A DNA stretch of 64,000 nucleotides from an uncultured Pseudomonadota bacterium (GCA_902826775.1 CADEHE010000001.1:310001-374000); one strand, 5' to 3'; numbered from the stretch's first letter, positions 1 to 64,000 are shown. Made by a program: numbers and translations. Notes: generated from the sequence alone by a model not told the origin.

Positions 1-939
1 GCCGAGCACATCGGCAACACGCGGTGATAGAAATGTGTAGCGGCCATCGCGGTCAATTTCCCAAAGATATTCGGCGGCGGCAGCGGCGACATCGCGGAAA
101 CGCTGCTCGCCTTCTAGGCGAGCGCTCTCGGCCACTACCTCTCGCGTGACGTCGCGTCCTATGCCGCGATAACCTGTGAAAGTGCCGCTTTTGTCAAACA
201 AGGGGTCGCCGCTAACGCGGGCGTAAAGTACTGTCCCTTCGACGCTTAACCGCAGAAGCAAATCGCGGTACGGCCGGCGCCCAGCAAGATCGTCGCGGTG
301 TGCATCCCAGTTTGTGTGGATAGGGGTAAGCCCGGGTATATCCCAGCGAGTCTGGCCAAGCTTCAACGCTGATAGGAATCGCGCGCGCGTCTCGTGCGCA
401 CCGCCTAGAATCTTGGTGAAGCGAAAATCAGCATCTTGTTCCCAGTACCAATCGGACGACAACGACAACCATTGCTGCGCTGCCGCTTGCTGTTCGGGTT
501 CACCGACGACCTGGCGGGTGCTGCCGAGATCAGCGACCGTGCCGGCAATAAGATCAAGCGCCCCGGTTTTCTCGTCGGCGACCAGCCAGCAAGTTGCTGC
601 TACCCACACCCACTTGTCGGCTGCCGTACGCACGCGGAATTCGTGCTGGCAATGCGATAAGCTCAGGGTAAGCATCTCCCGGTAAAGTCTTCTGAGGGTC
701 GCACGATCCGCTGGATGCACTAAACGACGAAGCTCGCTTGCAGTTGTGACCATCGCCATGGGCTCAAGTCCAAGCATTGCGCTCCACTGCTCGCTCACGC
801 GCAGCACGCGCGTTCTCACTGAAAACTCCCAGACAGCTAGCCTCGCGCCGCCCTCGCTTGCAGGCGCCTCACGCAATGCAACGCTCGCGCGCTCAGCTCT
901 TAGCATGGGCGCCCCACCTACGCGAAATTCCGCAACCAT
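1..939 (-). CDS. Multi-PAS sensor/signalling protein, N-terminal part (cut by the window edge)
   Basis: The frame is open from an ATG at 939 to the window edge (313 codons). A strong ribosome-binding site (aggaggtggga) lies directly before the ATG and decides the start. The translation shows a first PAS-like segment at about residues 35-145 (LAVWEFSVRTRVLRVSEQWS, then VHPADR and EFRVRTA), a second at about 165-285 (WLSLSSDWYWEQDADFRFTK, ending GYRGIGRDVTRE) and the start of a third (EYLWEIDRDGRYTFLSPRVA). Repeated PAS modules of this kind usually precede a histidine kinase or GGDEF/EAL output domain, which would lie left of the window. There is no transmembrane segment in the visible part, so it is probably cytosolic. 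Ligand and output are unknown. Confidence 0.85.
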   Translation of the reverse strand, partial: MVAEFRVGGAPMLRAERASVALREAPASEGGARLAVWEFSVRTRVLRVSEQWSAMLGLEPMAMVTTASELRRLVHPADRATLRRLYREMLTLSLSHCQHEFRVRTAADKWVWVAATCWLVADEKTGALDLIAGTVADLGSTRQVVGEPEQQAAAQQWLSLSSDWYWEQDADFRFTKILGGAHETRARFLSALKLGQTRWDIPGLTPIHTNWDAHRDDLAGRRPYRDLLLRLSVEGTVLYARVSGDPLFDKSGTFTGYRGIGRDVTREVVAESARLEGEQRFRDVAAAAAEYLWEIDRDGRYTFLSPRVADVLG

Positions 940-1016
940 TCCCACCTCCTATTGCAGCGCAAAGTTTACGGAGGCCGGTCAGTTGCGTCTGTAGGAGGCG
1001 TGTGAAGATTTGTATA

Positions 1017-1043
1017 CCGCGTCAACGCGGCTCGGCACCGAGC
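1017..1043 (-). terminator. Two small hairpins downstream of glmS
   Basis: Two adjacent perfect stems, ccgcg/cgcgg and gctcg/cgagc, lie 20 bases after the glmS stop. No T-run follows on the minus strand, so this is only a possible terminator. Confidence 0.3.
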
Positions 1044-1063
1044 GGGTACAGTCTCATTAACTC

Positions 1064-2878
1064 TTACTCAACGGTGACCGATTTCGCTAGATTGCGCGGT
1101 TTGTCGACATCAGTCCCGCGGGCACAGGCGGTATGGTAAGCAAGTAACTGCAACGGCACGACATGTAGGATCGGGGATAGAGCACCGTAGTGTTCAGGCA
1201 TGCGGATGACGTGGATGCCTTCCGAGCTGGCAATATGGGTGTCTGCGTCCGCAAAAACATAAAGCTGTCCGCCGCGCGCGCGCACTTCTTGCATATTGGA
1301 CTTGAGTTTGTCGACCAACTCGTCGTTCGGCGCGATGGTTACCACTGGCATCTGATCTGTCACGAGCGCAAGCGGGCCGTGCTTGAGTTCGCCTGCAGGG
1401 TACGCCTCAGCGTGAATATAGGAGATTTCTTTCAGTTTAAGCGCGCCTTCGAGCGCAATCGGATAGTGCCGGCCGCGGCCGAGAAAGAGCGCATTTTCTT
1501 TGCGCGCAAATTCTTCCGCCCAGGCGATGATCTGCGGCTCCAGCGCCAGCACACTCTGCAGCGCTGCGGGAAGATGGCGCAAGTTCTTCAGCGCCGCAGC
1601 CTCGCGCTCGGCACTTAAGGCACCGCGCAGTTTCGCCAAGGTGAGAGTGAGCAGGTAAAGGGCGGTAAGCTGGGTCGTGAAGGCCTTGGTCGATGCGACG
1701 CCAATTTCGACGCCGGCGCGCGTCAAGTAACTGAGTTTGGTCAGGCGCACCATGGCGCTCGTGGCCACGTTGCAGATAGCAAGCGTGTGCTGCATGCCGA
1801 GCGACTGGGCGTGCTTCAGCGCTGCCAGCGTGTCGGCGGTTTCGCCGGACTGAGAAATAACGACAACCAGTGTATTTGGATTGGGCACGCTTTCGCGGTA
1901 GCGATACTCGCTTGCAATCTCGACCTGCGTCGGCAGCTTAGCGACCGCTTCCAGCCAGTACTTGGCCGTTAATCCAGAGTAGTAGCTGGTGCCGCAAGCG
2001 AGAATAAGCAGCGAGTCGACGCGCTTGAGGACGCTTTCAGCCTCGTCACCAAACAAGTCGGCGGCAATGCCTTCGACACCTTCAAGCGTGTCGGCTACTG
2101 CGCGCGGCTGCTCGAAGATTTCCTTCTGCATGAAGTGCCGATAGGGCCCCAGCTCCGCGGCGCCGGTATGCGCGTGCACGACGCGCACTTCCCGCTCTGC
2201 CGCTTGGTCGTTCCTGTCTGTGATGACGTAGCGCTCGCGCTGCAAATCGACGACATCGCCTTCTTCTAAATAAATGATGCGATTGGTCGTCCCAGCCAGT
2301 GCCATCGCATCCGAGGCGAGAAAGTTCTCCCGCTCGCCGAGACCCACGACGAGCGGGCTGCCAAAGCGCGCGCCGACCACGCGCTGCGGCTCGTCCTTAC
2401 AGAATACAGCGATGGCGTAAGCGCCGTGCAAGCGTTTTACTGCGCGCTGCACGGTGCGGAACAGGTCGCCGTCATACAGATGATGGATGAGGTGAGCGAC
2501 TACTTCGGTGTCGGTTTGGCTTTCGAATTGAAAGCCGACGCTCTTTAATTCGCTGCGGATCTCTTCGTAGTTCTCGATAATACCGTTGTGTACCAAGGCG
2601 ATTTTCTCGCGCGAGAAATGCGGGTGGGCGTTGGCTGTGACCGGGGCACCATGCGTCGCCCAGCGCGTGTGCGAAATGCCGACTACGCCCGAGAGCTTCG
2701 TTTCCTGCACTTGCTTATCGAGTTCGGCCACGCGCGCGACGCTGCGCGCTCGTTTCAAGCCGTCGTCATAGACAGCGACTCCGCAAGAGTCGTAACCGCG
2801 ATATTCCAGGCGCTTCAGTCCTTCTATTAGGATCGGAACTATGTTGCGCTGGGACACAGCGCCTACGATGCCGCACAT
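1064..2878 (-). CDS. glmS: Glutamine--fructose-6-phosphate aminotransferase (isomerizing)
   Basis: GlmS makes glucosamine-6-phosphate from fructose-6-phosphate and glutamine, the first step toward UDP-GlcNAc for cell wall and LPS. The 604-residue protein begins MCGIVGA, so Cys2 is the N-terminal amidotransferase nucleophile. The glutaminase domain covers about residues 1-220. Two SIS sugar-isomerase domains follow, with LACGTSYYS and SQSGETADT near 300-350, and the conserved C-terminus [13 protein letters not shown] is intact. Length matches the family (E. coli 609). It lies 131 bases downstream of glmU on the same strand, so the two UDP-GlcNAc genes are probably co-transcribed. No glmS ribozyme-like leader is apparent. 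Confidence 0.97.
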
Positions 2879-3009
2879 GAGAATTCCTCGGTGATACCTA
2901 TTGAGTGTGTTGGCGCCCGCGCGCTCGCTTCGAACACGGCGGGTGGAGGGGCAAATGGGCAGATGCGTGAAGGGGCGCGCAGCTCGCGGAGTGTATCCGG
3001 TTCACAGTC

Positions 3010-4407
3010 TTACCTTTCACCCTTCGCTTTCTTCACCGGCCGCTTCCAACCCGCAAGCGTTGTCTGCTTCGCGCGCGAGATGGTCAGTTCCCCCGGGGGC
3101 GCATCTTTTGTCAGCGTCGTGCCGGCACCAAGTGTCGCGCCTTTGCCAACGGTGACTGGTGCCACTAGTTGCGTATCCGAGCCGATGAAGGCTTCATCTT
3201 CGATGATCGTGCGGTGCTTGTTGGCTCCGTCGTAGTTGCAGGTGATGGTTCCAGCACCGATGTTGACCTTCTTGCCGACGGTAGCATCACCGATATAAGC
3301 CAGGTGGTTCGCTTTCGAATGCGAATCGAACTCGCTGTTCTTGATCTCGACGAAGTTGCCGATGTGCACGTCTTCGCCCAGCTTGGTGCCGGGGCGCAGG
3401 CGCGCATAAGGGCCAATACGCGCGTTCGCGCCCACTACGGCCTCTTCAAGGTGACAAAATGGGTGGATCTGCGCGCCAGCGGCGACGCGCACGTTCTTCA
3501 GCACGCAGTTAGCGCCGACGCTGGCGCCGTCTTCGAGCTGCACGTCGCCTTCGAACACACAATTGATGTCGATCACCACATCGCGGCCGCATTTTAGGGT
3601 GCCGCGAATATCGATACGCGCTGGGTCGGCAAGGCTAACCCCTTGCTCCAGCAAACGCGTGGCTTGCTCGCGCTGAAAGATGCGCTCGAGCTGAGACAGC
3701 TCGACTTTGCTGTTCACTCCGGCGCTTTCCCACTCGCTTGCCGGCTGCGCCGAGTTGACCGGCACAGCTGCAGCAACAGCCAACTTAATCACATCGGTGA
3801 GGTAGTACTCTTGCTGTGCGTTGTTATTCTCGAGTTTGCCGAGCCAGCTTGCCAGCCGCCGTGTCGGCAGCGCCATAATGCCGGTGTTAACTTCGCGAAT
3901 GCGGCGTTGCTCGTCATTCGCGTCTTTGTGCTCGACGATGCCGGTCAGTTTTCCCTGCGTATCGCGCACGATGCGGCCGTAACCGGAAGGATCCGCCAGT
4001 TCCACAGTCAGCACCGCCAGCGAACCGTCGCTGGCCGTTTCAATCAGGCGCTTGAGCGTATCAGCGCGCGTCAGCGGCACATCGCCGTAAAGCACCAGCG
4101 TCACATCGCCGCCTCCCAATTTAGGCAGCGCCTGCAGAAGCGCGTGCCCGGTTCCGAGTTGCGGCTCTTGCTTTGCCCAAGCGAGGTCGGCACTAGCGTA
4201 TTGCCCGTCACCGAAAGCTGTGCGCACGGCGTCTCCTCCGTGACCGTACACAACGCAGATCGACTGTGGGGCGAGCGTGCGCGCTGTGTCCAGCACGTGA
4301 GCCAGTAGCGCTTTGCCCGCCAGTGGGTGCAGCACCTTGGGCAGTGCAGAGTACATGCGCTTACCTTGACCTGCCGCTAAGACGACAACGTTTAGGCTAG
4401 CAGTCAT
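3010..4407 (-). CDS. glmU: Bifunctional UDP-N-acetylglucosamine pyrophosphorylase / glucosamine-1-phosphate N-acetyltransferase
   Basis: GlmU catalyses the last two steps of UDP-GlcNAc synthesis. The 465-residue protein has the nucleotidyltransferase motif LAAGQGKRM near the N-terminus, with VLYGDVPL around residue 105. A left-handed beta-helix acetyltransferase domain fills the second half, containing [19 protein letters not shown] and [13 protein letters not shown]. Both active-site regions are complete. It is followed by glmS (131-base gap) and preceded by a 287-base gap after atpC that has hairpins but no convincing promoter. Length is typical (E. coli 456). Confidence 0.97.
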
Positions 4408-4642
4408 GCGCGGGAAACTGAGTAGTTTGGGTTTGTGGAGGGCAAGGAAGCGTCTTCGCCACCAATTTGGTGTAGGCGGTATAGCTAATTGTACCGCTGC
4501 CCGCTAGCGCGTTCCGAATCCTATACTCGGCACCCTATTCTCTGGTGCGCGATTGAATAAAGATGAAAACGGGCGGTAGTCCATGCTGTATACCGAGAAG
4601 CTCAGCTAGCGTTGCCGATTCAATCCAATCGAAGTCGAGCAG

Positions 4643-4699
4643 GTGCAACGGACTCGGTTGCACGGCACCGCTGAGTTGAGTACCGCGCCTCGACTCAAC
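4643..4699 (-). terminator. Hairpins at the end of the ATP synthase operon
   Basis: Two inverted repeats sit at and after the atpC stop: gttgagt/actcaac (4675-4681 with 4693-4699, covering the stop codon) and gtgcaac/gttgcac (4643-4649 with 4657-4663). Neither is followed by a clear T-run, so they may stabilise the transcript end rather than terminate. The rest of the 4408-4694 gap shows nothing I can name. Confidence 0.35.
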
Positions 4700-5114
4700 G
4701 CTTGCGCAGCTTGCGGATGGCGGCCAGTTGCGCGGCGAGCATGGCCAGCTCGCCTTCGACAGTGGCGATTTCGGCCTTGTCCTTGGCGCTGCGGCGGGCT
4801 TCTTCAGCGCGCTTGAGCGCTTCGTTGGCTTTTGCCTCGTCGAGATCGTGACCGCGAATGGCCGTATCGGCCAACACTGTCACCATGGTGGGCTGCACTT
4901 CGAGAATGCCGCCAGCCACGAACACCAATTCTTCGTCCGCCTGTCCTGGAACCTTGATGCGCACCGCGCCAGGCTTGATGCGCGTGATGAGCGGCGTGTG
5001 GCGCGGATAGATGCCGAGTTCGCCGGCTTCACCGGGCAGGGCAACGAACTCCGCCTCCCCCGAGAAGATCTGCTGTTCGGCGCTGACGACGTCGACGTGG
5101 ATAGTTGCAGCCAT
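4695..5114 (-). CDS. atpC: ATP synthase F1 subunit epsilon
   Basis: Epsilon is part of the central stalk and an inhibitor of F1. The 139-residue protein has the N-terminal beta-sandwich ([39 protein letters not shown]) and a C-terminal helical hairpin rich in Ala, Lys and Glu. It is the last gene of the atp operon, 20 bases after atpD. Length matches E. coli (139). Confidence 0.97.
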
Positions 5115-5134
5115 GAGAAATCCTAGTGAATGCT

Positions 5135-6595
<1,461 letters not shown>

Positions 6596-6604
6596 TCAGT
6601 GACT

Positions 6605-7468
6605 CTAAACGGCTGCCGCGCCGCCGACGATCTCGGACAGCTCTTTGGTAATGCCTGCTTGGCGCGCCTTGTTGTAGATCAACGTCAGCTCGCCGATAAC
6701 GTTCTTCGCGTTGTCGCTGGCGGCTTTCATCGCCACCATGCGCGCGGATTGCTCGGATGCCATGTTCTCGGTCAGCGCTTGATAGATGATCGCTTCGATG
6801 TAGCGCGTGAGCGTCTGCTCGAGTACGACTTTGGCCTCCGGCTCATAGATGTAGTCCCATGAACCGGTGGGGACACCCAACTTTTCGCCGGACAGCGGCA
6901 GCAGTTGCTCGATCACCGGCTCCTGCTTCATGGTGTTGATGAAGCGCGTGTAGCACAGCAGCAAGCGGTCGAATCGATCGTTGATGTAGCCGTCGAGCAT
7001 CACTTTCACCGAACCGATCAGCTTGTCCATCTGCGGGCGGTCGCCGAGGCCTGTGACGTTGGAGACGATGTTCGCACCCAAGCGCTGCATGAAGCCCAAG
7101 CCCTTATTGCCGATGCAGCACACGTCGTACTGCTCGCCTTCGGCTTCCCACTTCTTAATCTCGTTCAGCGCCAAGCGCAGCGCGTTGGTATTCAGGCCGC
7201 CGCACAAACCCTTGTCGGTGGTAACGATGATCAGGCCGACGCGCTTGACGGTATCGCGCTCAACCAAGAACGGATGCCGATACTCGGGATTGGCGTGCGA
7301 AATGTGGGCGGCAACGTTGCGGATTTTTTCGCCATAGGGACGCGCCGCGCGCATGCGCTCTTGCGCCTTGCGCATTTTGGAGGCCGCCACCATTTCCATC
7401 GCCTTGGTGATCTTGCGCGTGTTTTGCACGCTCTTGATCTTGGTGCGGATTTCTTTGCTGCCCGGCAT
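6605..7468 (-). CDS. atpG: ATP synthase F1 subunit gamma
   Basis: Gamma is the rotor shaft of F1. At 287 residues it equals the E. coli length. The N-terminal helix [20 protein letters not shown] and the conserved C-terminus ([20 protein letters not shown], then [16 protein letters not shown]) are intact. It starts 18 bases after atpA. Confidence 0.97.
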
Positions 7469-7486
7469 GAGTCTACTCCGTGGCCT

Positions 7487-9037
7487 TTAGTAGGAGCCGC
7501 TCTTCTTGAAATCTTGAATGGCGGCGTGCAGCGCCTTCTCGTCGTCGCCGGACAGATTCTTTTCCGACTCCATCTTGTTGGCGAGCGCGGCGTACTTGGA
7601 TTTCATGAAATCGCGCAAAGCGCGCTCGAAGGGCAACGCTTTCTTAACGTCCACATCGTCCATGTAATTGTTGTTGACGGCGAACAGCGTCAGCGCCATT
7701 TCCCACACCGCCATCGGTTGGTACTGCGCCTGCTTCATCAACTCCGTCACCATGCGGCCGCGCTCCAACTGCTTGCGCGTGGCATCGTCCAAATCCGACG
7801 CGAACTGTGCGAACGCCGCCAACTCACGATACTGCGCGAGCGACAAGCGCACGCCGGCACCGGTATCTTTGCGCTTCATGATCTTGGTTTGCGCCGCACC
7901 ACCCACGCGCGAGACTGAAACGCCCGCGTTAATCGCGGGACGGATACCGGCGTTGAACAAATCCGTCTCCAAGAAGATCTGGCCGTCGGTAATGGAAATC
8001 ACGTTGGTCGGCACGAACGCGGACACGTCGCCTGCCTGTGTCTCAATCACGGGCAGCGCGGTGAGCGATCCCGTTTTCCCTTTCACTGCCCCGTTGGTAA
8101 AGCGCTCCACCCATTCTTCACTGCAACGCGCGGCGCGCTCCAACAAGCGCGAGTGGAGATAAAACACGTCGCCCGGATACGCTTCGCGGCCCGGCGGGCG
8201 GCGCAGCAGCAGGGAGATTTGGCGATACGCCCACGCTTGCTTAGTCAAATCGTCGTAAATGATGAGCGCGTCTTGGCCGCGATCGCGGAAGTACTCTCCC
8301 ATCGTGCAACCGGAGTATGCCGCGATATATTGCATGGCAGCTGATTCGGAGGCCGATGCTGCCACCACTATAGTGTACGCCATGGCGCCGAACTCTTCCA
8401 ATTTGCGCACCACGTTGGCAATTGTCGAAGCCTTCTGCCCGATTGCGACGTACACGCAAATCAGATCTTTGCCTTTTTGGTTGATGATGGTGTCGACCGC
8501 CACCGCCGTCTTACCGGTCTGGCGATCGCCGATGATCAACTCGCGCTGCCCGCGCCCGACCGGCACCATGGCGTCGATGGACTTCAGTCCGGTTTGCACC
8601 GGCTGCGACACCGACTTACGCCAAATCACGCCCGGGGCGACTTTCTCGATCACATCGCTTTCTTTGGCATTGATCGGACCCTTGCCGTCGATCGGTTGAC
8701 CGAGCGAATTGACCACGCGGCCGATCAACTCTGGGCCAACCGGCACCGAAAGAATCTTGCCCGTGCATTTGACGGTGTCGCCCTCGGAGATGTGCTCGTA
8801 CGCGCCCAATACCACCGCGCCGACCGAGTCGCGCTCCAAGTTCATCGCCAAACCGAAGGTGTTGCCGGGGAACTCCAACATTTCGCCCTGCATCACGTCC
8901 GACAAGCCGTGGATGCGGCAAATGCCGTCCGTCACGGTGACGACCGTGCCTTGCGTGCGCACGTCGGCGGACAGCGCCAGGCCTTGGATCTTGGTGCGAA
9001 TCAGTTCGCTGATTTCGGAGGGGTTGAGCTGTTGCAT
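7487..9037 (-). CDS. atpA: ATP synthase F1 subunit alpha
   Basis: Alpha is the regulatory nucleotide-binding subunit of F1. The 516-residue protein has the P-loop [13 protein letters not shown] and the family signature region ending [17 protein letters not shown]. The N-terminus ([18 protein letters not shown]) contacts the delta stalk. It sits between atpH (62-base gap) and atpG. Length is normal (E. coli 513). Confidence 0.98.
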
Positions 9038-9099
9038 ACGCTTCCTAGAAATCTAATGGTGATGTATTGGAAAAATGGACAAGTGTGCGCCGCGCAGAT

Positions 9100-9636
9100 T
9101 TATGAAACCAGCGCCGCGCGCAGCGCAGCCAACTTGCCGCGCACCGAGCCGTCGATGACTTCGTCGCCGATAGCAATCTTGACGCCACCGATCAGCTCTT
9201 TGTCGACGCTGACGGTGGGGTTTACTTTGCGTTTGTACTTCGATTCAAGGTGACCGACCAAATTGCCGAGCTGGAACTCTTCCAGCGCATGTGCCGAGGT
9301 AATTTGCACGTCCAACACACCCTCGCGCTGATGCTTTGCCTGCTCGAACAAATCGCGAATTTCCGGCAACAGCGCCAAGCGATTGTTGTCCGCCAACACT
9401 TGCACGAAACTCTTGGCGTCGGCGGAAAGGTTATCGCCCAGCATCGAGACGAACACTTCGGCCATGCGATTCGCGCTCAAATTCGGGTCGCGCATGCACG
9501 CCAACACTTGCTCGTTGGAGGCGACCAGCGCCATGCGGCTCAACGTTGCAGACCACGCCGGCAATGCGTTGGCTTTGTCGGCCAACTGGAAAACCGCTTC
9601 GGCGTAGGGGCGCGCGATGGTGGTCAGTTCGGCCAT
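9100..9636 (-). CDS. atpH: ATP synthase F1 subunit delta
   Basis: Delta joins F1 to the peripheral stalk. The 178-residue protein starts [19 protein letters not shown], the typical first helix, and ends with the conserved C-terminal part (VDKELIGGVKIAIGDEVIDG, then SVRGKLAALR). It overlaps the atpF stop by one base, suggesting translational coupling. Confidence 0.96.
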   Translation of the reverse strand: MAELTTIARPYAEAVFQLADKANALPAWSATLSRMALVASNEQVLACMRDPNLSANRMAEVFVSMLGDNLSADAKSFVQVLADNNRLALLPEIRDLFEQAKHQREGVLDVQITSAHALEEFQLGNLVGHLESKYKRKVNPTVSVDKELIGGVKIAIGDEVIDGSVRGKLAALRAALVS

Positions 9637-10106
9637 CAGAACTCGCGCTTTAACTGATCGAGCAAATCGGCGTGCGCCTTGGCATCGACTTCGCGGCGCA
9701 GAATTTTCTCCGCACCGGCCACAGCTAGCGCCGCGACTTGGTCGCGCAACTGCTCCTTGGCGCGCGAAGTCTCTTGCTGCGTTTCCGCCTTGGCGCCGGC
9801 AATGATGCGGTCGCCTTCGACTTTCGCGGCAGATTTGGCTTCCTCGACGATCTGCGCGGCGCGGCGCTCCGCCTGAGCGAGAATTTCGCCTGCACGGCTG
9901 CGCGCTTCCGCCAGCGCTTCGTTCGACTTGCGATCGGCGATGGCGAGCTCTTGCTTGCCCTTCTCGGCCGCAGCCAAACCATCAGCAACGCTCTTCTGGC
10001 GATCTTCGATCGCCTTCATTAGCGGTGGCCAAACAAACTTCCAGGAGAACCAGACGAAGATCGCGAACGCGATCATCTGGCCCAACATGGTCAGATTTAG
10101 ATTCAT
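9636..10106 (-). CDS. atpF: ATP synthase Fo subunit b
   Basis: Subunit b forms the peripheral stalk dimer. The 156-residue protein has one N-terminal membrane helix ([20 protein letters not shown]) followed by a long charged alpha-helix. Length equals E. coli (156). It lies between atpE and atpH in the standard order. Confidence 0.96.
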
Positions 10107-10155
10107 GACCGAACCTTCTTAATACTGGGTGAACTTAACGACCAGCGGATTGCGC

Positions 10156-10458
<303 letters not shown>

Positions 10459-10478
10459 TTAGAACGTTTCTAGGGTAA

Positions 10479-11288
<810 letters not shown>

Positions 11289-11669
11289 TTACGCTAGCGG
11301 TTTCTCTTTGACGATGAACGCCAGCGAGAACACCAACACTGTCACTATAAAGGTTAAGAAAAACGCCAGCGCCGCAACGCTTTTATACGTCGTCAGCACC
11401 ATCCAAATTTGCGTAACGATCAGAGCGATCTTGCTCGCTTCCGCCCGTATCATTGTTCTAAGCACAGCCCCCGGTGAGCGCGTGTCGCTGATGGAAACCA
11501 CCCATGCATACACGAGGTGCGCGACGATGTTAACCAAACCGCCGAGCAATGCGGACATGAACCCGCGTTCGCCGATCCAAATCCCCGCGACCACCGCGGC
11601 GGCGAGCGTTACATAGAGCTGCCAACGCAACACGGTCTGAACCGGCTTGCTCTTAAAATAGCTAACCAC
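11289..11669 (-). CDS. atpI: ATP synthase accessory subunit I
   Basis: AtpI is a small membrane protein thought to help assemble the c-ring. The 126-residue protein has four hydrophobic segments, including LYVTLAAAVVAGIWI and ALAFFLTFIVTVLVFSLAFI. It is the first gene of the atp operon, just downstream of the promoter at 11698-11727. Identification rests on position, size and topology more than on sequence motifs. Confidence 0.88.
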   Translation of the reverse strand: MVSYFKSKPVQTVLRWQLYVTLAAAVVAGIWIGERGFMSALLGGLVNIVAHLVYAWVVSISDTRSPGAVLRTMIRAEASKIALIVTQIWMVLTTYKSVAALAFFLTFIVTVLVFSLAFIVKEKPLA

Positions 11670-11697
11670 TGGGGACGCGCCGCGAGCAAACCGACGG

Positions 11698-11727
11698 ATT
11701 TTAGCGAGAATTAGTGCGGCGCGTCAA
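11698..11727 (-). promoter_or_regulatory. Sigma-70 promoter of the atp operon
   Basis: On the minus strand a -35 box TTGACG (11722-11727) and a -10 box TAAAAT (11698-11703) are separated by 18 bases. The pair lies in the 73-base gap between the parB stop and the atpI start, leaving a leader of roughly 20 bases. Confidence 0.7.
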
Positions 11728-11742
11728 ACTTGCCGCTTCTGT

Positions 11743-12606
11743 CTATTTGCGCAGCTTTGCCAGTATCGCATCCAATTGCTCAAAGCTGCGATAGCTCACT
11801 TCCAAACGCCCTTTGCCCTTGCCGCTGGCGCGGATCTGCACACGCGTGCCGAGCTTGTCGGAGAGCTCTTCTTCTAGGCGCGCGACATCGCGATCGACCG
11901 GCTTCGGCGCCTTGCCCTGCGGCTTGACCGGCACGTAGGCTTGACCGGCGCGGCGCTCCACCTCGCGCACCGACAAATCTTCATCGACGATTTGCAGCGC
12001 AAGCTGCTCTTGGCGCGGCGGCGCCAGCGCGAGCAGCGCGCGCGCGTGGCCCATTTCGATTTCGCCTTCGAGCAGCATTTCGCGCACGCGCGCGCTGAGA
12101 TTGAGCAAGCGCAGCAGATTGGTGACCGCGCTGCGCGAGCGCCCTACCGCCTGCGCAGCGGCTTCGTGCGTCATACTGAATTCTTCGATCAGCCGCTTGA
12201 TACCGGCCGCTTCTTCGAGCGGATTCAAATCCTCGCGCTGGATGTTTTCGATCAGCGCGACTTGCAGCGCGACGTGATCTTCGACTTCTTTGACAATGAC
12301 CGGCACATCGCTCAAGCCCGCCAATTGGGCCGCGCGCCAACGGCGCTCACCGGCGAGGATTTCGTAGTTGTCTGCCGCCACTGGGCGCACGACAATGGGC
12401 TGCAACAAGCCTTGCGTCTTGATCGAATCCGCCAACTGCTGCAGCGCCGCTTGATCCATGCGCGAGCGCGGCTGGTACTTGCCCGGTTTCAGTGCGGTGA
12501 CAGCGAGCGTGTTGGATGCGGCGGCGGCCGCCGCGGGTGCGGCCGCTTCATCGTCGCCCGCAAGGAGCGCCGAAAGACCGCGGCCGAGTGCTTTGGGTTT
12601 AGCCAT
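11743..12606 (-). CDS. parB: Chromosome-partitioning protein ParB (parS-binding CTPase)
   Basis: ParB loads on parS and spreads as a CTP-dependent clamp to segregate the origin region. The 287-residue protein begins with the common MAKPKALGRGLSALL. The N-terminal CTPase domain carries GERRWRAAQLAG at about residues 86-97. A helix-turn-helix domain follows (MTHEAAAQAVGRSRSAVTNL) and a C-terminal dimerisation domain closes the protein. Two parS-like sites lie about 4.3 kb away at 16876-16929. Unusually, a separate gene (12613-13188) stands between it and parA. The parB start is 6 bases after that gene's stop. Confidence 0.96.
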   Translation of the reverse strand: MAKPKALGRGLSALLAGDDEAAAPAAAAAASNTLAVTALKPGKYQPRSRMDQAALQQLADSIKTQGLLQPIVVRPVAADNYEILAGERRWRAAQLAGLSDVPVIVKEVEDHVALQVALIENIQREDLNPLEEAAGIKRLIEEFSMTHEAAAQAVGRSRSAVTNLLRLLNLSARVREMLLEGEIEMGHARALLALAPPRQEQLALQIVDEDLSVREVERRAGQAYVPVKPQGKAPKPVDRDVARLEEELSDKLGTRVQIRASGKGKGRLEVSYRSFEQLDAILAKLRK

Positions 12607-12612
12607 TTGAGA

Positions 12613-13188
12613 TTACGCCTCAGGGTTCGCGTGCGAGAGGGATCGACATTCTGCGCGCAGCTCCGAAACCAACTCCGGGTCGACGCGGCCGACAAAAACG
12701 TGCCCGGTAGATGTTCTCGCCAAAAAGCGCAAACTCCGAGATGTCCAGCACCAATGTGGCATCAACATCTTTCCTGCAAACTCTGATCTCCATTTCTTGG
12801 CGCCCTCGGCTAGCGGGACAAACCAATATGCCTCGTGATTGGGTTCTAAGTTTGCAGGCAGCGAACTACTCAGTGAAGCGTCAAACAGTTGCATGGCAAA
12901 CCGCTTTTTCGGCGATCGAACACGCCACCCAATCCAGATAACCCGAAATGCCGTTTGACCTACGTTGACTACAGAAAGCACCAAGTACTCGGGCGCGACA
13001 TCCACTCCTCGCTCGACGATCAATCTCACTCCCGCTGAGAGTTTTGCCTTTGGTCGACTAGTGTTTCCCGCCAACCAGAGCGAAACCACCACGGCCGCCA
13101 GCGTACCAGCTGCTGACAGCCAGTTTGCAAAGGAGTTGACGAAATCCCAATGGGATTTGTCGATACCAAGAAACGATGGCTCAGGCAT
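12613..13188 (-). CDS. Membrane-anchored protein of unknown function inserted between parA and parB
   Basis: I do not recognise a family with a known job. The 191-residue protein has one likely membrane helix at about residues 20-40 (FANWLSAAGTLAAVVVSLWL), followed by a 150-residue soluble part with beta-rich segments (EYLVLSVVNVGQTAFRVIWI). The N-terminal layout resembles small uncharacterised proteins often found in accessory DNA. Its ATG overlaps the last 8 bases of parA and its stop lies 6 bases before parB, so it is translated within the par operon. Whether it works in partitioning, perhaps as a membrane tether, or is a passenger cannot be decided here. Confidence 0.85.
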   Translation of the reverse strand: MPEPSFLGIDKSHWDFVNSFANWLSAAGTLAAVVVSLWLAGNTSRPKAKLSAGVRLIVERGVDVAPEYLVLSVVNVGQTAFRVIWIGWRVRSPKKRFAMQLFDASLSSSLPANLEPNHEAYWFVPLAEGAKKWRSEFAGKMLMPHWCWTSRSLRFLARTSTGHVFVGRVDPELVSELRAECRSLSHANPEA

Positions 13189-13969
13189 CGTAAGCTACTT
13201 GGTCAGCGGGGACACGCGCCAGCACTTCGTTCGCCAAATCACGATATGCCTGCGCGCCTTTGGAATTCGCATCGTGATACATCACCGGCTTGCCGTAGCT
13301 CGGCGCCTCCGCAAGTCGCACGTTGCGTGGGATGACGGTCTTGTACACTTTGGCGCCGAAATGCTGTTCGAGTTGTTCGGAAACTTGTACAGTCAGCGCG
13401 TTGCGTGGATCGAACATGGTGCGCAACAAGCCTTCGATTTCCAATTTCGGATTAAGATTTTTCTTCACCAAGCGAATGGTGTTGACGAGATCGCTCAAAC
13501 CCTCGAGCGCGTAGTACTCGCATTGCATCGGGATTATCACCGCGTCGGCAGCGACCAAGCCGTTCACCGTGAGCAAATTGAGCGCGGGGGGACAGTCGAC
13601 GATGATGAAGGAGTATCGCGACGAAAGCCGCTCCAGATAATGTTTGAGCTGGTATTCCCGCTTGGGTATGTCGATGAGTTCGACTTCTGCACCGGCTAAT
13701 TCACGATTGGCGGGCAGCACATCATATTGCGCCGTTTCGCTGCGCACGATGGCTCGATCAATTGTCACCTGACCGAGCAGCAGTTGATAAACGCCTGAAG
13801 TGAGCGCGGCTTTGTCGATGCCGCTACCGGTGGTTGCATTACCTTGCGGATCGAGATCGACTAACAACACACTTTGTCCCGCAGCCGCCAAGCTCGCCGT
13901 GAGATTCACCGCGGTCGTTGTCTTCCCAACGCCGCCTTTTTGGTTGGCCACCGCGATGACGCGAGTCAT
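13181..13969 (-). CDS. parA: Chromosome-partitioning ATPase ParA (Soj)
   Basis: ParA is the Walker-type ATPase that moves ParB-parS complexes. The 262-residue protein has the deviant Walker A KGGVGKTT at residues 11-18, LLVDLDPQGNAT near 40 and the Walker B region FIIVDCPPALN. The start at 13969 is fixed because the four similar upstream ATGs (14001, 14033, 14065, 14097) are 32 bases apart and out of frame with it. Its ribosome-binding site and first five codons are the template of a tandem repeat described separately. It follows rsmG and probably belongs to the mnmG-rsmG-parA transcript. Confidence 0.97.
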   Translation of the reverse strand: MTRVIAVANQKGGVGKTTTAVNLTASLAAAGQSVLLVDLDPQGNATTGSGIDKAALTSGVYQLLLGQVTIDRAIVRSETAQYDVLPANRELAGAEVELIDIPKREYQLKHYLERLSSRYSFIIVDCPPALNLLTVNGLVAADAVIIPMQCEYYALEGLSDLVNTIRLVKKNLNPKLEIEGLLRTMFDPRNALTVQVSEQLEQHFGAKVYKTVIPRNVRLAEAPSYGKPVMYHDANSKGAQAYRDLANEVLARVPADQVAYDA

Positions 13970-14110
13970 CGCGATTCCTTTATTCCGATGACGCGAGTCA
14001 TTGCGATTCCTCTATCCCGATGACGCGAGTCATTGCGATTCCTCTATCCCGATGACGCGAGCCATCGCGATTCCTCTACTCCGATGACACGAGTCATCGA
14101 GATTCCCCGC
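13951..14110 (-). repeat. Tandem 32-bp repeat duplicating the parA translation start
   Basis: Starting at the parA ATG (13969) and going upstream, a 32-bp unit recurs with ATGs at 14001, 14033, 14065 and 14097, giving four extra copies with few substitutions. Each unit has a Shine-Dalgarno-like gaggaa or aaggaa 5 bases before its ATG, then codons for MTRVI or MARVI. The core CGATGACTCGCGTCATCG is a perfect 7-bp stem with a 4-base loop that hides the start codon. The copies at 14065, 14033 and 14001 read as short peptides (such as MTRVIGIEESQ) whose TGA overlaps the next ATG. There are no spacers, so it is not a CRISPR array. Confidence 0.93.
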
Positions 14111-14142
14111 TGCGCTGACTCCGATCATGGCGATGCACAGCT

Positions 14143-14781
14143 CTACGCCGCTTTTAATAAGACTAAGTGCCGCTGCGCATCGCTGCCGGGCAATTGGAGC
14201 GGCAGCACTTTGTCGAGCACGACGCTCGCGGGCAGCTTGGCGATTTCTTCGTACGGATAAACGCCTTTCATCGCCAACATTGTCCCCTGCGGTGCGAGCA
14301 AATGGCGCGCGGCGGCGACGAAATCCGGCAGGTCCGAGAACGCGCGCGAAACGACAATATCGAACAACTCTGCCGGCTTAACGTCTTCGACGCGATCGGC
14401 GATCACGCTCACGTTGTCCAGCTTCAATTCGCTCTTGGCTTGGCGCAGGAACGCCGCCTTCTTGTGATTGCTGTCGAGCAGCGTGACGCTCACGTCTTCA
14501 CGTGCGATCGCCAGCGGGATACCGGGCAATCCGGCACCGCTGCCGATATCGATCACGCGCGCGCCCTGCGGCACATGCGCGACGATGGTGAGGCTGTCGA
14601 GCAGGTGCAGCGTGACCATTTCCTGCGGCTCACGCACTGCCGTCAAGTTGTGCACCTTGTTCCATTTTTCGATGAGCGCGATGTAGTCGAGCAGACGAGC
14701 ATTCGTCGCGTCGTTGAGGACGAGGCCGAGCGTTTTCGCGCCGTTCTGGAGTGCGTGAGAAAGTTCGGGGCGGGAGGACAT
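14143..14781 (-). CDS. rsmG: 16S rRNA (guanine527-N7)-methyltransferase
   Basis: RsmG (GidB) methylates G527 of 16S rRNA. The 212-residue protein has the SAM-binding motif VIDIGSGAGLPGIPLAI at about residues 75-91, LLDSNHKKAAFLRQ after it and the conserved VSRAFSDLPDF. It lies between mnmG (98-base gap) and parA, the usual neighbours. Length matches E. coli (207). Confidence 0.96.
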   Translation of the reverse strand: MSSRPELSHALQNGAKTLGLVLNDATNARLLDYIALIEKWNKVHNLTAVREPQEMVTLHLLDSLTIVAHVPQGARVIDIGSGAGLPGIPLAIAREDVSVTLLDSNHKKAAFLRQAKSELKLDNVSVIADRVEDVKPAELFDIVVSRAFSDLPDFVAAARHLLAPQGTMLAMKGVYPYEEIAKLPASVVLDKVLPLQLPGSDAQRHLVLLKAA

Positions 14782-14879
14782 TTAGTCGATGCTGTTGTTT
14801 GCAGTTCGCGTTCGAGCTCGGCACACCAAATCGGGCGAAACTTCCGGCGCAATCCTATTGCGCCGCATGTTTTGCACTT

Positions 14880-16796
14880 TCATTGGGACGCCGCCTGCGC
14901 TGAGGACATCGCCCGCGCATGCAACAAGGAACGCTTCTTCAAATGCACCAGCAGCAAGGAAATCGCCGCCGGCGTGATGCCTTGAACACGCGCGGCTTGG
15001 CCGACGGTTTCGGGGCGATGTTGGTTGAGCTTCTGCTGCACCTCTTTCGACAAGCCCTGCACTTGCAAGTAGTCGATGTCCGGCGGCAAACGTGTTTGCT
15101 CTTGGCCAACTTGGCGCGCCACTTCGTCTTTCTGGCGTGAAATGTAGCCGTCGTACTTCGCCCCTATTTCTACTTGTTCGGCGACGAACGGGTCGGCGAC
15201 GGCCACGCCAGCACCCGGCAAGGCAAGCACTTGTGCATAGTTCAAATTCGGCCGACGTAGCAGGTCTAACATAGAGTATTCTCTAGTCAGCTGCGCTCCT
15301 ATTAGCTCTTTAGCTTGTTCTGCTGGCAGTATGGCCGGATTGATCCACGTGGAACGTAGCCGTTCGGTCTCGCGCTCAATCGCTTCGCGCTTGGTTTCGA
15401 ATTGCGCCCAGCGCGCATCGTCCACCACGCCGAGCTGGCGGCCGGCTTCGGTCAGACGCAAGTCTGCATTGTCCTCGCGCAAGCTCAAGCGGTATTCGGC
15501 GCGGCTGGTGAACATGCGGTAAGGCTCGCTCACCCCGCGCGTAATCAAATCGTCGACGAGCACGCCGAGATAGGCTTGGTCGCGGCGCGGGCACCAGGCT
15601 TCTTGCTCGCTCGCCTGGCGCGCGGCGTTGATGCCAGCCAACAATCCCTGTGCAGCGGCTTCTTCGTAACCGGTCGTGCCGTTAATCTGTCCGGCGAAGA
15701 AAAGTCCTGCAATCGCTTTGGTTTCCAGCGAGGATTTCAGGCCGCGCGGATCGAAATAGTCGTACTCGATGGCGTACCCCGGCCGCAGAATATGGGCGTT
15801 TTCCAGGCCAGGAATGGTGCGGACTAGCGCCAGCTGGACGTCGAACGGCAAACTGGTAGAAATGCCGTTCGGGTATACCTCGTTGGTCGTAAGTCCCTCA
15901 GGTTCAAGGAAAATTTGATGCCGCTCTTTGTCGGCAAAGCGATGGATTTTGTCTTCGATCGACGGGCAGTAGCGTGGACCGACACCTTCAATCACGCCGG
16001 TAAACATCGGCGAGCGGTCTAGTCCTGCGCGGATAATATCGTGCGTGGCGACGTTGGTATGCGTGATCCAGCAGGGCACTTGGCGCGGGTGCATGGCCGC
16101 GCTACCCAGGAAGGAAAACACCGGCACCGGCTCATCGCCCGGCTGCGGTTCGAGCTTTGAATAGTCGATGGTCTTGCCGTCAATACGCGGCGGCGTGCCG
16201 GTCTTCAAGCGACCGACCGGTAGCTTCAGTTCGCGCAATCGCGCCGCCAAACTGACCGCAGGCGGATCGCCGGCGCGCCCGGCTTGGTAATTCTGTAGAC
16301 CAACGTGAATTAGCCCGGCGAGGAAGGTGCCGGCAGTGAGCACCACCGTGCGCCCGCGAAAACGCACGCCAACCTGCGTAACTACGCCAGCCACACTATC
16401 ACGTTCCAACAGCAGATCATCGACTGCCTGTTGAAACAAGGTGAGATTGACCTGATTCTCCAGGCGCGAGCGGATCGCCTGCTTATATAGTGAGCGGTCG
16501 GCCTGAGCGCGCGTGGCGCGCACCGCCGGGCCCTTGCTGGCGTTGAGAATGCGAAATTGAATGCCCGCCTCGTCCGCAGCTAGCGCCATGGCGCCGCCGA
16601 GCGCATCCACCTCCTTAACCAAATGCCCTTTGCCGACCCCACCGATCGAGGGGTTACACGACATCGCGCCGAGGGTTTCGATGCTATGTGTGAGCAACAG
16701 CGTCTTCGCACTGGAACGCGCGGCGGCGAGCGCAGCCTCGGTGCCGGCGTGGCCGCCGCCCACGACGATGACGTCAAACTGGTCAGGGAAATACAT
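14880..16796 (-). CDS. mnmG: tRNA uridine 5-carboxymethylaminomethyl modification enzyme, FAD subunit
   Basis: MnmG works with MnmE (20701-22089 here) to modify the wobble uridine of several tRNAs. The start at 16796 gives a 638-residue protein opening [20 protein letters not shown], the expected FAD-binding N-terminus. The second signature [20 protein letters not shown] is intact. The open frame extends upstream to 16931, but that extension runs through the parS sites and lacks family similarity, so I reject it. Length matches the family (E. coli 629). Confidence 0.96.
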
Positions 16797-16875
16797 GGAA
16801 CTCGACTGGGCGTGAACGAGCCAGATTCTACGCGAAGGGTTGCCTGGCCCCAAGCTGTTTGGTACGCAAGTCGAG

Positions 16876-16891
16876 TGTTTCACGTGGAACA
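16876..16891. other. parS: parS site 1
   Basis: TGTTTCACGTGGAACA differs at one position from the consensus palindrome TGTTTCACGTGAAACA. It lies in the gap upstream of mnmG, about 3 kb from parA. Confidence 0.88.
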
Positions 16892-16913
16892 TTCTTCTTC
16901 CCCCGCATCTGTC

Positions 16914-16929
16914 TGTTTCACGTGAAACC
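16914..16929. other. parS: parS site 2
   Basis: TGTTTCACGTGAAACC differs from the parS consensus only at the last base. It is 38 bases from site 1, in the same gap. Confidence 0.88.
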
Positions 16930-16997
16930 ATTGACGCGATTCGCGCCCCTTAGTATGTTCGCGATAAAACTAGAACATTCGAGCAAGGACTCATCCC

Positions 16998-17744
16998 ATG
17001 CGCTGCCTCGGCCTCGCTGTACTGGCCATCGTGATCGGCCTCACCGGTTGTGCCACCCCGAACCAACCGGCCGCCGCGAACCCGAATTTCACCAAACCCG
17101 AAGCGCGCACGGCGCTACCGAAAAAGATCGTAGTGCTGCCAGCCGAAGTCCGGGTATCGGAAGTCTCAGCCGGCGGCGTGGTCGAGAAGGTGCAAGCTTG
17201 GACCGACCAAGCTAAGGCGAACATCGATGTCGCGCTGCGCGAGGCGGCAAAGACCAGCGGCGCGTTCGAGCTAGTGGCAGTGCCTGAGCTGAGCCCGGCG
17301 GACAAACAAGCGGTCGAGCAGCACTTAGCGCTCTACGCTCTGGTAGCGGTCGAAGCTTGGACCCACAGCCGTTCGCAAGACCCCGCCTGGGCGCACAAGA
17401 AAGCCAACTTCGATTACACGCTCGGACCCGGTCTTAAATTTCTTCGAGACAAAACTGGGGCGGACGCCGCAATAGTGTTGATATGCGAAGACTACATTTC
17501 CTCCGGCGGCCGCAAAGCAATGCTGGTGTTCGCCACCCTGCTCAGCGCTGCCGCTGGCGTGGTGGCGATACCCCAGGGCGCGCCCTCTTTTGTCAGCGGC
17601 GGCGTCGTTTCGCTCGAGGACGGCAACATCCAATGGTTTAACTACAGCTTGGAACAAGGCTCGGCCGACTTGCGCAACGCGCCCGATGCGAAGCGTATGG
17701 TCGATAGTACCATGCGCTCCTATCCTGGCTTTAGCAAGAAGTGA
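16998..17744 (+). CDS. Lipoprotein of unknown function
   Basis: The 248-residue protein has a lipoprotein signal peptide ending LTGC, with the lipidated Cys at residue 18. The mature part contains KKIVVLPAEVRVSEVSAGG and a stretch GADAAIVLICEDYISSGGRK, a pattern like periplasmic proteins that bundle into an alpha/beta fold. A second hydrophobic segment (LVFATLLSAAAGVVAIPQGA) lies near residue 180. I cannot name a family. The stop overlaps the start of the M48 protease downstream, so they are translated together. A ribosome-binding site (aaggac) precedes the ATG. Confidence 0.85.
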   Translation: MRCLGLAVLAIVIGLTGCATPNQPAAANPNFTKPEARTALPKKIVVLPAEVRVSEVSAGGVVEKVQAWTDQAKANIDVALREAAKTSGAFELVAVPELSPADKQAVEQHLALYALVAVEAWTHSRSQDPAWAHKKANFDYTLGPGLKFLRDKTGADAAIVLICEDYISSGGRKAMLVFATLLSAAAGVVAIPQGAPSFVSGGVVSLEDGNIQWFNYSLEQGSADLRNAPDAKRMVDSTMRSYPGFSKK

Positions 17745-18913
17745 GCACCAGCTTACACGCTCTGCGGTGGCTACTCGCCGGTAGCCTAATGAGCGTCTGT
17801 GTTTCCGCCGCCGCGCAAAACCGTCCGGAGCCGCAGAAGCTCACGCCCTTCGCTGAGGCCGCCGCCGTCAACCAAATCGACGAGTACGAGCAGCGTCTTT
17901 GGACCCAGGCAAAAGAGGCGGACCAGGCCATCGACAAGGCCGACCTGCTGCTGCGCCAGCAAGAAACCGATGCGTACTTGCAAAGCATTGCCGACAAGCT
18001 CTATCCGGAATTCACCGGCCGCATCGCGCTGCACGTGTTCCGCGCACCGCAGGCGAATGCGTTCTGCTTGCCCAACGGCAGCATCTATATCAATCAGGGC
18101 TTGATCGCCCGCATGGAGAACGAAGCACAACTCGCCTCCGTGATCGGTCACGAGATTGCGCACTTCACGCATCGCCACTCGTACGCCAACACCAATACCG
18201 TCAAGAGCGCCGCCGCGTTCGCCAGTGTAGCCGGGTTACTGGGCGGAGGAATCATCAGTGATTTGCTTGCAATCTCATCTATCACCGGATACTCCCGCGA
18301 GCTAGAGCGAGAGGCGGATGCTGTCGGCTTCCAGCGCATGGTCAAAGCCGGCTACGATCCGCGCGAAGCCACTAAGGTCTTCACGCTGTTACGCGACGAG
18401 GCGAAGGCGCTGGATTCCAAAGAGCCGTTCTTGTTCGCTTCGCACCCAAAACTGCAAGAGCGCATCGACAACTTCGCTCGCTTAGCCGCTAAATACGCTG
18501 GCGGCGGTGACGCGGGCGTCGAGCGCTTCGACGCCGCCACGCTAGCGCTACGCAACGCTTCTTTGGAAATGGATCTATCTATGAACCGCCAAGCGGTGGT
18601 GATCCAGGTGTTGGAGAACGCCGAACGCCGCAATCGCTTTTCGCGCGAAGCGGATTATTTTCTCGGCGAAGCCTATCGCTTGCGCGGCAAAGATGGCGAC
18701 GAAAAACTCGCGCGCGCCGCCTACGAACGCGCGCTCGCGAAGGTGCCCGAGTTCGCACCCAGCTATCGCGCGCTCGGCATCCTGGCCATGAAAAACAAAG
18801 AATTTGGCAGCGCCGCGCAGCACTTCGAAAAGTACTTGGCGCTGGCACCGACGGCGAAAGATCGCGCTTATGTCGAGCAGTACTACGCAATGGTGAAAGA
18901 CAAATTGAAATGA
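17741..18913 (+). CDS. M48 family zinc metalloprotease with C-terminal TPR segment (BepA/YfgC-like)
   Basis: This is probably a periplasmic quality-control protease for outer-membrane proteins. The 390-residue protein has a signal peptide (LLAGSLMSVCVSAAAQ), the zinc-binding HEIAH in SVIGHEIAHFTHRHS and the third ligand in ELEREADAVGF. About 150 C-terminal residues look like TPR helices (APSYRALGILAMKNKEFGSA). The GTG start overlaps the previous stop (GTGA), and its own stop overlaps the next ATG (ATGA). The flanking lipoproteins may be partners or cofactors. The family call is firm; the exact substrate is not. Confidence 0.9.
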   Translation: MSTSLHALRWLLAGSLMSVCVSAAAQNRPEPQKLTPFAEAAAVNQIDEYEQRLWTQAKEADQAIDKADLLLRQQETDAYLQSIADKLYPEFTGRIALHVFRAPQANAFCLPNGSIYINQGLIARMENEAQLASVIGHEIAHFTHRHSYANTNTVKSAAAFASVAGLLGGGIISDLLAISSITGYSRELEREADAVGFQRMVKAGYDPREATKVFTLLRDEAKALDSKEPFLFASHPKLQERIDNFARLAAKYAGGGDAGVERFDAATLALRNASLEMDLSMNRQAVVIQVLENAERRNRFSREADYFLGEAYRLRGKDGDEKLARAAYERALAKVPEFAPSYRALGILAMKNKEFGSAAQHFEKYLALAPTAKDRAYVEQYYAMVKDKLK

Positions 18914-19554
18914 GAACGCCTGAACAGCGCTGCGGTCGAGGCACAGAAACGCCAATCAGAGCGCGCGCATCGCAAGGTGCTTCGCTTCGTGCTTCAGTGC
19001 GTGTGCCTCTCGCCCTTATTCTCACCTTCGCGCTCAGTGCCTGCGCCCCGATCGGCTGGCAGCGCTACGAGCAAGCAACCGAAGTCGAACACGCATCGAA
19101 AAACTTCAAAGTCACGTTGCCCGCCAACTGGGTGCGTTACAACCAAGCGCAACGCGACGTCATCATCATCACGCGCGACGGCTTGCGCGTGCAGCAGATC
19201 ATGGCCGCCTATGCACCGCACGATAAAGCGTTCGATAAGATCAAGAAGATATCCGCCGAGACCATGCTCCCGGCGGAGCTGGCCGAGCTGCAAATCGCCG
19301 AGATGAAAGCGCTCGGCAATCTTTCCAATTTAGAAGTGCTGGAGAACACGCCGACCCAACTCGGCGGATTGCCCGCTTTTCACGTACTGACGCAATTCAA
19401 GAACAACGACGGTCTGGTGCTCAAAATCGAAATGGTCGGCGCCGTAAACGCCAAGGGCTACTACCTGATGCAATACCAGGCCCCAGACCTACATTTCTTT
19501 CTACGCGACCGCGCCGCGTTTCAAAACATCGCCGCCAGCTTTATTCCCCAATAG
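18910..19554 (+). CDS. Lipoprotein of unknown function, coupled to the M48 protease
   Basis: The 214-residue protein has a lipobox LSAC with Cys45. The n-region before the hydrophobic core is long if the ATG at 18910 is used. An in-frame GTG at 18997 would give a normal signal peptide with Cys16, so the start is uncertain. The mature part (SKNFKVTLPANWVRYNQAQR, then LGGLPAFHVLTQF) resembles small periplasmic proteins of the PsbP/MOG1-like shape, but I make no functional claim. It ends just before an inverted repeat at 19561-19598. Confidence 0.8.
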   Translation: MRTPEQRCGRGTETPIRARASQGASLRASVRVPLALILTFALSACAPIGWQRYEQATEVEHASKNFKVTLPANWVRYNQAQRDVIIITRDGLRVQQIMAAYAPHDKAFDKIKKISAETMLPAELAELQIAEMKALGNLSNLEVLENTPTQLGGLPAFHVLTQFKNNDGLVLKIEMVGAVNAKGYYLMQYQAPDLHFFLRDRAAFQNIAASFIPQ

Positions 19555-19560
19555 CTTGTA

Positions 19561-19598
19561 GGAAACGCTGCCTTCCGCCACTAAACGGCAACGTTTCC
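19561..19598. other. Inverted repeat after the M48 operon
   Basis: ggaaacgctgcc and ggcaacgtttcc form an 11-bp stem with one mismatch and a 14-base loop, 7 bases after the stop at 19554. There is no T-run. It could be a weak terminator or an operator for the PilZ gene. The rest of the 19555-19775 gap shows nothing else clear. Confidence 0.4.
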
Positions 19599-19775
19599 GA
19601 CATGGACAAACGCACGCTTTCTGACATCAGCGGTGCCGGGAGTGGACGCACAAGCTATTGACTAGAAAAGCGAATCCAGGGAATGGGCAGGAAATCGCCA
19701 GGTATTCCGACTTTAGATCGAAGCCCCTGGGCCGATAATCCTCCCAACAGCAACATCCAAGCAACGGAGCAACAA

Positions 19776-20558
19776 ATGAACTTGCAACTCGCCCTGAAAA
19801 ACGCGCCGAAGTCTGCGCCAAAAGTGCCCTACGATCTGGAAGTGATTCCGCTGCTGCGCAAGGTAAAACGTGCCGGAGCGTTGATCGCGGTTCACAACGA
19901 GGGCGCTTGTGATCCGGTGCTCGCTTCGATAAAGGAAGTCAATGGCGCGACCGGGCGTTTGAGCTTGATCTGCAAAGGCGATCCCGCGCATGTGCACGCG
20001 CTGCTCGCATCGGAGAGCGTTACCGTCAACGCACTGAGCGGTACGACCAAGCTGCAATTCCGCGTTGCAAATCTCACCATCGTCAGCGCCGAGCCGGAAG
20101 TGGAAATCGAAGTCGAACTCGGCGAGCACATGCTAAGCTACGACCGCCGCCGCTTCTATCGCATGGCCGTCCCGGTCGCGGAGCATGTGCGCTGTATGAT
20201 CTCACTGGTCGCTGAAGGCGGCGCGCTTGCCCACCTGCAAATGGGCGTGCTCGATATTAGCGAAGGCGGCGTGTCGCTGCTGTGCAATCCAACTTTGCTC
20301 GATTTGACCCCGGGTACGCGCTACCGCGATTGCCGCATCGAACTACCGGATACAGAAAGCTTCGTAGTGACTCTGGAAGTGCGCAACGTCGTGCAGCATG
20401 ATGGCGACAGCGCCAACCACTGGGTGCGTCTCGGCTGCGCGTTCGTCGATATGAGCGGTGTCGAACAAATGCTCATCCGCCACTACATCGATCGCCTCGA
20501 ATACCAATGGCGCGATTGGTTACCGAGCCTAGATTTCGCCGAGCAAATGGCGGCGTAG
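19776..20558 (+). CDS. YcgR-like PilZ-domain protein (c-di-GMP receptor)
   Basis: The protein likely binds cyclic di-GMP. From the ATG at 19776 (preceded by ggagc) it has 260 residues. An N-terminal YcgR-type domain covers about 20-115, and a PilZ domain begins at YDRRRFYRMAVP (the RxxxR motif) with DISEGGVSLL (the DxSxxG motif) following. Both c-di-GMP-binding motifs are present. The frame opens further upstream, but no ribosome-binding site supports that start. It stands alone before a strong terminator. A flagellar-brake or surface-polysaccharide role would fit, but no flagellar genes are near. Confidence 0.88.
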   Translation: MNLQLALKNAPKSAPKVPYDLEVIPLLRKVKRAGALIAVHNEGACDPVLASIKEVNGATGRLSLICKGDPAHVHALLASESVTVNALSGTTKLQFRVANLTIVSAEPEVEIEVELGEHMLSYDRRRFYRMAVPVAEHVRCMISLVAEGGALAHLQMGVLDISEGGVSLLCNPTLLDLTPGTRYRDCRIELPDTESFVVTLEVRNVVQHDGDSANHWVRLGCAFVDMSGVEQMLIRHYIDRLEYQWRDWLPSLDFAEQMAA

Positions 20559-20579
20559 CCCGATCCTGCTCCTGTACTA

Positions 20580-20616
20580 AGAACAACGGCGCCCATCAGG
20601 CGCCGTTGTTCTTTTC
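20580..20616 (+). terminator. Rho-independent terminator after the PilZ gene
   Basis: A perfect 13-bp GC-rich stem (gaacaacggcgcc / ggcgccgttgttc) with a 5-base loop is followed by TTTT. It lies between convergent genes and could also slow leftward transcription from mnmE. Confidence 0.92.
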
Positions 20617-20700
20617 TATTGCGGGCAGGGAAGTTAGCGCGCTGCACCATCCGCCGGCGAAGAGAACCTCCCGCTTCTCGTTGTAAGTTCCTCCGACACC

Positions 20701-22089
20701 CTACTTGCCGATGCAGAAGCGCGAGAAGATTTCTCCGAGTAGATCATCGGCCGTGAACTCGCCCGTGATCGAACCCAATTCGCGCTGCGCCAGGCGCAAC
20801 TCTTCCGCCAGGAGCTCCAAGTTAGAAATCCTATTCTTGGCGGTTTCAACGTGAGTGTGTGCTCGCACCAGTGCCTGAACATGACGCTCTCGCGCCATCA
20901 GCGCGTGCTCTGCGCCCGCACGCCAACCGGCATGCTCCAGGATGGCCCGGCCTAGATCCGCTACGCCCGCGCCGGTTTTGGCGGATACGGCTAGCGCCGG
21001 CGTTGTTAAGAAATCCAGATCGCCGAGCAAATCGATTTTGTTGATCACTTCGATGAGGGCCAGCTCCGCCGGCAGCGAGCGCCGGACCTTATCCGCCCGA
21101 TCTTCATTGAGCCGGGCCGCATCACGCACCAACAATCCCAGATCGGCTTTGGCGGCCTCGCCGTGGGTGCGCTCGATGCCGATGCGCTCGACCTCGTCCG
21201 AACTCTCGCGCAGCCCCGCGGTGTCAACGATGTGGATCGGTACGCCCTCGATCGTAATGTGCTGGCGCAGGCTATCTCGCGTGGTGCCCGGCATCGCCGT
21301 GACGATGGCAAGGTCCTCGCCAGCAAGCCGGTTGAGCAAGCTCGACTTGCCGACATTGGGTTCGCCTAAAATGACAACGCGTAGGCCTGATCTAAGTAGC
21401 ACGCCTTGTTTAGCCTGTGCAAGTACTAACTTCATCGCCGCATTAATACGCTTCAGCTTGCCGGCGACGTCATGGCTACGGACGAATTCAATATCCTCCT
21501 CAGGGAAATCCAGGCTAGCTTCAACGAACATGCGCAGTTCGACGAGCGCGTTCGTCATCTCCGCAATCTTGGCGGAGAACTCCCCGGAAAGAGATCGGAT
21601 TGCGCTTTTCGCCGCTTGTGCGCTGGCGGCATCGATTAGATCGGCCACCGCTTCCGCCTGCGCCAAGTCAAGCTTGTTGTTCAAAAATGCGCGCTTACTG
21701 AACTCGCCCGGTTCGGCGAGCCGGCAGCCCAGGGCGACACAGCGCTGCAGCAAGAGCTGCAACACCGCGTCCCCGCCATGACCTTGCAGCTCGAGTACAT
21801 CCTCCCCTGTGTAGGAATGTGGAGCGCGGTAGAAGACGGCGATGCCTTGGTCGATTAAGCCGCCGTCGGCCGCACAAAATGCTCGATAACTCGCTTGCCG
21901 CGGGGCTAGCTCCGCGCCGGTCACGCCGTGAACGACCGCCCTGGCGGCGGGCCCAGAAACACGCACGACGCCGATGCCGGCGCGCCCGGGCGCGGTCGCG
22001 ACGGCGACGATGGTGTCGCGAGCAGGCGTGGGAGCCTCGTGTGTTACTTGGCCGGCTTCTTGTCGCCGTACATGCGCATCACTTGCCAC
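20701..22089 (-). CDS. mnmE: tRNA modification GTPase MnmE (start uncertain)
   Basis: MnmE is the GTPase partner of MnmG for wobble-uridine modification. It has the N-terminal fold beginning DTIVAVATAPGRAGIGVVRV, the P-loop GEPNVGKSSLLN, TAMPGTTRD, DTAGLRES and the C-terminal CIGK with its conserved Cys. Homologs start a few residues before DTIVA, but between that point and the yidC stop no ATG, GTG or TTG exists in frame. The nearest is a GTG at 22089, which overlaps yidC by 46 bases and adds about 24 residues. I use it provisionally. It is last in the rpmH-rnpA-yidD-yidC-mnmE operon. Confidence 0.93.
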   Translation of the reverse strand: MASDAHVRRQEAGQVTHEAPTPARDTIVAVATAPGRAGIGVVRVSGPAARAVVHGVTGAELAPRQASYRAFCAADGGLIDQGIAVFYRAPHSYTGEDVLELQGHGGDAVLQLLLQRCVALGCRLAEPGEFSKRAFLNNKLDLAQAEAVADLIDAASAQAAKSAIRSLSGEFSAKIAEMTNALVELRMFVEASLDFPEEDIEFVRSHDVAGKLKRINAAMKLVLAQAKQGVLLRSGLRVVILGEPNVGKSSLLNRLAGEDLAIVTAMPGTTRDSLRQHITIEGVPIHIVDTAGLRESSDEVERIGIERTHGEAAKADLGLLVRDAARLNEDRADKVRRSLPAELALIEVINKIDLLGDLDFLTTPALAVSAKTGAGVADLGRAILEHAGWRAGAEHALMARERHVQALVRAHTHVETAKNRISNLELLAEELRLAQRELGSITGEFTADDLLGEIFSRFCIGK

Positions 22090-23729
22090 TGCTGCGCGAT
22101 CGAAAGCAGGTTGTTGACCACCCAATACAGTACCAGACCGGCGGGGAAAAAGAAGAACATCACGCTGAACACCAGTGGCATCCACAGCATGATCTTGGCT
22201 TGAACCGGATCGGGCGGGGGCGGGTTGAGTTTAGTCTGCACGAACATGCTCACGGCCATGATCACCGGCAGCACGTACCAAGGATCGGGAATGGAAAGAT
22301 CCTTGATCCAGCCGAAGAACGGCGCTTGCCGCAATTCCACCGCATTGAGCAGCACCCAGTACAGCGCGATGAACACAGGGATTTGCACCGCGATCGGAAG
22401 ACAACCGCCGAGCGGATTGATCTTCTCCTTCTTGTACATCTCCATCATCGCTTGGCTCATCTTTTGGCGATCGTCACCATACTGTTCTTTCAACTTCTGC
22501 AGCTTTGGTGCAACCACCTTCATGCGCGCCATGGACTTGTAGCTCGCTGCCGAGAGCGGGAAAAAGATCAGCTTGATCAGCACAGTGAGCAGAATGATCG
22601 CCACGCCCCAGTTGCCGACGAAGGAGTGGATCTTCTCCAACACCCAAAACAACGGCGATGCGAGCACCGTGAGCCAGCCATAGTCGACCGTGAAATCCAA
22701 TCCAGGCGCCAATGCTTTGAGGTTGGCCACTTCCTGCGGGCCGATATAGAGGGGCATGGTCACGCTCGCGCTCTTGCCCGGTTCGATCGTGCCTAGAGGC
22801 AGCTTCACCCCGACGCGGTACTTGCCGTCGACCTTGCCCATGTAGAAGTCGCGCTGCACGTCGCCTTGCGGCAACCAGGCCGCGACGAAGTAGTGCTGCA
22901 TGATGCCGACCCAGCCGTCTTTCGCTACCCAGGGTTCCTTCGCTTTGTCCTTGTCGATATCGTCGAACGAAATCTTTCTGAACTTATCGGCCTGGGTAAA
23001 CAGCGCAGGGCCGGTGTAAGTGCTAACAAAGCGCTGGCCCCCCAGCGGTGGCGTGTTGTCGCGCAGGAGCTGGAAGTAGGCCGTCGGCGCCACTGTTTGC
23101 GTGCTGCCGTTAGTGACCTCGAAGCTAACGTCGACAACGTACGGATTGGTGGTCACCGAAGTCGGTTTCGCGGCGTTGCGGACGCGGTAGGTCTTGACTA
23201 GTCGAACGCCTTCCGCGCTGGTTGCTTCCATGCGCGCTTCGATTTGCTTGTCGCTCTGCTTCAGCTCAAACGACTTCCCGCTCGGAGAGAACACGCTGTT
23301 GTGATTGGGCAGTCCCTGCGGCACTAGGCCGGACTGAGTGATGTAATACGGTGCGCCCGCCTCCTCGCCCAGCAGTTGGAAACGCTTATCGGTCGTGTCA
23401 GCAGCCTGATGTTGGTTGAGGATTGCGGCGCGGATGTCGCCCCCTGCGCTGTCGAGCTCTAGCGTCAGCGCGGCGGACTTAAGCAACACGCGCTCTCCGC
23501 GCGCCGGCGCTGCCGGATTTGCCGGTGTCTGGGTCGCGGCAGCAGGATTCGACGGTGCGCTGCTCGGCGGCGGCAAGCTGGGGTCGGCGGCTTGCTTAGG
23601 CGTCTGCGGCGAGGCGGTCGTGCCGCGCGGCTGATAGCGCTCCGGATGCTGGTGCCGTTGCCATGCTTCCCACAGCATGAAGCTGGAGAACAAGAATACG
23701 AGGAGCGGGATTATGCGTTGCGTGTCCAT
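22044..23729 (-). CDS. yidC: Membrane protein insertase YidC
   Basis: YidC inserts and folds inner-membrane proteins, including ATP synthase subunit c. The 561-residue protein has the Gram-negative N-terminal membrane helix (IIPLLVFLFSSFMLWEAW), a large periplasmic domain (about 60-350) and the C-terminal core (VGNWGVAIILLTVLIKLIFF, later MPLVFSVMFFFFPAGLVLYW). It follows yidD by 46 bases in the usual operon. Confidence 0.97.
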   Translation of the reverse strand: MDTQRIIPLLVFLFSSFMLWEAWQRHQHPERYQPRGTTASPQTPKQAADPSLPPPSSAPSNPAAATQTPANPAAPARGERVLLKSAALTLELDSAGGDIRAAILNQHQAADTTDKRFQLLGEEAGAPYYITQSGLVPQGLPNHNSVFSPSGKSFELKQSDKQIEARMEATSAEGVRLVKTYRVRNAAKPTSVTTNPYVVDVSFEVTNGSTQTVAPTAYFQLLRDNTPPLGGQRFVSTYTGPALFTQADKFRKISFDDIDKDKAKEPWVAKDGWVGIMQHYFVAAWLPQGDVQRDFYMGKVDGKYRVGVKLPLGTIEPGKSASVTMPLYIGPQEVANLKALAPGLDFTVDYGWLTVLASPLFWVLEKIHSFVGNWGVAIILLTVLIKLIFFPLSAASYKSMARMKVVAPKLQKLKEQYGDDRQKMSQAMMEMYKKEKINPLGGCLPIAVQIPVFIALYWVLLNAVELRQAPFFGWIKDLSIPDPWYVLPVIMAVSMFVQTKLNPPPPDPVQAKIMLWMPLVFSVMFFFFPAGLVLYWVVNNLLSIAQQWQVMRMYGDKKPAK

Positions 23730-23775
23730 TCAGTAACTCGTGACTGACCGTTGTCGAGCGGGCATTTAGCCTGCC

Positions 23776-23985
23776 TTATGGAACCGGATCAAAACCTCCG
23801 GGATTGCGCGGGTGGCAACGGCAGATTCGCCTTATACCCATGCCAGATCCACGCCAAGGACCATATTTATCAATAGCGTTGTAACAGTACTCTGAGCAGC
23901 TTGGATAGAATCGGCAATTAGGGCCAAGCAGCGGTCTAAGCGTCCAGCGATACACCGAAATGAGAAACTTCAAGACGCTGCGCAT
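23776..23985 (-). CDS. yidD: Membrane protein insertion efficiency factor YidD
   Basis: This 69-residue protein has the invariant CRFYPSCSEYCYNAI and CRCHPRNPGGFDPVP of YidD, which assists YidC-dependent insertion. Its start overlaps the end of rnpA by 16 bases, as is common. Confidence 0.95.
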   Translation of the reverse strand: MRSVLKFLISVYRWTLRPLLGPNCRFYPSCSEYCYNAIDKYGPWRGSGMGIRRICRCHPRNPGGFDPVP

Positions 23986-24365
23986 AGCCGCAATTGCTTG
24001 AGATGATGCAGCGAACTAGAAAGCTCGGCTGCCACAGCCGCACGCCCGTGGCGATCGAACATCCGGCGCACCAACACAACCAACTCTACCGGCGGCAATG
24101 CTGCGACGTACTTGCGCACTTCCTCGCGCACCGCGCGGCGCATATAGTTACGCGCACTCGCATGCTTTGCCACAGCCTTGGACACGCCGACGCCGAGCAT
24201 AGCCGCATCCTTCACGCTATCGCCCACAAAAACCTGCAAATATTCCCCGCGTGCGACGCGCCGCTTCGCTAGGATCGGTCCAAAGCGGTTGCGCCCTGTC
24301 AACCGACCAAGCCGAGGGCGTCGCTCCGGAGATTCGCTGTTGCGCTTGGTTGCTCCAGCTAGCAC
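23970..24365 (-). CDS. rnpA: Ribonuclease P protein component
   Basis: RnpA is the protein subunit of RNase P. The 131-residue protein has the RNA-binding signature region ARNYMRRAVREEVRKY after LGVGVSKAVAKHA. The start is a GTG at 24365, 29 bases after the rpmH stop. The N-terminal 20 residues are not conserved in the family, so the start could be slightly later. Confidence 0.94.
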   Translation of the reverse strand: MLAGATKRNSESPERRPRLGRLTGRNRFGPILAKRRVARGEYLQVFVGDSVKDAAMLGVGVSKAVAKHASARNYMRRAVREEVRKYVAALPPVELVVLVRRMFDRHGRAAVAAELSSSLHHLKQLRLCAAS

Positions 24366-24394
24366 CGCTGCAAATTGGAACCGGCCCCTCGCAG

Positions 24395-24529
24395 CTAAAC
24401 GGCGAGTTTGGCTCGCCCGGCAGCGCGGCGGTTGTTGATGACGCCACGGCCGGTTTTAGTTTTCATACGCGCGCGGAAACCGTGCGTGCGCGCACGGCGC
24501 TTTGCGGAAGGTTGATAAGTACGCTTCAT
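24395..24529 (-). CDS. rpmH: 50S ribosomal protein L34
   Basis: The 44-residue protein starts [20 protein letters not shown] and contains [18 protein letters not shown], diagnostic of L34. The open frame extends to 24589, but only the internal ATG at 24529 gives the normal protein, and the promoter at 24560-24589 lies inside the extension. Confidence 0.97.
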
Positions 24530-24559
24530 GGGGGAGCCAAATAAGAGAAAAAGCGCGAG

Positions 24560-24589
24560 ATTAAAGCCCATGCCTCGTCGAACTGTCAA
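24560..24589 (-). promoter_or_regulatory. Sigma-70 promoter of the rpmH-rnpA-yidD-yidC-mnmE operon
   Basis: On the minus strand TTGACA (24584-24589) and TTTAAT (24560-24565) are 18 bases apart, ending 31 bases before the rpmH ATG. The -35 is a perfect consensus. Confidence 0.8.
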
Positions 24590-24644
24590 GCACCGGCCGT
24601 GCTGGCGGCTCTCCCGGCGGTAGTCAGCCCCGGTTATTCAGCAG

Positions 24645-24650
24645 TACAAT
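24645..24650 (+). promoter_or_regulatory. Possible -10 box upstream of dnaA
   Basis: TACAAT lies 77 bases before the dnaA ATG, but no good -35 stands at the right distance. No clear DnaA boxes are visible in the rpmH-dnaA gap. Confidence 0.35.
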
Positions 24651-24726
24651 CACAGTGCAAGCCGCCCTCCCGGCACTGCTTCCGGGCCCAATCAATTTAG
24701 CAATAACTATCAATTACTTACCCACG

Positions 24727-26064
24727 ATGGATGGATTTTGGCGCGCCTGTCTTGAGCGTTTTCAGAAGGAGCTCCCGCGGCAGCAATTCGAGACCTGGAT
24801 TAAACCGTTACGCCCAGTCGTAAATCAGGGCGCGGTAGAGCTGGTGGCTCCCAACCGCTTCGTCTTGCAATGGATAAAAGATCGCTACTTAGCCCGCATC
24901 AGTGAGTTCGCAACGGAGCATTACCGTGCGCCGATCGACGTGCGCCTATCTGTGGAGGAGCGCAGCAGTTCGCGCGAATTGGCGCCTGCTCGCGCGGAAA
25001 AGGAAGCGCCCGCTGCGCCGCCTACTGCCGCAGCGCTGCGCTCCGAAACCGGCATCAACCCGGCTTTCACCTTTTCCTCTTTCGTGCCTGGACGAGCGAA
25101 TCAATTGGCGCGCGCCGCAGCGCTGCAAGTGGCTGAGAACCCGGGTGGCGCTTACAACCCGTTGTTCATATATGGCGGCGTTGGCTTAGGCAAAACCCAC
25201 CTTATTCAAGCGGTGGGCAATCAGCTGCTGCAGCTCAACCCTGCGGCGAAGGTGCGCTACGTGCATGCGGAGCAATACGTTTCCGATGTGGTGCGCGCTT
25301 ACCAGCACAAAGCGTTCGATGCCTTTAAGCGCGCCTACCATTCGCTCGATCTGCTGTTGATTGACGATATCCAGTTCTTCGGCGGCAAAACGCGCACACA
25401 AGAAGAGTTTTTCTTCGCCTTCAACGCGCTCATTGAAGCACGGCATCAGATCATCATCACTTGCGACAGTTTCCCCAAGGAACTTGCCGGCATCGAAGAG
25501 CGCTTGATATCGCGGTTCGGTTGGGGATTGACGGTGGCGATCGAACCGCCTGAGCTGGAAATGCGCGTTGCCATTTTGATCAGCAAAGCTGTCAGCGAGG
25601 GAATCCAACTCGATGAAGCGGTGGCTTTCTTCATCGCCAAGCACATCCGCTCCAATGTGCGCGAACTTGAGGGTGCGCTAAAGCGCGTAATGGCTTACGC
25701 GCAATTCATCGGCGATACGATTACGCTTGCCACCACCAAGGAAGCGCTCAAAGATTTACTCGCTATCCAAAACCGCCAAGTTTCTCTCGAAAACATCCAG
25801 AAGACTGTCGCCGACTACTACAAAATCAAGGTCTCCGATATGTTCTCCAAGAAGCGCAACCGCTCCATCGCGCGCCCTCGGCAAGTTGCAATGGCATTGG
25901 CGAAGGAACTCACGCAACTGAGTCTGCCAGAGATCGGTGAGGCCTTCGGCGGCCGCGACCACACCACGGTGTTACATGCATGCCGCAAGATAAACGAACT
26001 GCAAGCCGTCGACACCGAAGTGCATCGCGACGTGCTGACGTTAACGCAAATTCTACGCGGGTAA
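24727..26064 (+). CDS. dnaA: Chromosomal replication initiator protein DnaA
   Basis: DnaA binds and melts oriC. From the ATG at 24727 it has 445 residues and starts [20 protein letters not shown] (domain I). A variable Pro/Ala-rich linker spans about 85-125. The AAA+ domain has Walker [11 protein letters not shown] and Walker [11 protein letters not shown]. The C-terminal DNA-binding domain carries the signature [19 protein letters not shown] at 24655 would add 24 residues unlike the family, so I reject it. It is divergent from rpmH and followed by the probable origin and dnaN. Confidence 0.97.
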
Positions 26065-26282
26065 ACCCTTGTACAGGTCTGTATATAACTCTGGAACGCT
26101 TTGGGGATAAGACCATGTTCGGCGAAGCACGCAAAACTTATCCCCAAAGCGTACCACGCAAGCATAGCTTCTATGCACAGCGTTATGCTTGTGCTAACGC
26201 GTTGTTGTTGCTGCCTCTATCACAACAGTCCACGCATAAGCCCCTTCTCCTATTAACCACTACTACCTTTTAAATAGTACCA
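26065..26282. other. oriC: Probable replication origin (oriC) between dnaA and dnaN
   Basis: The 218-base gap holds a perfect 16-bp inverted repeat, acgctttggggataag (26096-26111) and its complement at 26137-26152. Each arm contains TTATCCCCA, one mismatch from the DnaA box TTATCCACA. A weaker box-like TTATGC lies near 26183, and an AT-rich stretch (26255-26278) ends at dnaN. Gene orientation switches near here, as expected at an origin. A fuller set of boxes was not found by eye. Confidence 0.6.
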
Positions 26283-27386
26283 ATGGTTAATCTCAAAACG
26301 CATCGCAACTCATTGCTTGAACCTTTGCAGGCGATCGCTGGCATTGTCGAGCGGCGCCATACACTGCCTATCCTTTCGAACGTGCTCATCGAACACGAAG
26401 CCAACCGCATCGCTTTCACCGCAACCGATTTGGAGATGCAGATGCGCGCGGTCAGCGGCGTCGGCCCGTTGGGCAGCGGCGCAGTGACGGTGTCCGCGCG
26501 CAAATTGCACGACATCCTGCGCTCGTTCTCCGAGGATCAAGAAGTCGGGTTGGAAACGAAAGACAGCCGCGTCGTGGTCAAGGCAGGCAAGAGCCGCTTC
26601 AGCCTGCAGTTGTTGCCGGCGCAGGACTTCCCGAAGATGGCCAGCGCCGAAGACGCCGGACAGAGCATCGAAGTGCCGCAATCGGCGCTGCGCAACCTGC
26701 TCGCGAAGACGCATTTCGCCATGGCGCAGCAAGATATTCGCTACTACTTGAACGGCTTGCTATTTGCGTTGAGCGACAACACGCTGCGCGTGGTGGCAAC
26801 GGATGGTCACCGCTTGAGCATGGCCACCTATGCGCTCGAGCAACCGGCGGAAGCGCGCGAAGCCATCCTGCCGCGCAAGGCGGTCGCCGAATTGGTAAAG
26901 CTGCTCGGCACCGGCGATCAGCCGGTCAAGATGACATTCAAATCGAACCAAGCCAAGTTCGAGTTTGGCGATATCGAACTCACCAGCAAGCTGATCGACG
27001 GCAAGTTCCCCGACTACCTGAAGGTCGTGCCGGTTAACTACCAGAAACACTTGCAAGTAGATCGCGTGCAATGGCAGCAGGCTTTGCAGCGTGCGGCGAT
27101 CTTATCGAACGACAAAGTGCGCGGTGTGCGCTTGACGCTCACCAAAGACAATCTCGCCATGAGCTGTACCAACAATGAGCAGGAAGAAGCTCAGGAAGAC
27201 ATGGCGGTGGCCTACGCGCACGAGCCGCTGGATATCGGCTTCAACCTCACCTATTTGCTCGACGTGCTGAATCATCTGCAAGTAGACGAAGTGGTGTGTT
27301 CGCTGGGCGATTCCAGCAGCAGCGCGCTCATCACGGTGCCGGGCGACGATTCCTTTAAATACGTAGTGATGCCGATGCGCATCTAA
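26283..27386 (+). CDS. dnaN: DNA polymerase III sliding clamp (beta subunit)
   Basis: DnaN is the ring-shaped processivity clamp. The 367-residue protein has three clamp folds; recognisable stretches are IVERRHTLPILSNVLIE, DIRYYLNGLLFAL, VATDGHRLSMATY and the C-terminal KYVVMPMRI. Length matches E. coli (366). No Shine-Dalgarno is apparent before the ATG, which directly follows the AT-rich end of the origin region. Confidence 0.97.
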   Translation: MVNLKTHRNSLLEPLQAIAGIVERRHTLPILSNVLIEHEANRIAFTATDLEMQMRAVSGVGPLGSGAVTVSARKLHDILRSFSEDQEVGLETKDSRVVVKAGKSRFSLQLLPAQDFPKMASAEDAGQSIEVPQSALRNLLAKTHFAMAQQDIRYYLNGLLFALSDNTLRVVATDGHRLSMATYALEQPAEAREAILPRKAVAELVKLLGTGDQPVKMTFKSNQAKFEFGDIELTSKLIDGKFPDYLKVVPVNYQKHLQVDRVQWQQALQRAAILSNDKVRGVRLTLTKDNLAMSCTNNEQEEAQEDMAVAYAHEPLDIGFNLTYLLDVLNHLQVDEVVCSLGDSSSSALITVPGDDSFKYVVMPMRI

Positions 27387-27395
27387 CCGCGGTAA

Positions 27396-29849
<2,454 letters not shown>

Positions 29850-29926
29850 AAATCTGAACGCTTGGTTGCGCTAGCCCATCGCGTGGGCGGATCGATCGGC
29901 GTTGCGCGCGGCCACGGGCACAGTTC

Positions 29927-31120
29927 GTGAAGATCCTCACCTTTACCAGCTTGTACCCCAACGCGGAATTTCCCACCAACGGAATTTTCGTCGAGACGCG
30001 TTTGCGCCAACTGCGCGCGCACTATCCAGAAGTCGAATCGCTGGTGGTGGCGCCGGTGCCGTGGTTTCCATCCACCCATGCGCGCTTTGGGCAGTACGCC
30101 CGCATGGCGAAGGTGCCTGAAGACGAAGAGCGTGGCGGTGTGCGCATCTTGCATCCACGCTATCCGCTGATACCGAAGATCGGCATGAGCCTGGCGCCTT
30201 ATCTCATGGCGTGGGGCTTGGCGCCGGTGCTGCGAAGATTGATTAAAGGCGATTTCAACTTTGATTTGATCGACGCTCACTATTACTACCCGGATGGCGT
30301 GGCGGCGGCCTTGTTGGGGCGAAAGTTTGGGAAGCCGGTCGTCATTACCGGACGTGGCACCGATATACACTCCATTCCCGCACATCGCATCCCTCGCGCT
30401 TTGCTGCTCAATGCTGCGCGCGATGCCGCTGCCTCGATCACCGTGGCAGCCGCGCTCAAGACCGAGATGGTGCGCCTCGGTGCGCAAGCGGACAAAATCC
30501 ATGTGCTGCGCAACGGCGTCGATCTGGAGTTCTTTTGCCCGCAGGAGCGCGAGAGCATCCGCAGCCAGCTCGGCATGAGCGGCAAAACACTTATCTCGGT
30601 CGGCAATTTGACCGAGCTCAAAGGCCACCATCTCATAATTGAAGCAATGGCCGCGCTGTCCGATTACCGACTTCTGGTCATCGGCAGCGGCGGCTACGAG
30701 CACACCTTGCGCGCGGCTGTGCAAGCGCACGCGGTGGGGGACCGCGTGAAGTTGATACCGCGCGTGAGTCAGCAGGCATTGCGCGAGTACTACGCCGGCG
30801 CCGACGCTTTGATTCTCGCTTCCAGCCGCGAAGGCTGGGCGAACGTACTATTGGAATCGATGGCGTGCGGCACACCCGTTATCGCGACCCGCATCTGGGG
30901 AACGCCGGAAGTGGTCACCGAACCCGAAGCCGGTGTGCTCATCCCGCAGCGCGACGCCGCCGCGATTGTCGCCGGCGTGCGCGCGCTATTCGAACGTTAT
31001 CCCGATCGCACCGCCACGCGCCGTTACGCAGAACGCTTTAACTGGCGCGAAACTTCCGACGGACAGATGGCGCTATTTCGCGCGATACTGCAGCCGCCGC
31101 GCCGCGCTCTCGTCGGCTGA
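29927..31120 (+). CDS. Glycosyltransferase family 4 protein
   Basis: This is a GT-B glycosyltransferase, probably adding a sugar to a surface polysaccharide. The 397-residue protein starts with a GTG (VKILTFTSLYPNAEFPTNG) typical of the N-terminal acceptor domain. The C-terminal donor-binding domain shows VLRNGVDLEFF, ISVGNLTELKGHHLIIEAM and the acidic motif EGWANVLLESMACGTPVIAT. It lies 77 bases after gyrB and is convergent with the lipoprotein gene at 31159. Donor and acceptor are unknown; a link to the exopolysaccharide genes 17 kb away is only a guess. Confidence 0.9.
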   Translation: MKILTFTSLYPNAEFPTNGIFVETRLRQLRAHYPEVESLVVAPVPWFPSTHARFGQYARMAKVPEDEERGGVRILHPRYPLIPKIGMSLAPYLMAWGLAPVLRRLIKGDFNFDLIDAHYYYPDGVAAALLGRKFGKPVVITGRGTDIHSIPAHRIPRALLLNAARDAAASITVAAALKTEMVRLGAQADKIHVLRNGVDLEFFCPQERESIRSQLGMSGKTLISVGNLTELKGHHLIIEAMAALSDYRLLVIGSGGYEHTLRAAVQAHAVGDRVKLIPRVSQQALREYYAGADALILASSREGWANVLLESMACGTPVIATRIWGTPEVVTEPEAGVLIPQRDAAAIVAGVRALFERYPDRTATRRYAERFNWRETSDGQMALFRAILQPPRRALVG

Positions 31121-31158
31121 ACTTAGCTTGAACCACCACCCGCGGCTGTTGGCCCGAG

Positions 31159-32655
31159 TCAATCGCCCGCTTGGCGCAAGGCGAAACGCTGCTCGATCAA
31201 GCGCGCGTCATCGAAATGGCGCCGGCCAACGAACGCAGTCGCGTGTTTGCCCCATTGCCGCATGGCGCCGGCGCTGCGGATGCCCATAGGCCAAAACAAC
31301 CAGCGTTCGCCGCGTTCAGTGCCCGCGATCAGCCCGCTGGGCGCAAACACACTGCGCGTTGCGCCCGACCCGATCGGCAGGGCTCGCAACGTATCTTCAG
31401 CGGCAAAATCATAGCGTGTTGCTTGATCGGACAGCGACGGCAGCACCCCGATCACGTAATGGGTGGCGGATGCTATGCGCACCGCGATGCGCGCCCCTGG
31501 TGTTAGTTCGGGAAGCGTGGCGGGAATGAATGCCCATTCCGACCGCGGATCAGCCGCGGGGATCGCCTCCACGCGTGCGGTCGGAAAGAACATGTGATAG
31601 CAGCCGCACGCATGAATCGTGTCGAATAGCAGCGCCGCACCGTCCCGACCGAGCGTAACGCGCCACACTACGCCATCCAGACGGCCGCCCAACAAGTCGA
31701 AGCTATTCTTCAGCGGGCGCTCCGGAAACCAGAGCGTGTACACCAGTTGTACCAGCGTGTCGGCGCCATAGCGCGTAAACGCCACTCGCTCGTAAACGAT
31801 AGGCCGCGACGTATCCACCTGCGGCGACCGTCCGTCGGCCCACCTCAATGCCCCGAAGCGGTCGTGCTCGCCCTGGTTCTCGATCTCGAACACAGGCGCG
31901 TAGGCACGTAACAAGGCTTCTTCTTGTGCGGCATCCAGTTGCGGCACGCCCAGCCGATCATAGCGCATGCCTGAAAACAGCGCGCGGACTTCGCTTGTCG
32001 CCGCGCGCGGCTCGGCGGGCGCATAGCGGACGAGCCCCTGCCCGTCGGATTGCTTTGCTGCTTTGAATAAAGCATGAGCCTCGCGGTGCCACCCCGCGAT
32101 GCCTCGCGCGAAAGCGATAGATGCGATCGGATAGAGACCGGCGGCGCGCTTCCAAGTGCTGTAGTCGTCCGGCACGACGGCACGCGCGATGACTGCATTG
32201 CGTTGTGGCCGCGAAGCGAGATCGGCTGCCGCGAGCGCGTCGGCGCATTCACGCGTTGCGACGCCAGCCGCGTCCTTGTCCGGCACGCCAAGCTCTGCCA
32301 GCCGTTCATCGGGCAGATTGGCTAGCTCAAAGCCGCGCGCTTGTGCATCCAAATCGCGCAGCCGCGCCAGCCATAGTGCGAAGCTATCGTCGTTTGCCGC
32401 CGCCTCTTCGCGCAAGGACGCCGTAAAGCGATCGGCACGCAAATAGGGGAAGCCTTTGATACGGTATTGACCGGCATCGCGCACGCCTGCACGGTCAATG
32501 GTTGCATCGAGCTGCTCGAACCACGCTTCGCAACGCTGCACCCGGCTGTCGCTGTCGCTGCCGCGCGTCGCGCGGCTCGTCGGCGCGAGTGCAGCACAGG
32601 CGCTAAGCAGCAGATAGCTTACGATAACAAGGATGACGCGAGCGCGATTCCGCAT
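31159..32655 (-). CDS. Large lipoprotein of unknown function
   Basis: From the ATG at 32655 the protein has 498 residues with a signal peptide (VILVIVSYLLLSAC) and lipidated Cys20. The frame extends further upstream without similarity to a signal peptide. The mature part has a helical region (about 40-260) and a beta-rich second half (VYERVAFTRYGADTLVQLVY, TLWFPERPLKNS) containing a Cys/His cluster, DTIHACGCYHMFF, that could bind metal. I do not recognise a family with known function. It is the last gene of the leftward block that includes the RquA-like and SRPBCC genes. Confidence 0.82.
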   Translation of the reverse strand: MRNRARVILVIVSYLLLSACAALAPTSRATRGSDSDSRVQRCEAWFEQLDATIDRAGVRDAGQYRIKGFPYLRADRFTASLREEAAANDDSFALWLARLRDLDAQARGFELANLPDERLAELGVPDKDAAGVATRECADALAAADLASRPQRNAVIARAVVPDDYSTWKRAAGLYPIASIAFARGIAGWHREAHALFKAAKQSDGQGLVRYAPAEPRAATSEVRALFSGMRYDRLGVPQLDAAQEEALLRAYAPVFEIENQGEHDRFGALRWADGRSPQVDTSRPIVYERVAFTRYGADTLVQLVYTLWFPERPLKNSFDLLGGRLDGVVWRVTLGRDGAALLFDTIHACGCYHMFFPTARVEAIPAADPRSEWAFIPATLPELTPGARIAVRIASATHYVIGVLPSLSDQATRYDFAAEDTLRALPIGSGATRSVFAPSGLIAGTERGERWLFWPMGIRSAGAMRQWGKHATAFVGRRHFDDARLIEQRFALRQAGD

Positions 32656-32768
32656 ACTATTGAGACTTCCGCAAACGGTGACAGCCGGTTTAGGCCGCCC
32701 CCCAGAGTTTGTCGATCGGCTTTGACGCGGCTCAGCTCGAAACGCAGATGCCATGAGTTTTCCCAATA

Positions 32769-33353
32769 TCAATAAGTTTCTGCCAGCGGCCAACGTTGTA
32801 GCGCGTGGCGCCGCTCGATTTCGTTGACCATGCCGAAGAACTGATCGGCGACGTTGGCGCGCAGCAACGGCGCGCCGATGAAACCGGGTACCGGCAGCGT
32901 GGGCTCGATGACTCCAACCCAACGCAGTACGAAACCGGACTGCGGCGCGGCGAGCGCTTCGATTTCGTACTGGCCGCTGAGCTGTTTTAAGTTGCCTTTG
33001 ACTACACGGATGCCGATGGTGGATGGCGGCTGCTCGATCGACTCGACGGTAACTTTGATTGCATGCGAAAACGCGAGAAATCGCGCGGCACCCTCTTGCT
33101 CGACGACTACTGTTGCGCCGCGCCGCTCAAGAATGCGGCTCACCTTCATGCCGGGCACAAAATCCGCCAGATGCCCGTAGTCAGTTAGAGTCGCCCACAG
33201 GAGCTCATACGGCACGCGCAAGGTGGCGGTTGCACGCACTTGCACGGCGCGGCCTTCGGCGTGTGCCACGATCGACACGTCTTCGGCGGCATGCAACGCT
33301 GGCGATGCTGTTGCGATTACCGCACAAAAGAAGAGAAATCGCGCCGGTATCAT
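32769..33353 (-). CDS. Exported START/SRPBCC-fold lipid-binding-like protein
   Basis: From the ATG at 33353 the protein has 194 residues with a Sec signal peptide (ARFLFFCAVIATASPALHAA). The mature part looks like a START/polyketide-cyclase fold: RVPYELLWATLTDYGHLADF with VPGMKVSRILERRG, and a C-terminal helix VADQFFGMVNEIERRHALQ. This fold binds hydrophobic ligands; the eukaryotic Coq10 family binds quinones. Its ATG overlaps the TGA of the RquA-like gene (ATGA), so the two are translated together. A role in handling quinones or lipids is inference. Confidence 0.82.
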   Translation of the reverse strand: MIPARFLFFCAVIATASPALHAAEDVSIVAHAEGRAVQVRATATLRVPYELLWATLTDYGHLADFVPGMKVSRILERRGATVVVEQEGAARFLAFSHAIKVTVESIEQPPSTIGIRVVKGNLKQLSGQYEIEALAAPQSGFVLRWVGVIEPTLPVPGFIGAPLLRANVADQFFGMVNEIERRHALQRWPLAETY

Positions 33354-33958
33354 GACCGTTGCAGCACCAGCTTCTGATACATGCCGCCGAAAAACGTCTC
33401 CCATCGAATATCGCAACGCTGCGCCTGAAGCGGCATAGATATCTTTATCGGGTGGCGCCACAGAGCTAGAGAGTAAGGTGCCAACATGCGCAACAGAGCG
33501 CCTAGCGGGGCGCGCAGCGGCTGCCACGACCTCGGCGCGTGGTGATCGACGATCACGATCTTGCCGCCTGGCCTGACCACACGCCGGGCCTCTGCGAGCG
33601 TGCGACTGCGAATAGGCAGCGGTTGTTCGTGCAGGAGGAAGACAAGCGCGGCCTGGTCGTACCGCGCCATGGACAGCGCCATCGCCGCCGCGTCTTGGTG
33701 CAAAATCTGCACGCGGCTATACGCGCCGAGCTTAGCGCGTAAATTGACAAGTTGTACTGGCAGCACGTCCATCACATCCAAACGCTCCATCACTCCCAAA
33801 CGCCGAACAAGTTGCGCGGTGAAATCGCCATATACGCAGACGATCTGCAGTGTATATCCCTCAATGCGGGCGCCAAGTTCATTTAGCGCAGCATCGCGAT
33901 GCGGATCAACAAGGGCGCAGCCTTGCCGCGCCGGTGCACGCAGAGTGAGGGCGTGCAC
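33350..33958 (-). CDS. rquA: RquA-like protein (rhodoquinone biosynthesis), short N-terminus
   Basis: RquA converts ubiquinone to rhodoquinone using the amino group of SAM. The 202-residue protein shows the features I associate with RquA rather than ordinary methyltransferases: VCVYGDFT in place of a glycine-rich SAM loop, LDVMDVLPVQLVNLRAKL, VFLLHEQPLPIR, VVRPGGKIVIVDHH and the C-terminal ETFFGGMYQKLVL. The usual tryptophan-rich N-terminal segment of about 30-40 residues is missing: the GTG at 33958 opens only 17 bases after the previous stop, and the frame upstream does not encode it. It could therefore be a shortened RquA or a close paralogue with another job. Confidence 0.72.
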   Translation of the reverse strand: MHALTLRAPARQGCALVDPHRDAALNELGARIEGYTLQIVCVYGDFTAQLVRRLGVMERLDVMDVLPVQLVNLRAKLGAYSRVQILHQDAAAMALSMARYDQAALVFLLHEQPLPIRSRTLAEARRVVRPGGKIVIVDHHAPRSWQPLRAPLGALLRMLAPYSLALWRHPIKISMPLQAQRCDIRWETFFGGMYQKLVLQRS

Positions 33959-33975
33959 CGGCAGTGGGGAGCGCG

Positions 33976-34776
33976 CTAGCGCAGTTCTCCGAACAGCAGG
34001 CTGTGGTCGGAGATGTTCTTTACAAAATTGACCCGGTCATCGCCGCTGCGGTTGACCCAGCCGTCAACCAGAACCTCAGCAGGTGCTTGGGCTTGAGTTA
34101 GAAAACTCAATTCGCTGCTGGCGATCACGTGATCGAGGTTGCTCTTGCGCTTGCCGTCGCTGCTCCACGTGTGAGCGTGCGTTTTCGGCAGCACCCGCAT
34201 GCCATGGGTGTGAGCTGCTTGCTCCAACGCCGCGATCTCCTCGGCGGCGGAGGCGCCGTTGGTCTGTCCCATGGTGTTGAGATCTCCTAGCGCGACTAGG
34301 CGCGCCGCGCCGTCCTGCTCTGGCAGTGCCGCCAAGCGATCTCGCAGGCTCCAAATCTTGTCGAACATCAGTTTGCGGTTGGCGAAAGCTTGCGCATCCT
34401 TGCCGCTATCGGTGTGCAAGAAGAGAAAATTGGTGAACGCGTCTTGCCGTTTCGGTAAAACGCTCAGCAACCCGCCCGGGCGCAGATTGACGTTGCCGAC
34501 CTGCAACTCGCGCCTTTGCGTGTACAGCACCTGTTCGAATTTGCCGCGGCGCCAGCCGACCAAAATCTCGATCGACCGCGTCGAATCAGTGAAAGCGAAA
34601 TCATAGTCGGCTAGATGATCGCTGCGCACCAAGCGGCGCGCGGCATCTTTGTCAAGAAACTCCAAGATGCCAATGACGTCTGGGCTGTGATTGGCGATCA
34701 ACTGTCCGACCGCGCGCACGCGCTGCGGGTTGTACTTGAACTTCTCGACATTCCAAACCGCAAATGAAAAACTCAT
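33976..34776 (-). CDS. Endonuclease/exonuclease/phosphatase family protein
   Basis: The 266-residue protein begins MSFSFAVWNVEKFKYN at an ATG (34776) with a good ggagg site. EEP-fold metal and catalytic motifs are present: WNVEKF (N and E), GILEFLD, VALGDLNTMG (the GDxN motif), SNLDHVIAS and the C-terminal SDHSLLFGEL. No signal peptide, so probably cytosolic. Such proteins cleave nucleic acids, phospho-sugars or phospholipids; the substrate here is unknown. It sits between the cupin and the RquA-like gene. Confidence 0.87.
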   Translation of the reverse strand: MSFSFAVWNVEKFKYNPQRVRAVGQLIANHSPDVIGILEFLDKDAARRLVRSDHLADYDFAFTDSTRSIEILVGWRRGKFEQVLYTQRRELQVGNVNLRPGGLLSVLPKRQDAFTNFLFLHTDSGKDAQAFANRKLMFDKIWSLRDRLAALPEQDGAARLVALGDLNTMGQTNGASAAEEIAALEQAAHTHGMRVLPKTHAHTWSSDGKRKSNLDHVIASSELSFLTQAQAPAEVLVDGWVNRSGDDRVNFVKNISDHSLLFGELR

Positions 34777-34878
34777 TGTGCTGCCTCCGCAGGTGAAGTT
34801 CAGCCGCTGCAATTGTAGGCTTCTGCACGGTCGCCGTGCCCGCCAAGGGCGCAAACGTGCTTGGGCGGGAACGAAGTG

Positions 34879-35247
34879 CTAGATTTGGGGCGCCCAATAG
34901 CCGTCGCAGCGGCTTGCCTCGTCGTCACTCGGCCACGGAGGCATGGTGGTGATCAGCAGCTCGAGCGTTTCGCTGCCATCGTTGCGAAACTGAAAGCATG
35001 TCCCGGCGCTGAGCGTGAAGATTGTGCGCGCGCGAAGCGCGTCAGTACGTTCGCCCGTGGCGTCACGCCGCCAAAGCCGCCCGCTACCGCACAGACAGTA
35101 CCAAATCTCCTCCACGCTGGCGTGGCGCACGGCACGCGAAACCGCGCCGGCAGCCAGCGAGCAATGTATGACGCTTGCTTGGGCGGTGCGTACCAGGACG
35201 CGGATGTTTGAGCCATCGGGCGCGATTTGGATCGGTTGAGAGGACAT
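34879..35247 (-). CDS. Small cupin-domain protein
   Basis: The 122-residue protein has a single cupin barrel, with RHASVEEIWYCLCGSGRLWR matching cupin motif 1 and FTLSAGTCFQFRNDG matching motif 2. It is cytosolic. Function cannot be told; small cupins act as isomerases, dioxygenases or ligand sensors. It starts the leftward block that includes the EEP and RquA-like genes. Confidence 0.85.
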   Translation of the reverse strand: MSSQPIQIAPDGSNIRVLVRTAQASVIHCSLAAGAVSRAVRHASVEEIWYCLCGSGRLWRRDATGERTDALRARTIFTLSAGTCFQFRNDGSETLELLITTMPPWPSDDEASRCDGYWAPQI

Positions 35248-35320
35248 ACTGCCTACAGAGTGCGAACGAAAGCGAGACTTCTCAGCACTAATTTAGAGGA
35301 GTATATGGCAGTATAAAAGC

Positions 35321-37840
<2,520 letters not shown>

Positions 37841-37960
37841 GCGAACCGATCGAATTTAGGGGAGGGATAAAAGGAAAAGTCGCAAGATGATAAGGAGCTT
37901 CGCGGGTAAGTTGCAAGCCGCGAATGCGTAGTGTTCTGTCATTTGATTGAAATTTACCTG

Positions 37961-39058
37961 TTATTTCAAGCGCTGATAGCGCGCGCCGGGCAGGGTGCAA
38001 ATTAAGCCGTCGAGCTCCAATTGCAGCAGTTTGCTGCTAATTTCATCTGCTCCGAGGCCGCTGCGTGCGGCCAGCTCGTCCACGCCAACAGGATCAAATC
38101 CTAAATGCGCCAAGAACGGGTCTTGCGTTTCGCTCGCCGCTGGCGCACCGTCGTGAGCAAGGTTGGGGCCGCCGGCAGAGGCGTCGCCAGCCCAACCGAT
38201 TTCTTCCAGCACATCTTGGGCGGACTCGACCAGCTTCGCGCCTTGTTTAATCAATGCGTGGCAACCGCGCGCGAAGGGCGAGTGTATTGATCCGGGGATG
38301 GCAAACACTTCCCGCCCCTGTTCGGTGGCGAGCCGCGCAGTAATGAGCGAGCCGCTCGAGGTCGTTGCTTCGACGACGAGACAGCCTTTGGCGAGCCCGC
38401 TAATGATGCGGTTGCGGCGCGGGAAATTGTTTGCCAGCGCTGGCGTGCCCAGGGGAAACTCGGAAATGATCGCGCCGTGCTGAGCGAGCTGCTTGGCGAG
38501 ATCTAGATTGCGCTTCGGGTAAACGATGTCCATGCCAGTGCCGATGACCGCGACGCTGCTTGCTTTACCTCCGAGGCCGCCACGATGTGCTGCTGCGTCG
38601 ATGCCCAGCGCCAAACCGCTGACAATCGTTAGCCCTGCCTCGCTCAATGCCCGCGCAAAATTTTCGGCGTTGGCCATGCCTTGTGCTGAGGCGTTGCGGC
38701 TGCCAACCACTGCCAAGCTAGGCGCAGTCAGCAGTTCGCGTCGCCCTACCACGTACAACAGCGGCGGCGGGTCGGCGATCTCTAATAACTGGGCCGGATA
38801 GTGCGAATCGCCGAGTGTGACCAGAAAATGATTATCCATCGCCAGCCACCGCAAGCTTGGCGACAAGGCGGCGCTATCCAAGCCGTTGTGGATGGCAGCG
38901 GCGATCGGCGCCTTGACGATGCGTGTCAAGGCATGAACTGGGGCGGCGAGAACTTCCTCCGGAGAGCCGAACTCAGTCAGCAGCCGCCGTAGCGACTCGT
39001 CGCCGAGGCCGGGGATCAGCGTGAGCTGAACCCAGGCGGCGATTTCATTGTTCGTCAA
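37961..39058 (-). CDS. dprA: DNA-processing protein DprA (Smf)
   Basis: DprA protects incoming single-stranded DNA and loads RecA during natural transformation. The 365-residue protein has an N-terminal helical segment (LIPGLGDESLRRLLTEFGSP), the Rossmann-type core with SLAVVGSRNASAQG, TIVSGLALGIDAAAHRG, FPRRNRIISGLAKGCLVVEA and FAIPGSIHSPFARGCHALIK, and a small C-terminal winged-helix-like domain. It lies 30 bases downstream of the LysM gene in the same direction. Confidence 0.96.
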   Translation of the reverse strand: MTNNEIAAWVQLTLIPGLGDESLRRLLTEFGSPEEVLAAPVHALTRIVKAPIAAAIHNGLDSAALSPSLRWLAMDNHFLVTLGDSHYPAQLLEIADPPPLLYVVGRRELLTAPSLAVVGSRNASAQGMANAENFARALSEAGLTIVSGLALGIDAAAHRGGLGGKASSVAVIGTGMDIVYPKRNLDLAKQLAQHGAIISEFPLGTPALANNFPRRNRIISGLAKGCLVVEATTSSGSLITARLATEQGREVFAIPGSIHSPFARGCHALIKQGAKLVESAQDVLEEIGWAGDASAGGPNLAHDGAPAASETQDPFLAHLGFDPVGVDELAARSGLGADEISSKLLQLELDGLICTLPGARYQRLK

Positions 39059-39088
39059 CGTAACGGCGCACGTCGTCGCCTGGGCGGA

Positions 39089-40246
39089 CTAACTCGGGTT
39101 ACGAACGTCGTCGCCGACGTGCAACGGCCGCTCGCTCTTCACTACGAGCGCGTACGCTACGCGGTCGAAGGTGCGAAACACGAACAGCAGGCCAGTGCGC
39201 TCGTCCGGCAGCCGGATGGTTTCAGCGTTGTTGAGCCATCGCCCGCTCTCTTTCAAAATAGATTTCACTGTTTCCCCATGGCGGTAGGAGGCCAGCACAT
39301 GGCCGCGCTCCAGCCCGTCGCGCGCGCCCTTGTTCAGCACCACGATCTGGCCTTGGCCAAGCTCAGCCACCGCTTCATATGCGGATACGATGCGCGCCTT
39401 GATCTGTCGCTCCGGCGCACGCGGGACGTAGGCAAAGATCATTTCCTCCTTGCTGGGGACGAGCCGGTCGCGCTTGTTGATCTCCATTTTGGAATGCACG
39501 ATCTCCACCGTGCTGGGCTCGCCCGGGCGCGTGACCTGCGCCTCGCCCAGGTAAACCGCTTCGTAGCCGATTACTTCGCTGGACTCGGGATCGCGCAGCG
39601 CACGCCCCGGCCGGTAGACCTGCCAGTCACGCTGACTGTTATCTTGAATGCCTTCGACGTAGGCGACGTTGCCCGCACCGACCATCACGCGGTTTTCTTC
39701 CGTAGCAACGATGACGGGCGAACGCGATAGCTGTGATTCGTCAACAACTAGCGGGCGCGAGAGGAAGGGGTCGATGGCCGAGGGCGCAATGCTCGGAATT
39801 GCGCCAGCGGCAACGGCTTGCTTGCGTACGCGCGGGCTTAACTTCACCACGCGGCCACCGCCGCCGCCTTGCTCGAGCACCAGCATCGGTTTGCCGTCGG
39901 CGCCCAGCTTCATGGCGACGACATTGCCGGGATAGATAAGATGCGGATTCTTGATCGCCGTCTTATTCATGCGCCAAAGTTCGGGCCAACGCCACGGATC
40001 GTTCAAGAAGCGCGCCGATATATCCCAAAGCGTGTCGCCTGGCTGAACCGTGTAACGCTCGGGCGCATCCGCCCGAACTTGCAAATCGTCGCCCTGTCGC
40101 AATCTTTGTTGCTGTGCCGGGTCTGCCGCCCGTGCTGTCTGGCCCAATAATGTCAACGTTATAATGGCGGCAGCGCCTAAGCAGCGTTTTACCAAGGAAG
40201 ATGAAGCAGTAGCAATGCGCATAAATCGAGGGACCGGTAAGTTCAT
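39089..40246 (-). CDS. Exported LysM-domain protein
   Basis: The 385-residue protein has a signal peptide ending near LLGQTARA and one LysM peptidoglycan-binding domain at about 65-112 (YTVQPGDTLWDISARFLNDP). A long unique C-terminal domain follows. This protein is regularly found before dprA in betaproteobacteria, but its role is not defined. The start could also be the Met at residue 9 (40222). It diverges from def. Confidence 0.9.
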   Translation of the reverse strand: MNLPVPRFMRIATASSSLVKRCLGAAAIITLTLLGQTARAADPAQQQRLRQGDDLQVRADAPERYTVQPGDTLWDISARFLNDPWRWPELWRMNKTAIKNPHLIYPGNVVAMKLGADGKPMLVLEQGGGGGRVVKLSPRVRKQAVAAGAIPSIAPSAIDPFLSRPLVVDESQLSRSPVIVATEENRVMVGAGNVAYVEGIQDNSQRDWQVYRPGRALRDPESSEVIGYEAVYLGEAQVTRPGEPSTVEIVHSKMEINKRDRLVPSKEEMIFAYVPRAPERQIKARIVSAYEAVAELGQGQIVVLNKGARDGLERGHVLASYRHGETVKSILKESGRWLNNAETIRLPDERTGLLFVFRTFDRVAYALVVKSERPLHVGDDVRNPS

Positions 40247-40293
40247 GAAGTGCGCTAGATTCTGAAGATAATTGGTTATACGGGCAAGATTTT

Positions 40294-40797
40294 ATGCCAA
40301 AGTTAACGATCTTGAAGTATCCTGACCCGCGGTTGCACAAAATCGCACGACCCGTGGAAAATGTCAACGATTCGGTGCGCCAACTTATCGACGACATGGC
40401 CGAGACCATGTACGCCGCGCCCGGGATCGGTTTGGCCGCGTCGCAAGTTGACCAGCACCTTGAAATAATTGTGTTGGATGTGAGCGAGGAGCGCGACAAC
40501 CTGCGGGTGCTGATAAACCCGCGTATAACCAAGGCCGAAGGCAAGGCCAAGCGGGAAGAAGGGTGCTTGTCCGTACCGGGTATTTACGACGAGATCGAGC
40601 GCGCCGAGTGCATCACAGTGGACGCCCTGGACCGCAATGGCAAGCCGTTCACGCTGCAAGCAGATGGCTTGCTGGCCGTGTGCATCCAGCACGAAATGGA
40701 TCACCTTAAAGGCAAGGTCTTTGTCGAGTATCTGTCTTCGATGAAACAGAATCGCATCCGCACGAAGCTCAAGAAGCAAGCGCGGCAGGCGGCGTAG
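40294..40797 (+). CDS. def: Peptide deformylase
   Basis: Def removes the formyl group from new proteins. The 167-residue enzyme has all three motifs: [19 protein letters not shown] (metal-binding Cys) and [12 protein letters not shown] (HExxH). It is divergent from the LysM gene across only 47 bases and is followed 11 bases later by fmt, the usual pair. Confidence 0.97.
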
Positions 40798-40808
40798 CTA
40801 CTCACAAA

Positions 40809-41744
40809 TTGCGCATCGTCTACGCGGGCACCCCGCCCTTCGCCGCGACTATTCTGACCGCGCTGCTGGCTAGCAGGCACCGGGTAGTGTTAGTACTTAC
40901 TCAACCGGATCGACCTTCTGGGCGGGGACTAAAGTTCTTGCCCTCAGCAGTAAAGACCGTGGCGGTGGCGCATGGCATAGCCATCGCGCAGCCGCCAACG
41001 CTGCGGACGTCGGAGGCGCAGCAGCCGATTCGCGAAGCGGGCGCCGACGTCATAGTCGTTGCCGCATACGGCCTGATTCTGCCGCAGGCAGTACTAGACC
41101 TGGCCAAGTACGGGGCGGTCAACGTTCACGCCTCGCTCCTGCCGCGCTGGCGCGGTGCCGCCCCCATACAACGCGCAATCCTGGCTGGCGACCGCGCCAC
41201 TGGGGTCACCATCATGCAAATGGATGCTGGATTGGACACGGGGTATATGCTGTTAAGCCGCTTGTGTTCTATTCATCCAAACGACACTGCTGGCAGTGTA
41301 GAAGAGATTTTAGCGAAACTGGGAGCGCAAGCGCTGCTTGAGGCACTCGACGTGATCGAGGTTGGCGAAGCGCGAGCCGAGCCGCAGCCTAGCGAGGGCG
41401 TGACCTATGCGAACAAGATTCAGAAAGGGGAGGCGCGCCTGGATTTCAATCTCCCGGCGCTGCAACTTGATCGCGCGATACGCGCCTTTAACCCAAACCC
41501 GATCGCCTTTACATCGTTTCGGGGCGAGCCCTTGCGCATTTGGAGCGGCGAGCCGCTAGCAGAAGCGGCTGGCGCCGCTCCAGCAGGCACTCTGGAACTG
41601 CGACTCGACGGCACCGTGTCCGTGACCTGCGGCCAAGGCTCGCTCCTGCTGCGCGAAGTGCAGCGCCCCGGGGGTAAGCCAGTAAGCGCGCCGGCTTGGG
41701 CGGCAGGCGTCCGGCTGAAGCCGGGTGAGCGCTTAGGTCTTTGA
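40809..41744 (+). CDS. fmt: Methionyl-tRNA formyltransferase
   Basis: Fmt formylates initiator Met-tRNA. The 311-residue protein starts with TTG and reads MRIVYAGTPPFAATILTALL, the typical N-terminus. TQPDRPSGRGLKF and NVHASLLPRWRGAAPIQRAI (the catalytic region) follow, with the C-terminal OB-like domain after residue 205. The TTG is the only start giving the full Rossmann fold. Confidence 0.96.
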   Translation: MRIVYAGTPPFAATILTALLASRHRVVLVLTQPDRPSGRGLKFLPSAVKTVAVAHGIAIAQPPTLRTSEAQQPIREAGADVIVVAAYGLILPQAVLDLAKYGAVNVHASLLPRWRGAAPIQRAILAGDRATGVTIMQMDAGLDTGYMLLSRLCSIHPNDTAGSVEEILAKLGAQALLEALDVIEVGEARAEPQPSEGVTYANKIQKGEARLDFNLPALQLDRAIRAFNPNPIAFTSFRGEPLRIWSGEPLAEAAGAAPAGTLELRLDGTVSVTCGQGSLLLREVQRPGGKPVSAPAWAAGVRLKPGERLGL

Positions 41745-41835
41745 ATTGCGGCAACCGGCCTCATGGTAGAAGCGCTGAATCATTTCACGGGGCGCTGGTC
41801 TTACGCTGGCGAACTTTTATAAGGAGTTGCTAACG

Positions 41836-42684
41836 ATGTTTGGTAATTGGCTAAAGACGGGCATTTTGATGGCTGGCATCGTTGCCCTTTTTGGCACGAT
41901 CGGCGCTGCGCTCGGCGGCGGTCAAGGCATGATGATTGCGCTGCTGATTGCCGCCGGAATGAACCTGTACGCGTACTGGTTCTCGGACAAGATGGTGCTG
42001 CGCATGTACAACGCGCAAGAAGTCGACGCCTCCAGCGCGCCGCAACTTTTCAACATGGTGCATGAGTTGGCACAGCGCGCGCAGTTGCCGATGCCTAAAG
42101 TGTATTTGATCGACGAAGAGCAACCGAACGCTTTTGCCACGGGGCGCAACCCGGAGCACGCTGCGGTCGCCGCGACGACGGGCATTTTGCGCATTTTGAG
42201 CGCGCGTGAACTGCGTGGCGTGATGGCGCATGAATTGGCCCACGTCAAACACCGCGATATTTTGATTTCGACCATATCCGCCACGATCGCCGGCGCGATA
42301 TCCTCGATCGGCAACTTCGGCATGATGTTCGGCTCTCATCGCAACGGAGAAGGGCAAGGCAACCCGCTCGCCGGCCTGTTGCTCATGATCGTTGCGCCCA
42401 TCGCTGCGATGCTGATTCAGTTTGCCATTTCGCGCGCGCGCGAGTTCGAGGCCGACCGCGGCGGCGCCGAAATCTCGGGTGACCCAGAAGCGCTGGCATC
42501 GGCCTTGGACAAGATCCATCGCTACGCGCGCGGTATCCCCATGCCGACAGCCGAGGCGCATCCCGCTACAGCACAAATGATGATTGCCAACCCGCTGTCG
42601 GGCGGCAATCTGCGCGGCCTGTTCAGCACTCACCCCGAAGTCGGCGAGCGAATTGCCCGGCTGATGGCGTTTGCGCGCGGCTAG
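41836..42684 (+). CDS. htpX: Membrane zinc metalloprotease HtpX
   Basis: HtpX is an inner-membrane M48 protease for damaged membrane proteins. The ATG at 41836 has AAGGAG nine bases upstream and gives 282 residues. The membrane segments are [17 protein letters not shown] and [18 protein letters not shown] near the N-terminus and two more around 150-200. The HExxH is in [13 protein letters not shown] and the third ligand in [11 protein letters not shown]. The frame opens 9 bases earlier with a TTG, which is less likely. Confidence 0.96.
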
Positions 42685-42714
42685 TCGCCAGCGCGGCGGC
42701 ACTTCTGACCGCTT

Positions 42715-44010
42715 GTGATTGAAGCACAGCGGCTGGCGAGCGCAGCGATTGCGCAGGTGCTCGCCGGCCGCAGTCTCGCGGCGGTTCTTGCCGCCGTGCC
42801 GCAGTCCCCAGCGCCCTCCTCCGCCAATTCCGTTCACAGCCAGCGCGCGCTCGCGCAAGAGCTGATCTACGGCTCGCTGCGCGAGTATGGGCGGATCAAC
42901 GCGCAACTGGAGCGTTTGTTGCGCAAACCGGTTGCCAGCGCGCAGCTGCGCTGCTTGCTCGTGGCGGCCTTGTATCAGCTTCAATACATGCGCGCGCCCG
43001 AGTTCGCGGTCGTCGACAGCGCCGTGCGCACTGTGGCGGCTCTTGGACAGCCACATGCGAAGGGGCTAGTTAACGCTGTGTTGCGCGCTTTTCTGCGGCA
43101 AAGAGCCGAGTTGGAGGCGTTACTGGCTGCCGACGAAGTCGCGCGCTTCAATTACCCGCAGTGGTGGATCGATCAACTTCGGCGGGACTTTCCTGACCGT
43201 TGGGAGAGCATGCTGCGCGCCGGGGGCGAACGCCCGCCCATGACGCTGCGGGTGAATGTCCGCCGAACATCTTTGCAAGACTATCTCCGGCGACTCGCGG
43301 CGGCCGACATCGTGGCTGTTGCGATGGGCGCGAGTGGCTTACGGCTGGCCAAGCCGGTGCCGGTGGACAGCGTGCCTGGATTCCACGATGGCATCGTTTC
43401 CGTGCAAGACCTGTCGGCACAGTACGCCGCGCCGTTGCTTGACGCTCGCAATGGAATGCGGGTGCTGGACGCGTGCGCCGCCCCAGGCGGCAAGAGCTGC
43501 CACATTTTGGAGTTGGCAGAGGTGGAACTTCTAGCGCTCGATCACGATACTGGGCGTCTGGCGCGAGTCGAAGACAACCTGGCGCGCTTAGGATTGCGCG
43601 CCCATTTGCGCGCTGCCGATGCGGGGGAGCCGCGGATCTGGTGGGATGGCGAGCCGTTCGACCGCATTCTGCTCGACGTCCCGTGTAGCGGCTCGGGTGT
43701 GGTACGCCGCCATCCGGACATTAAATGGCTCAGGCGTGTCGCGGATATCCCACAGTTCGCCTTACAACAAGCAAGGCTGCTCGAAGCCGTTTGGCCCACT
43801 CTTCGGGCGCATGGTAAATTGCTCTACGCCAGCTGCTCGGTGTTCGGCGCGGAGAACGATCAGCAAATGCAGCAGTTCATGGCGCGACACAGCGACGCGC
43901 GGCGACTTCCCGTCACCGTCCCTGGCGACGAACAAGGATCAACGCTCGGCCAGATTTTTCCGGATGAGTCTCACGACGGGTTTTACTACGCTTTGTTGGA
44001 GAAGGTGTAA
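42715..44010 (+). CDS. rsmB: 16S rRNA (cytosine967-C5)-methyltransferase
   Basis: RsmB (Sun) methylates C967 of 16S rRNA. The 431-residue protein starts at a GTG. It has the N-terminal NusB-like RNA-binding domain (about 1-135), the SAM motif DACAAPGGKSCHILEL, DVPCSGSGVVRRHPDIKW with one catalytic Cys and YASCSVFGAEND with the other. It overlaps the following DUF4390-type gene. Confidence 0.96.
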   Translation: MIEAQRLASAAIAQVLAGRSLAAVLAAVPQSPAPSSANSVHSQRALAQELIYGSLREYGRINAQLERLLRKPVASAQLRCLLVAALYQLQYMRAPEFAVVDSAVRTVAALGQPHAKGLVNAVLRAFLRQRAELEALLAADEVARFNYPQWWIDQLRRDFPDRWESMLRAGGERPPMTLRVNVRRTSLQDYLRRLAAADIVAVAMGASGLRLAKPVPVDSVPGFHDGIVSVQDLSAQYAAPLLDARNGMRVLDACAAPGGKSCHILELAEVELLALDHDTGRLARVEDNLARLGLRAHLRAADAGEPRIWWDGEPFDRILLDVPCSGSGVVRRHPDIKWLRRVADIPQFALQQARLLEAVWPTLRAHGKLLYASCSVFGAENDQQMQQFMARHSDARRLPVTVPGDEQGSTLGQIFPDESHDGFYYALLEKV

Positions 44011-44551
44011 GGCGTTCGCGCTCTTGCTGGCGGTCATCTTTTGCCTCGCCAGCGGCTTCGTGCGAGGCGAGAGCATTGTTGCGCGCAGCGCGCAGCTTGA
44101 TCCGGATGAAGAGGGTTATCACCTGAACGCCGATTTTGACGTCGAGCTCACCCAGACTCTGGTCGACGCGCTGGCGCGCGGCGTGCCGTTGTACTTCGTG
44201 GTGGAACTGGATGTTTGGCGCGAGCGCGACTGGTGGTTCGATAAATTGGTGGTGAGCAGCAAGCTTACCCGCAGACTTTCCTACAATTCACTTACGCGGC
44301 AATACCGTCTCGCCACCGGTGGCTTATACCAGAACTTCTTTCAATTAGACGAGGCGCTGCGCGTGCTCGGCCGCGTGCGCGGCGCGCCACGGGTGAACCG
44401 CAGTTTGTTTAAGCGCGCCCGAACACATCAGGCGGAAGTGCGCATGAGTCTGGACGCGGCGCAGCTGCCGAGTTTGTTTCAACTCGATGCATTTGCTTCC
44501 CCTGACTGGAGGTTGAACGTCGTGGCGTATTCCTGGAGCATTGCGCCATGA
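43964..44551 (+). CDS. DUF4390-type exported protein
   Basis: The likely start is the ATG at 43964, giving 195 residues that overlap the last 47 bases of rsmB. A signal peptide is visible (KAFALLLAVIFCLASGFVRG). The mature part (FDVELTQTLVDALARGVPLY, YNSLTRQYRLATGGLYQNFF) matches the small exported family regularly found between rsmB and ntrY in betaproteobacteria. No function is known. The frame remains open far upstream inside rsmB, but that part is out-of-frame shadow. Confidence 0.82.
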   Translation: MSLTTGFTTLCWRRCKAFALLLAVIFCLASGFVRGESIVARSAQLDPDEEGYHLNADFDVELTQTLVDALARGVPLYFVVELDVWRERDWWFDKLVVSSKLTRRLSYNSLTRQYRLATGGLYQNFFQLDEALRVLGRVRGAPRVNRSLFKRARTHQAEVRMSLDAAQLPSLFQLDAFASPDWRLNVVAYSWSIAP

Positions 44552-44572
44552 GCGCGAGAGGCTGCGGCTGAG

Positions 44573-46720
44573 GTGAAACTCCGATCCGCCGCTCTCATCA
44601 AGTATCTCGTTGGCGCTTGCGCCGCGCTCGGGGCGGCGATGCTGTACGCGCTGTCACGCGCCTCCGCGGATACTTTGCTGTTTACCAAGTATTACCCTTG
44701 GCTGTTGTTCGTTGGCGCGCTTCTCAGTGCCGGGTTGTTGGCATTGATTTCCTATCAGCTGTGGGTTTTGCGGCGCAAGCTGCGCGCCGGCGTGTTTGGT
44801 GCCAAGCTCACACTGCGCTTGTTAGTGGCGTTCGCGCTCATGGCGGCGGTGCCGGCGGCGCTCGTCTACGCGGTGTCGGTGCGCTTCTTGGCGAAAAGCA
44901 TTGAAACCTGGTTCGACGTGAAGGTTGAAAATGCGCTCGACGGCGGCCTGAATCTTGCCCGCAGCACGATGGATAGCCTGCTCCAGGACCTTGGCGCGAA
45001 GGCCGATGCGATGGCAATAACTCTGGCAGAGGTCAACGAAAAGGATCGCTTGAGCACGCTGAATCGGCTGCGCGAACAAAGCGGAATAGAGGAGGCAGCG
45101 TTGTTGACCATGCGCGGGCGCGTGCTTGCCTTCGCCGGCAATGAGCGCGCCGGCCTGGGGCCAGATGTGCCGCCACCCTCGGTGTTGCGTCAGGTGCGCC
45201 AACAACGCGCCTACCGGGTGGTTGAGGAAGTGCAAGAGCAAGGTCTTTATTTGCGCGTACTGGTGCCGGTCAACGCGGCGCCAGGGCCTGACAGCGTGCT
45301 GGGTCTGCAGCTATTGCAGCCGGTGCCGCGTAATCTGGCGCAAGACGCACAGACCGTGCAAGCGGTGCGCGGCTCTTACGGGGAGCTGGTTCTATCGCGC
45401 CAGGGTTTGCGCCGGATTTACGCGCTGGCGCTTTCCCTGGCATTGTTGTTGACCTTTCTCTCGGCAATTGCATTTGCTTACTTGATCAGCGAACGTCTGA
45501 GCGAACCGCTAAACACGCTGGCCAAGAGCGCGCGGGCCGTGGGGCAAGGCGACTTCAGCATGGTTTCGCCGGTGCAAAGCCGTGACGAACTGGGTTCTTT
45601 ACAGCAGACTTTTAATACGATGACACGGCAATTGGCAGAGGCCGCGCGGCTGGTTGAAGTCAACCAATTGCAGCTCGAGAACGCGAAGCTGTATCTTGAA
45701 AGCGTACTGGCGAATCTTACGGCGGGGGTGCTTACGTTCGATGAACGCTTTTACCTGCGCACCGCAAACGTGAGCGCCAGTGAGATACTGGGAGTCAAGT
45801 TTGCCGACTTGAAGGGCTTGCGGTTCGAAGAATGGCACGCCTCAATTCCTCAGTTTGGTCCGCTTGCGCGCGAGGTGGTGGACGAATTTGCCCGCTCCGG
45901 CAGCAAGACTTGGTCGAAGCAGATCGAGTTTACCCGTGGAAACGAAGCGCTCATTTTGTTGGTGCGCGGCGCGCGCTTGGCGGCGGCCAACGACAACGAC
46001 TACGTGTTGGCGTTTGACGATGTTACCGACTTGATTCAAGCGCAGCGCGCCGCGGCTTGGGGCGAGGTCGCGCGGCGCTTGGCGCATGAGATCAAGAATC
46101 CGCTCACGCCGATCCAGCTTTCCGCTGAGCGGCTACAGCACAAACTCGCCGGCAAGCTTACCCAGGACGATGCCGCCATGCTAAACCGAAGCACCGAGAC
46201 AATCGTCGCTCAAGTCGCAGCGCTCAAAGGCATGGTCAATGATTTCAGCGAATATGCGCGCTCGGCGCGGATGACGCCGGCTAGAGTCGATTTGAACGAG
46301 TTGATCTCGCAAGTGCTGAGTTTGTACGAACCGATGGGGCCAACTGTGCGAGCGGAATTGGCGCAGGACCTGCCCCCGGTGAAAGGCGACATCGCCATGC
46401 TTAGACAGGTGTTACACAACCTCTTGCAGAATGCGGTGGATGCCCTATCCGGCGTGGCCAACCCGACGGTTATCGTTAGAACGGCACTGACGCCGGCCGG
46501 TGTGCGTTTGACCGTATCTGACAACGGCAGCGGCTTCTCCGAGTCGCTGCTGAGCCGCGTGTTCGAGCCGTACGTAACGACCAAGCCGAAGGGTACCGGT
46601 CTTGGACTTGCGATCGTCAAAAAGATTGTCGACGAGCACCATGGCAGAATACAGATCATGAACCTGTCTCCCCAAGGCGCAAACGTGAGCATCGTGTTGC
46701 CGTTGGCGCAAGCCGCCTGA
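44573..46720 (+). CDS. ntrY: Membrane histidine kinase NtrY
   Basis: NtrY is the sensor of the NtrYX two-component system. The 715-residue protein has membrane helices near 12-30, 40-62, 80-105 and 278-302, with a periplasmic sensor region between the last two. HAMP (about 305-355), a PAS-like domain (about 370-470), the H-box RRLAHEIKNPLTPIQLSAER and the ATPase motifs NLLQNAVDAL, VSDNGSGF and GTGLGLAIVKKIVDEH follow. It starts with a GTG. Its stop overlaps the ntrX ATG by one base. Confidence 0.93.
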   Translation: MKLRSAALIKYLVGACAALGAAMLYALSRASADTLLFTKYYPWLLFVGALLSAGLLALISYQLWVLRRKLRAGVFGAKLTLRLLVAFALMAAVPAALVYAVSVRFLAKSIETWFDVKVENALDGGLNLARSTMDSLLQDLGAKADAMAITLAEVNEKDRLSTLNRLREQSGIEEAALLTMRGRVLAFAGNERAGLGPDVPPPSVLRQVRQQRAYRVVEEVQEQGLYLRVLVPVNAAPGPDSVLGLQLLQPVPRNLAQDAQTVQAVRGSYGELVLSRQGLRRIYALALSLALLLTFLSAIAFAYLISERLSEPLNTLAKSARAVGQGDFSMVSPVQSRDELGSLQQTFNTMTRQLAEAARLVEVNQLQLENAKLYLESVLANLTAGVLTFDERFYLRTANVSASEILGVKFADLKGLRFEEWHASIPQFGPLAREVVDEFARSGSKTWSKQIEFTRGNEALILLVRGARLAAANDNDYVLAFDDVTDLIQAQRAAAWGEVARRLAHEIKNPLTPIQLSAERLQHKLAGKLTQDDAAMLNRSTETIVAQVAALKGMVNDFSEYARSARMTPARVDLNELISQVLSLYEPMGPTVRAELAQDLPPVKGDIAMLRQVLHNLLQNAVDALSGVANPTVIVRTALTPAGVRLTVSDNGSGFSESLLSRVFEPYVTTKPKGTGLGLAIVKKIVDEHHGRIQIMNLSPQGANVSIVLPLAQAA

Positions 46721-48021
46721 TGGTCAACGAGACAAGCGCGCGCGTGAACAACAACGATCAAATTTTGGTGGTGGATGACGAAATCGGCATCCGCGAGTTG
46801 CTTTCGGAGATCCTCAGCGACGAAGGCTACCGCGTCCAATTGGCCGACAGTGCCAACAGCGCCCGCCTCGAACGAGAGCGCGCACGTCCCGACCTCGTTC
46901 TATTGGATATCTGGATGCCGGATACGGACGGCATCAGTCTGCTGAAGGAGTGGCTGAGCCTTGGGCAGCTCACCATGCCGGTCGTGATGATGTCGGGCCA
47001 CGGCAGTATTGAAACGGCGGTCGAGGCTACGCGCATTGGCGCTGTCGATTTTCTGGAAAAACCCATCTCGTTGCCGAAGTTGCTCGCCACTGTGGCGCGC
47101 GCCCTGCAGCGCTCGGCAAAAACGTTCACTCCGACGCTGACCCTCGCGCAAATGGGGCGTTCGGCAGTAATCCAAGATCTCAAGAAACGCTTGGAACAGA
47201 TCGCCCACCGCCGCCTGCCACTGCTGCTGGTTGGCGAGAAGGGCGCGGGCACCGATCTATGCGCACGTTTCTTGCACCAAACGAACACACCCTGGATTGC
47301 CCCTGAGGAGGCGCAGTGGCTGGTAGAGAATCCTTTCGCGCCCCTGGCCGAAGCGCGCGACGGAATCTTGTTTCTTGCTGATATTGCCGAATTGACGCGG
47401 GCGGAGCAGCGCGGGCTCGGGCAATTGGTTGGCAAACTCGACAAGCACAACGTGCGCTTGGTGTGCGCGAGTTCCCGCCCGCCAGGCAATTTGATCGCCC
47501 AAGGTAAGTTTGATCCTGAGCTGTTGAGTCGCGTTAGCACATTGACGGTTAGTGTGCCGGCGTTGCGTGAGCACGCCGAAGATATTCCGGAGCTAGCGAC
47601 GCTAATGCTGCGCCAGATGGTCGAGTCGAAGGAGGTGGCGCCGCGCCATTGGGAAACGGCGGCGCTGAATGCGCTGCGCGGTTTTGATTGGCCCGGCAAT
47701 CTGCTTTCTTTGCAGAGTGCCGTCAAGACATTAGCCTTGACGGGAGCACGCGAGGAGATAACCGGTGATGACGTCGCGCGCATCGCCAGCCAGTTTTGCG
47801 CCCCCCCGCCCCAGGCGGTGCTGATGAAGGAATTGCCGCTCGATTTGCCGCTGCGCGAAGCGCGCGATGCCTTTGAACAAGCATACTTCGAGCACCACAT
47901 ACGGCTTGAGGGCGGAAATATGTCGCGAGTTGCTGAAAAGGTCGGCTTGGAGCGAACTCACCTCTATCGCAAACTAAAGCAACTTGGTATCCGCTCAGGG
48001 GGCCGGTCAGAAGAGGTTTGA
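46720..48021 (+). CDS. ntrX: NtrX-type response regulator with degenerate AAA+ domain
   Basis: The 433-residue protein has a complete receiver domain (acid pocket D19/D20, phospho-acceptor D63 in LVLLDIWMPD, K113 in FLEKP). The central domain follows the sigma-54 activator fold (REHAEDIPELA, DWPGNLLSLQSAV), but the Walker A position reads VGEKGAGTDLCAR, lacking the usual GKE, and the GAFTGA loop is replaced by ENPFAPLAEARDG. The C-terminal Fis-type helix-turn-helix is intact (GNMSRVAEKVGLERTHLYRK). It should bind DNA under NtrY control but probably cannot drive sigma-54 by ATP hydrolysis. Confidence 0.9.
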   Translation: MVNETSARVNNNDQILVVDDEIGIRELLSEILSDEGYRVQLADSANSARLERERARPDLVLLDIWMPDTDGISLLKEWLSLGQLTMPVVMMSGHGSIETAVEATRIGAVDFLEKPISLPKLLATVARALQRSAKTFTPTLTLAQMGRSAVIQDLKKRLEQIAHRRLPLLLVGEKGAGTDLCARFLHQTNTPWIAPEEAQWLVENPFAPLAEARDGILFLADIAELTRAEQRGLGQLVGKLDKHNVRLVCASSRPPGNLIAQGKFDPELLSRVSTLTVSVPALREHAEDIPELATLMLRQMVESKEVAPRHWETAALNALRGFDWPGNLLSLQSAVKTLALTGAREEITGDDVARIASQFCAPPPQAVLMKELPLDLPLREARDAFEQAYFEHHIRLEGGNMSRVAEKVGLERTHLYRKLKQLGIRSGGRSEEV

Positions 48022-48265
48022 CGGCGCTGAGCATCAAATACTCCTGCACCCATCGCTTCTAAGGCCGCGCGTTAGCTGGCCGAGTGGCTGTGCCATATGC
48101 TAGTATTGCGGTCGCCGGGTAACGGCCGCAGAGGTGAGGTAGAAACTCCTGCCGGCTGACCTATACTGAGCGACTTAAACGCTGCTTGCGCCTGATAAGT
48201 TCAATGGCGGATAAGCAGCCGACGCAATCCCAAAGCGAGATCGCTGCTCGCACAAGTCGAGGATC
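48022..48265. other. Gap before the PEP-CTERM block, no feature identified
   Basis: The 244 bases between ntrX and the sugar transferase contain no gene I can support and no sigma-54 element with correct spacing. A small inverted repeat (cggtcgccgggtaacggccg) lies near 48110. Confidence 0.4.
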
Positions 48266-49651
48266 ATGCGCTTTTTCTATCACTACATTCCTGCACCGAT
48301 CATCTTGCTGGTGATTGTGGATGCAATTGCGCTGATTCTGTCGATACTGCTCGGCGCGGCACTGCGGTTCTCCAGCCCGGATCTGGTTCAAGAAGATTTT
48401 CTGCCGACTTCGGTCACTTTTGCGTTGATCATGCAAATGGCTATGGCCACTTTCGGGCTGTACCAACGTGAATTCCGCGGGCGCATGCGCGAAGTGGGTA
48501 CCCGGCTGATCGCCAGCTTTGTAGTCGGCTTTGCGCTGATGAGCTTTGTCTTCTACATAGTTCCCCACCTGTATCTCGGGCGCGGTGCGTTTGGTCTATC
48601 GCTGTTGGTGGGAATGATGTCCATCTGGTGCATCAGAGCCGCTTTCTTCAAGTGGGCCGAGACGGGCGTGCTGCTACCGCGAGTGCTAGTGCTGGGAACC
48701 GGGACGCGAGCGCTTACTATCGCTACTGCCACGGTGTCTGGGGCGCGAACCTACAGCGCGAATATCGTTGGGTACCTTCCGGTGAAAAGCTCCCAACACT
48801 TCGTTGACGCCACGAAGATACTTCCAGAAGAGGGAGCGCCGCTACTTTCGGTGGTCGATAAGTACCGTATCAACGAGATTATTATCGCCGTGCGTGAGCG
48901 GCGCGGGGGCGGCCTCCCAATGAGCGACTTGCTCAGTTGTCGCTTGGCTGGCGTAAAGATTACTGAAGCCTCCAGCTTTTTTGAACGTGAGCGCGGCCAA
49001 GTTAGACTCGACTCGCTGAATGCGAGTTGGTTGATTTTCGGCGAAGGGTTCAACAATAGAGCGTTGCGCGATATGGTAAAGCGGTCGTTCGATTTGTTCG
49101 TCAGTGGATTGCTTCTACTACTGACGCTGCCCATCATGCTGGTAACCGCACTACTGATCAAATTCGAAAGCCGTGGACCTGTGTTCTACCGCCAGGAGCG
49201 TGTCGGACAAGGTGGCGCTGTGTTTCAAGTATGCAAGTTCCGCAGCATGCGCACCGACGCCGAACACGACGGCAAGCCGCGCTGGGCGACGGCCAAAGAT
49301 GACCGCGTCACGCGCGTAGGGCGTATCATCCGCAAACTGCGCATCGATGAACTGCCGCAAGTGCTCAACGTGTTTAACGGCGACATGAGTTTCGTTGGCC
49401 CGCGACCCGAGCGCCCGTTTTTCGTCGACCAACTGAACAAAGAAATCCCCTACTACGCTGCTCGCCATAGCATCAAGCCCGGCATCACCGGCTGGGCGCA
49501 AGTACGCTACCCTTACGGCGCCTCGCTCGAGGACGCGGTAGAAAAGTTGCAGTATGATTTGTATTACGTTAAGAACCACAGCTTGTTTTTAGACCTGATG
49601 ATCCTGGTCGAAACCATTCAGGTCGTGGTCTTGGGCAAGGGCGCACGCTGA
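48266..49651 (+). CDS. EpsB-type undecaprenyl-phosphate sugar phosphotransferase (PEP-CTERM associated)
   Basis: This enzyme probably starts an exopolysaccharide repeat by transferring a sugar phosphate to undecaprenyl phosphate. The 461-residue protein has four N-terminal membrane helices, a CoA-binding-like middle domain (RVLVLGTGTRALTIATATVS) and the C-terminal bacterial sugar transferase domain: KRSFDLFVSGLLLLLTLPIM, FRSMRTDAEHDG, RIDELPQVLNVFNGDMSFVG and GPRPERPFF. It is 19 bases upstream of prsK, the arrangement seen for the sugar transferase linked to XrtA systems. Confidence 0.92.
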   Translation: MRFFYHYIPAPIILLVIVDAIALILSILLGAALRFSSPDLVQEDFLPTSVTFALIMQMAMATFGLYQREFRGRMREVGTRLIASFVVGFALMSFVFYIVPHLYLGRGAFGLSLLVGMMSIWCIRAAFFKWAETGVLLPRVLVLGTGTRALTIATATVSGARTYSANIVGYLPVKSSQHFVDATKILPEEGAPLLSVVDKYRINEIIIAVRERRGGGLPMSDLLSCRLAGVKITEASSFFERERGQVRLDSLNASWLIFGEGFNNRALRDMVKRSFDLFVSGLLLLLTLPIMLVTALLIKFESRGPVFYRQERVGQGGAVFQVCKFRSMRTDAEHDGKPRWATAKDDRVTRVGRIIRKLRIDELPQVLNVFNGDMSFVGPRPERPFFVDQLNKEIPYYAARHSIKPGITGWAQVRYPYGASLEDAVEKLQYDLYYVKNHSLFLDLMILVETIQVVVLGKGAR

Positions 49652-49669
49652 GGCTAGATTCAATCGCCG

Positions 49670-51757
49670 ATGAACAACTACGTCGGCATAGTTAGCTATT
49701 CCGCGGCCGCCGCCGCCTTCACCTTTCTCACGCTGCTGCTGATAGTAAGCTGGCGCGGCCGGCTCCCGGGCCTGCTGCTTGCTGGAGCGGCCCTAGCGTC
49801 CGCGTTGTGGGCGGGCGTAAACGCATATCAGTACTCCCATGACGGCGTTGGATGGCGCCTTGCGGCCATTCTCGAGGTCGTGCGCAATTTCGCTTGGTTC
49901 GTTTTCTTCGGCGGGTTGCTCACTTTCGGTGGCAAGCAGCCGGAGGCCAGCGCGCGGAAGTTGCGTTGGATGGCGAGCGTCCTCGGTGGTTTTTGCATCG
50001 CATTGATCATCGCAATGAGCGTATTGCCGGAAGGCTCATTTCGGCCGCGCTACTCTTTGGGTTTAGCCGTTGCGCACGTCGGCTTGGCGATTTGCGCCCT
50101 GGTGATGATCGAGTACATCTACCGAAACTCGCACGCCGAACAGCGCTGGGGTATCAAGCACTTGGTGCTGGGCTTGGTTGCAGCGTTCGCATACGACTTT
50201 TACCTTTACTCCGATGCCATGCTGTTTAAGCAGGTCGACGCCGATGTGTGGGCTGCTCGCGGCATCGCCAATGCGCTGGTCGTTCCGCTGATCGCTGTAG
50301 CAGCAGCGCGCAATCCGACCTGGTCGCTTGACGTCAGCGTATCGCGGCAAGTTTTGTTTCACTCCACCACTTTGGTGGGCGCCGGTTTGTATTTGTTGGC
50401 GATGGCCGCCGCCGGTTACTACTTAAGATTGTTTGGCGGCAGCTGGGGGCGAGCGATTCAAGCGACCTTCTTCTTTGCGGGAATGGTTGCACTGATTGCT
50501 TTGTTGAGTTCAGGCAGCCTGCGCTCAAAGCTTAAAATATTCTTGGCGAAAAATTTCTTCACGTACACCTATGACTACCGCGAAGAGTGGCTCAAGCTCA
50601 CGCAGACGCTTTCGGGCGGACAGCCAGGCATGCATTTGCGCGAGCGCGCGATTCAGGCGGTGGCGGAACTGGTTGAAAGCCCGGGCGGCGCTCTTTGGAT
50701 AGAGCACGAGGGAGGCGAATACCGCTTCGTCAGTCATTGGAACATGGCTGACGCGGAAGGCGTGGAGCCTGGCGATAGCGCGTTCGTGCGCTTGTTGGGC
50801 CAGCGTCAGTGGGTGATCAACCTGCATGACGCAGTTCACGGCACTCTGGCCGATGGCGTCGCGATACCGCCCTGGTTGCGGAACGTGCCGCAGGCTTCCC
50901 TGGTAGTGCCGCTGATCCTGCACGAGCGCTTGCTCGGATTCATCGTATTGGCGCGCTCGCGCGCTGAGTTAGTGTTCAACTGGGAAGTCAGCGATCTGCT
51001 GAAAACTGCCGGCCGGCAGGTGGCCAGCTATGTGGCGCACACCGAAGCCGCGCAGGCCTTGACCGTGGCGCGCCAATTTGAATCGTTTACACGCACAACC
51101 ACGTTCGTCGTGCACGACCTGAAGAACCTTGTGGCGCAGCTTCGTCTGCTGTTGGACAACGCTGAGAAACACAAGCGAAATCCCGCGTTTGTCGACGATA
51201 TGCTCGACACGGTGGCTAACTCAGTGCGTAAAATGCAGGGATTGTTGACGCAGTTGCGCAGCGGCAGTCCGGCGGCGGAAAACGTGCTACCGCTCGATCT
51301 TCGAGAGGTACTGCGACGTATCGTGGTGCGCCATTCGCACTCGCAACCGAAGCCGGAATTGAAACTGCCCGATTCGCCCGTTAGTGCGCGCGCCGACAGT
51401 GAGCGCCTTGAGCGCGTGCTCGGGCATTTGGTGCAGAACGCTGTTGAAGCAACCGCCGCAGACGGTGAGGTTCGAGTGCATCTTTCACTGCGTGAGGATA
51501 GCGTTTTGATTGAAGTGGTCGACAACGGCAAGGGGATGAGCGAGGATTTCGTGCGCAACCACTTGTTTCAGCCGTTTGAAACGACGAAAGCCACTGGCAT
51601 GGGCGTGGGAGCGTATGAAGCGCGCGAATACATCAAGGAGCTTGGTGGGACGATTCAAGTCCAGAGCGAATTGAACAAGGGAACTAGCATCAGTATATTG
51701 ATTCCGATGTCTCCAGCAGGTTATCCCGCCACCGCCTCGTTGGCTGAATTGCAATGA
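49670..51757 (+). CDS. prsK: PEP-CTERM system histidine kinase PrsK
   Basis: PrsK is the sensor kinase paired with PrsR. The 695-residue protein has about eight N-terminal membrane helices (1-285), a GAF-like region (about 325-450) and the kinase core with an unusual H-box TTFVVHDLKNLVAQLRLLL. The ATPase motifs are HLVQNAVEAT, VVDNGKGMS and FETTKATGMGVGAYEAREYI. Its stop overlaps the prsR ATG by 4 bases. The signal sensed is unknown. Confidence 0.93.
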   Translation: MNNYVGIVSYSAAAAAFTFLTLLLIVSWRGRLPGLLLAGAALASALWAGVNAYQYSHDGVGWRLAAILEVVRNFAWFVFFGGLLTFGGKQPEASARKLRWMASVLGGFCIALIIAMSVLPEGSFRPRYSLGLAVAHVGLAICALVMIEYIYRNSHAEQRWGIKHLVLGLVAAFAYDFYLYSDAMLFKQVDADVWAARGIANALVVPLIAVAAARNPTWSLDVSVSRQVLFHSTTLVGAGLYLLAMAAAGYYLRLFGGSWGRAIQATFFFAGMVALIALLSSGSLRSKLKIFLAKNFFTYTYDYREEWLKLTQTLSGGQPGMHLRERAIQAVAELVESPGGALWIEHEGGEYRFVSHWNMADAEGVEPGDSAFVRLLGQRQWVINLHDAVHGTLADGVAIPPWLRNVPQASLVVPLILHERLLGFIVLARSRAELVFNWEVSDLLKTAGRQVASYVAHTEAAQALTVARQFESFTRTTTFVVHDLKNLVAQLRLLLDNAEKHKRNPAFVDDMLDTVANSVRKMQGLLTQLRSGSPAAENVLPLDLREVLRRIVVRHSHSQPKPELKLPDSPVSARADSERLERVLGHLVQNAVEATAADGEVRVHLSLREDSVLIEVVDNGKGMSEDFVRNHLFQPFETTKATGMGVGAYEAREYIKELGGTIQVQSELNKGTSISILIPMSPAGYPATASLAELQ

Positions 51758-53106
51758 GCGAACCGAAGGGAACGCTGCTCGTTGTCGAAGATGATCCAGG
51801 GTTGCAAAAGCAACTGCGTTGGAGCTTTGACGCATATGAGGTTTTGATCGCGAACGACCGCGAACAAGCGCTGGCGCACTTGCGGCGACGGGAGCCGGCG
51901 GTCGTCACCCTCGACCTTGGTCTGCCGCCCGATGCCGACGGCACGAGCGAGGGGTTTGCAACCTTGGAGCAGATCTTGGGACTGGCGCCAGATACCAAGG
52001 TCATTGTGGTCACCGGACAGCACGACCGAGTGAATGCCGTGAAGGCGATCGGCATGGGCGCGTACGACTTCTATCACAAGCCGTTCGAACCGGATCTTCT
52101 CGGCCTGGTGGTTGAGCGCGCGATGCGCCTGCACGACTTGCAACTGGAAAACCGGCGCCTGCGTACGAAGCAAGCCTCTACCCCGCTGCAGGGAATTATC
52201 ACCAGCGATGCCGAGATGACCAAGCTGTGCCGCACGATAGAGAAAGTGGCGCCCTCCAGCGCATCGGTACTGCTGTTGGGCGAAAGCGGAACCGGCAAAG
52301 AACTCCTGGCGCGCGCCGTGCATCAGCTAAGTTCCCGAGCAGCCAAACGCTTTGTCGCGATCAACTGCGCGGCGATACCGGATAACTTGCTCGAGAGCGA
52401 GTTGTTCGGCTATGAGAAAGGCGCTTTCACCGGAGCGGCAAAGCAGACCAAGGGTAAGATCGAATACGCCGATGGCGGCACGCTTTTCTTGGATGAGGTG
52501 GGCGATTTGCCGCTGCCACTGCAGGCTAAGTTGCTGCGCTTTTTGCAGGAACGGGTGCTCGAGCGCGTCGGCGGACGGCAAGAGATCGAAGTCGACGTGC
52601 GCATCGTGTCAGCCACGCATCAGGACCTGGCCAATCTGATTAAGACCGATCGCTTTCGGGAGGATCTTTATTACCGATTGTCAGAAATCGCGGTCCACAT
52701 TCCGCCGATTCGGGACCGTCAAGGCGATGCTGCATTGCTGGCACATGCATTTCTCGAGAAGTTCGGACGGGAAATGAGCCGCTCGTTGCGCGGGTTTACC
52801 GCTGAGGCCATTGCGGCGATTGAGGCCCATCCGTGGCCCGGCAACGTGCGCGAACTGGAAAATTGCATCAAACGCGCGGCCATCATGGCGGAAAGCAATC
52901 AGATTACGTTAGCCGACTTGGGGCTGAAAGTCACCGAGCCGGAAATCGGCCCGCTCAACCTGCGGCAGGTGCGCGAAGAGGCTGAGCGTAAAGCGGTAGT
53001 GCGCGCGCTCGGCCGCGCGGGTGGCAATGTGATGCAAGCCGCAGAACTGCTCGGCGTAAGCCGCCCGACGCTGTACGATCTCATCAATCGCTACGGAATT
53101 CGATAG
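51754..53106 (+). CDS. prsR: PEP-CTERM system sigma-54-dependent response regulator PrsR
   Basis: PrsR should activate sigma-54 promoters of PEP-CTERM genes. The 450-residue protein has a receiver domain (acidic E12, D13, D14; D54 as phospho-acceptor), an intact AAA+ domain with Walker [16 protein letters not shown], the sigma-54 contact loop GAFTGA in [14 protein letters not shown] and Walker [15 protein letters not shown] Fis-type helix-turn-helix closes it ([20 protein letters not shown]). A near-consensus sigma-54 promoter lies 6.4 kb downstream, before the PEP-CTERM gene. Confidence 0.95.
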
Positions 53107-53138
53107 TTCTCCCTGTTAGATTTTCTTTTGGAGTTTGC

Positions 53139-55940
53139 ATGAAACTATTTCTAGGCAAAGGTCTCCTGAGCCGTTATGCGCGCCTCGTCAGTGCGGGCGC
53201 GTTGATACTGGTGGCGAGCGCTTGCGAGCGCTCGCCGTCGGTTGCCGGCTTGCTGGAACAGGCGCGCAAGTTTGAGAGTCAAGGCGATTTCACGTCCGCG
53301 CAGATTCAGCTCAAAAACGCAGTACAGCAAGATCCGAACAACGCTGAGGCGCGCTTGATGCTTGGTAGCCTGCAAGTAGCCGCGGGCGATTTTTCCGGCG
53401 CTGAGAAGGAACTGCAGCGCGCCCTCGAACTCAACGCCGATAAGGCCAAGGTGATGCCTCTGTTGGCACGCGCTTGGTTGCGCCGCGGCGAGGTTGAAAA
53501 AGTGATCGCCGAGGGAAAACTGGCGGCCGAAGACGCGCAAGAGACCTCGGCGGAAATTCTCGCGCTGCGCGGGAACGCCTATGCTGCGCTCGGCAAGGTG
53601 GACGAAGCAAGGCGTGCCTTTGAGTTGGCCTTAGCGCGGGACGCGGCGTTGCCGGATGCGCTACTAGGCCAAGCGAAGCTTGCCGTCCGCGATAACAAGC
53701 CAGAAGAAGCGTTCGCGCTGGTCCAGCGCGCCGTTGAGAAGAACCCCAAGTTCGTTGACGGCTGGGTGTTCATCGGCGACCTGCAGCGCTTTCTCAACAA
53801 GAGCGATGAAGCGGAAAAAGCCTATCGGCGGGCTACTCAAGAAAAGGCCGACGATGTGGTGGCGCGCGTAAACCTCGCCTCATTGCTCCTCAGTCAAGGC
53901 AAGGAGCAGGAAGCCAAGATCGAGATAGATGCAGCCCGCAAACAATCGCCCGGGCACATCATGGCGATATTCATGGAAGGGCTGATGCATTACAAGGGCG
54001 GACGCTACGAGAAATCCGAAGAGGCGCTGCAGCAGATATTGCGCGCGCTGCCGGAGCATCTGCCCAGCCTGTTGCTCTCTGGCGCGAATCAATTGGCTCT
54101 AAAGCGGCTAGAGCAGGCCGAGAAAAATCTTAGCATCGTGGTCGAGAAGCAGCCGCAGAACATCTACGCGCGCAAGCTGCTTGTTTCGACATTCCTAATG
54201 GGCAAGCAGGGTCACAAAGCGCTGGAAGGTGTAGAGGCTGCGCTCAAAATGGCGCCCGAAGATCCGCAATTGCTCGCGTTGGGCGGCGAGGCGCTGATGC
54301 AGATAAACGATTTCGCCAAGGCTCAGCAATACTTCGAGAAGGCGAGCAAGCTCGATCCGAAGAATTCTGGCATCCGCACCAGCTTAGGCGTTTCGCGCCT
54401 CGCCGCAGGTGAAACCGACACTGCCATGGCCGACCTCGAGTCGGCGACAGATTTGGATCCCAAGCGATTCCAAGCCGACACAATTTTGATCGCCGCGCAC
54501 TTAGGGCGACGCGAGTACGATGAGGCGCTCAAGGCCATACAAGGATTGGAACAGAAGCAGCCAACCAATCCGCTGACGTATAACCTGAAGGGCGCGGCTT
54601 TTCTTGGCAAGAAAGACAGTCCCGCCGCGCGTAAGAGCTTTGAACGCGCGCTGGAGTTGGACCCCACCTATTTTCCGGCAACGATGAATCTCGCGCAGAT
54701 GGACGCTTCGGAGAAGAAGTTTGATGCCGCCAAGCAGCGCTTCGAAGCGATTCTTGCCAAGGACAAGAAGAACCTGCAAGCAATGCTCGCGCTTGCAAGT
54801 CTGGCTGCCACTAGAGGCGATAAGACCGAATCCGTCTCATGGCTGGAGAAAGCCAAGACCGAAAACCCCAAGGCGCAGCAGCCGCTATTGGCGCTATCAC
54901 GCTATCACCTGCAGAACGGGGAGCTTAAGAAGGCGCTTGAAGCCGCCCATCAGGGCGAGGCCATCAACCCAGAAGGCCCCGAAATGTTGGATACCTTGGG
55001 CTTGGCGCAGCTTGCCAACAACGATCGCGACGGTGCCCTGGCGACTTTCGGCAAGCTGGCGCGGCTCGAAGCCAATTCGCCCCTGGCGCATTTCCGGCTG
55101 GCCGCCGCGCAAGCGGCGCTGGAGAATCGTGCCGCGGCGACGCTATCCCTGAAGCGAGCGCTGGAGCTAAAGCCTGATTTCCAAGACGCTCTGGTCTTGC
55201 TCGCAGGAATATATACGCGCGAAGCGCGCTACACGGACGCTCAGAAAATCGCGGCCGATGTTCAACAACGCTTCCCAAACTCGGCCACGGGGTACTTGTT
55301 GGAAGGCGACGCGCTGCTTGCGCAGAACAAGGCCGCCGAGGCGGCTAAGGCTGTGCAAAAGGCCTATTCGCTTTCTCGCACGGGGCCGGTCTTGGTCAAA
55401 CTTCACTCAGCGCTGGTGGCGGCAAACGACAAGAGCGCCGCACAAACTCTTGCTGACGGGTGGCTGAAAGACCATCCGGACGATCACACGGTCGCACTGT
55501 ATGTGGCCGAGCAACACCTGCGCGCGCATGATTACAAGGCTGCCGCTGCGCAGTACGAGAAAGTGCTGGCCAAGACGCCGGCGAATCCGATGGCGCTCAA
55601 CAATTATGCTTGGGCGCTTGGTCAACTCAAAGACAGCCGAGCTATCGAGCACGCGGAAAAAGCCTATGGCCTGGCGAGCGACAATCCCTCAATCGTGGAC
55701 ACGCTTGCAGTCCTGTTGCTCGAGGCAGGCAAAACGCAGCGCGCGCTGGATCTGCTGCAGTCCGCCACCAATCTCGCCCCTGACTCGCCCGATATCCGCT
55801 ATCACTTCGCGCAAGCGCTCGTAAAGTCTGGAGAAAAGGCCAGAGCGCGGCAGGAACTGGAGCGGGCGCTAGAGTCCAGTCAAAAGTTCGGCGACGAAGA
55901 GGCCGCGAAGCAGTTGCTTAAGGATTTGCGCAACAACTAA
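53139..55940 (+). CDS. prsT: PEP-CTERM system TPR-repeat lipoprotein PrsT (copy 1)
   Basis: The 933-residue lipoprotein has a signal peptide with lipobox VASAC (Cys29) and then TPR repeats to the C-terminus. The first repeats are SVAGLLEQARKFESQGDFTS and QIQLKNAVQQDPNNAEARLM. PrsT proteins accompany exosortase A loci and are thought to help export or polymer assembly at the outer membrane; their mechanism is unknown. A ggag sequence precedes the ATG. The TAA overlaps the ATG of the second copy. Confidence 0.93.
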   Translation: MKLFLGKGLLSRYARLVSAGALILVASACERSPSVAGLLEQARKFESQGDFTSAQIQLKNAVQQDPNNAEARLMLGSLQVAAGDFSGAEKELQRALELNADKAKVMPLLARAWLRRGEVEKVIAEGKLAAEDAQETSAEILALRGNAYAALGKVDEARRAFELALARDAALPDALLGQAKLAVRDNKPEEAFALVQRAVEKNPKFVDGWVFIGDLQRFLNKSDEAEKAYRRATQEKADDVVARVNLASLLLSQGKEQEAKIEIDAARKQSPGHIMAIFMEGLMHYKGGRYEKSEEALQQILRALPEHLPSLLLSGANQLALKRLEQAEKNLSIVVEKQPQNIYARKLLVSTFLMGKQGHKALEGVEAALKMAPEDPQLLALGGEALMQINDFAKAQQYFEKASKLDPKNSGIRTSLGVSRLAAGETDTAMADLESATDLDPKRFQADTILIAAHLGRREYDEALKAIQGLEQKQPTNPLTYNLKGAAFLGKKDSPAARKSFERALELDPTYFPATMNLAQMDASEKKFDAAKQRFEAILAKDKKNLQAMLALASLAATRGDKTESVSWLEKAKTENPKAQQPLLALSRYHLQNGELKKALEAAHQGEAINPEGPEMLDTLGLAQLANNDRDGALATFGKLARLEANSPLAHFRLAAAQAALENRAAATLSLKRALELKPDFQDALVLLAGIYTREARYTDAQKIAADVQQRFPNSATGYLLEGDALLAQNKAAEAAKAVQKAYSLSRTGPVLVKLHSALVAANDKSAAQTLADGWLKDHPDDHTVALYVAEQHLRAHDYKAAAAQYEKVLAKTPANPMALNNYAWALGQLKDSRAIEHAEKAYGLASDNPSIVDTLAVLLLEAGKTQRALDLLQSATNLAPDSPDIRYHFAQALVKSGEKARARQELERALESSQKFGDEEAAKQLLKDLRNN

Positions 55941-58900
55941 TGATGAAAGCTGTTCGAATGCCAAGCTTAAGAGGATTGGTGCTGATCGCGCTGGCCGCGC
56001 TCTCGTCTTGCAAGGCCGGCATATCACTGACTGAAGCTGAGCATCTTGCGCGTGCGCAGGAGTTTCGCTCGCAAGGAAACATGCAGTCAGCGATCATCGA
56101 AGCGAAGAATGCGATACAGAAGAACCAAAAAAGTGGCGCGGCCCGATTACTGCTGGGCGAGATCTACGCGGAACAAGGCAGTGGGCCCGAGGCCGAGAAA
56201 GAACTGCTGAAGGCCGAAGAGTTTGGCGTGAGCATGGAAGCGATTAAGGCGCCGCTGGCTCGCGCCTATCTGGCTCAGAACAAGTTTGAGCGCGTGTTAA
56301 GGGAAATTGAGCCTGGTCCCCAATCCTCCGACATCAACGCAGCCAAGATCCTCGATGCGCGCGCACGCGCGCAACGCGGGATGCGCAAAGACGATGAAGC
56401 GTGCGCGCTGTTTGCCGAGGCGCTAAAGCGAAGCGCTAAATACGTCGAGGCGTACTGGGGCCTCGCGTGGTGCGCGTTTACCAAAGACAAAGTCGACGAC
56501 GCGCGCTCGCTGTTGATGCAAGCAATCAAGTTAGACGACAAACTCGCTGGGACTTGGGCACTGTTAGGCGATCTAGAGCGGTCGCAGAAGCGCGCCACCG
56601 AGTCGCAAGCGGCGTACGACAAAGCGATCGCGCTGCGTCCCGAGCACACCAAGGCTCGGCTTGGGCGCGCCACGTTGCAGATCACAGCAAAGAAATTCAG
56701 TGAGGCTTCGAAGGATATCGACGCGGTTCTTGCGCGTGACAAAGAGGATGCCGATGCGCTGCACTTGAGAGGGGTCGCCCTCTACCATCAAGGCAAGTAT
56801 GCCGACGCCAAGACCGCATTGGAGTTGGCGCTACGGCAAGCGCCGGAGTCTACCGCGACGTTGCTGTGGCTTGGGCTGACCAACTATGCATCGGGCAACT
56901 TGGAGATCGCCTCCCAGCATCTGCAGCGATTCGTGCGTGCTGTTCCCACAGCCACCGATATTAAAGCGCTGCTCGCTTATGTTGAAGCCAAGCGCGGCAG
57001 CCAAGCCGAAGCCAAAGAGGTATTGGCTTCTTTGCAGGGGGCGCAGTTTACTGACTTGCAAAGTTTAACGGCGCTGGGGCAAGCCTTTATGCTGGTAGGC
57101 GACGTCGAGGCCAGTGCAAAGTACTTCTCCGCGGTGGTCGAACAGGCGCCAGGCTCTGCCGCCCAGCGCGTGAATCTAGCAAGCTCGCTCATTCGCGGAG
57201 GCAAGGATGAGCTTGCGCTCACAGAGCTGCAAAAAGCGATCGACCTGGATCCGGAGTCGAAACAAGCCGAACAAATGCTGGTCTTGACTCTGCTCAAACA
57301 GAAGAAATTCGAAGAAGCTTTGCGCGCTTTGGAGCAAGCGGTGAGCAAGCACCCCAAAGAGGCTTGGCCGCAGAACTACAAGGGAGCGGCACTGTTCGAA
57401 AAGCGCGACGCGAGCGGCGCCGTTAGCGCCTATAAGCGTGCACTGGAGATCGAACCCGGCAATGCAGTGGCAACGCACAGCTTGGCGCGTATCGCGCTCG
57501 AAGCAGGAAAATCGGAAGAGGCGCGGCAGTGGTATCGGCAGACGCTGGAAAAGAACCCCGACCACTGGCAGACAATGCTCGCCGTGGCCGATCTCGAGTA
57601 CCGCGCGCGGCGCAATGACGAGGCGCAGCAGTTGCTTGAGCGCGCGGCGCAAAAACATCCTACCGAGCCCGCTGTCGCAGTTAGCTTGGGCCGGATGCAT
57701 CTGGGAAACAATGAGGCACGCAAGGCGTTAACCGCGACGGACGCTGCATCCAAAGCAGCGCCGGCGCATCCCGAACTGCTGCAATTGCGCGGCGCCGCTT
57801 ACCTCGCGCTTGGTGACGCGGGCAACGCATCGGCCGCCTACGAGCAACTCGCAAGAGTGGCGCCTTCCGCTGACGCTCACTACCGGCAGGCGACAGTCCA
57901 TGCAGTTTCGAGGGACAGAAAAGCCATGCGCGCGGCCCTCGGGCGCGCGCTTGCGCTCGATGCGGCGCACAAACCATCGCTCGCTGCGCTCGCAAGATTG
58001 GACTTGAGCGAAGGTCGAGTGGCGGAGGCGCAGAGAACAATCGAACTGCTCGGCAAATCGGATCCACAATCAGCCGAGTTTCCCCTTTTGGAAGCGGAGG
58101 CGGCCGCCAAAGCAGGCGATAGCAACAAAGCGCTGGCGGCCCTTGATCGTGCCGCAGGGCGTGCCAACGCGGCGGCAGAGACGCGTTTTGTCATCGCACA
58201 GCGTCTGCTCGAATTGGGTCAAGCCGAGAAGGCGTTAGCGCTGGCCCGCCAACTGGCGCAGGCGCAACCCAACCGTGCCGAGCTACTCAATTTGGTGGGC
58301 GCGGCCGAGCTCGCTGCGGGCCGCAAAGCCGATGCGATCCGCACCTTTGAGAAAGTGGTTCAACTGCTTCCCAAGGCAGTCGCGCCGCTGCTGCAGGTTG
58401 CGGAAGCCAAGAAGACGGCGGGCGATTTCAAGGGCGCCGGGCAGGCTTACGAGCACGCTTTGACGCTCAAAGCGGACCAGCCGGAGGTCAAGGCACTGTT
58501 GGCCGAGACGCGGTTTAAGCTGGGCGATGCCGAGGCGGCACTTAAACTCGCGCAGGAATTGCAGCGCGAATCGCCAAAGTTGCCGCTTGGGCATAGCCTC
58601 GAAGGAGATATCTTGGCGGCGCAACAGCGTTCCGCCGAAGCGCTGGCGAAATACGAAACCGCGTTCAGCCTCAGGCCGGAAGGCGCTCTGGCCATGAAGA
58701 TCTATGAGGCGCGGGCACAAGGCACACCGAACGTTGGCGCTGCACGAGAGCTGCAGCGCTGGGTGCGCGAACACCCCAAGGATGCCGCCGCTGCACTATA
58801 TCTAGGGGGAGTGTATCTCGCTGCAGGAGAACACACGAGGGCTGCGGAGCAATACCGCCAGGTGCTTAAGTCTGACGCACAGAATCCTGCGGCGATCAAC

Positions 58901-59245
58901 AATTTGGCTTGGGCGCTGCACGGCGCGGGCCAGAACAAGGAAGCCCTGGGGTACGCGGAGCAAGCATACCGCGTTGCGTCGCAAAGCCCTATCGTTATGG
59001 ATACGTATGGGTTTTTCTTGGTTGAGAACGGCAAGCTGGCCCAGGGAACCGAGTTGCTGCGTAAAGCTGCGGCTGCAGCGCCCGATCAGCAAGATATCCA
59101 TTATCACTTGGGAGCCGCATTGGCCAAGGCGGGCGACAAGGCTGCCGCTCGCGCAGCACTGGAAAAAGCCCTAACGCTCGGGGCGGAGCCAAAGGCAAAA
59201 GCGCAAATCAAAGCGCTGCTCGAATCTCTAGTTTTGTCGAGATAA
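55940..59245 (+). CDS. Second PrsT-like TPR lipoprotein
   Basis: The 1101-residue protein has a lipobox ALSSC (Cys24) and TPR repeats throughout. It starts like copy 1 (AQEFRSQGNMQSAIIEAKNA, then IQKNQKSGAARLLLGEIY) and ends with the same type of block (NPAAINNLAWALHGAGQNKE). It is about 170 residues longer, roughly five extra TPRs. Overall the two copies align in layout but are clearly diverged, so this is an old tandem duplication. Translation is coupled through the TAATG overlap. No gene follows for 282 bases. Confidence 0.9.
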   Translation: MMKAVRMPSLRGLVLIALAALSSCKAGISLTEAEHLARAQEFRSQGNMQSAIIEAKNAIQKNQKSGAARLLLGEIYAEQGSGPEAEKELLKAEEFGVSMEAIKAPLARAYLAQNKFERVLREIEPGPQSSDINAAKILDARARAQRGMRKDDEACALFAEALKRSAKYVEAYWGLAWCAFTKDKVDDARSLLMQAIKLDDKLAGTWALLGDLERSQKRATESQAAYDKAIALRPEHTKARLGRATLQITAKKFSEASKDIDAVLARDKEDADALHLRGVALYHQGKYADAKTALELALRQAPESTATLLWLGLTNYASGNLEIASQHLQRFVRAVPTATDIKALLAYVEAKRGSQAEAKEVLASLQGAQFTDLQSLTALGQAFMLVGDVEASAKYFSAVVEQAPGSAAQRVNLASSLIRGGKDELALTELQKAIDLDPESKQAEQMLVLTLLKQKKFEEALRALEQAVSKHPKEAWPQNYKGAALFEKRDASGAVSAYKRALEIEPGNAVATHSLARIALEAGKSEEARQWYRQTLEKNPDHWQTMLAVADLEYRARRNDEAQQLLERAAQKHPTEPAVAVSLGRMHLGNNEARKALTATDAASKAAPAHPELLQLRGAAYLALGDAGNASAAYEQLARVAPSADAHYRQATVHAVSRDRKAMRAALGRALALDAAHKPSLAALARLDLSEGRVAEAQRTIELLGKSDPQSAEFPLLEAEAAAKAGDSNKALAALDRAAGRANAAAETRFVIAQRLLELGQAEKALALARQLAQAQPNRAELLNLVGAAELAAGRKADAIRTFEKVVQLLPKAVAPLLQVAEAKKTAGDFKGAGQAYEHALTLKADQPEVKALLAETRFKLGDAEAALKLAQELQRESPKLPLGHSLEGDILAAQQRSAEALAKYETAFSLRPEGALAMKIYEARAQGTPNVGAARELQRWVREHPKDAAAALYLGGVYLAAGEHTRAAEQYRQVLKSDAQNPAAINNLAWALHGAGQNKEALGYAEQAYRVASQSPIVMDTYGFFLVENGKLAQGTELLRKAAAAAPDQQDIHYHLGAALAKAGDKAAARAALEKALTLGAEPKAKAQIKALLESLVLSR

Positions 59246-59457
59246 TTTACATACAATTTCATTTAGAATCCGTATGTTATCTGCAGAGCTGCGACTGCGC
59301 AGAGTAAACCGAGGCCTTTGGCTTAAGCCATTGGGCGATTGTGTCGGTGAGTTTTACACTTCAAGCCCTTCTGCCCTATTTGCAGTCGTGGCCAGCGCTA
59401 AGGCAAGGCAAGAATTAGTCGTTAAAACAAAGAGTTATCATCCGTCCTGGTTTGACT

Positions 59458-59472
59458 GGCACATGCATTGCT
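59458..59472 (+). promoter_or_regulatory. Sigma-54 promoter of the PEP-CTERM gene
   Basis: TGGCAC, five bases and TTGC (59458-59463 and 59469-59472) match the -24/-12 consensus exactly with correct spacing. Transcription should start near 59484, leaving a leader of about 44 bases before the ATG at 59528, with an aaaggaga ribosome-binding site. PrsR encoded upstream is the natural activator. The rest of the 59246-59527 gap should hold its binding sites, but I could not define them. Confidence 0.85.
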
Positions 59473-59527
59473 TTAACAGTGTGCAAGGAAGTTTGATCGA
59501 TTCAATTTACGGAAAGGAGAACAATCT

Positions 59528-60373
59528 ATGAACAACAAAATAATTAAACTCGCAGTCGCTGGCGCGCTAGCCGTTGCAGCAAGCGCATCGAGCGCCGCAG
59601 TTTTCACGTTTAGCACCGCTCCTCTGGGTGTGGTTCCCGCGAATACATTCAATGCTGATCAGATCGTTTTCTCATCGCTGGGGCCTTCCAGCCTTACGAT
59701 TACAGATACCAACAATGACGGGCTGTTGGGTTGCGGGGTTGGATGCAACGCGTCTGCTGATACCGGCGTCGAAACCGGCTTGGTGCAGTTCGTCAATTTC
59801 CGTCTAGGCGGCGGCAGCGTCCTTCCGGGTATCAGCGGCATCGACATCAATTACCAGATGTTTGCTGTGTATGACGGTATTAACGGTGGGCCACTGACAG
59901 CGGATACGACTGTTAATGGGGCTGGAGATGTGGTCTCAATATTCAAGAACCCGACCGGCGCGAGAGTGTACTTGGATAGTGGTGCTCTTAACAACAATTT
60001 TGACCTCGGTACTTCGACGTTGATTGCTACTCTAACGCTGGATCCTACCCAGATCAGCAACTGTACTAATCCGTCATTCGGGGCTGCACAGGGCACGTGT
60101 GTGGTGAACTTCGATATGACGGCTCCGACTGCTGGCGTGTGGAACGTGGGTGGAACCGATGTCGCGACGGCAGGTGGTAAGGCGCGTATCGATTTGAACG
60201 TAGATCAGCTCTCGCCCCCTCTTCAGCTGAACTATGGTGCTGTTGGTGGCACACAGACCACTTCGATTGATCATGACGGTTCGGCTCGGATCTCTGTGGT
60301 GCCAGAGCCCACAAGTTTGGCACTCTTGGCATTAGGTTTGATTAGTGTGACTAGGGTTCGCCGCAAGAGCTAG
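59528..60373 (+). CDS. PEP-CTERM sorting-domain protein
   Basis: An exported protein meant for processing by an exosortase. The 281-residue protein has an N-terminal signal peptide (IIKLAVAGALAVAASASSAA), a Ser/Thr/Gly/Asn-rich mature part with few charges and two likely disulfide pairs (GCGVGCN, then NCT and GTC). The C-terminal sorting signal is VPEPTSLALLALGLIS followed by basic TRVRRKS. Such proteins have roles in flocs and biofilm matrix. It has its own sigma-54 promoter and a terminator, so it is a single-gene unit. Confidence 0.95.
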   Translation: MNNKIIKLAVAGALAVAASASSAAVFTFSTAPLGVVPANTFNADQIVFSSLGPSSLTITDTNNDGLLGCGVGCNASADTGVETGLVQFVNFRLGGGSVLPGISGIDINYQMFAVYDGINGGPLTADTTVNGAGDVVSIFKNPTGARVYLDSGALNNNFDLGTSTLIATLTLDPTQISNCTNPSFGAAQGTCVVNFDMTAPTAGVWNVGGTDVATAGGKARIDLNVDQLSPPLQLNYGAVGGTQTTSIDHDGSARISVVPEPTSLALLALGLISVTRVRRKS

Positions 60374-60397
60374 GTTCTTGGGGGGCATTTAGTCGAG

Positions 60398-60428
60398 AAA
60401 CCGCCGCAACTGCGGCGGTTTTTTTTCG
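60398..60428 (+). terminator. Rho-independent terminator after the PEP-CTERM gene
   Basis: An 11-bp stem (aaaccgccgca / tgcggcggttt) with a 2-base gap in the loop is followed by a run of eight or more Ts. Confidence 0.93.
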
Positions 60429-60494
60429 ACACGCCTTCTCCTCTAGCGGGTGATTGCGCGTCACGGCGTCGTCGCGTGTTAGCATACCGTTCCG

Positions 60495-61562
60495 ATGTCT
60501 ATTCCAGCTAGTATTGAATTCTTGGCAAAGGCCGGACGGGCGGCACCGTCAGCTGACAATAGCCAACCCTGGCGCATGAGTTGGGACCCGCAGAACGCCC
60601 GGCTGTTGCTCTCGAGCACTTCGCGCTCGTCCTTTCCGGCGGGTCATCCGGCGTGCTTGATTTCGGTAGGGAGCGTTGCCGAAAACATCATTCAAGCAGC
60701 AGCAAGCAGCGGTCTCGATCTTAACATGAGACAAGTGGCGAAACTCGGAAACGTCCATTATGAGTTTCGTATCCCGCAAGCAGATCGCGCTCCTACTGTT
60801 TTATCGGACCACCCTCTTTTCTTGCGGCATACCAATCGCCTGCGCTTTGCATCGAACCCTGTGGAAGAATCCATTTTGGCTGGTTTGAACGCTGATAGGC
60901 AAGGTGGAGCGAGGCTAGTTCGCATTCATCGGCGAGAGGAGATCGTGGCCGTCGCCGATTGCGTGCGCGAGGCGTCTGAGATACGTTTCCAAACACGCGA
61001 GAATCACGAGTGGTTCCACGCCAGCCTGCGTTTTGATCCTGTTGCAGTGGCCAGGGGAGATGGTCTGGATGTTGCGACGCTCGGACTTCCTCCGGGCGGG
61101 GCAGCGATGCTTAGGGCCTTAAGCAACTGGCGGCGCATGGCATTCGCGAATCGGTTTGGCGCCTACGTTGTGTTTGCCCGTGTCGAGGCAGCACCAATCG
61201 CTCGGGCGCCAGCTATTTTGGCCATCGTTGCACCCTCGACGCGCGAGGCGACCTTGGATGCCGGAAGATTGATGCAGCGTGTATGGATCGAAATCAACAG
61301 CACCGGTTTGGCGGTGCAGCCGTTTTACGTTGTTTCCGAGCTACTTCATCGTCTCGAAACGGGTCGATTACTGTCGGGCTCGGAGGCGCGTGCACAAAAC
61401 GTCAGAAACGTTTTGAGTACCACATTGGCGCTACGCGGCGAGACGGTTCATATGTTCTTGCGAATCGGATGGCCAATATGTGAGCCACATCGATCTCGCC
61501 GCATCCCGCTAGAAGAAATAGTATCCCTGGATTCGAGCTATCAGAAAGGAATGAATGGATGA
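60495..61562 (+). CDS. Nitroreductase-like FMN protein (resembles the nitroreductase half of Rv1355c)
   Basis: The 355-residue protein starts ASIEFLAKAGRAAPSADNSQ, followed by PWRM; the APSxDNxQPW pattern is the FMN-binding site of a divergent nitroreductase group. RHTNRLRFAS and the C-terminal GLAVQPFYVVSELLHRLETG support the fold. In mycobacterial Rv1355c the same domain is fused to a ThiF domain; here the ThiF-like gene is separate, two genes downstream. The stop overlaps the methyltransferase ATG (ATGA). The substrate is unknown; a flavin-dependent oxidation or reduction of an acylated product is possible. Confidence 0.82.
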   Translation: MSIPASIEFLAKAGRAAPSADNSQPWRMSWDPQNARLLLSSTSRSSFPAGHPACLISVGSVAENIIQAAASSGLDLNMRQVAKLGNVHYEFRIPQADRAPTVLSDHPLFLRHTNRLRFASNPVEESILAGLNADRQGGARLVRIHRREEIVAVADCVREASEIRFQTRENHEWFHASLRFDPVAVARGDGLDVATLGLPPGGAAMLRALSNWRRMAFANRFGAYVVFARVEAAPIARAPAILAIVAPSTREATLDAGRLMQRVWIEINSTGLAVQPFYVVSELLHRLETGRLLSGSEARAQNVRNVLSTTLALRGETVHMFLRIGWPICEPHRSRRIPLEEIVSLDSSYQKGMNG

Positions 61563-62587
61563 AGGACGAATTGGACATCAATGGATTAACGCTTATTGCG
61601 GGCGGACATACGGCTTTTCAGTTGCTTTGGGCTGGCCATGAGTTGGGGGTATTCGCATTACTTTCAAAACGGCCAGGACTGACACGCGCTCAAATCGCTC
61701 AAGAGATCGCAATCCAATCTCAGCCAGCTCGGATACTAATGACAGGACTGGCCGCATTGCGCCTTGTAATCAAAGAAGGCGACACATACCGTAACAGTAG
61801 TATCGTAGGGCAGCTGCTTGACACCGACAGTCCCCAAAACATGGGTGATATCTTGGGGTGGCAGGCGCTGATTGTTTACCCGGGCGAGATGGATTTTGTT
61901 GAATCATTGCGGAAGAACGCCAATGTGGGGTTGGGTCGTTTCCCCGGTACAGAGAACAATTTGTATCAAAGACTTGTGCACGATCCGAAGCTAGAAAGAG
62001 CTTTTCACGCCGCTATGAGTTCGCTTTCGCGCTCAGCCAATTCCATGTTGGCCAACTCAGTCGACTTTGCCTCGATAAGACACTTGGTGGATGCTGGGGG
62101 CGGCGACGCGACCAATGCACTTGCTTTGGCGCGAGCGCACCCACATCTTCAGCTTACTGTTTTCGACGCGCCTACGGTTTGCCAGTTGGCAGTCGCGAAC
62201 ATTGCTAATGTCGGTCTTACCGAGCGGGTGAAGACGCATTCAGGAGATTTCTTTATAGACGCGTTTCCAAAAGATATCGATGCAATCTTGTTCGCACACA
62301 TGCTAACCATTTGGTCACCAGACAAGGATCGGGCACTGCTCAAGCGCGCCTATGATGCGCTACCCTCGGGTGGGCAGTTGATCATCTTTAATATGATGGG
62401 AGATGATGACGATAGCGGCCCGATCTCAACAGCTCTTGGCTCACCGTATTTTCTGAGCATCGCAACTGGTGAAGGCATGCTTTACTCGTGGGCAGAGTAC
62501 GAGAGCTTTCTCCGCCATGCTGGGTTCTCCCAAACTAGGCGATTTCAACTTCCGCACGATCACGGAGTACTAATTGGAACAAAGTAA
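61559..62587 (+). CDS. SAM-dependent O-methyltransferase (plant-type/hydroxyneurosporene-type)
   Basis: The 342-residue protein has an N-terminal dimerisation domain (AFQLLWAGHELGVFALLSKR) and a C-terminal methyltransferase domain with the SAM motif HLVDAGGGDATNALALARAH and DIDAILFAHMLTIWSPD as the catalytic-region motif. It belongs to the O-methyltransferase family 2 type that methylates hydroxyl or carboxyl groups of small molecules. It is coupled to its neighbours on both sides (4-base and 14-base overlaps). The base composition looks more AT-rich than the housekeeping genes. Confidence 0.87.
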   Translation: MKDELDINGLTLIAGGHTAFQLLWAGHELGVFALLSKRPGLTRAQIAQEIAIQSQPARILMTGLAALRLVIKEGDTYRNSSIVGQLLDTDSPQNMGDILGWQALIVYPGEMDFVESLRKNANVGLGRFPGTENNLYQRLVHDPKLERAFHAAMSSLSRSANSMLANSVDFASIRHLVDAGGGDATNALALARAHPHLQLTVFDAPTVCQLAVANIANVGLTERVKTHSGDFFIDAFPKDIDAILFAHMLTIWSPDKDRALLKRAYDALPSGGQLIIFNMMGDDDDSGPISTALGSPYFLSIATGEGMLYSWAEYESFLRHAGFSQTRRFQLPHDHGVLIGTK

Positions 62588-63470
62588 GGCGGATGTGCGA
62601 GCGCCAGCTTTTCATCTCTTTGATTACGATGACGCCTTCTCTCGCAATCTCGGTTTGGTTCAGCCAACCGAACAGAAAAAGCTTCGGGAAACCACGATCG
62701 CTATAGCAGGGCTGGGAGGAGTTGGAGGTGTTCACCTTACTACATTGGGCCGCATGGGTGTTGGGGGTTTCCACATAGCAGACTTTGATCGATTCGAGCT
62801 ACATAACTTCAACCGTCAGGCGGGAGCCGCCTGCTCGACGCTAGGGCGCGAAAAGGTGGAAGTAATGGCGCGTATGTTGCAAGACATAAACCCGACGGTC
62901 AGACTGCGGAAATTCGAAGAGGGCGTTACAGCGGACAATGTTAGCGAGTTCTTAGAGGGCGTCGATGTCGCGGTCGATGGGTTGGACTACTTCGCACTTG
63001 AAGCTCGAGATTTTTTTTACCGGGCTTCCCGGCTGAAGCGGATTCCGGTTGTTGCCGCTGGGCCGATAGGCTGCAGCGCCGCTCTGCTTGTTTTCATGCC
63101 GGACGAAATGAGCTGGCATGACTACTTCTCGCTAGATTTAGCAAAGACAGTGCAGGATCGATATCTGCTCTTTGCCTTGGGGACTGCGCCACGAGGGCTC
63201 CAAATGCCGTACCTGGATAGATCGTACGTTAACTTTAAGCAGAAACGTGGCCCCTCTCTAGCGTTGGCGGTGCAGTTATGTGCGGGGGTGGTTGCTGCCG
63301 AAGTGCTGAAAATTCTCCTAAAGCGGGGGCCTGTGCTGGCCGCCCCATACTACCAACAGATCGATGCGTATCGTTGCAAGCACGTGATTGGAAAGCTGAG
63401 GTGGGGGAACAGAGGCCCTCTACAACGCTTTAAGTACTCGATCCTTCGCAAACTACTAGACCGGGGCTGA
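62574..63470 (+). CDS. ThiF/E1-like adenylyltransferase
   Basis: The 298-residue protein has the nucleotide-binding core of the ThiF/MoeB/E1 family: TIAIAGLGGVGGVHLTTLGR, DFDRFELHNFNRQAGA (the D..E..N.NRQ signature) and VDGLDYFALEARDFFY. I see no CxxC zinc pairs and no obvious catalytic cysteine loop, so it may adenylate a carboxylate without forming a thioester. The TTG start at 62574 overlaps the methyltransferase by 14 bases; a GTG at 62592 is an alternative. Its partner domain in Rv1355c is encoded at 60495-61562. Confidence 0.87.
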   Translation: MEQSKADVRAPAFHLFDYDDAFSRNLGLVQPTEQKKLRETTIAIAGLGGVGGVHLTTLGRMGVGGFHIADFDRFELHNFNRQAGAACSTLGREKVEVMARMLQDINPTVRLRKFEEGVTADNVSEFLEGVDVAVDGLDYFALEARDFFYRASRLKRIPVVAAGPIGCSAALLVFMPDEMSWHDYFSLDLAKTVQDRYLLFALGTAPRGLQMPYLDRSYVNFKQKRGPSLALAVQLCAGVVAAEVLKILLKRGPVLAAPYYQQIDAYRCKHVIGKLRWGNRGPLQRFKYSILRKLLDRG

Positions 63471-63482
63471 TCACTGTCGTCA

Positions 63483-64000
63483 TTAAAGCCGACGTAGCCG
63501 GCCGATAATTCCCTTCTCTTCCAATGGTGAGAAGGCAAACGGGTATAGCGTTCTCTCGAACGAAGCCAATTCGCTATGACCGCCGAACTTACAGATCTGC
63601 TCGTTGACAAGGACCAGATCCAGTACCAGCAAAACTGCCGGAGCGTTTACCCGCGGGTTTAGTTTCTCTTGACCCACGCGCTTGAAACCCAACATTTGTT
63701 GATAAAACTTCACATGGCGCGGATTGACTTCGACCATAAGATGCGAACAGCCACGAATATGGTGCGCGAATATATGTGCAATATGAAACAAGGACGCAAG
63801 CACTCGCTTTGATCGAACCGAAGCATCTACCGCGAGCTTGGTGAATTCACACAGTCTGTGATTGCCTATGCGCATAGGAGCAATCTCAGCTGCAAACAAC
63901 TGGTCTACGAGCAGACCTACTTCTGAATCAAAGCCGATAGTTATGGTTCCGATGGTCTGGTCAGCAGCAGAAGCGACCAGCGTTACCCGATTGGGGCGCA
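63483..64000 (-). CDS. FeeM-type N-acyl amino acid synthase, C-terminal part (cut by the window edge)
   Basis: The frame is open from the stop at 63483 to the window edge (172 codons), so the start is outside. The visible part shows VTLVASAADQTIGTITIGFD, LCEFTKLAVD, LFHIAHIFAHH, LMVEVNPRHVKFYQQMLGF and NPRVNAPAVLLVLDL, the pattern of FeeM-like GNAT-fold synthases that join long-chain acyl groups to amino acids. Enzymes of this type are known to be linked to PEP-CTERM/exosortase loci. It is convergent with the ThiF-like gene with only 12 bases between them. Confidence 0.8.
   Translation of the reverse strand, partial: RPNRVTLVASAADQTIGTITIGFDSEVGLLVDQLFAAEIAPMRIGNHRLCEFTKLAVDASVRSKRVLASLFHIAHIFAHHIRGCSHLMVEVNPRHVKFYQQMLGFKRVGQEKLNPRVNAPAVLLVLDLVLVNEQICKFGGHSELASFERTLYPFAFSPLEEKGIIGRLRRL

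Follow-up and report, generated by a model that had tools for sequence, protein, structure and literature searches.

Acyl-oxazolone pathways became known between 2020 and 2025 from Proteobacteria and Actinomycetota, namely Oxz, Tyz and Trz (Rv1355c-56c), together with stieleriacine clusters from Planctomycetota. The chemistry of the N-acyl amino acid synthase (NAS), the ThiF-like protein and the nitroreductase-like protein (NTR) was established experimentally for TyzABC (PMC10404671) and TrzAS (PMC12856293). In TrzS cyclisation must precede desaturation, and in Tyz the order is free. What acyl-oxazolones do physiologically was called a major unresolved question (PMC12856293).

Here we analysed a stretch of 64,000 nucleotides from an uncultured Pseudomonadota bacterium (the window), in which genes for an NTR, a methyltransferase (MT) and a ThiF-like protein follow one another (Table 1). 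An earlier note on this DNA had proposed a possible new pathway. As a type it is not new, since oxazolone biosynthesis by NAS, ThiF and NTR (PMC10404671, PMC12856293) and stieleriacine clusters, which also contain a methyltransferase (PMC7293339, PMC12479983), were already published. What is new is the compact order NTR-MT-ThiF in proteobacterial XrtA loci; in the open-access literature we found no description of such a proteobacterial cassette with PEP-CTERM. Furthermore, some findings hint at an N-acylated substrate of the MT, which would be new too.

The stieleriacine-type gene set, i.e. NAS, MT, ThiF and NTR near PEP-CTERM/exopolysaccharide genes, is present at the window. Compared by description, the stieleriacine cluster of Stieleria maiorica (BGC0002080; PMC7293339, PMC12479983) shares NAS, an SfmM2-like methyltransferase, a ThiF-like protein, a nitroreductase and the PEP-CTERM/exopolysaccharide neighbours. 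However, S. maiorica is a planctomycete with four NAS genes, a looser layout and an extra fatty acid desaturase, whereas the window, from Pseudomonadota, has a compact NTR-MT-ThiF row and one convergent NAS. TyzABC of Mycobacterium tuberculosis (PMC10404671) likewise has NAS, ThiF cyclase and flavin oxidase as individual proteins, with the NAS on the opposite strand, but is actinobacterial, contains no methyltransferase and lies outside an XrtA locus. TrzAS (Rv1356c/Rv1355c; PMC12856293) and OxzAB of Pseudoalteromonas rubra resemble the window in domain types and expected chemistry; they differ in that ThiF and oxidase are fused and a methyltransferase is absent. The kyonggic and thalassotalic acid clusters (PMC12479983) are proteobacterial and combine NAS, ThiF and nitroreductase, but no methyltransferase is reported for them.

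Table 1. Features of the locus, with positions counted from the first nucleotide of the window.
Feature	Position	Strand	Remarks
Glycosyltransferase of the XrtA system (TIGR03013)	48266..49651	+	561 bits, cut-off 393
PrsT, TPR lipoprotein of the XrtA/PEP-CTERM system	53139..55940	+	TIGR02917, 846 bits, cut-off 312
Second large TPR protein, PrsT-like	55940..59245	+	ORF and repeat sequence only
PEP-CTERM protein	59528..60373	+	PEP-CTERM motif (Pfam); terminator-like stem at ~60400 between this gene and the trio
NTR, FMN-dependent oxidase of the Acg/Rv1355c/TyzC type, predicted alpha,beta-desaturase	60495..61562	+	355 aa, ATG start
MT, SAM-dependent methyltransferase of the SibL type, predicted aromatic C-methyltransferase	61559..62587	+	342 aa, ATG start
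ThiF, predicted E1-like adenylating enzyme/cyclase	62574..63470	+	298 aa, start TTG 62574 or GTG 62595
NAS, FeeM N-acyl amino acid synthase	63483..64000, on to ~64313 past the window end	-	Pfam FeeM, 4.5e-51

The cassette genes and the predicted pathway

Family-model searches matched the trio to an Acg/Rv1355c-type nitroreductase, Methyltransf_2 and ThiF, in agreement with the three gene types read initially; a PHROGs search gave no useful match. NTR and MT overlap by 4 bases (ATGA), as can be read directly in the sequence. The second overlap that had been noted, 14 bases between MT and ThiF, is valid only if TTG 62574 is used as the ThiF start. An in-frame GTG at 62595, which follows AAGG, appears as plausible a start and would leave a gap of 7 bases between the genes. 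Conservation of ThiF among its relatives begins only at approximately residue 15-18. The terminator-like stem 5' of the NTR gene is an inverted repeat (CCGCC..GGCGG) followed by a T run. The NAS gene, whose complete ORF corresponds to L006:9483-10313, is convergent with the ThiF gene and belongs to the cluster as its fourth gene.

ThiF matches PRK08223 with 387 bits (cut-off 266). Its residues R24, D70, N78, R81, K94 and D138 correspond to R14, D62, N70, R73, K86 and D130 of MoeB and are all conserved, while none of the MoeB zinc cysteines is present in the window protein. The intact adenylation residues and the missing zinc cysteines fit carboxylate adenylation with subsequent ring closure rather than sulfur transfer. 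The NTR is matched by the C-terminal half of the Rv1355c model (2.9e-38) and by the Acg family (4.1e-31). Its predicted structure (pLDDT 88) aligns with Acg (2ymv) over 293 residues at 3.3 A with Z 28.0, and the next match in the structure search drops to Z 15.6. Acg was also named as the nearest solved structure for TrzS (PMC12856293). Thus, an Acg/TyzC-type flavin oxidase is located close to ThiF at the window. At loci with relatives of the trio the NTR occurs in two subtypes, which are ~37-43% and ~21-27% identical to the window NTR.

Judging from the enzyme families, from which all four steps are deduced, we consider it fairly likely that the four genes yield a lipid in which an N-acylated aromatic amino acid carries a methyl group on its ring, most probably an N-acyl 3-methyltyrosine oxazolone or the opened N-acyl-2,3-dehydro-3-methyltyrosine, as in stieleriacines A/B. 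The stieleriacine literature gives the product as the opened dehydro-acid. At first, NAS would couple acyl-ACP or acyl-CoA with tyrosine, and the MT would then methylate the ring ortho to the phenol OH, with SAM as the donor. ThiF with ATP would adenylate the carboxylate, so that the amide oxygen could close the oxazolone ring, and the NTR, using FMN and O2, would desaturate the alpha-beta bond. The last two steps may swap their order.

The earlier note had also compared the trio to RiPP azole(ine)-type pathways, in which an E1-like partner acts together with an FMN dehydrogenase. The enzyme classes are indeed in common, as remarked there. The comparison fails, however, because a YcaO match is absent from the whole genome of the organism (99.5% complete). 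Moreover, the cluster includes an NAS, and a relative has this enzyme in one chain with ThiF and NTR (see below). We regard the idea of a RiPP azole pathway as close to refuted.

The methyltransferase and its candidate substrate

The best solved relative of the MT is SibL (4.5e-79, 269 bits), which C-methylates 3-hydroxykynurenine (PMC4426599). RedM follows with 1.3e-32, the remaining solved relatives reach 9.7e-28 or weaker, and the value for the tyrosine O-methyltransferase MfnG is 1.8e-14 (57 bits). In SibL Tyr134 is catalytic, Tyr295 touches the hydroxyl, and Val248 and Ile249 stand at the His and Asp positions of O-methyltransferases (PMC4426599). The two tyrosines correspond to Y136 and Y297 of the window MT and are invariant in 15/15 cluster MTs. 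The positions of the His-Asp dyad are occupied by T250-I251 in the window and by Thr/Pro-Ile in all 15 proteins, whereas three O-methyltransferase-like controls of the same class have His-Asp there. In the MT tree a supported branch (97/93) separates the cluster MTs together with SibL and RenB from the O-methyltransferase-like rows; the cluster MTs as one clade are not firmly resolved (38/13). With the catalytic tyrosines in common with SibL and, as in SibL, no His-Asp dyad, the MT is probably an aromatic C-methyltransferase and not, as labelled initially, an O-methyltransferase.

O-methylation in an otherwise identical NAS-ThiF-NTR pathway could take place at the phenol, as in stieleriacines D/E, or at the carboxylate, resulting in a methyl ester. 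In line with this, the Pfam family is named O-methyltransferase domain, O-methylated stieleriacines exist (PMC12479983), and the best fold match of the predicted MT structure (pLDDT 81) is an O-methyltransferase family 2 protein (Z 32.8), with SibL among many matches at Z ~25.8. However, since the fold is shared, the fold search is blind to the difference between C- and O-methyltransferases. The loss of the dyad in each cluster MT, its presence in 3/3 controls and the scores for SibL and MfnG argue against O-methylation, which we consider clearly unlikely. Methylation of the carboxyl oxygen is disfavoured by the active site without the dyad, and in addition the ester would block the activation by ThiF. 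The earlier suggestion that the trio combines adenylation of a carboxylate with a methylation and a flavin-dependent redox step stands, while the carboxylate as the site of methylation is unlikely, as the MT resembles aromatic C-methyltransferases and has no O-methyltransferase dyad.

In all cluster MTs, Tyr288 of SibL is replaced by Ser, Thr or Gly and Asp292 by Gly (Ser290 and Gly294 in the window), and Tyr99, which contacts the aniline nitrogen of 3-hydroxykynurenine in SibL, is replaced by Trp. Since these residues are not kept, the substrate should differ from that of SibL. The loss of residues which hold the free amino acid in SibL suggests that the cluster MTs act after acylation, on a substrate whose amino group is no longer free, for instance N-acyl tyrosine. 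The equivalent of Asp292 is retained in RenB and in a Planktothrix relative. From tetrahydroisoquinoline clusters in general, RenB is presumed to be a free-tyrosine C-methyltransferase, and as such it was taken as a control; its record holds no functional annotation and we found no paper on it. Thus, the MT would work like the SibL/SfmM2 type but, with Tyr288/Asp292 replaced, stand outside the full free-amino-acid group. It also belongs to a lipid cluster, in contrast to the antibiotic clusters of SibL and SfmM2.

Alternatively, the MT could methylate free tyrosine first, and the NAS would then take up 3-methyltyrosine. SfmM2 works on free L-Tyr and requires the amino acid part (PMC13109631), and the window MT has kept H335, whose SibL counterpart binds the carboxylate. 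However, the replacement of the Asp292 and Tyr288 contacts in the cluster MTs, at positions of which RenB keeps the Asp, makes this order of events somewhat unlikely. A different substrate, i.e. 3-hydroxykynurenine, tryptophan, phenylalanine or a broad set, is improbable. Such substrates have precedents, since TrzAS uses tryptophan, OxzAB also phenylalanine and SibL 3-hydroxykynurenine, but the catalytic tyrosine pair suits a phenolic ring and the exchange of Tyr99 for Trp is common to all cluster MTs.

Conservation and exosortase-A surroundings of the cassette

With the MT as query, 84,980 species genomes yielded 12 loci with 51-67% identity, and whole-genome searches added G180 and G447, resulting in 14 loci besides the window with an MT more than 50% identical. 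Several loci are short contigs of metagenome-assembled genomes. In the stretch read, ThiF is found beside the MT at 13 of the 14 loci, NTR also at 13 and NAS at 12; ten have the order NTR-MT-ThiF on one strand, with wider spacing in L072 and L078. With such counts for ThiF and NTR, the arrangement is far beyond chance. This agrees with the earlier expectations that the trio is conserved as a unit and that it goes together with an acyl amino acid synthase, which at the window is the convergent FeeM.

The set without the MT is more common. ThiF proteins of this type (E <1e-60) were detected in 11 of 60 relatives from the order, with NAS within ~9 kb in 10 of the 11, NTR in nine and MT in none. 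In the class, 40 of 369 members have the ThiF type; among the best 30 of those 40, with 1.5 kb inspected on each side, NTR was present at 20, NAS at 16 and MT at two, one of which is the window. The frequency of the MT in the order is ~1% (4/399 genomes). Thus, NAS, ThiF and NTR are the core, and the MT is an optional extra.

Two loci deviate from the usual arrangement. In a Methylococcaceae genome (L076:8001-9029) an MT with 56% identity adjoins a PEP-CTERM gene and PrsT, while ThiF, NTR and NAS are absent nearby; it is perhaps a remnant or a partner of genes elsewhere. At L078:7644-9610 a ThiF fragment (residues 16-69) is located 5' and a second, longer ThiF 3' of the MT, which may stem from a partial duplication around the MT or from the assembly.

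Genes of the XrtA system flank the cassette on both sides. Those upstream are listed in Table 1, and downstream, beyond the window, an XrtA export protein, a chain-length determinant, a TIGR03016 outer membrane protein and the XrtA ATPase each exceed their NCBIfam cut-off. The cassette therefore lies within an exosortase-A exopolysaccharide locus. At G180, of another order, the cassette is flanked by PrsT and the export gene. At L073 and L079 no XrtA or PEP-CTERM gene was detected within the stretch checked. Just past ThiF, five cassette loci encode PEP-CTERM proteins that match one another (L070:10658, L071:5201, L072:7518, L074:10009 and L075:9123). The PEP-CTERM protein of the window has no homology to the PEP-CTERM proteins beside the trio at other loci.

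The proximity of long-chain NAS genes to PEP-CTERM systems is already known, also for the stieleriacines (PMC7293339). The XrtA/PEP-CTERM setting suggests a role of the cassette at the cell surface or in the biofilm matrix, but for the pathway proposed above the link to XrtA is one of context only. It is tempting to go further and to speculate that the MT is a C-methyltransferase of a new kind, acting on N-acylated tyrosine or on the oxazolone, and that across Beta- and Gammaproteobacteria, among them floc formers such as Accumulibacter and Dechloromonas, the C-methylated acyl-oxazolone serves as a signal or lipid of the surface or matrix that is connected with the assembly of XrtA exopolysaccharide; as a whole, this extended proposal is rather unlikely.

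The data extend the stieleriacine-like set from Planctomycetota to a conserved cassette of Beta- and Gammaproteobacteria, and its placement in XrtA exopolysaccharide loci provides a concrete hypothesis on its role, in the biofilm or floc matrix. The carriers include relatives of Thiobacillus, Dechloromonas, Accumulibacter and methanotrophs, some of which are possibly more tractable than planctomycetes.

Fused relatives and a probable second pathway in the same genome

On plasmid pDVUL01 of Nitratidesulfovibrio vulgaris, NAS, ThiF and NTR form a single chain of 989 aa (L084:8068-11037; PRK14852, 2397 bits, cut-off 1337), likewise in an XrtA locus with PEP-CTERM genes. This triple fusion is probably a one-protein oxazolone synthase. 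In several other relatives ThiF is part of open frames of at least ~660 aa, directly followed by NTR. Such fusions strongly indicate that the joined enzymes serve a common pathway. The N. vulgaris protein is named only "hypothetical protein" in databases.

A plasmid search for TrzS-type proteins and relatives of the window genes gave ThiF matches only in N. vulgaris and Bdellovibrio. The Bdellovibrio plasmid (L085:1-7456) encodes a lone PRK08223-type ThiF, whose neighbours are an ABC transporter and an unknown protein of 388 aa that matches no NCBIfam model; NAS, NTR or MT were not detected near this ThiF.

The earlier note had read the window pair as a split Rv1355c. This pointed to the right neighbourhood, but the pair itself is not a split Rv1355c, since ThiF reaches 79 bits and NTR 132, with a cut-off of 476 for the Rv1355c NCBIfam model, and the true fused copy is located elsewhere in the genome. 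On contig 14 a ThiF-NTR fusion of 789 aa reaches 746 bits with the same model and adjoins its own FeeM-like NAS (L129:5486-8564, 116.5-119.6 kb). Based on this separate fusion and its NAS, the organism probably has two acyl-oxazolone pathways, one of the Trz type and one stieleriacine-like. Two such pathways are also present in M. tuberculosis, TyzABC (PMC10404671) and TrzAS (PMC12856293). A third FeeM-like domain of the organism is found on contig 12 (L130:4009-5619), in a 536-aa protein with an apparent class V aminotransferase.
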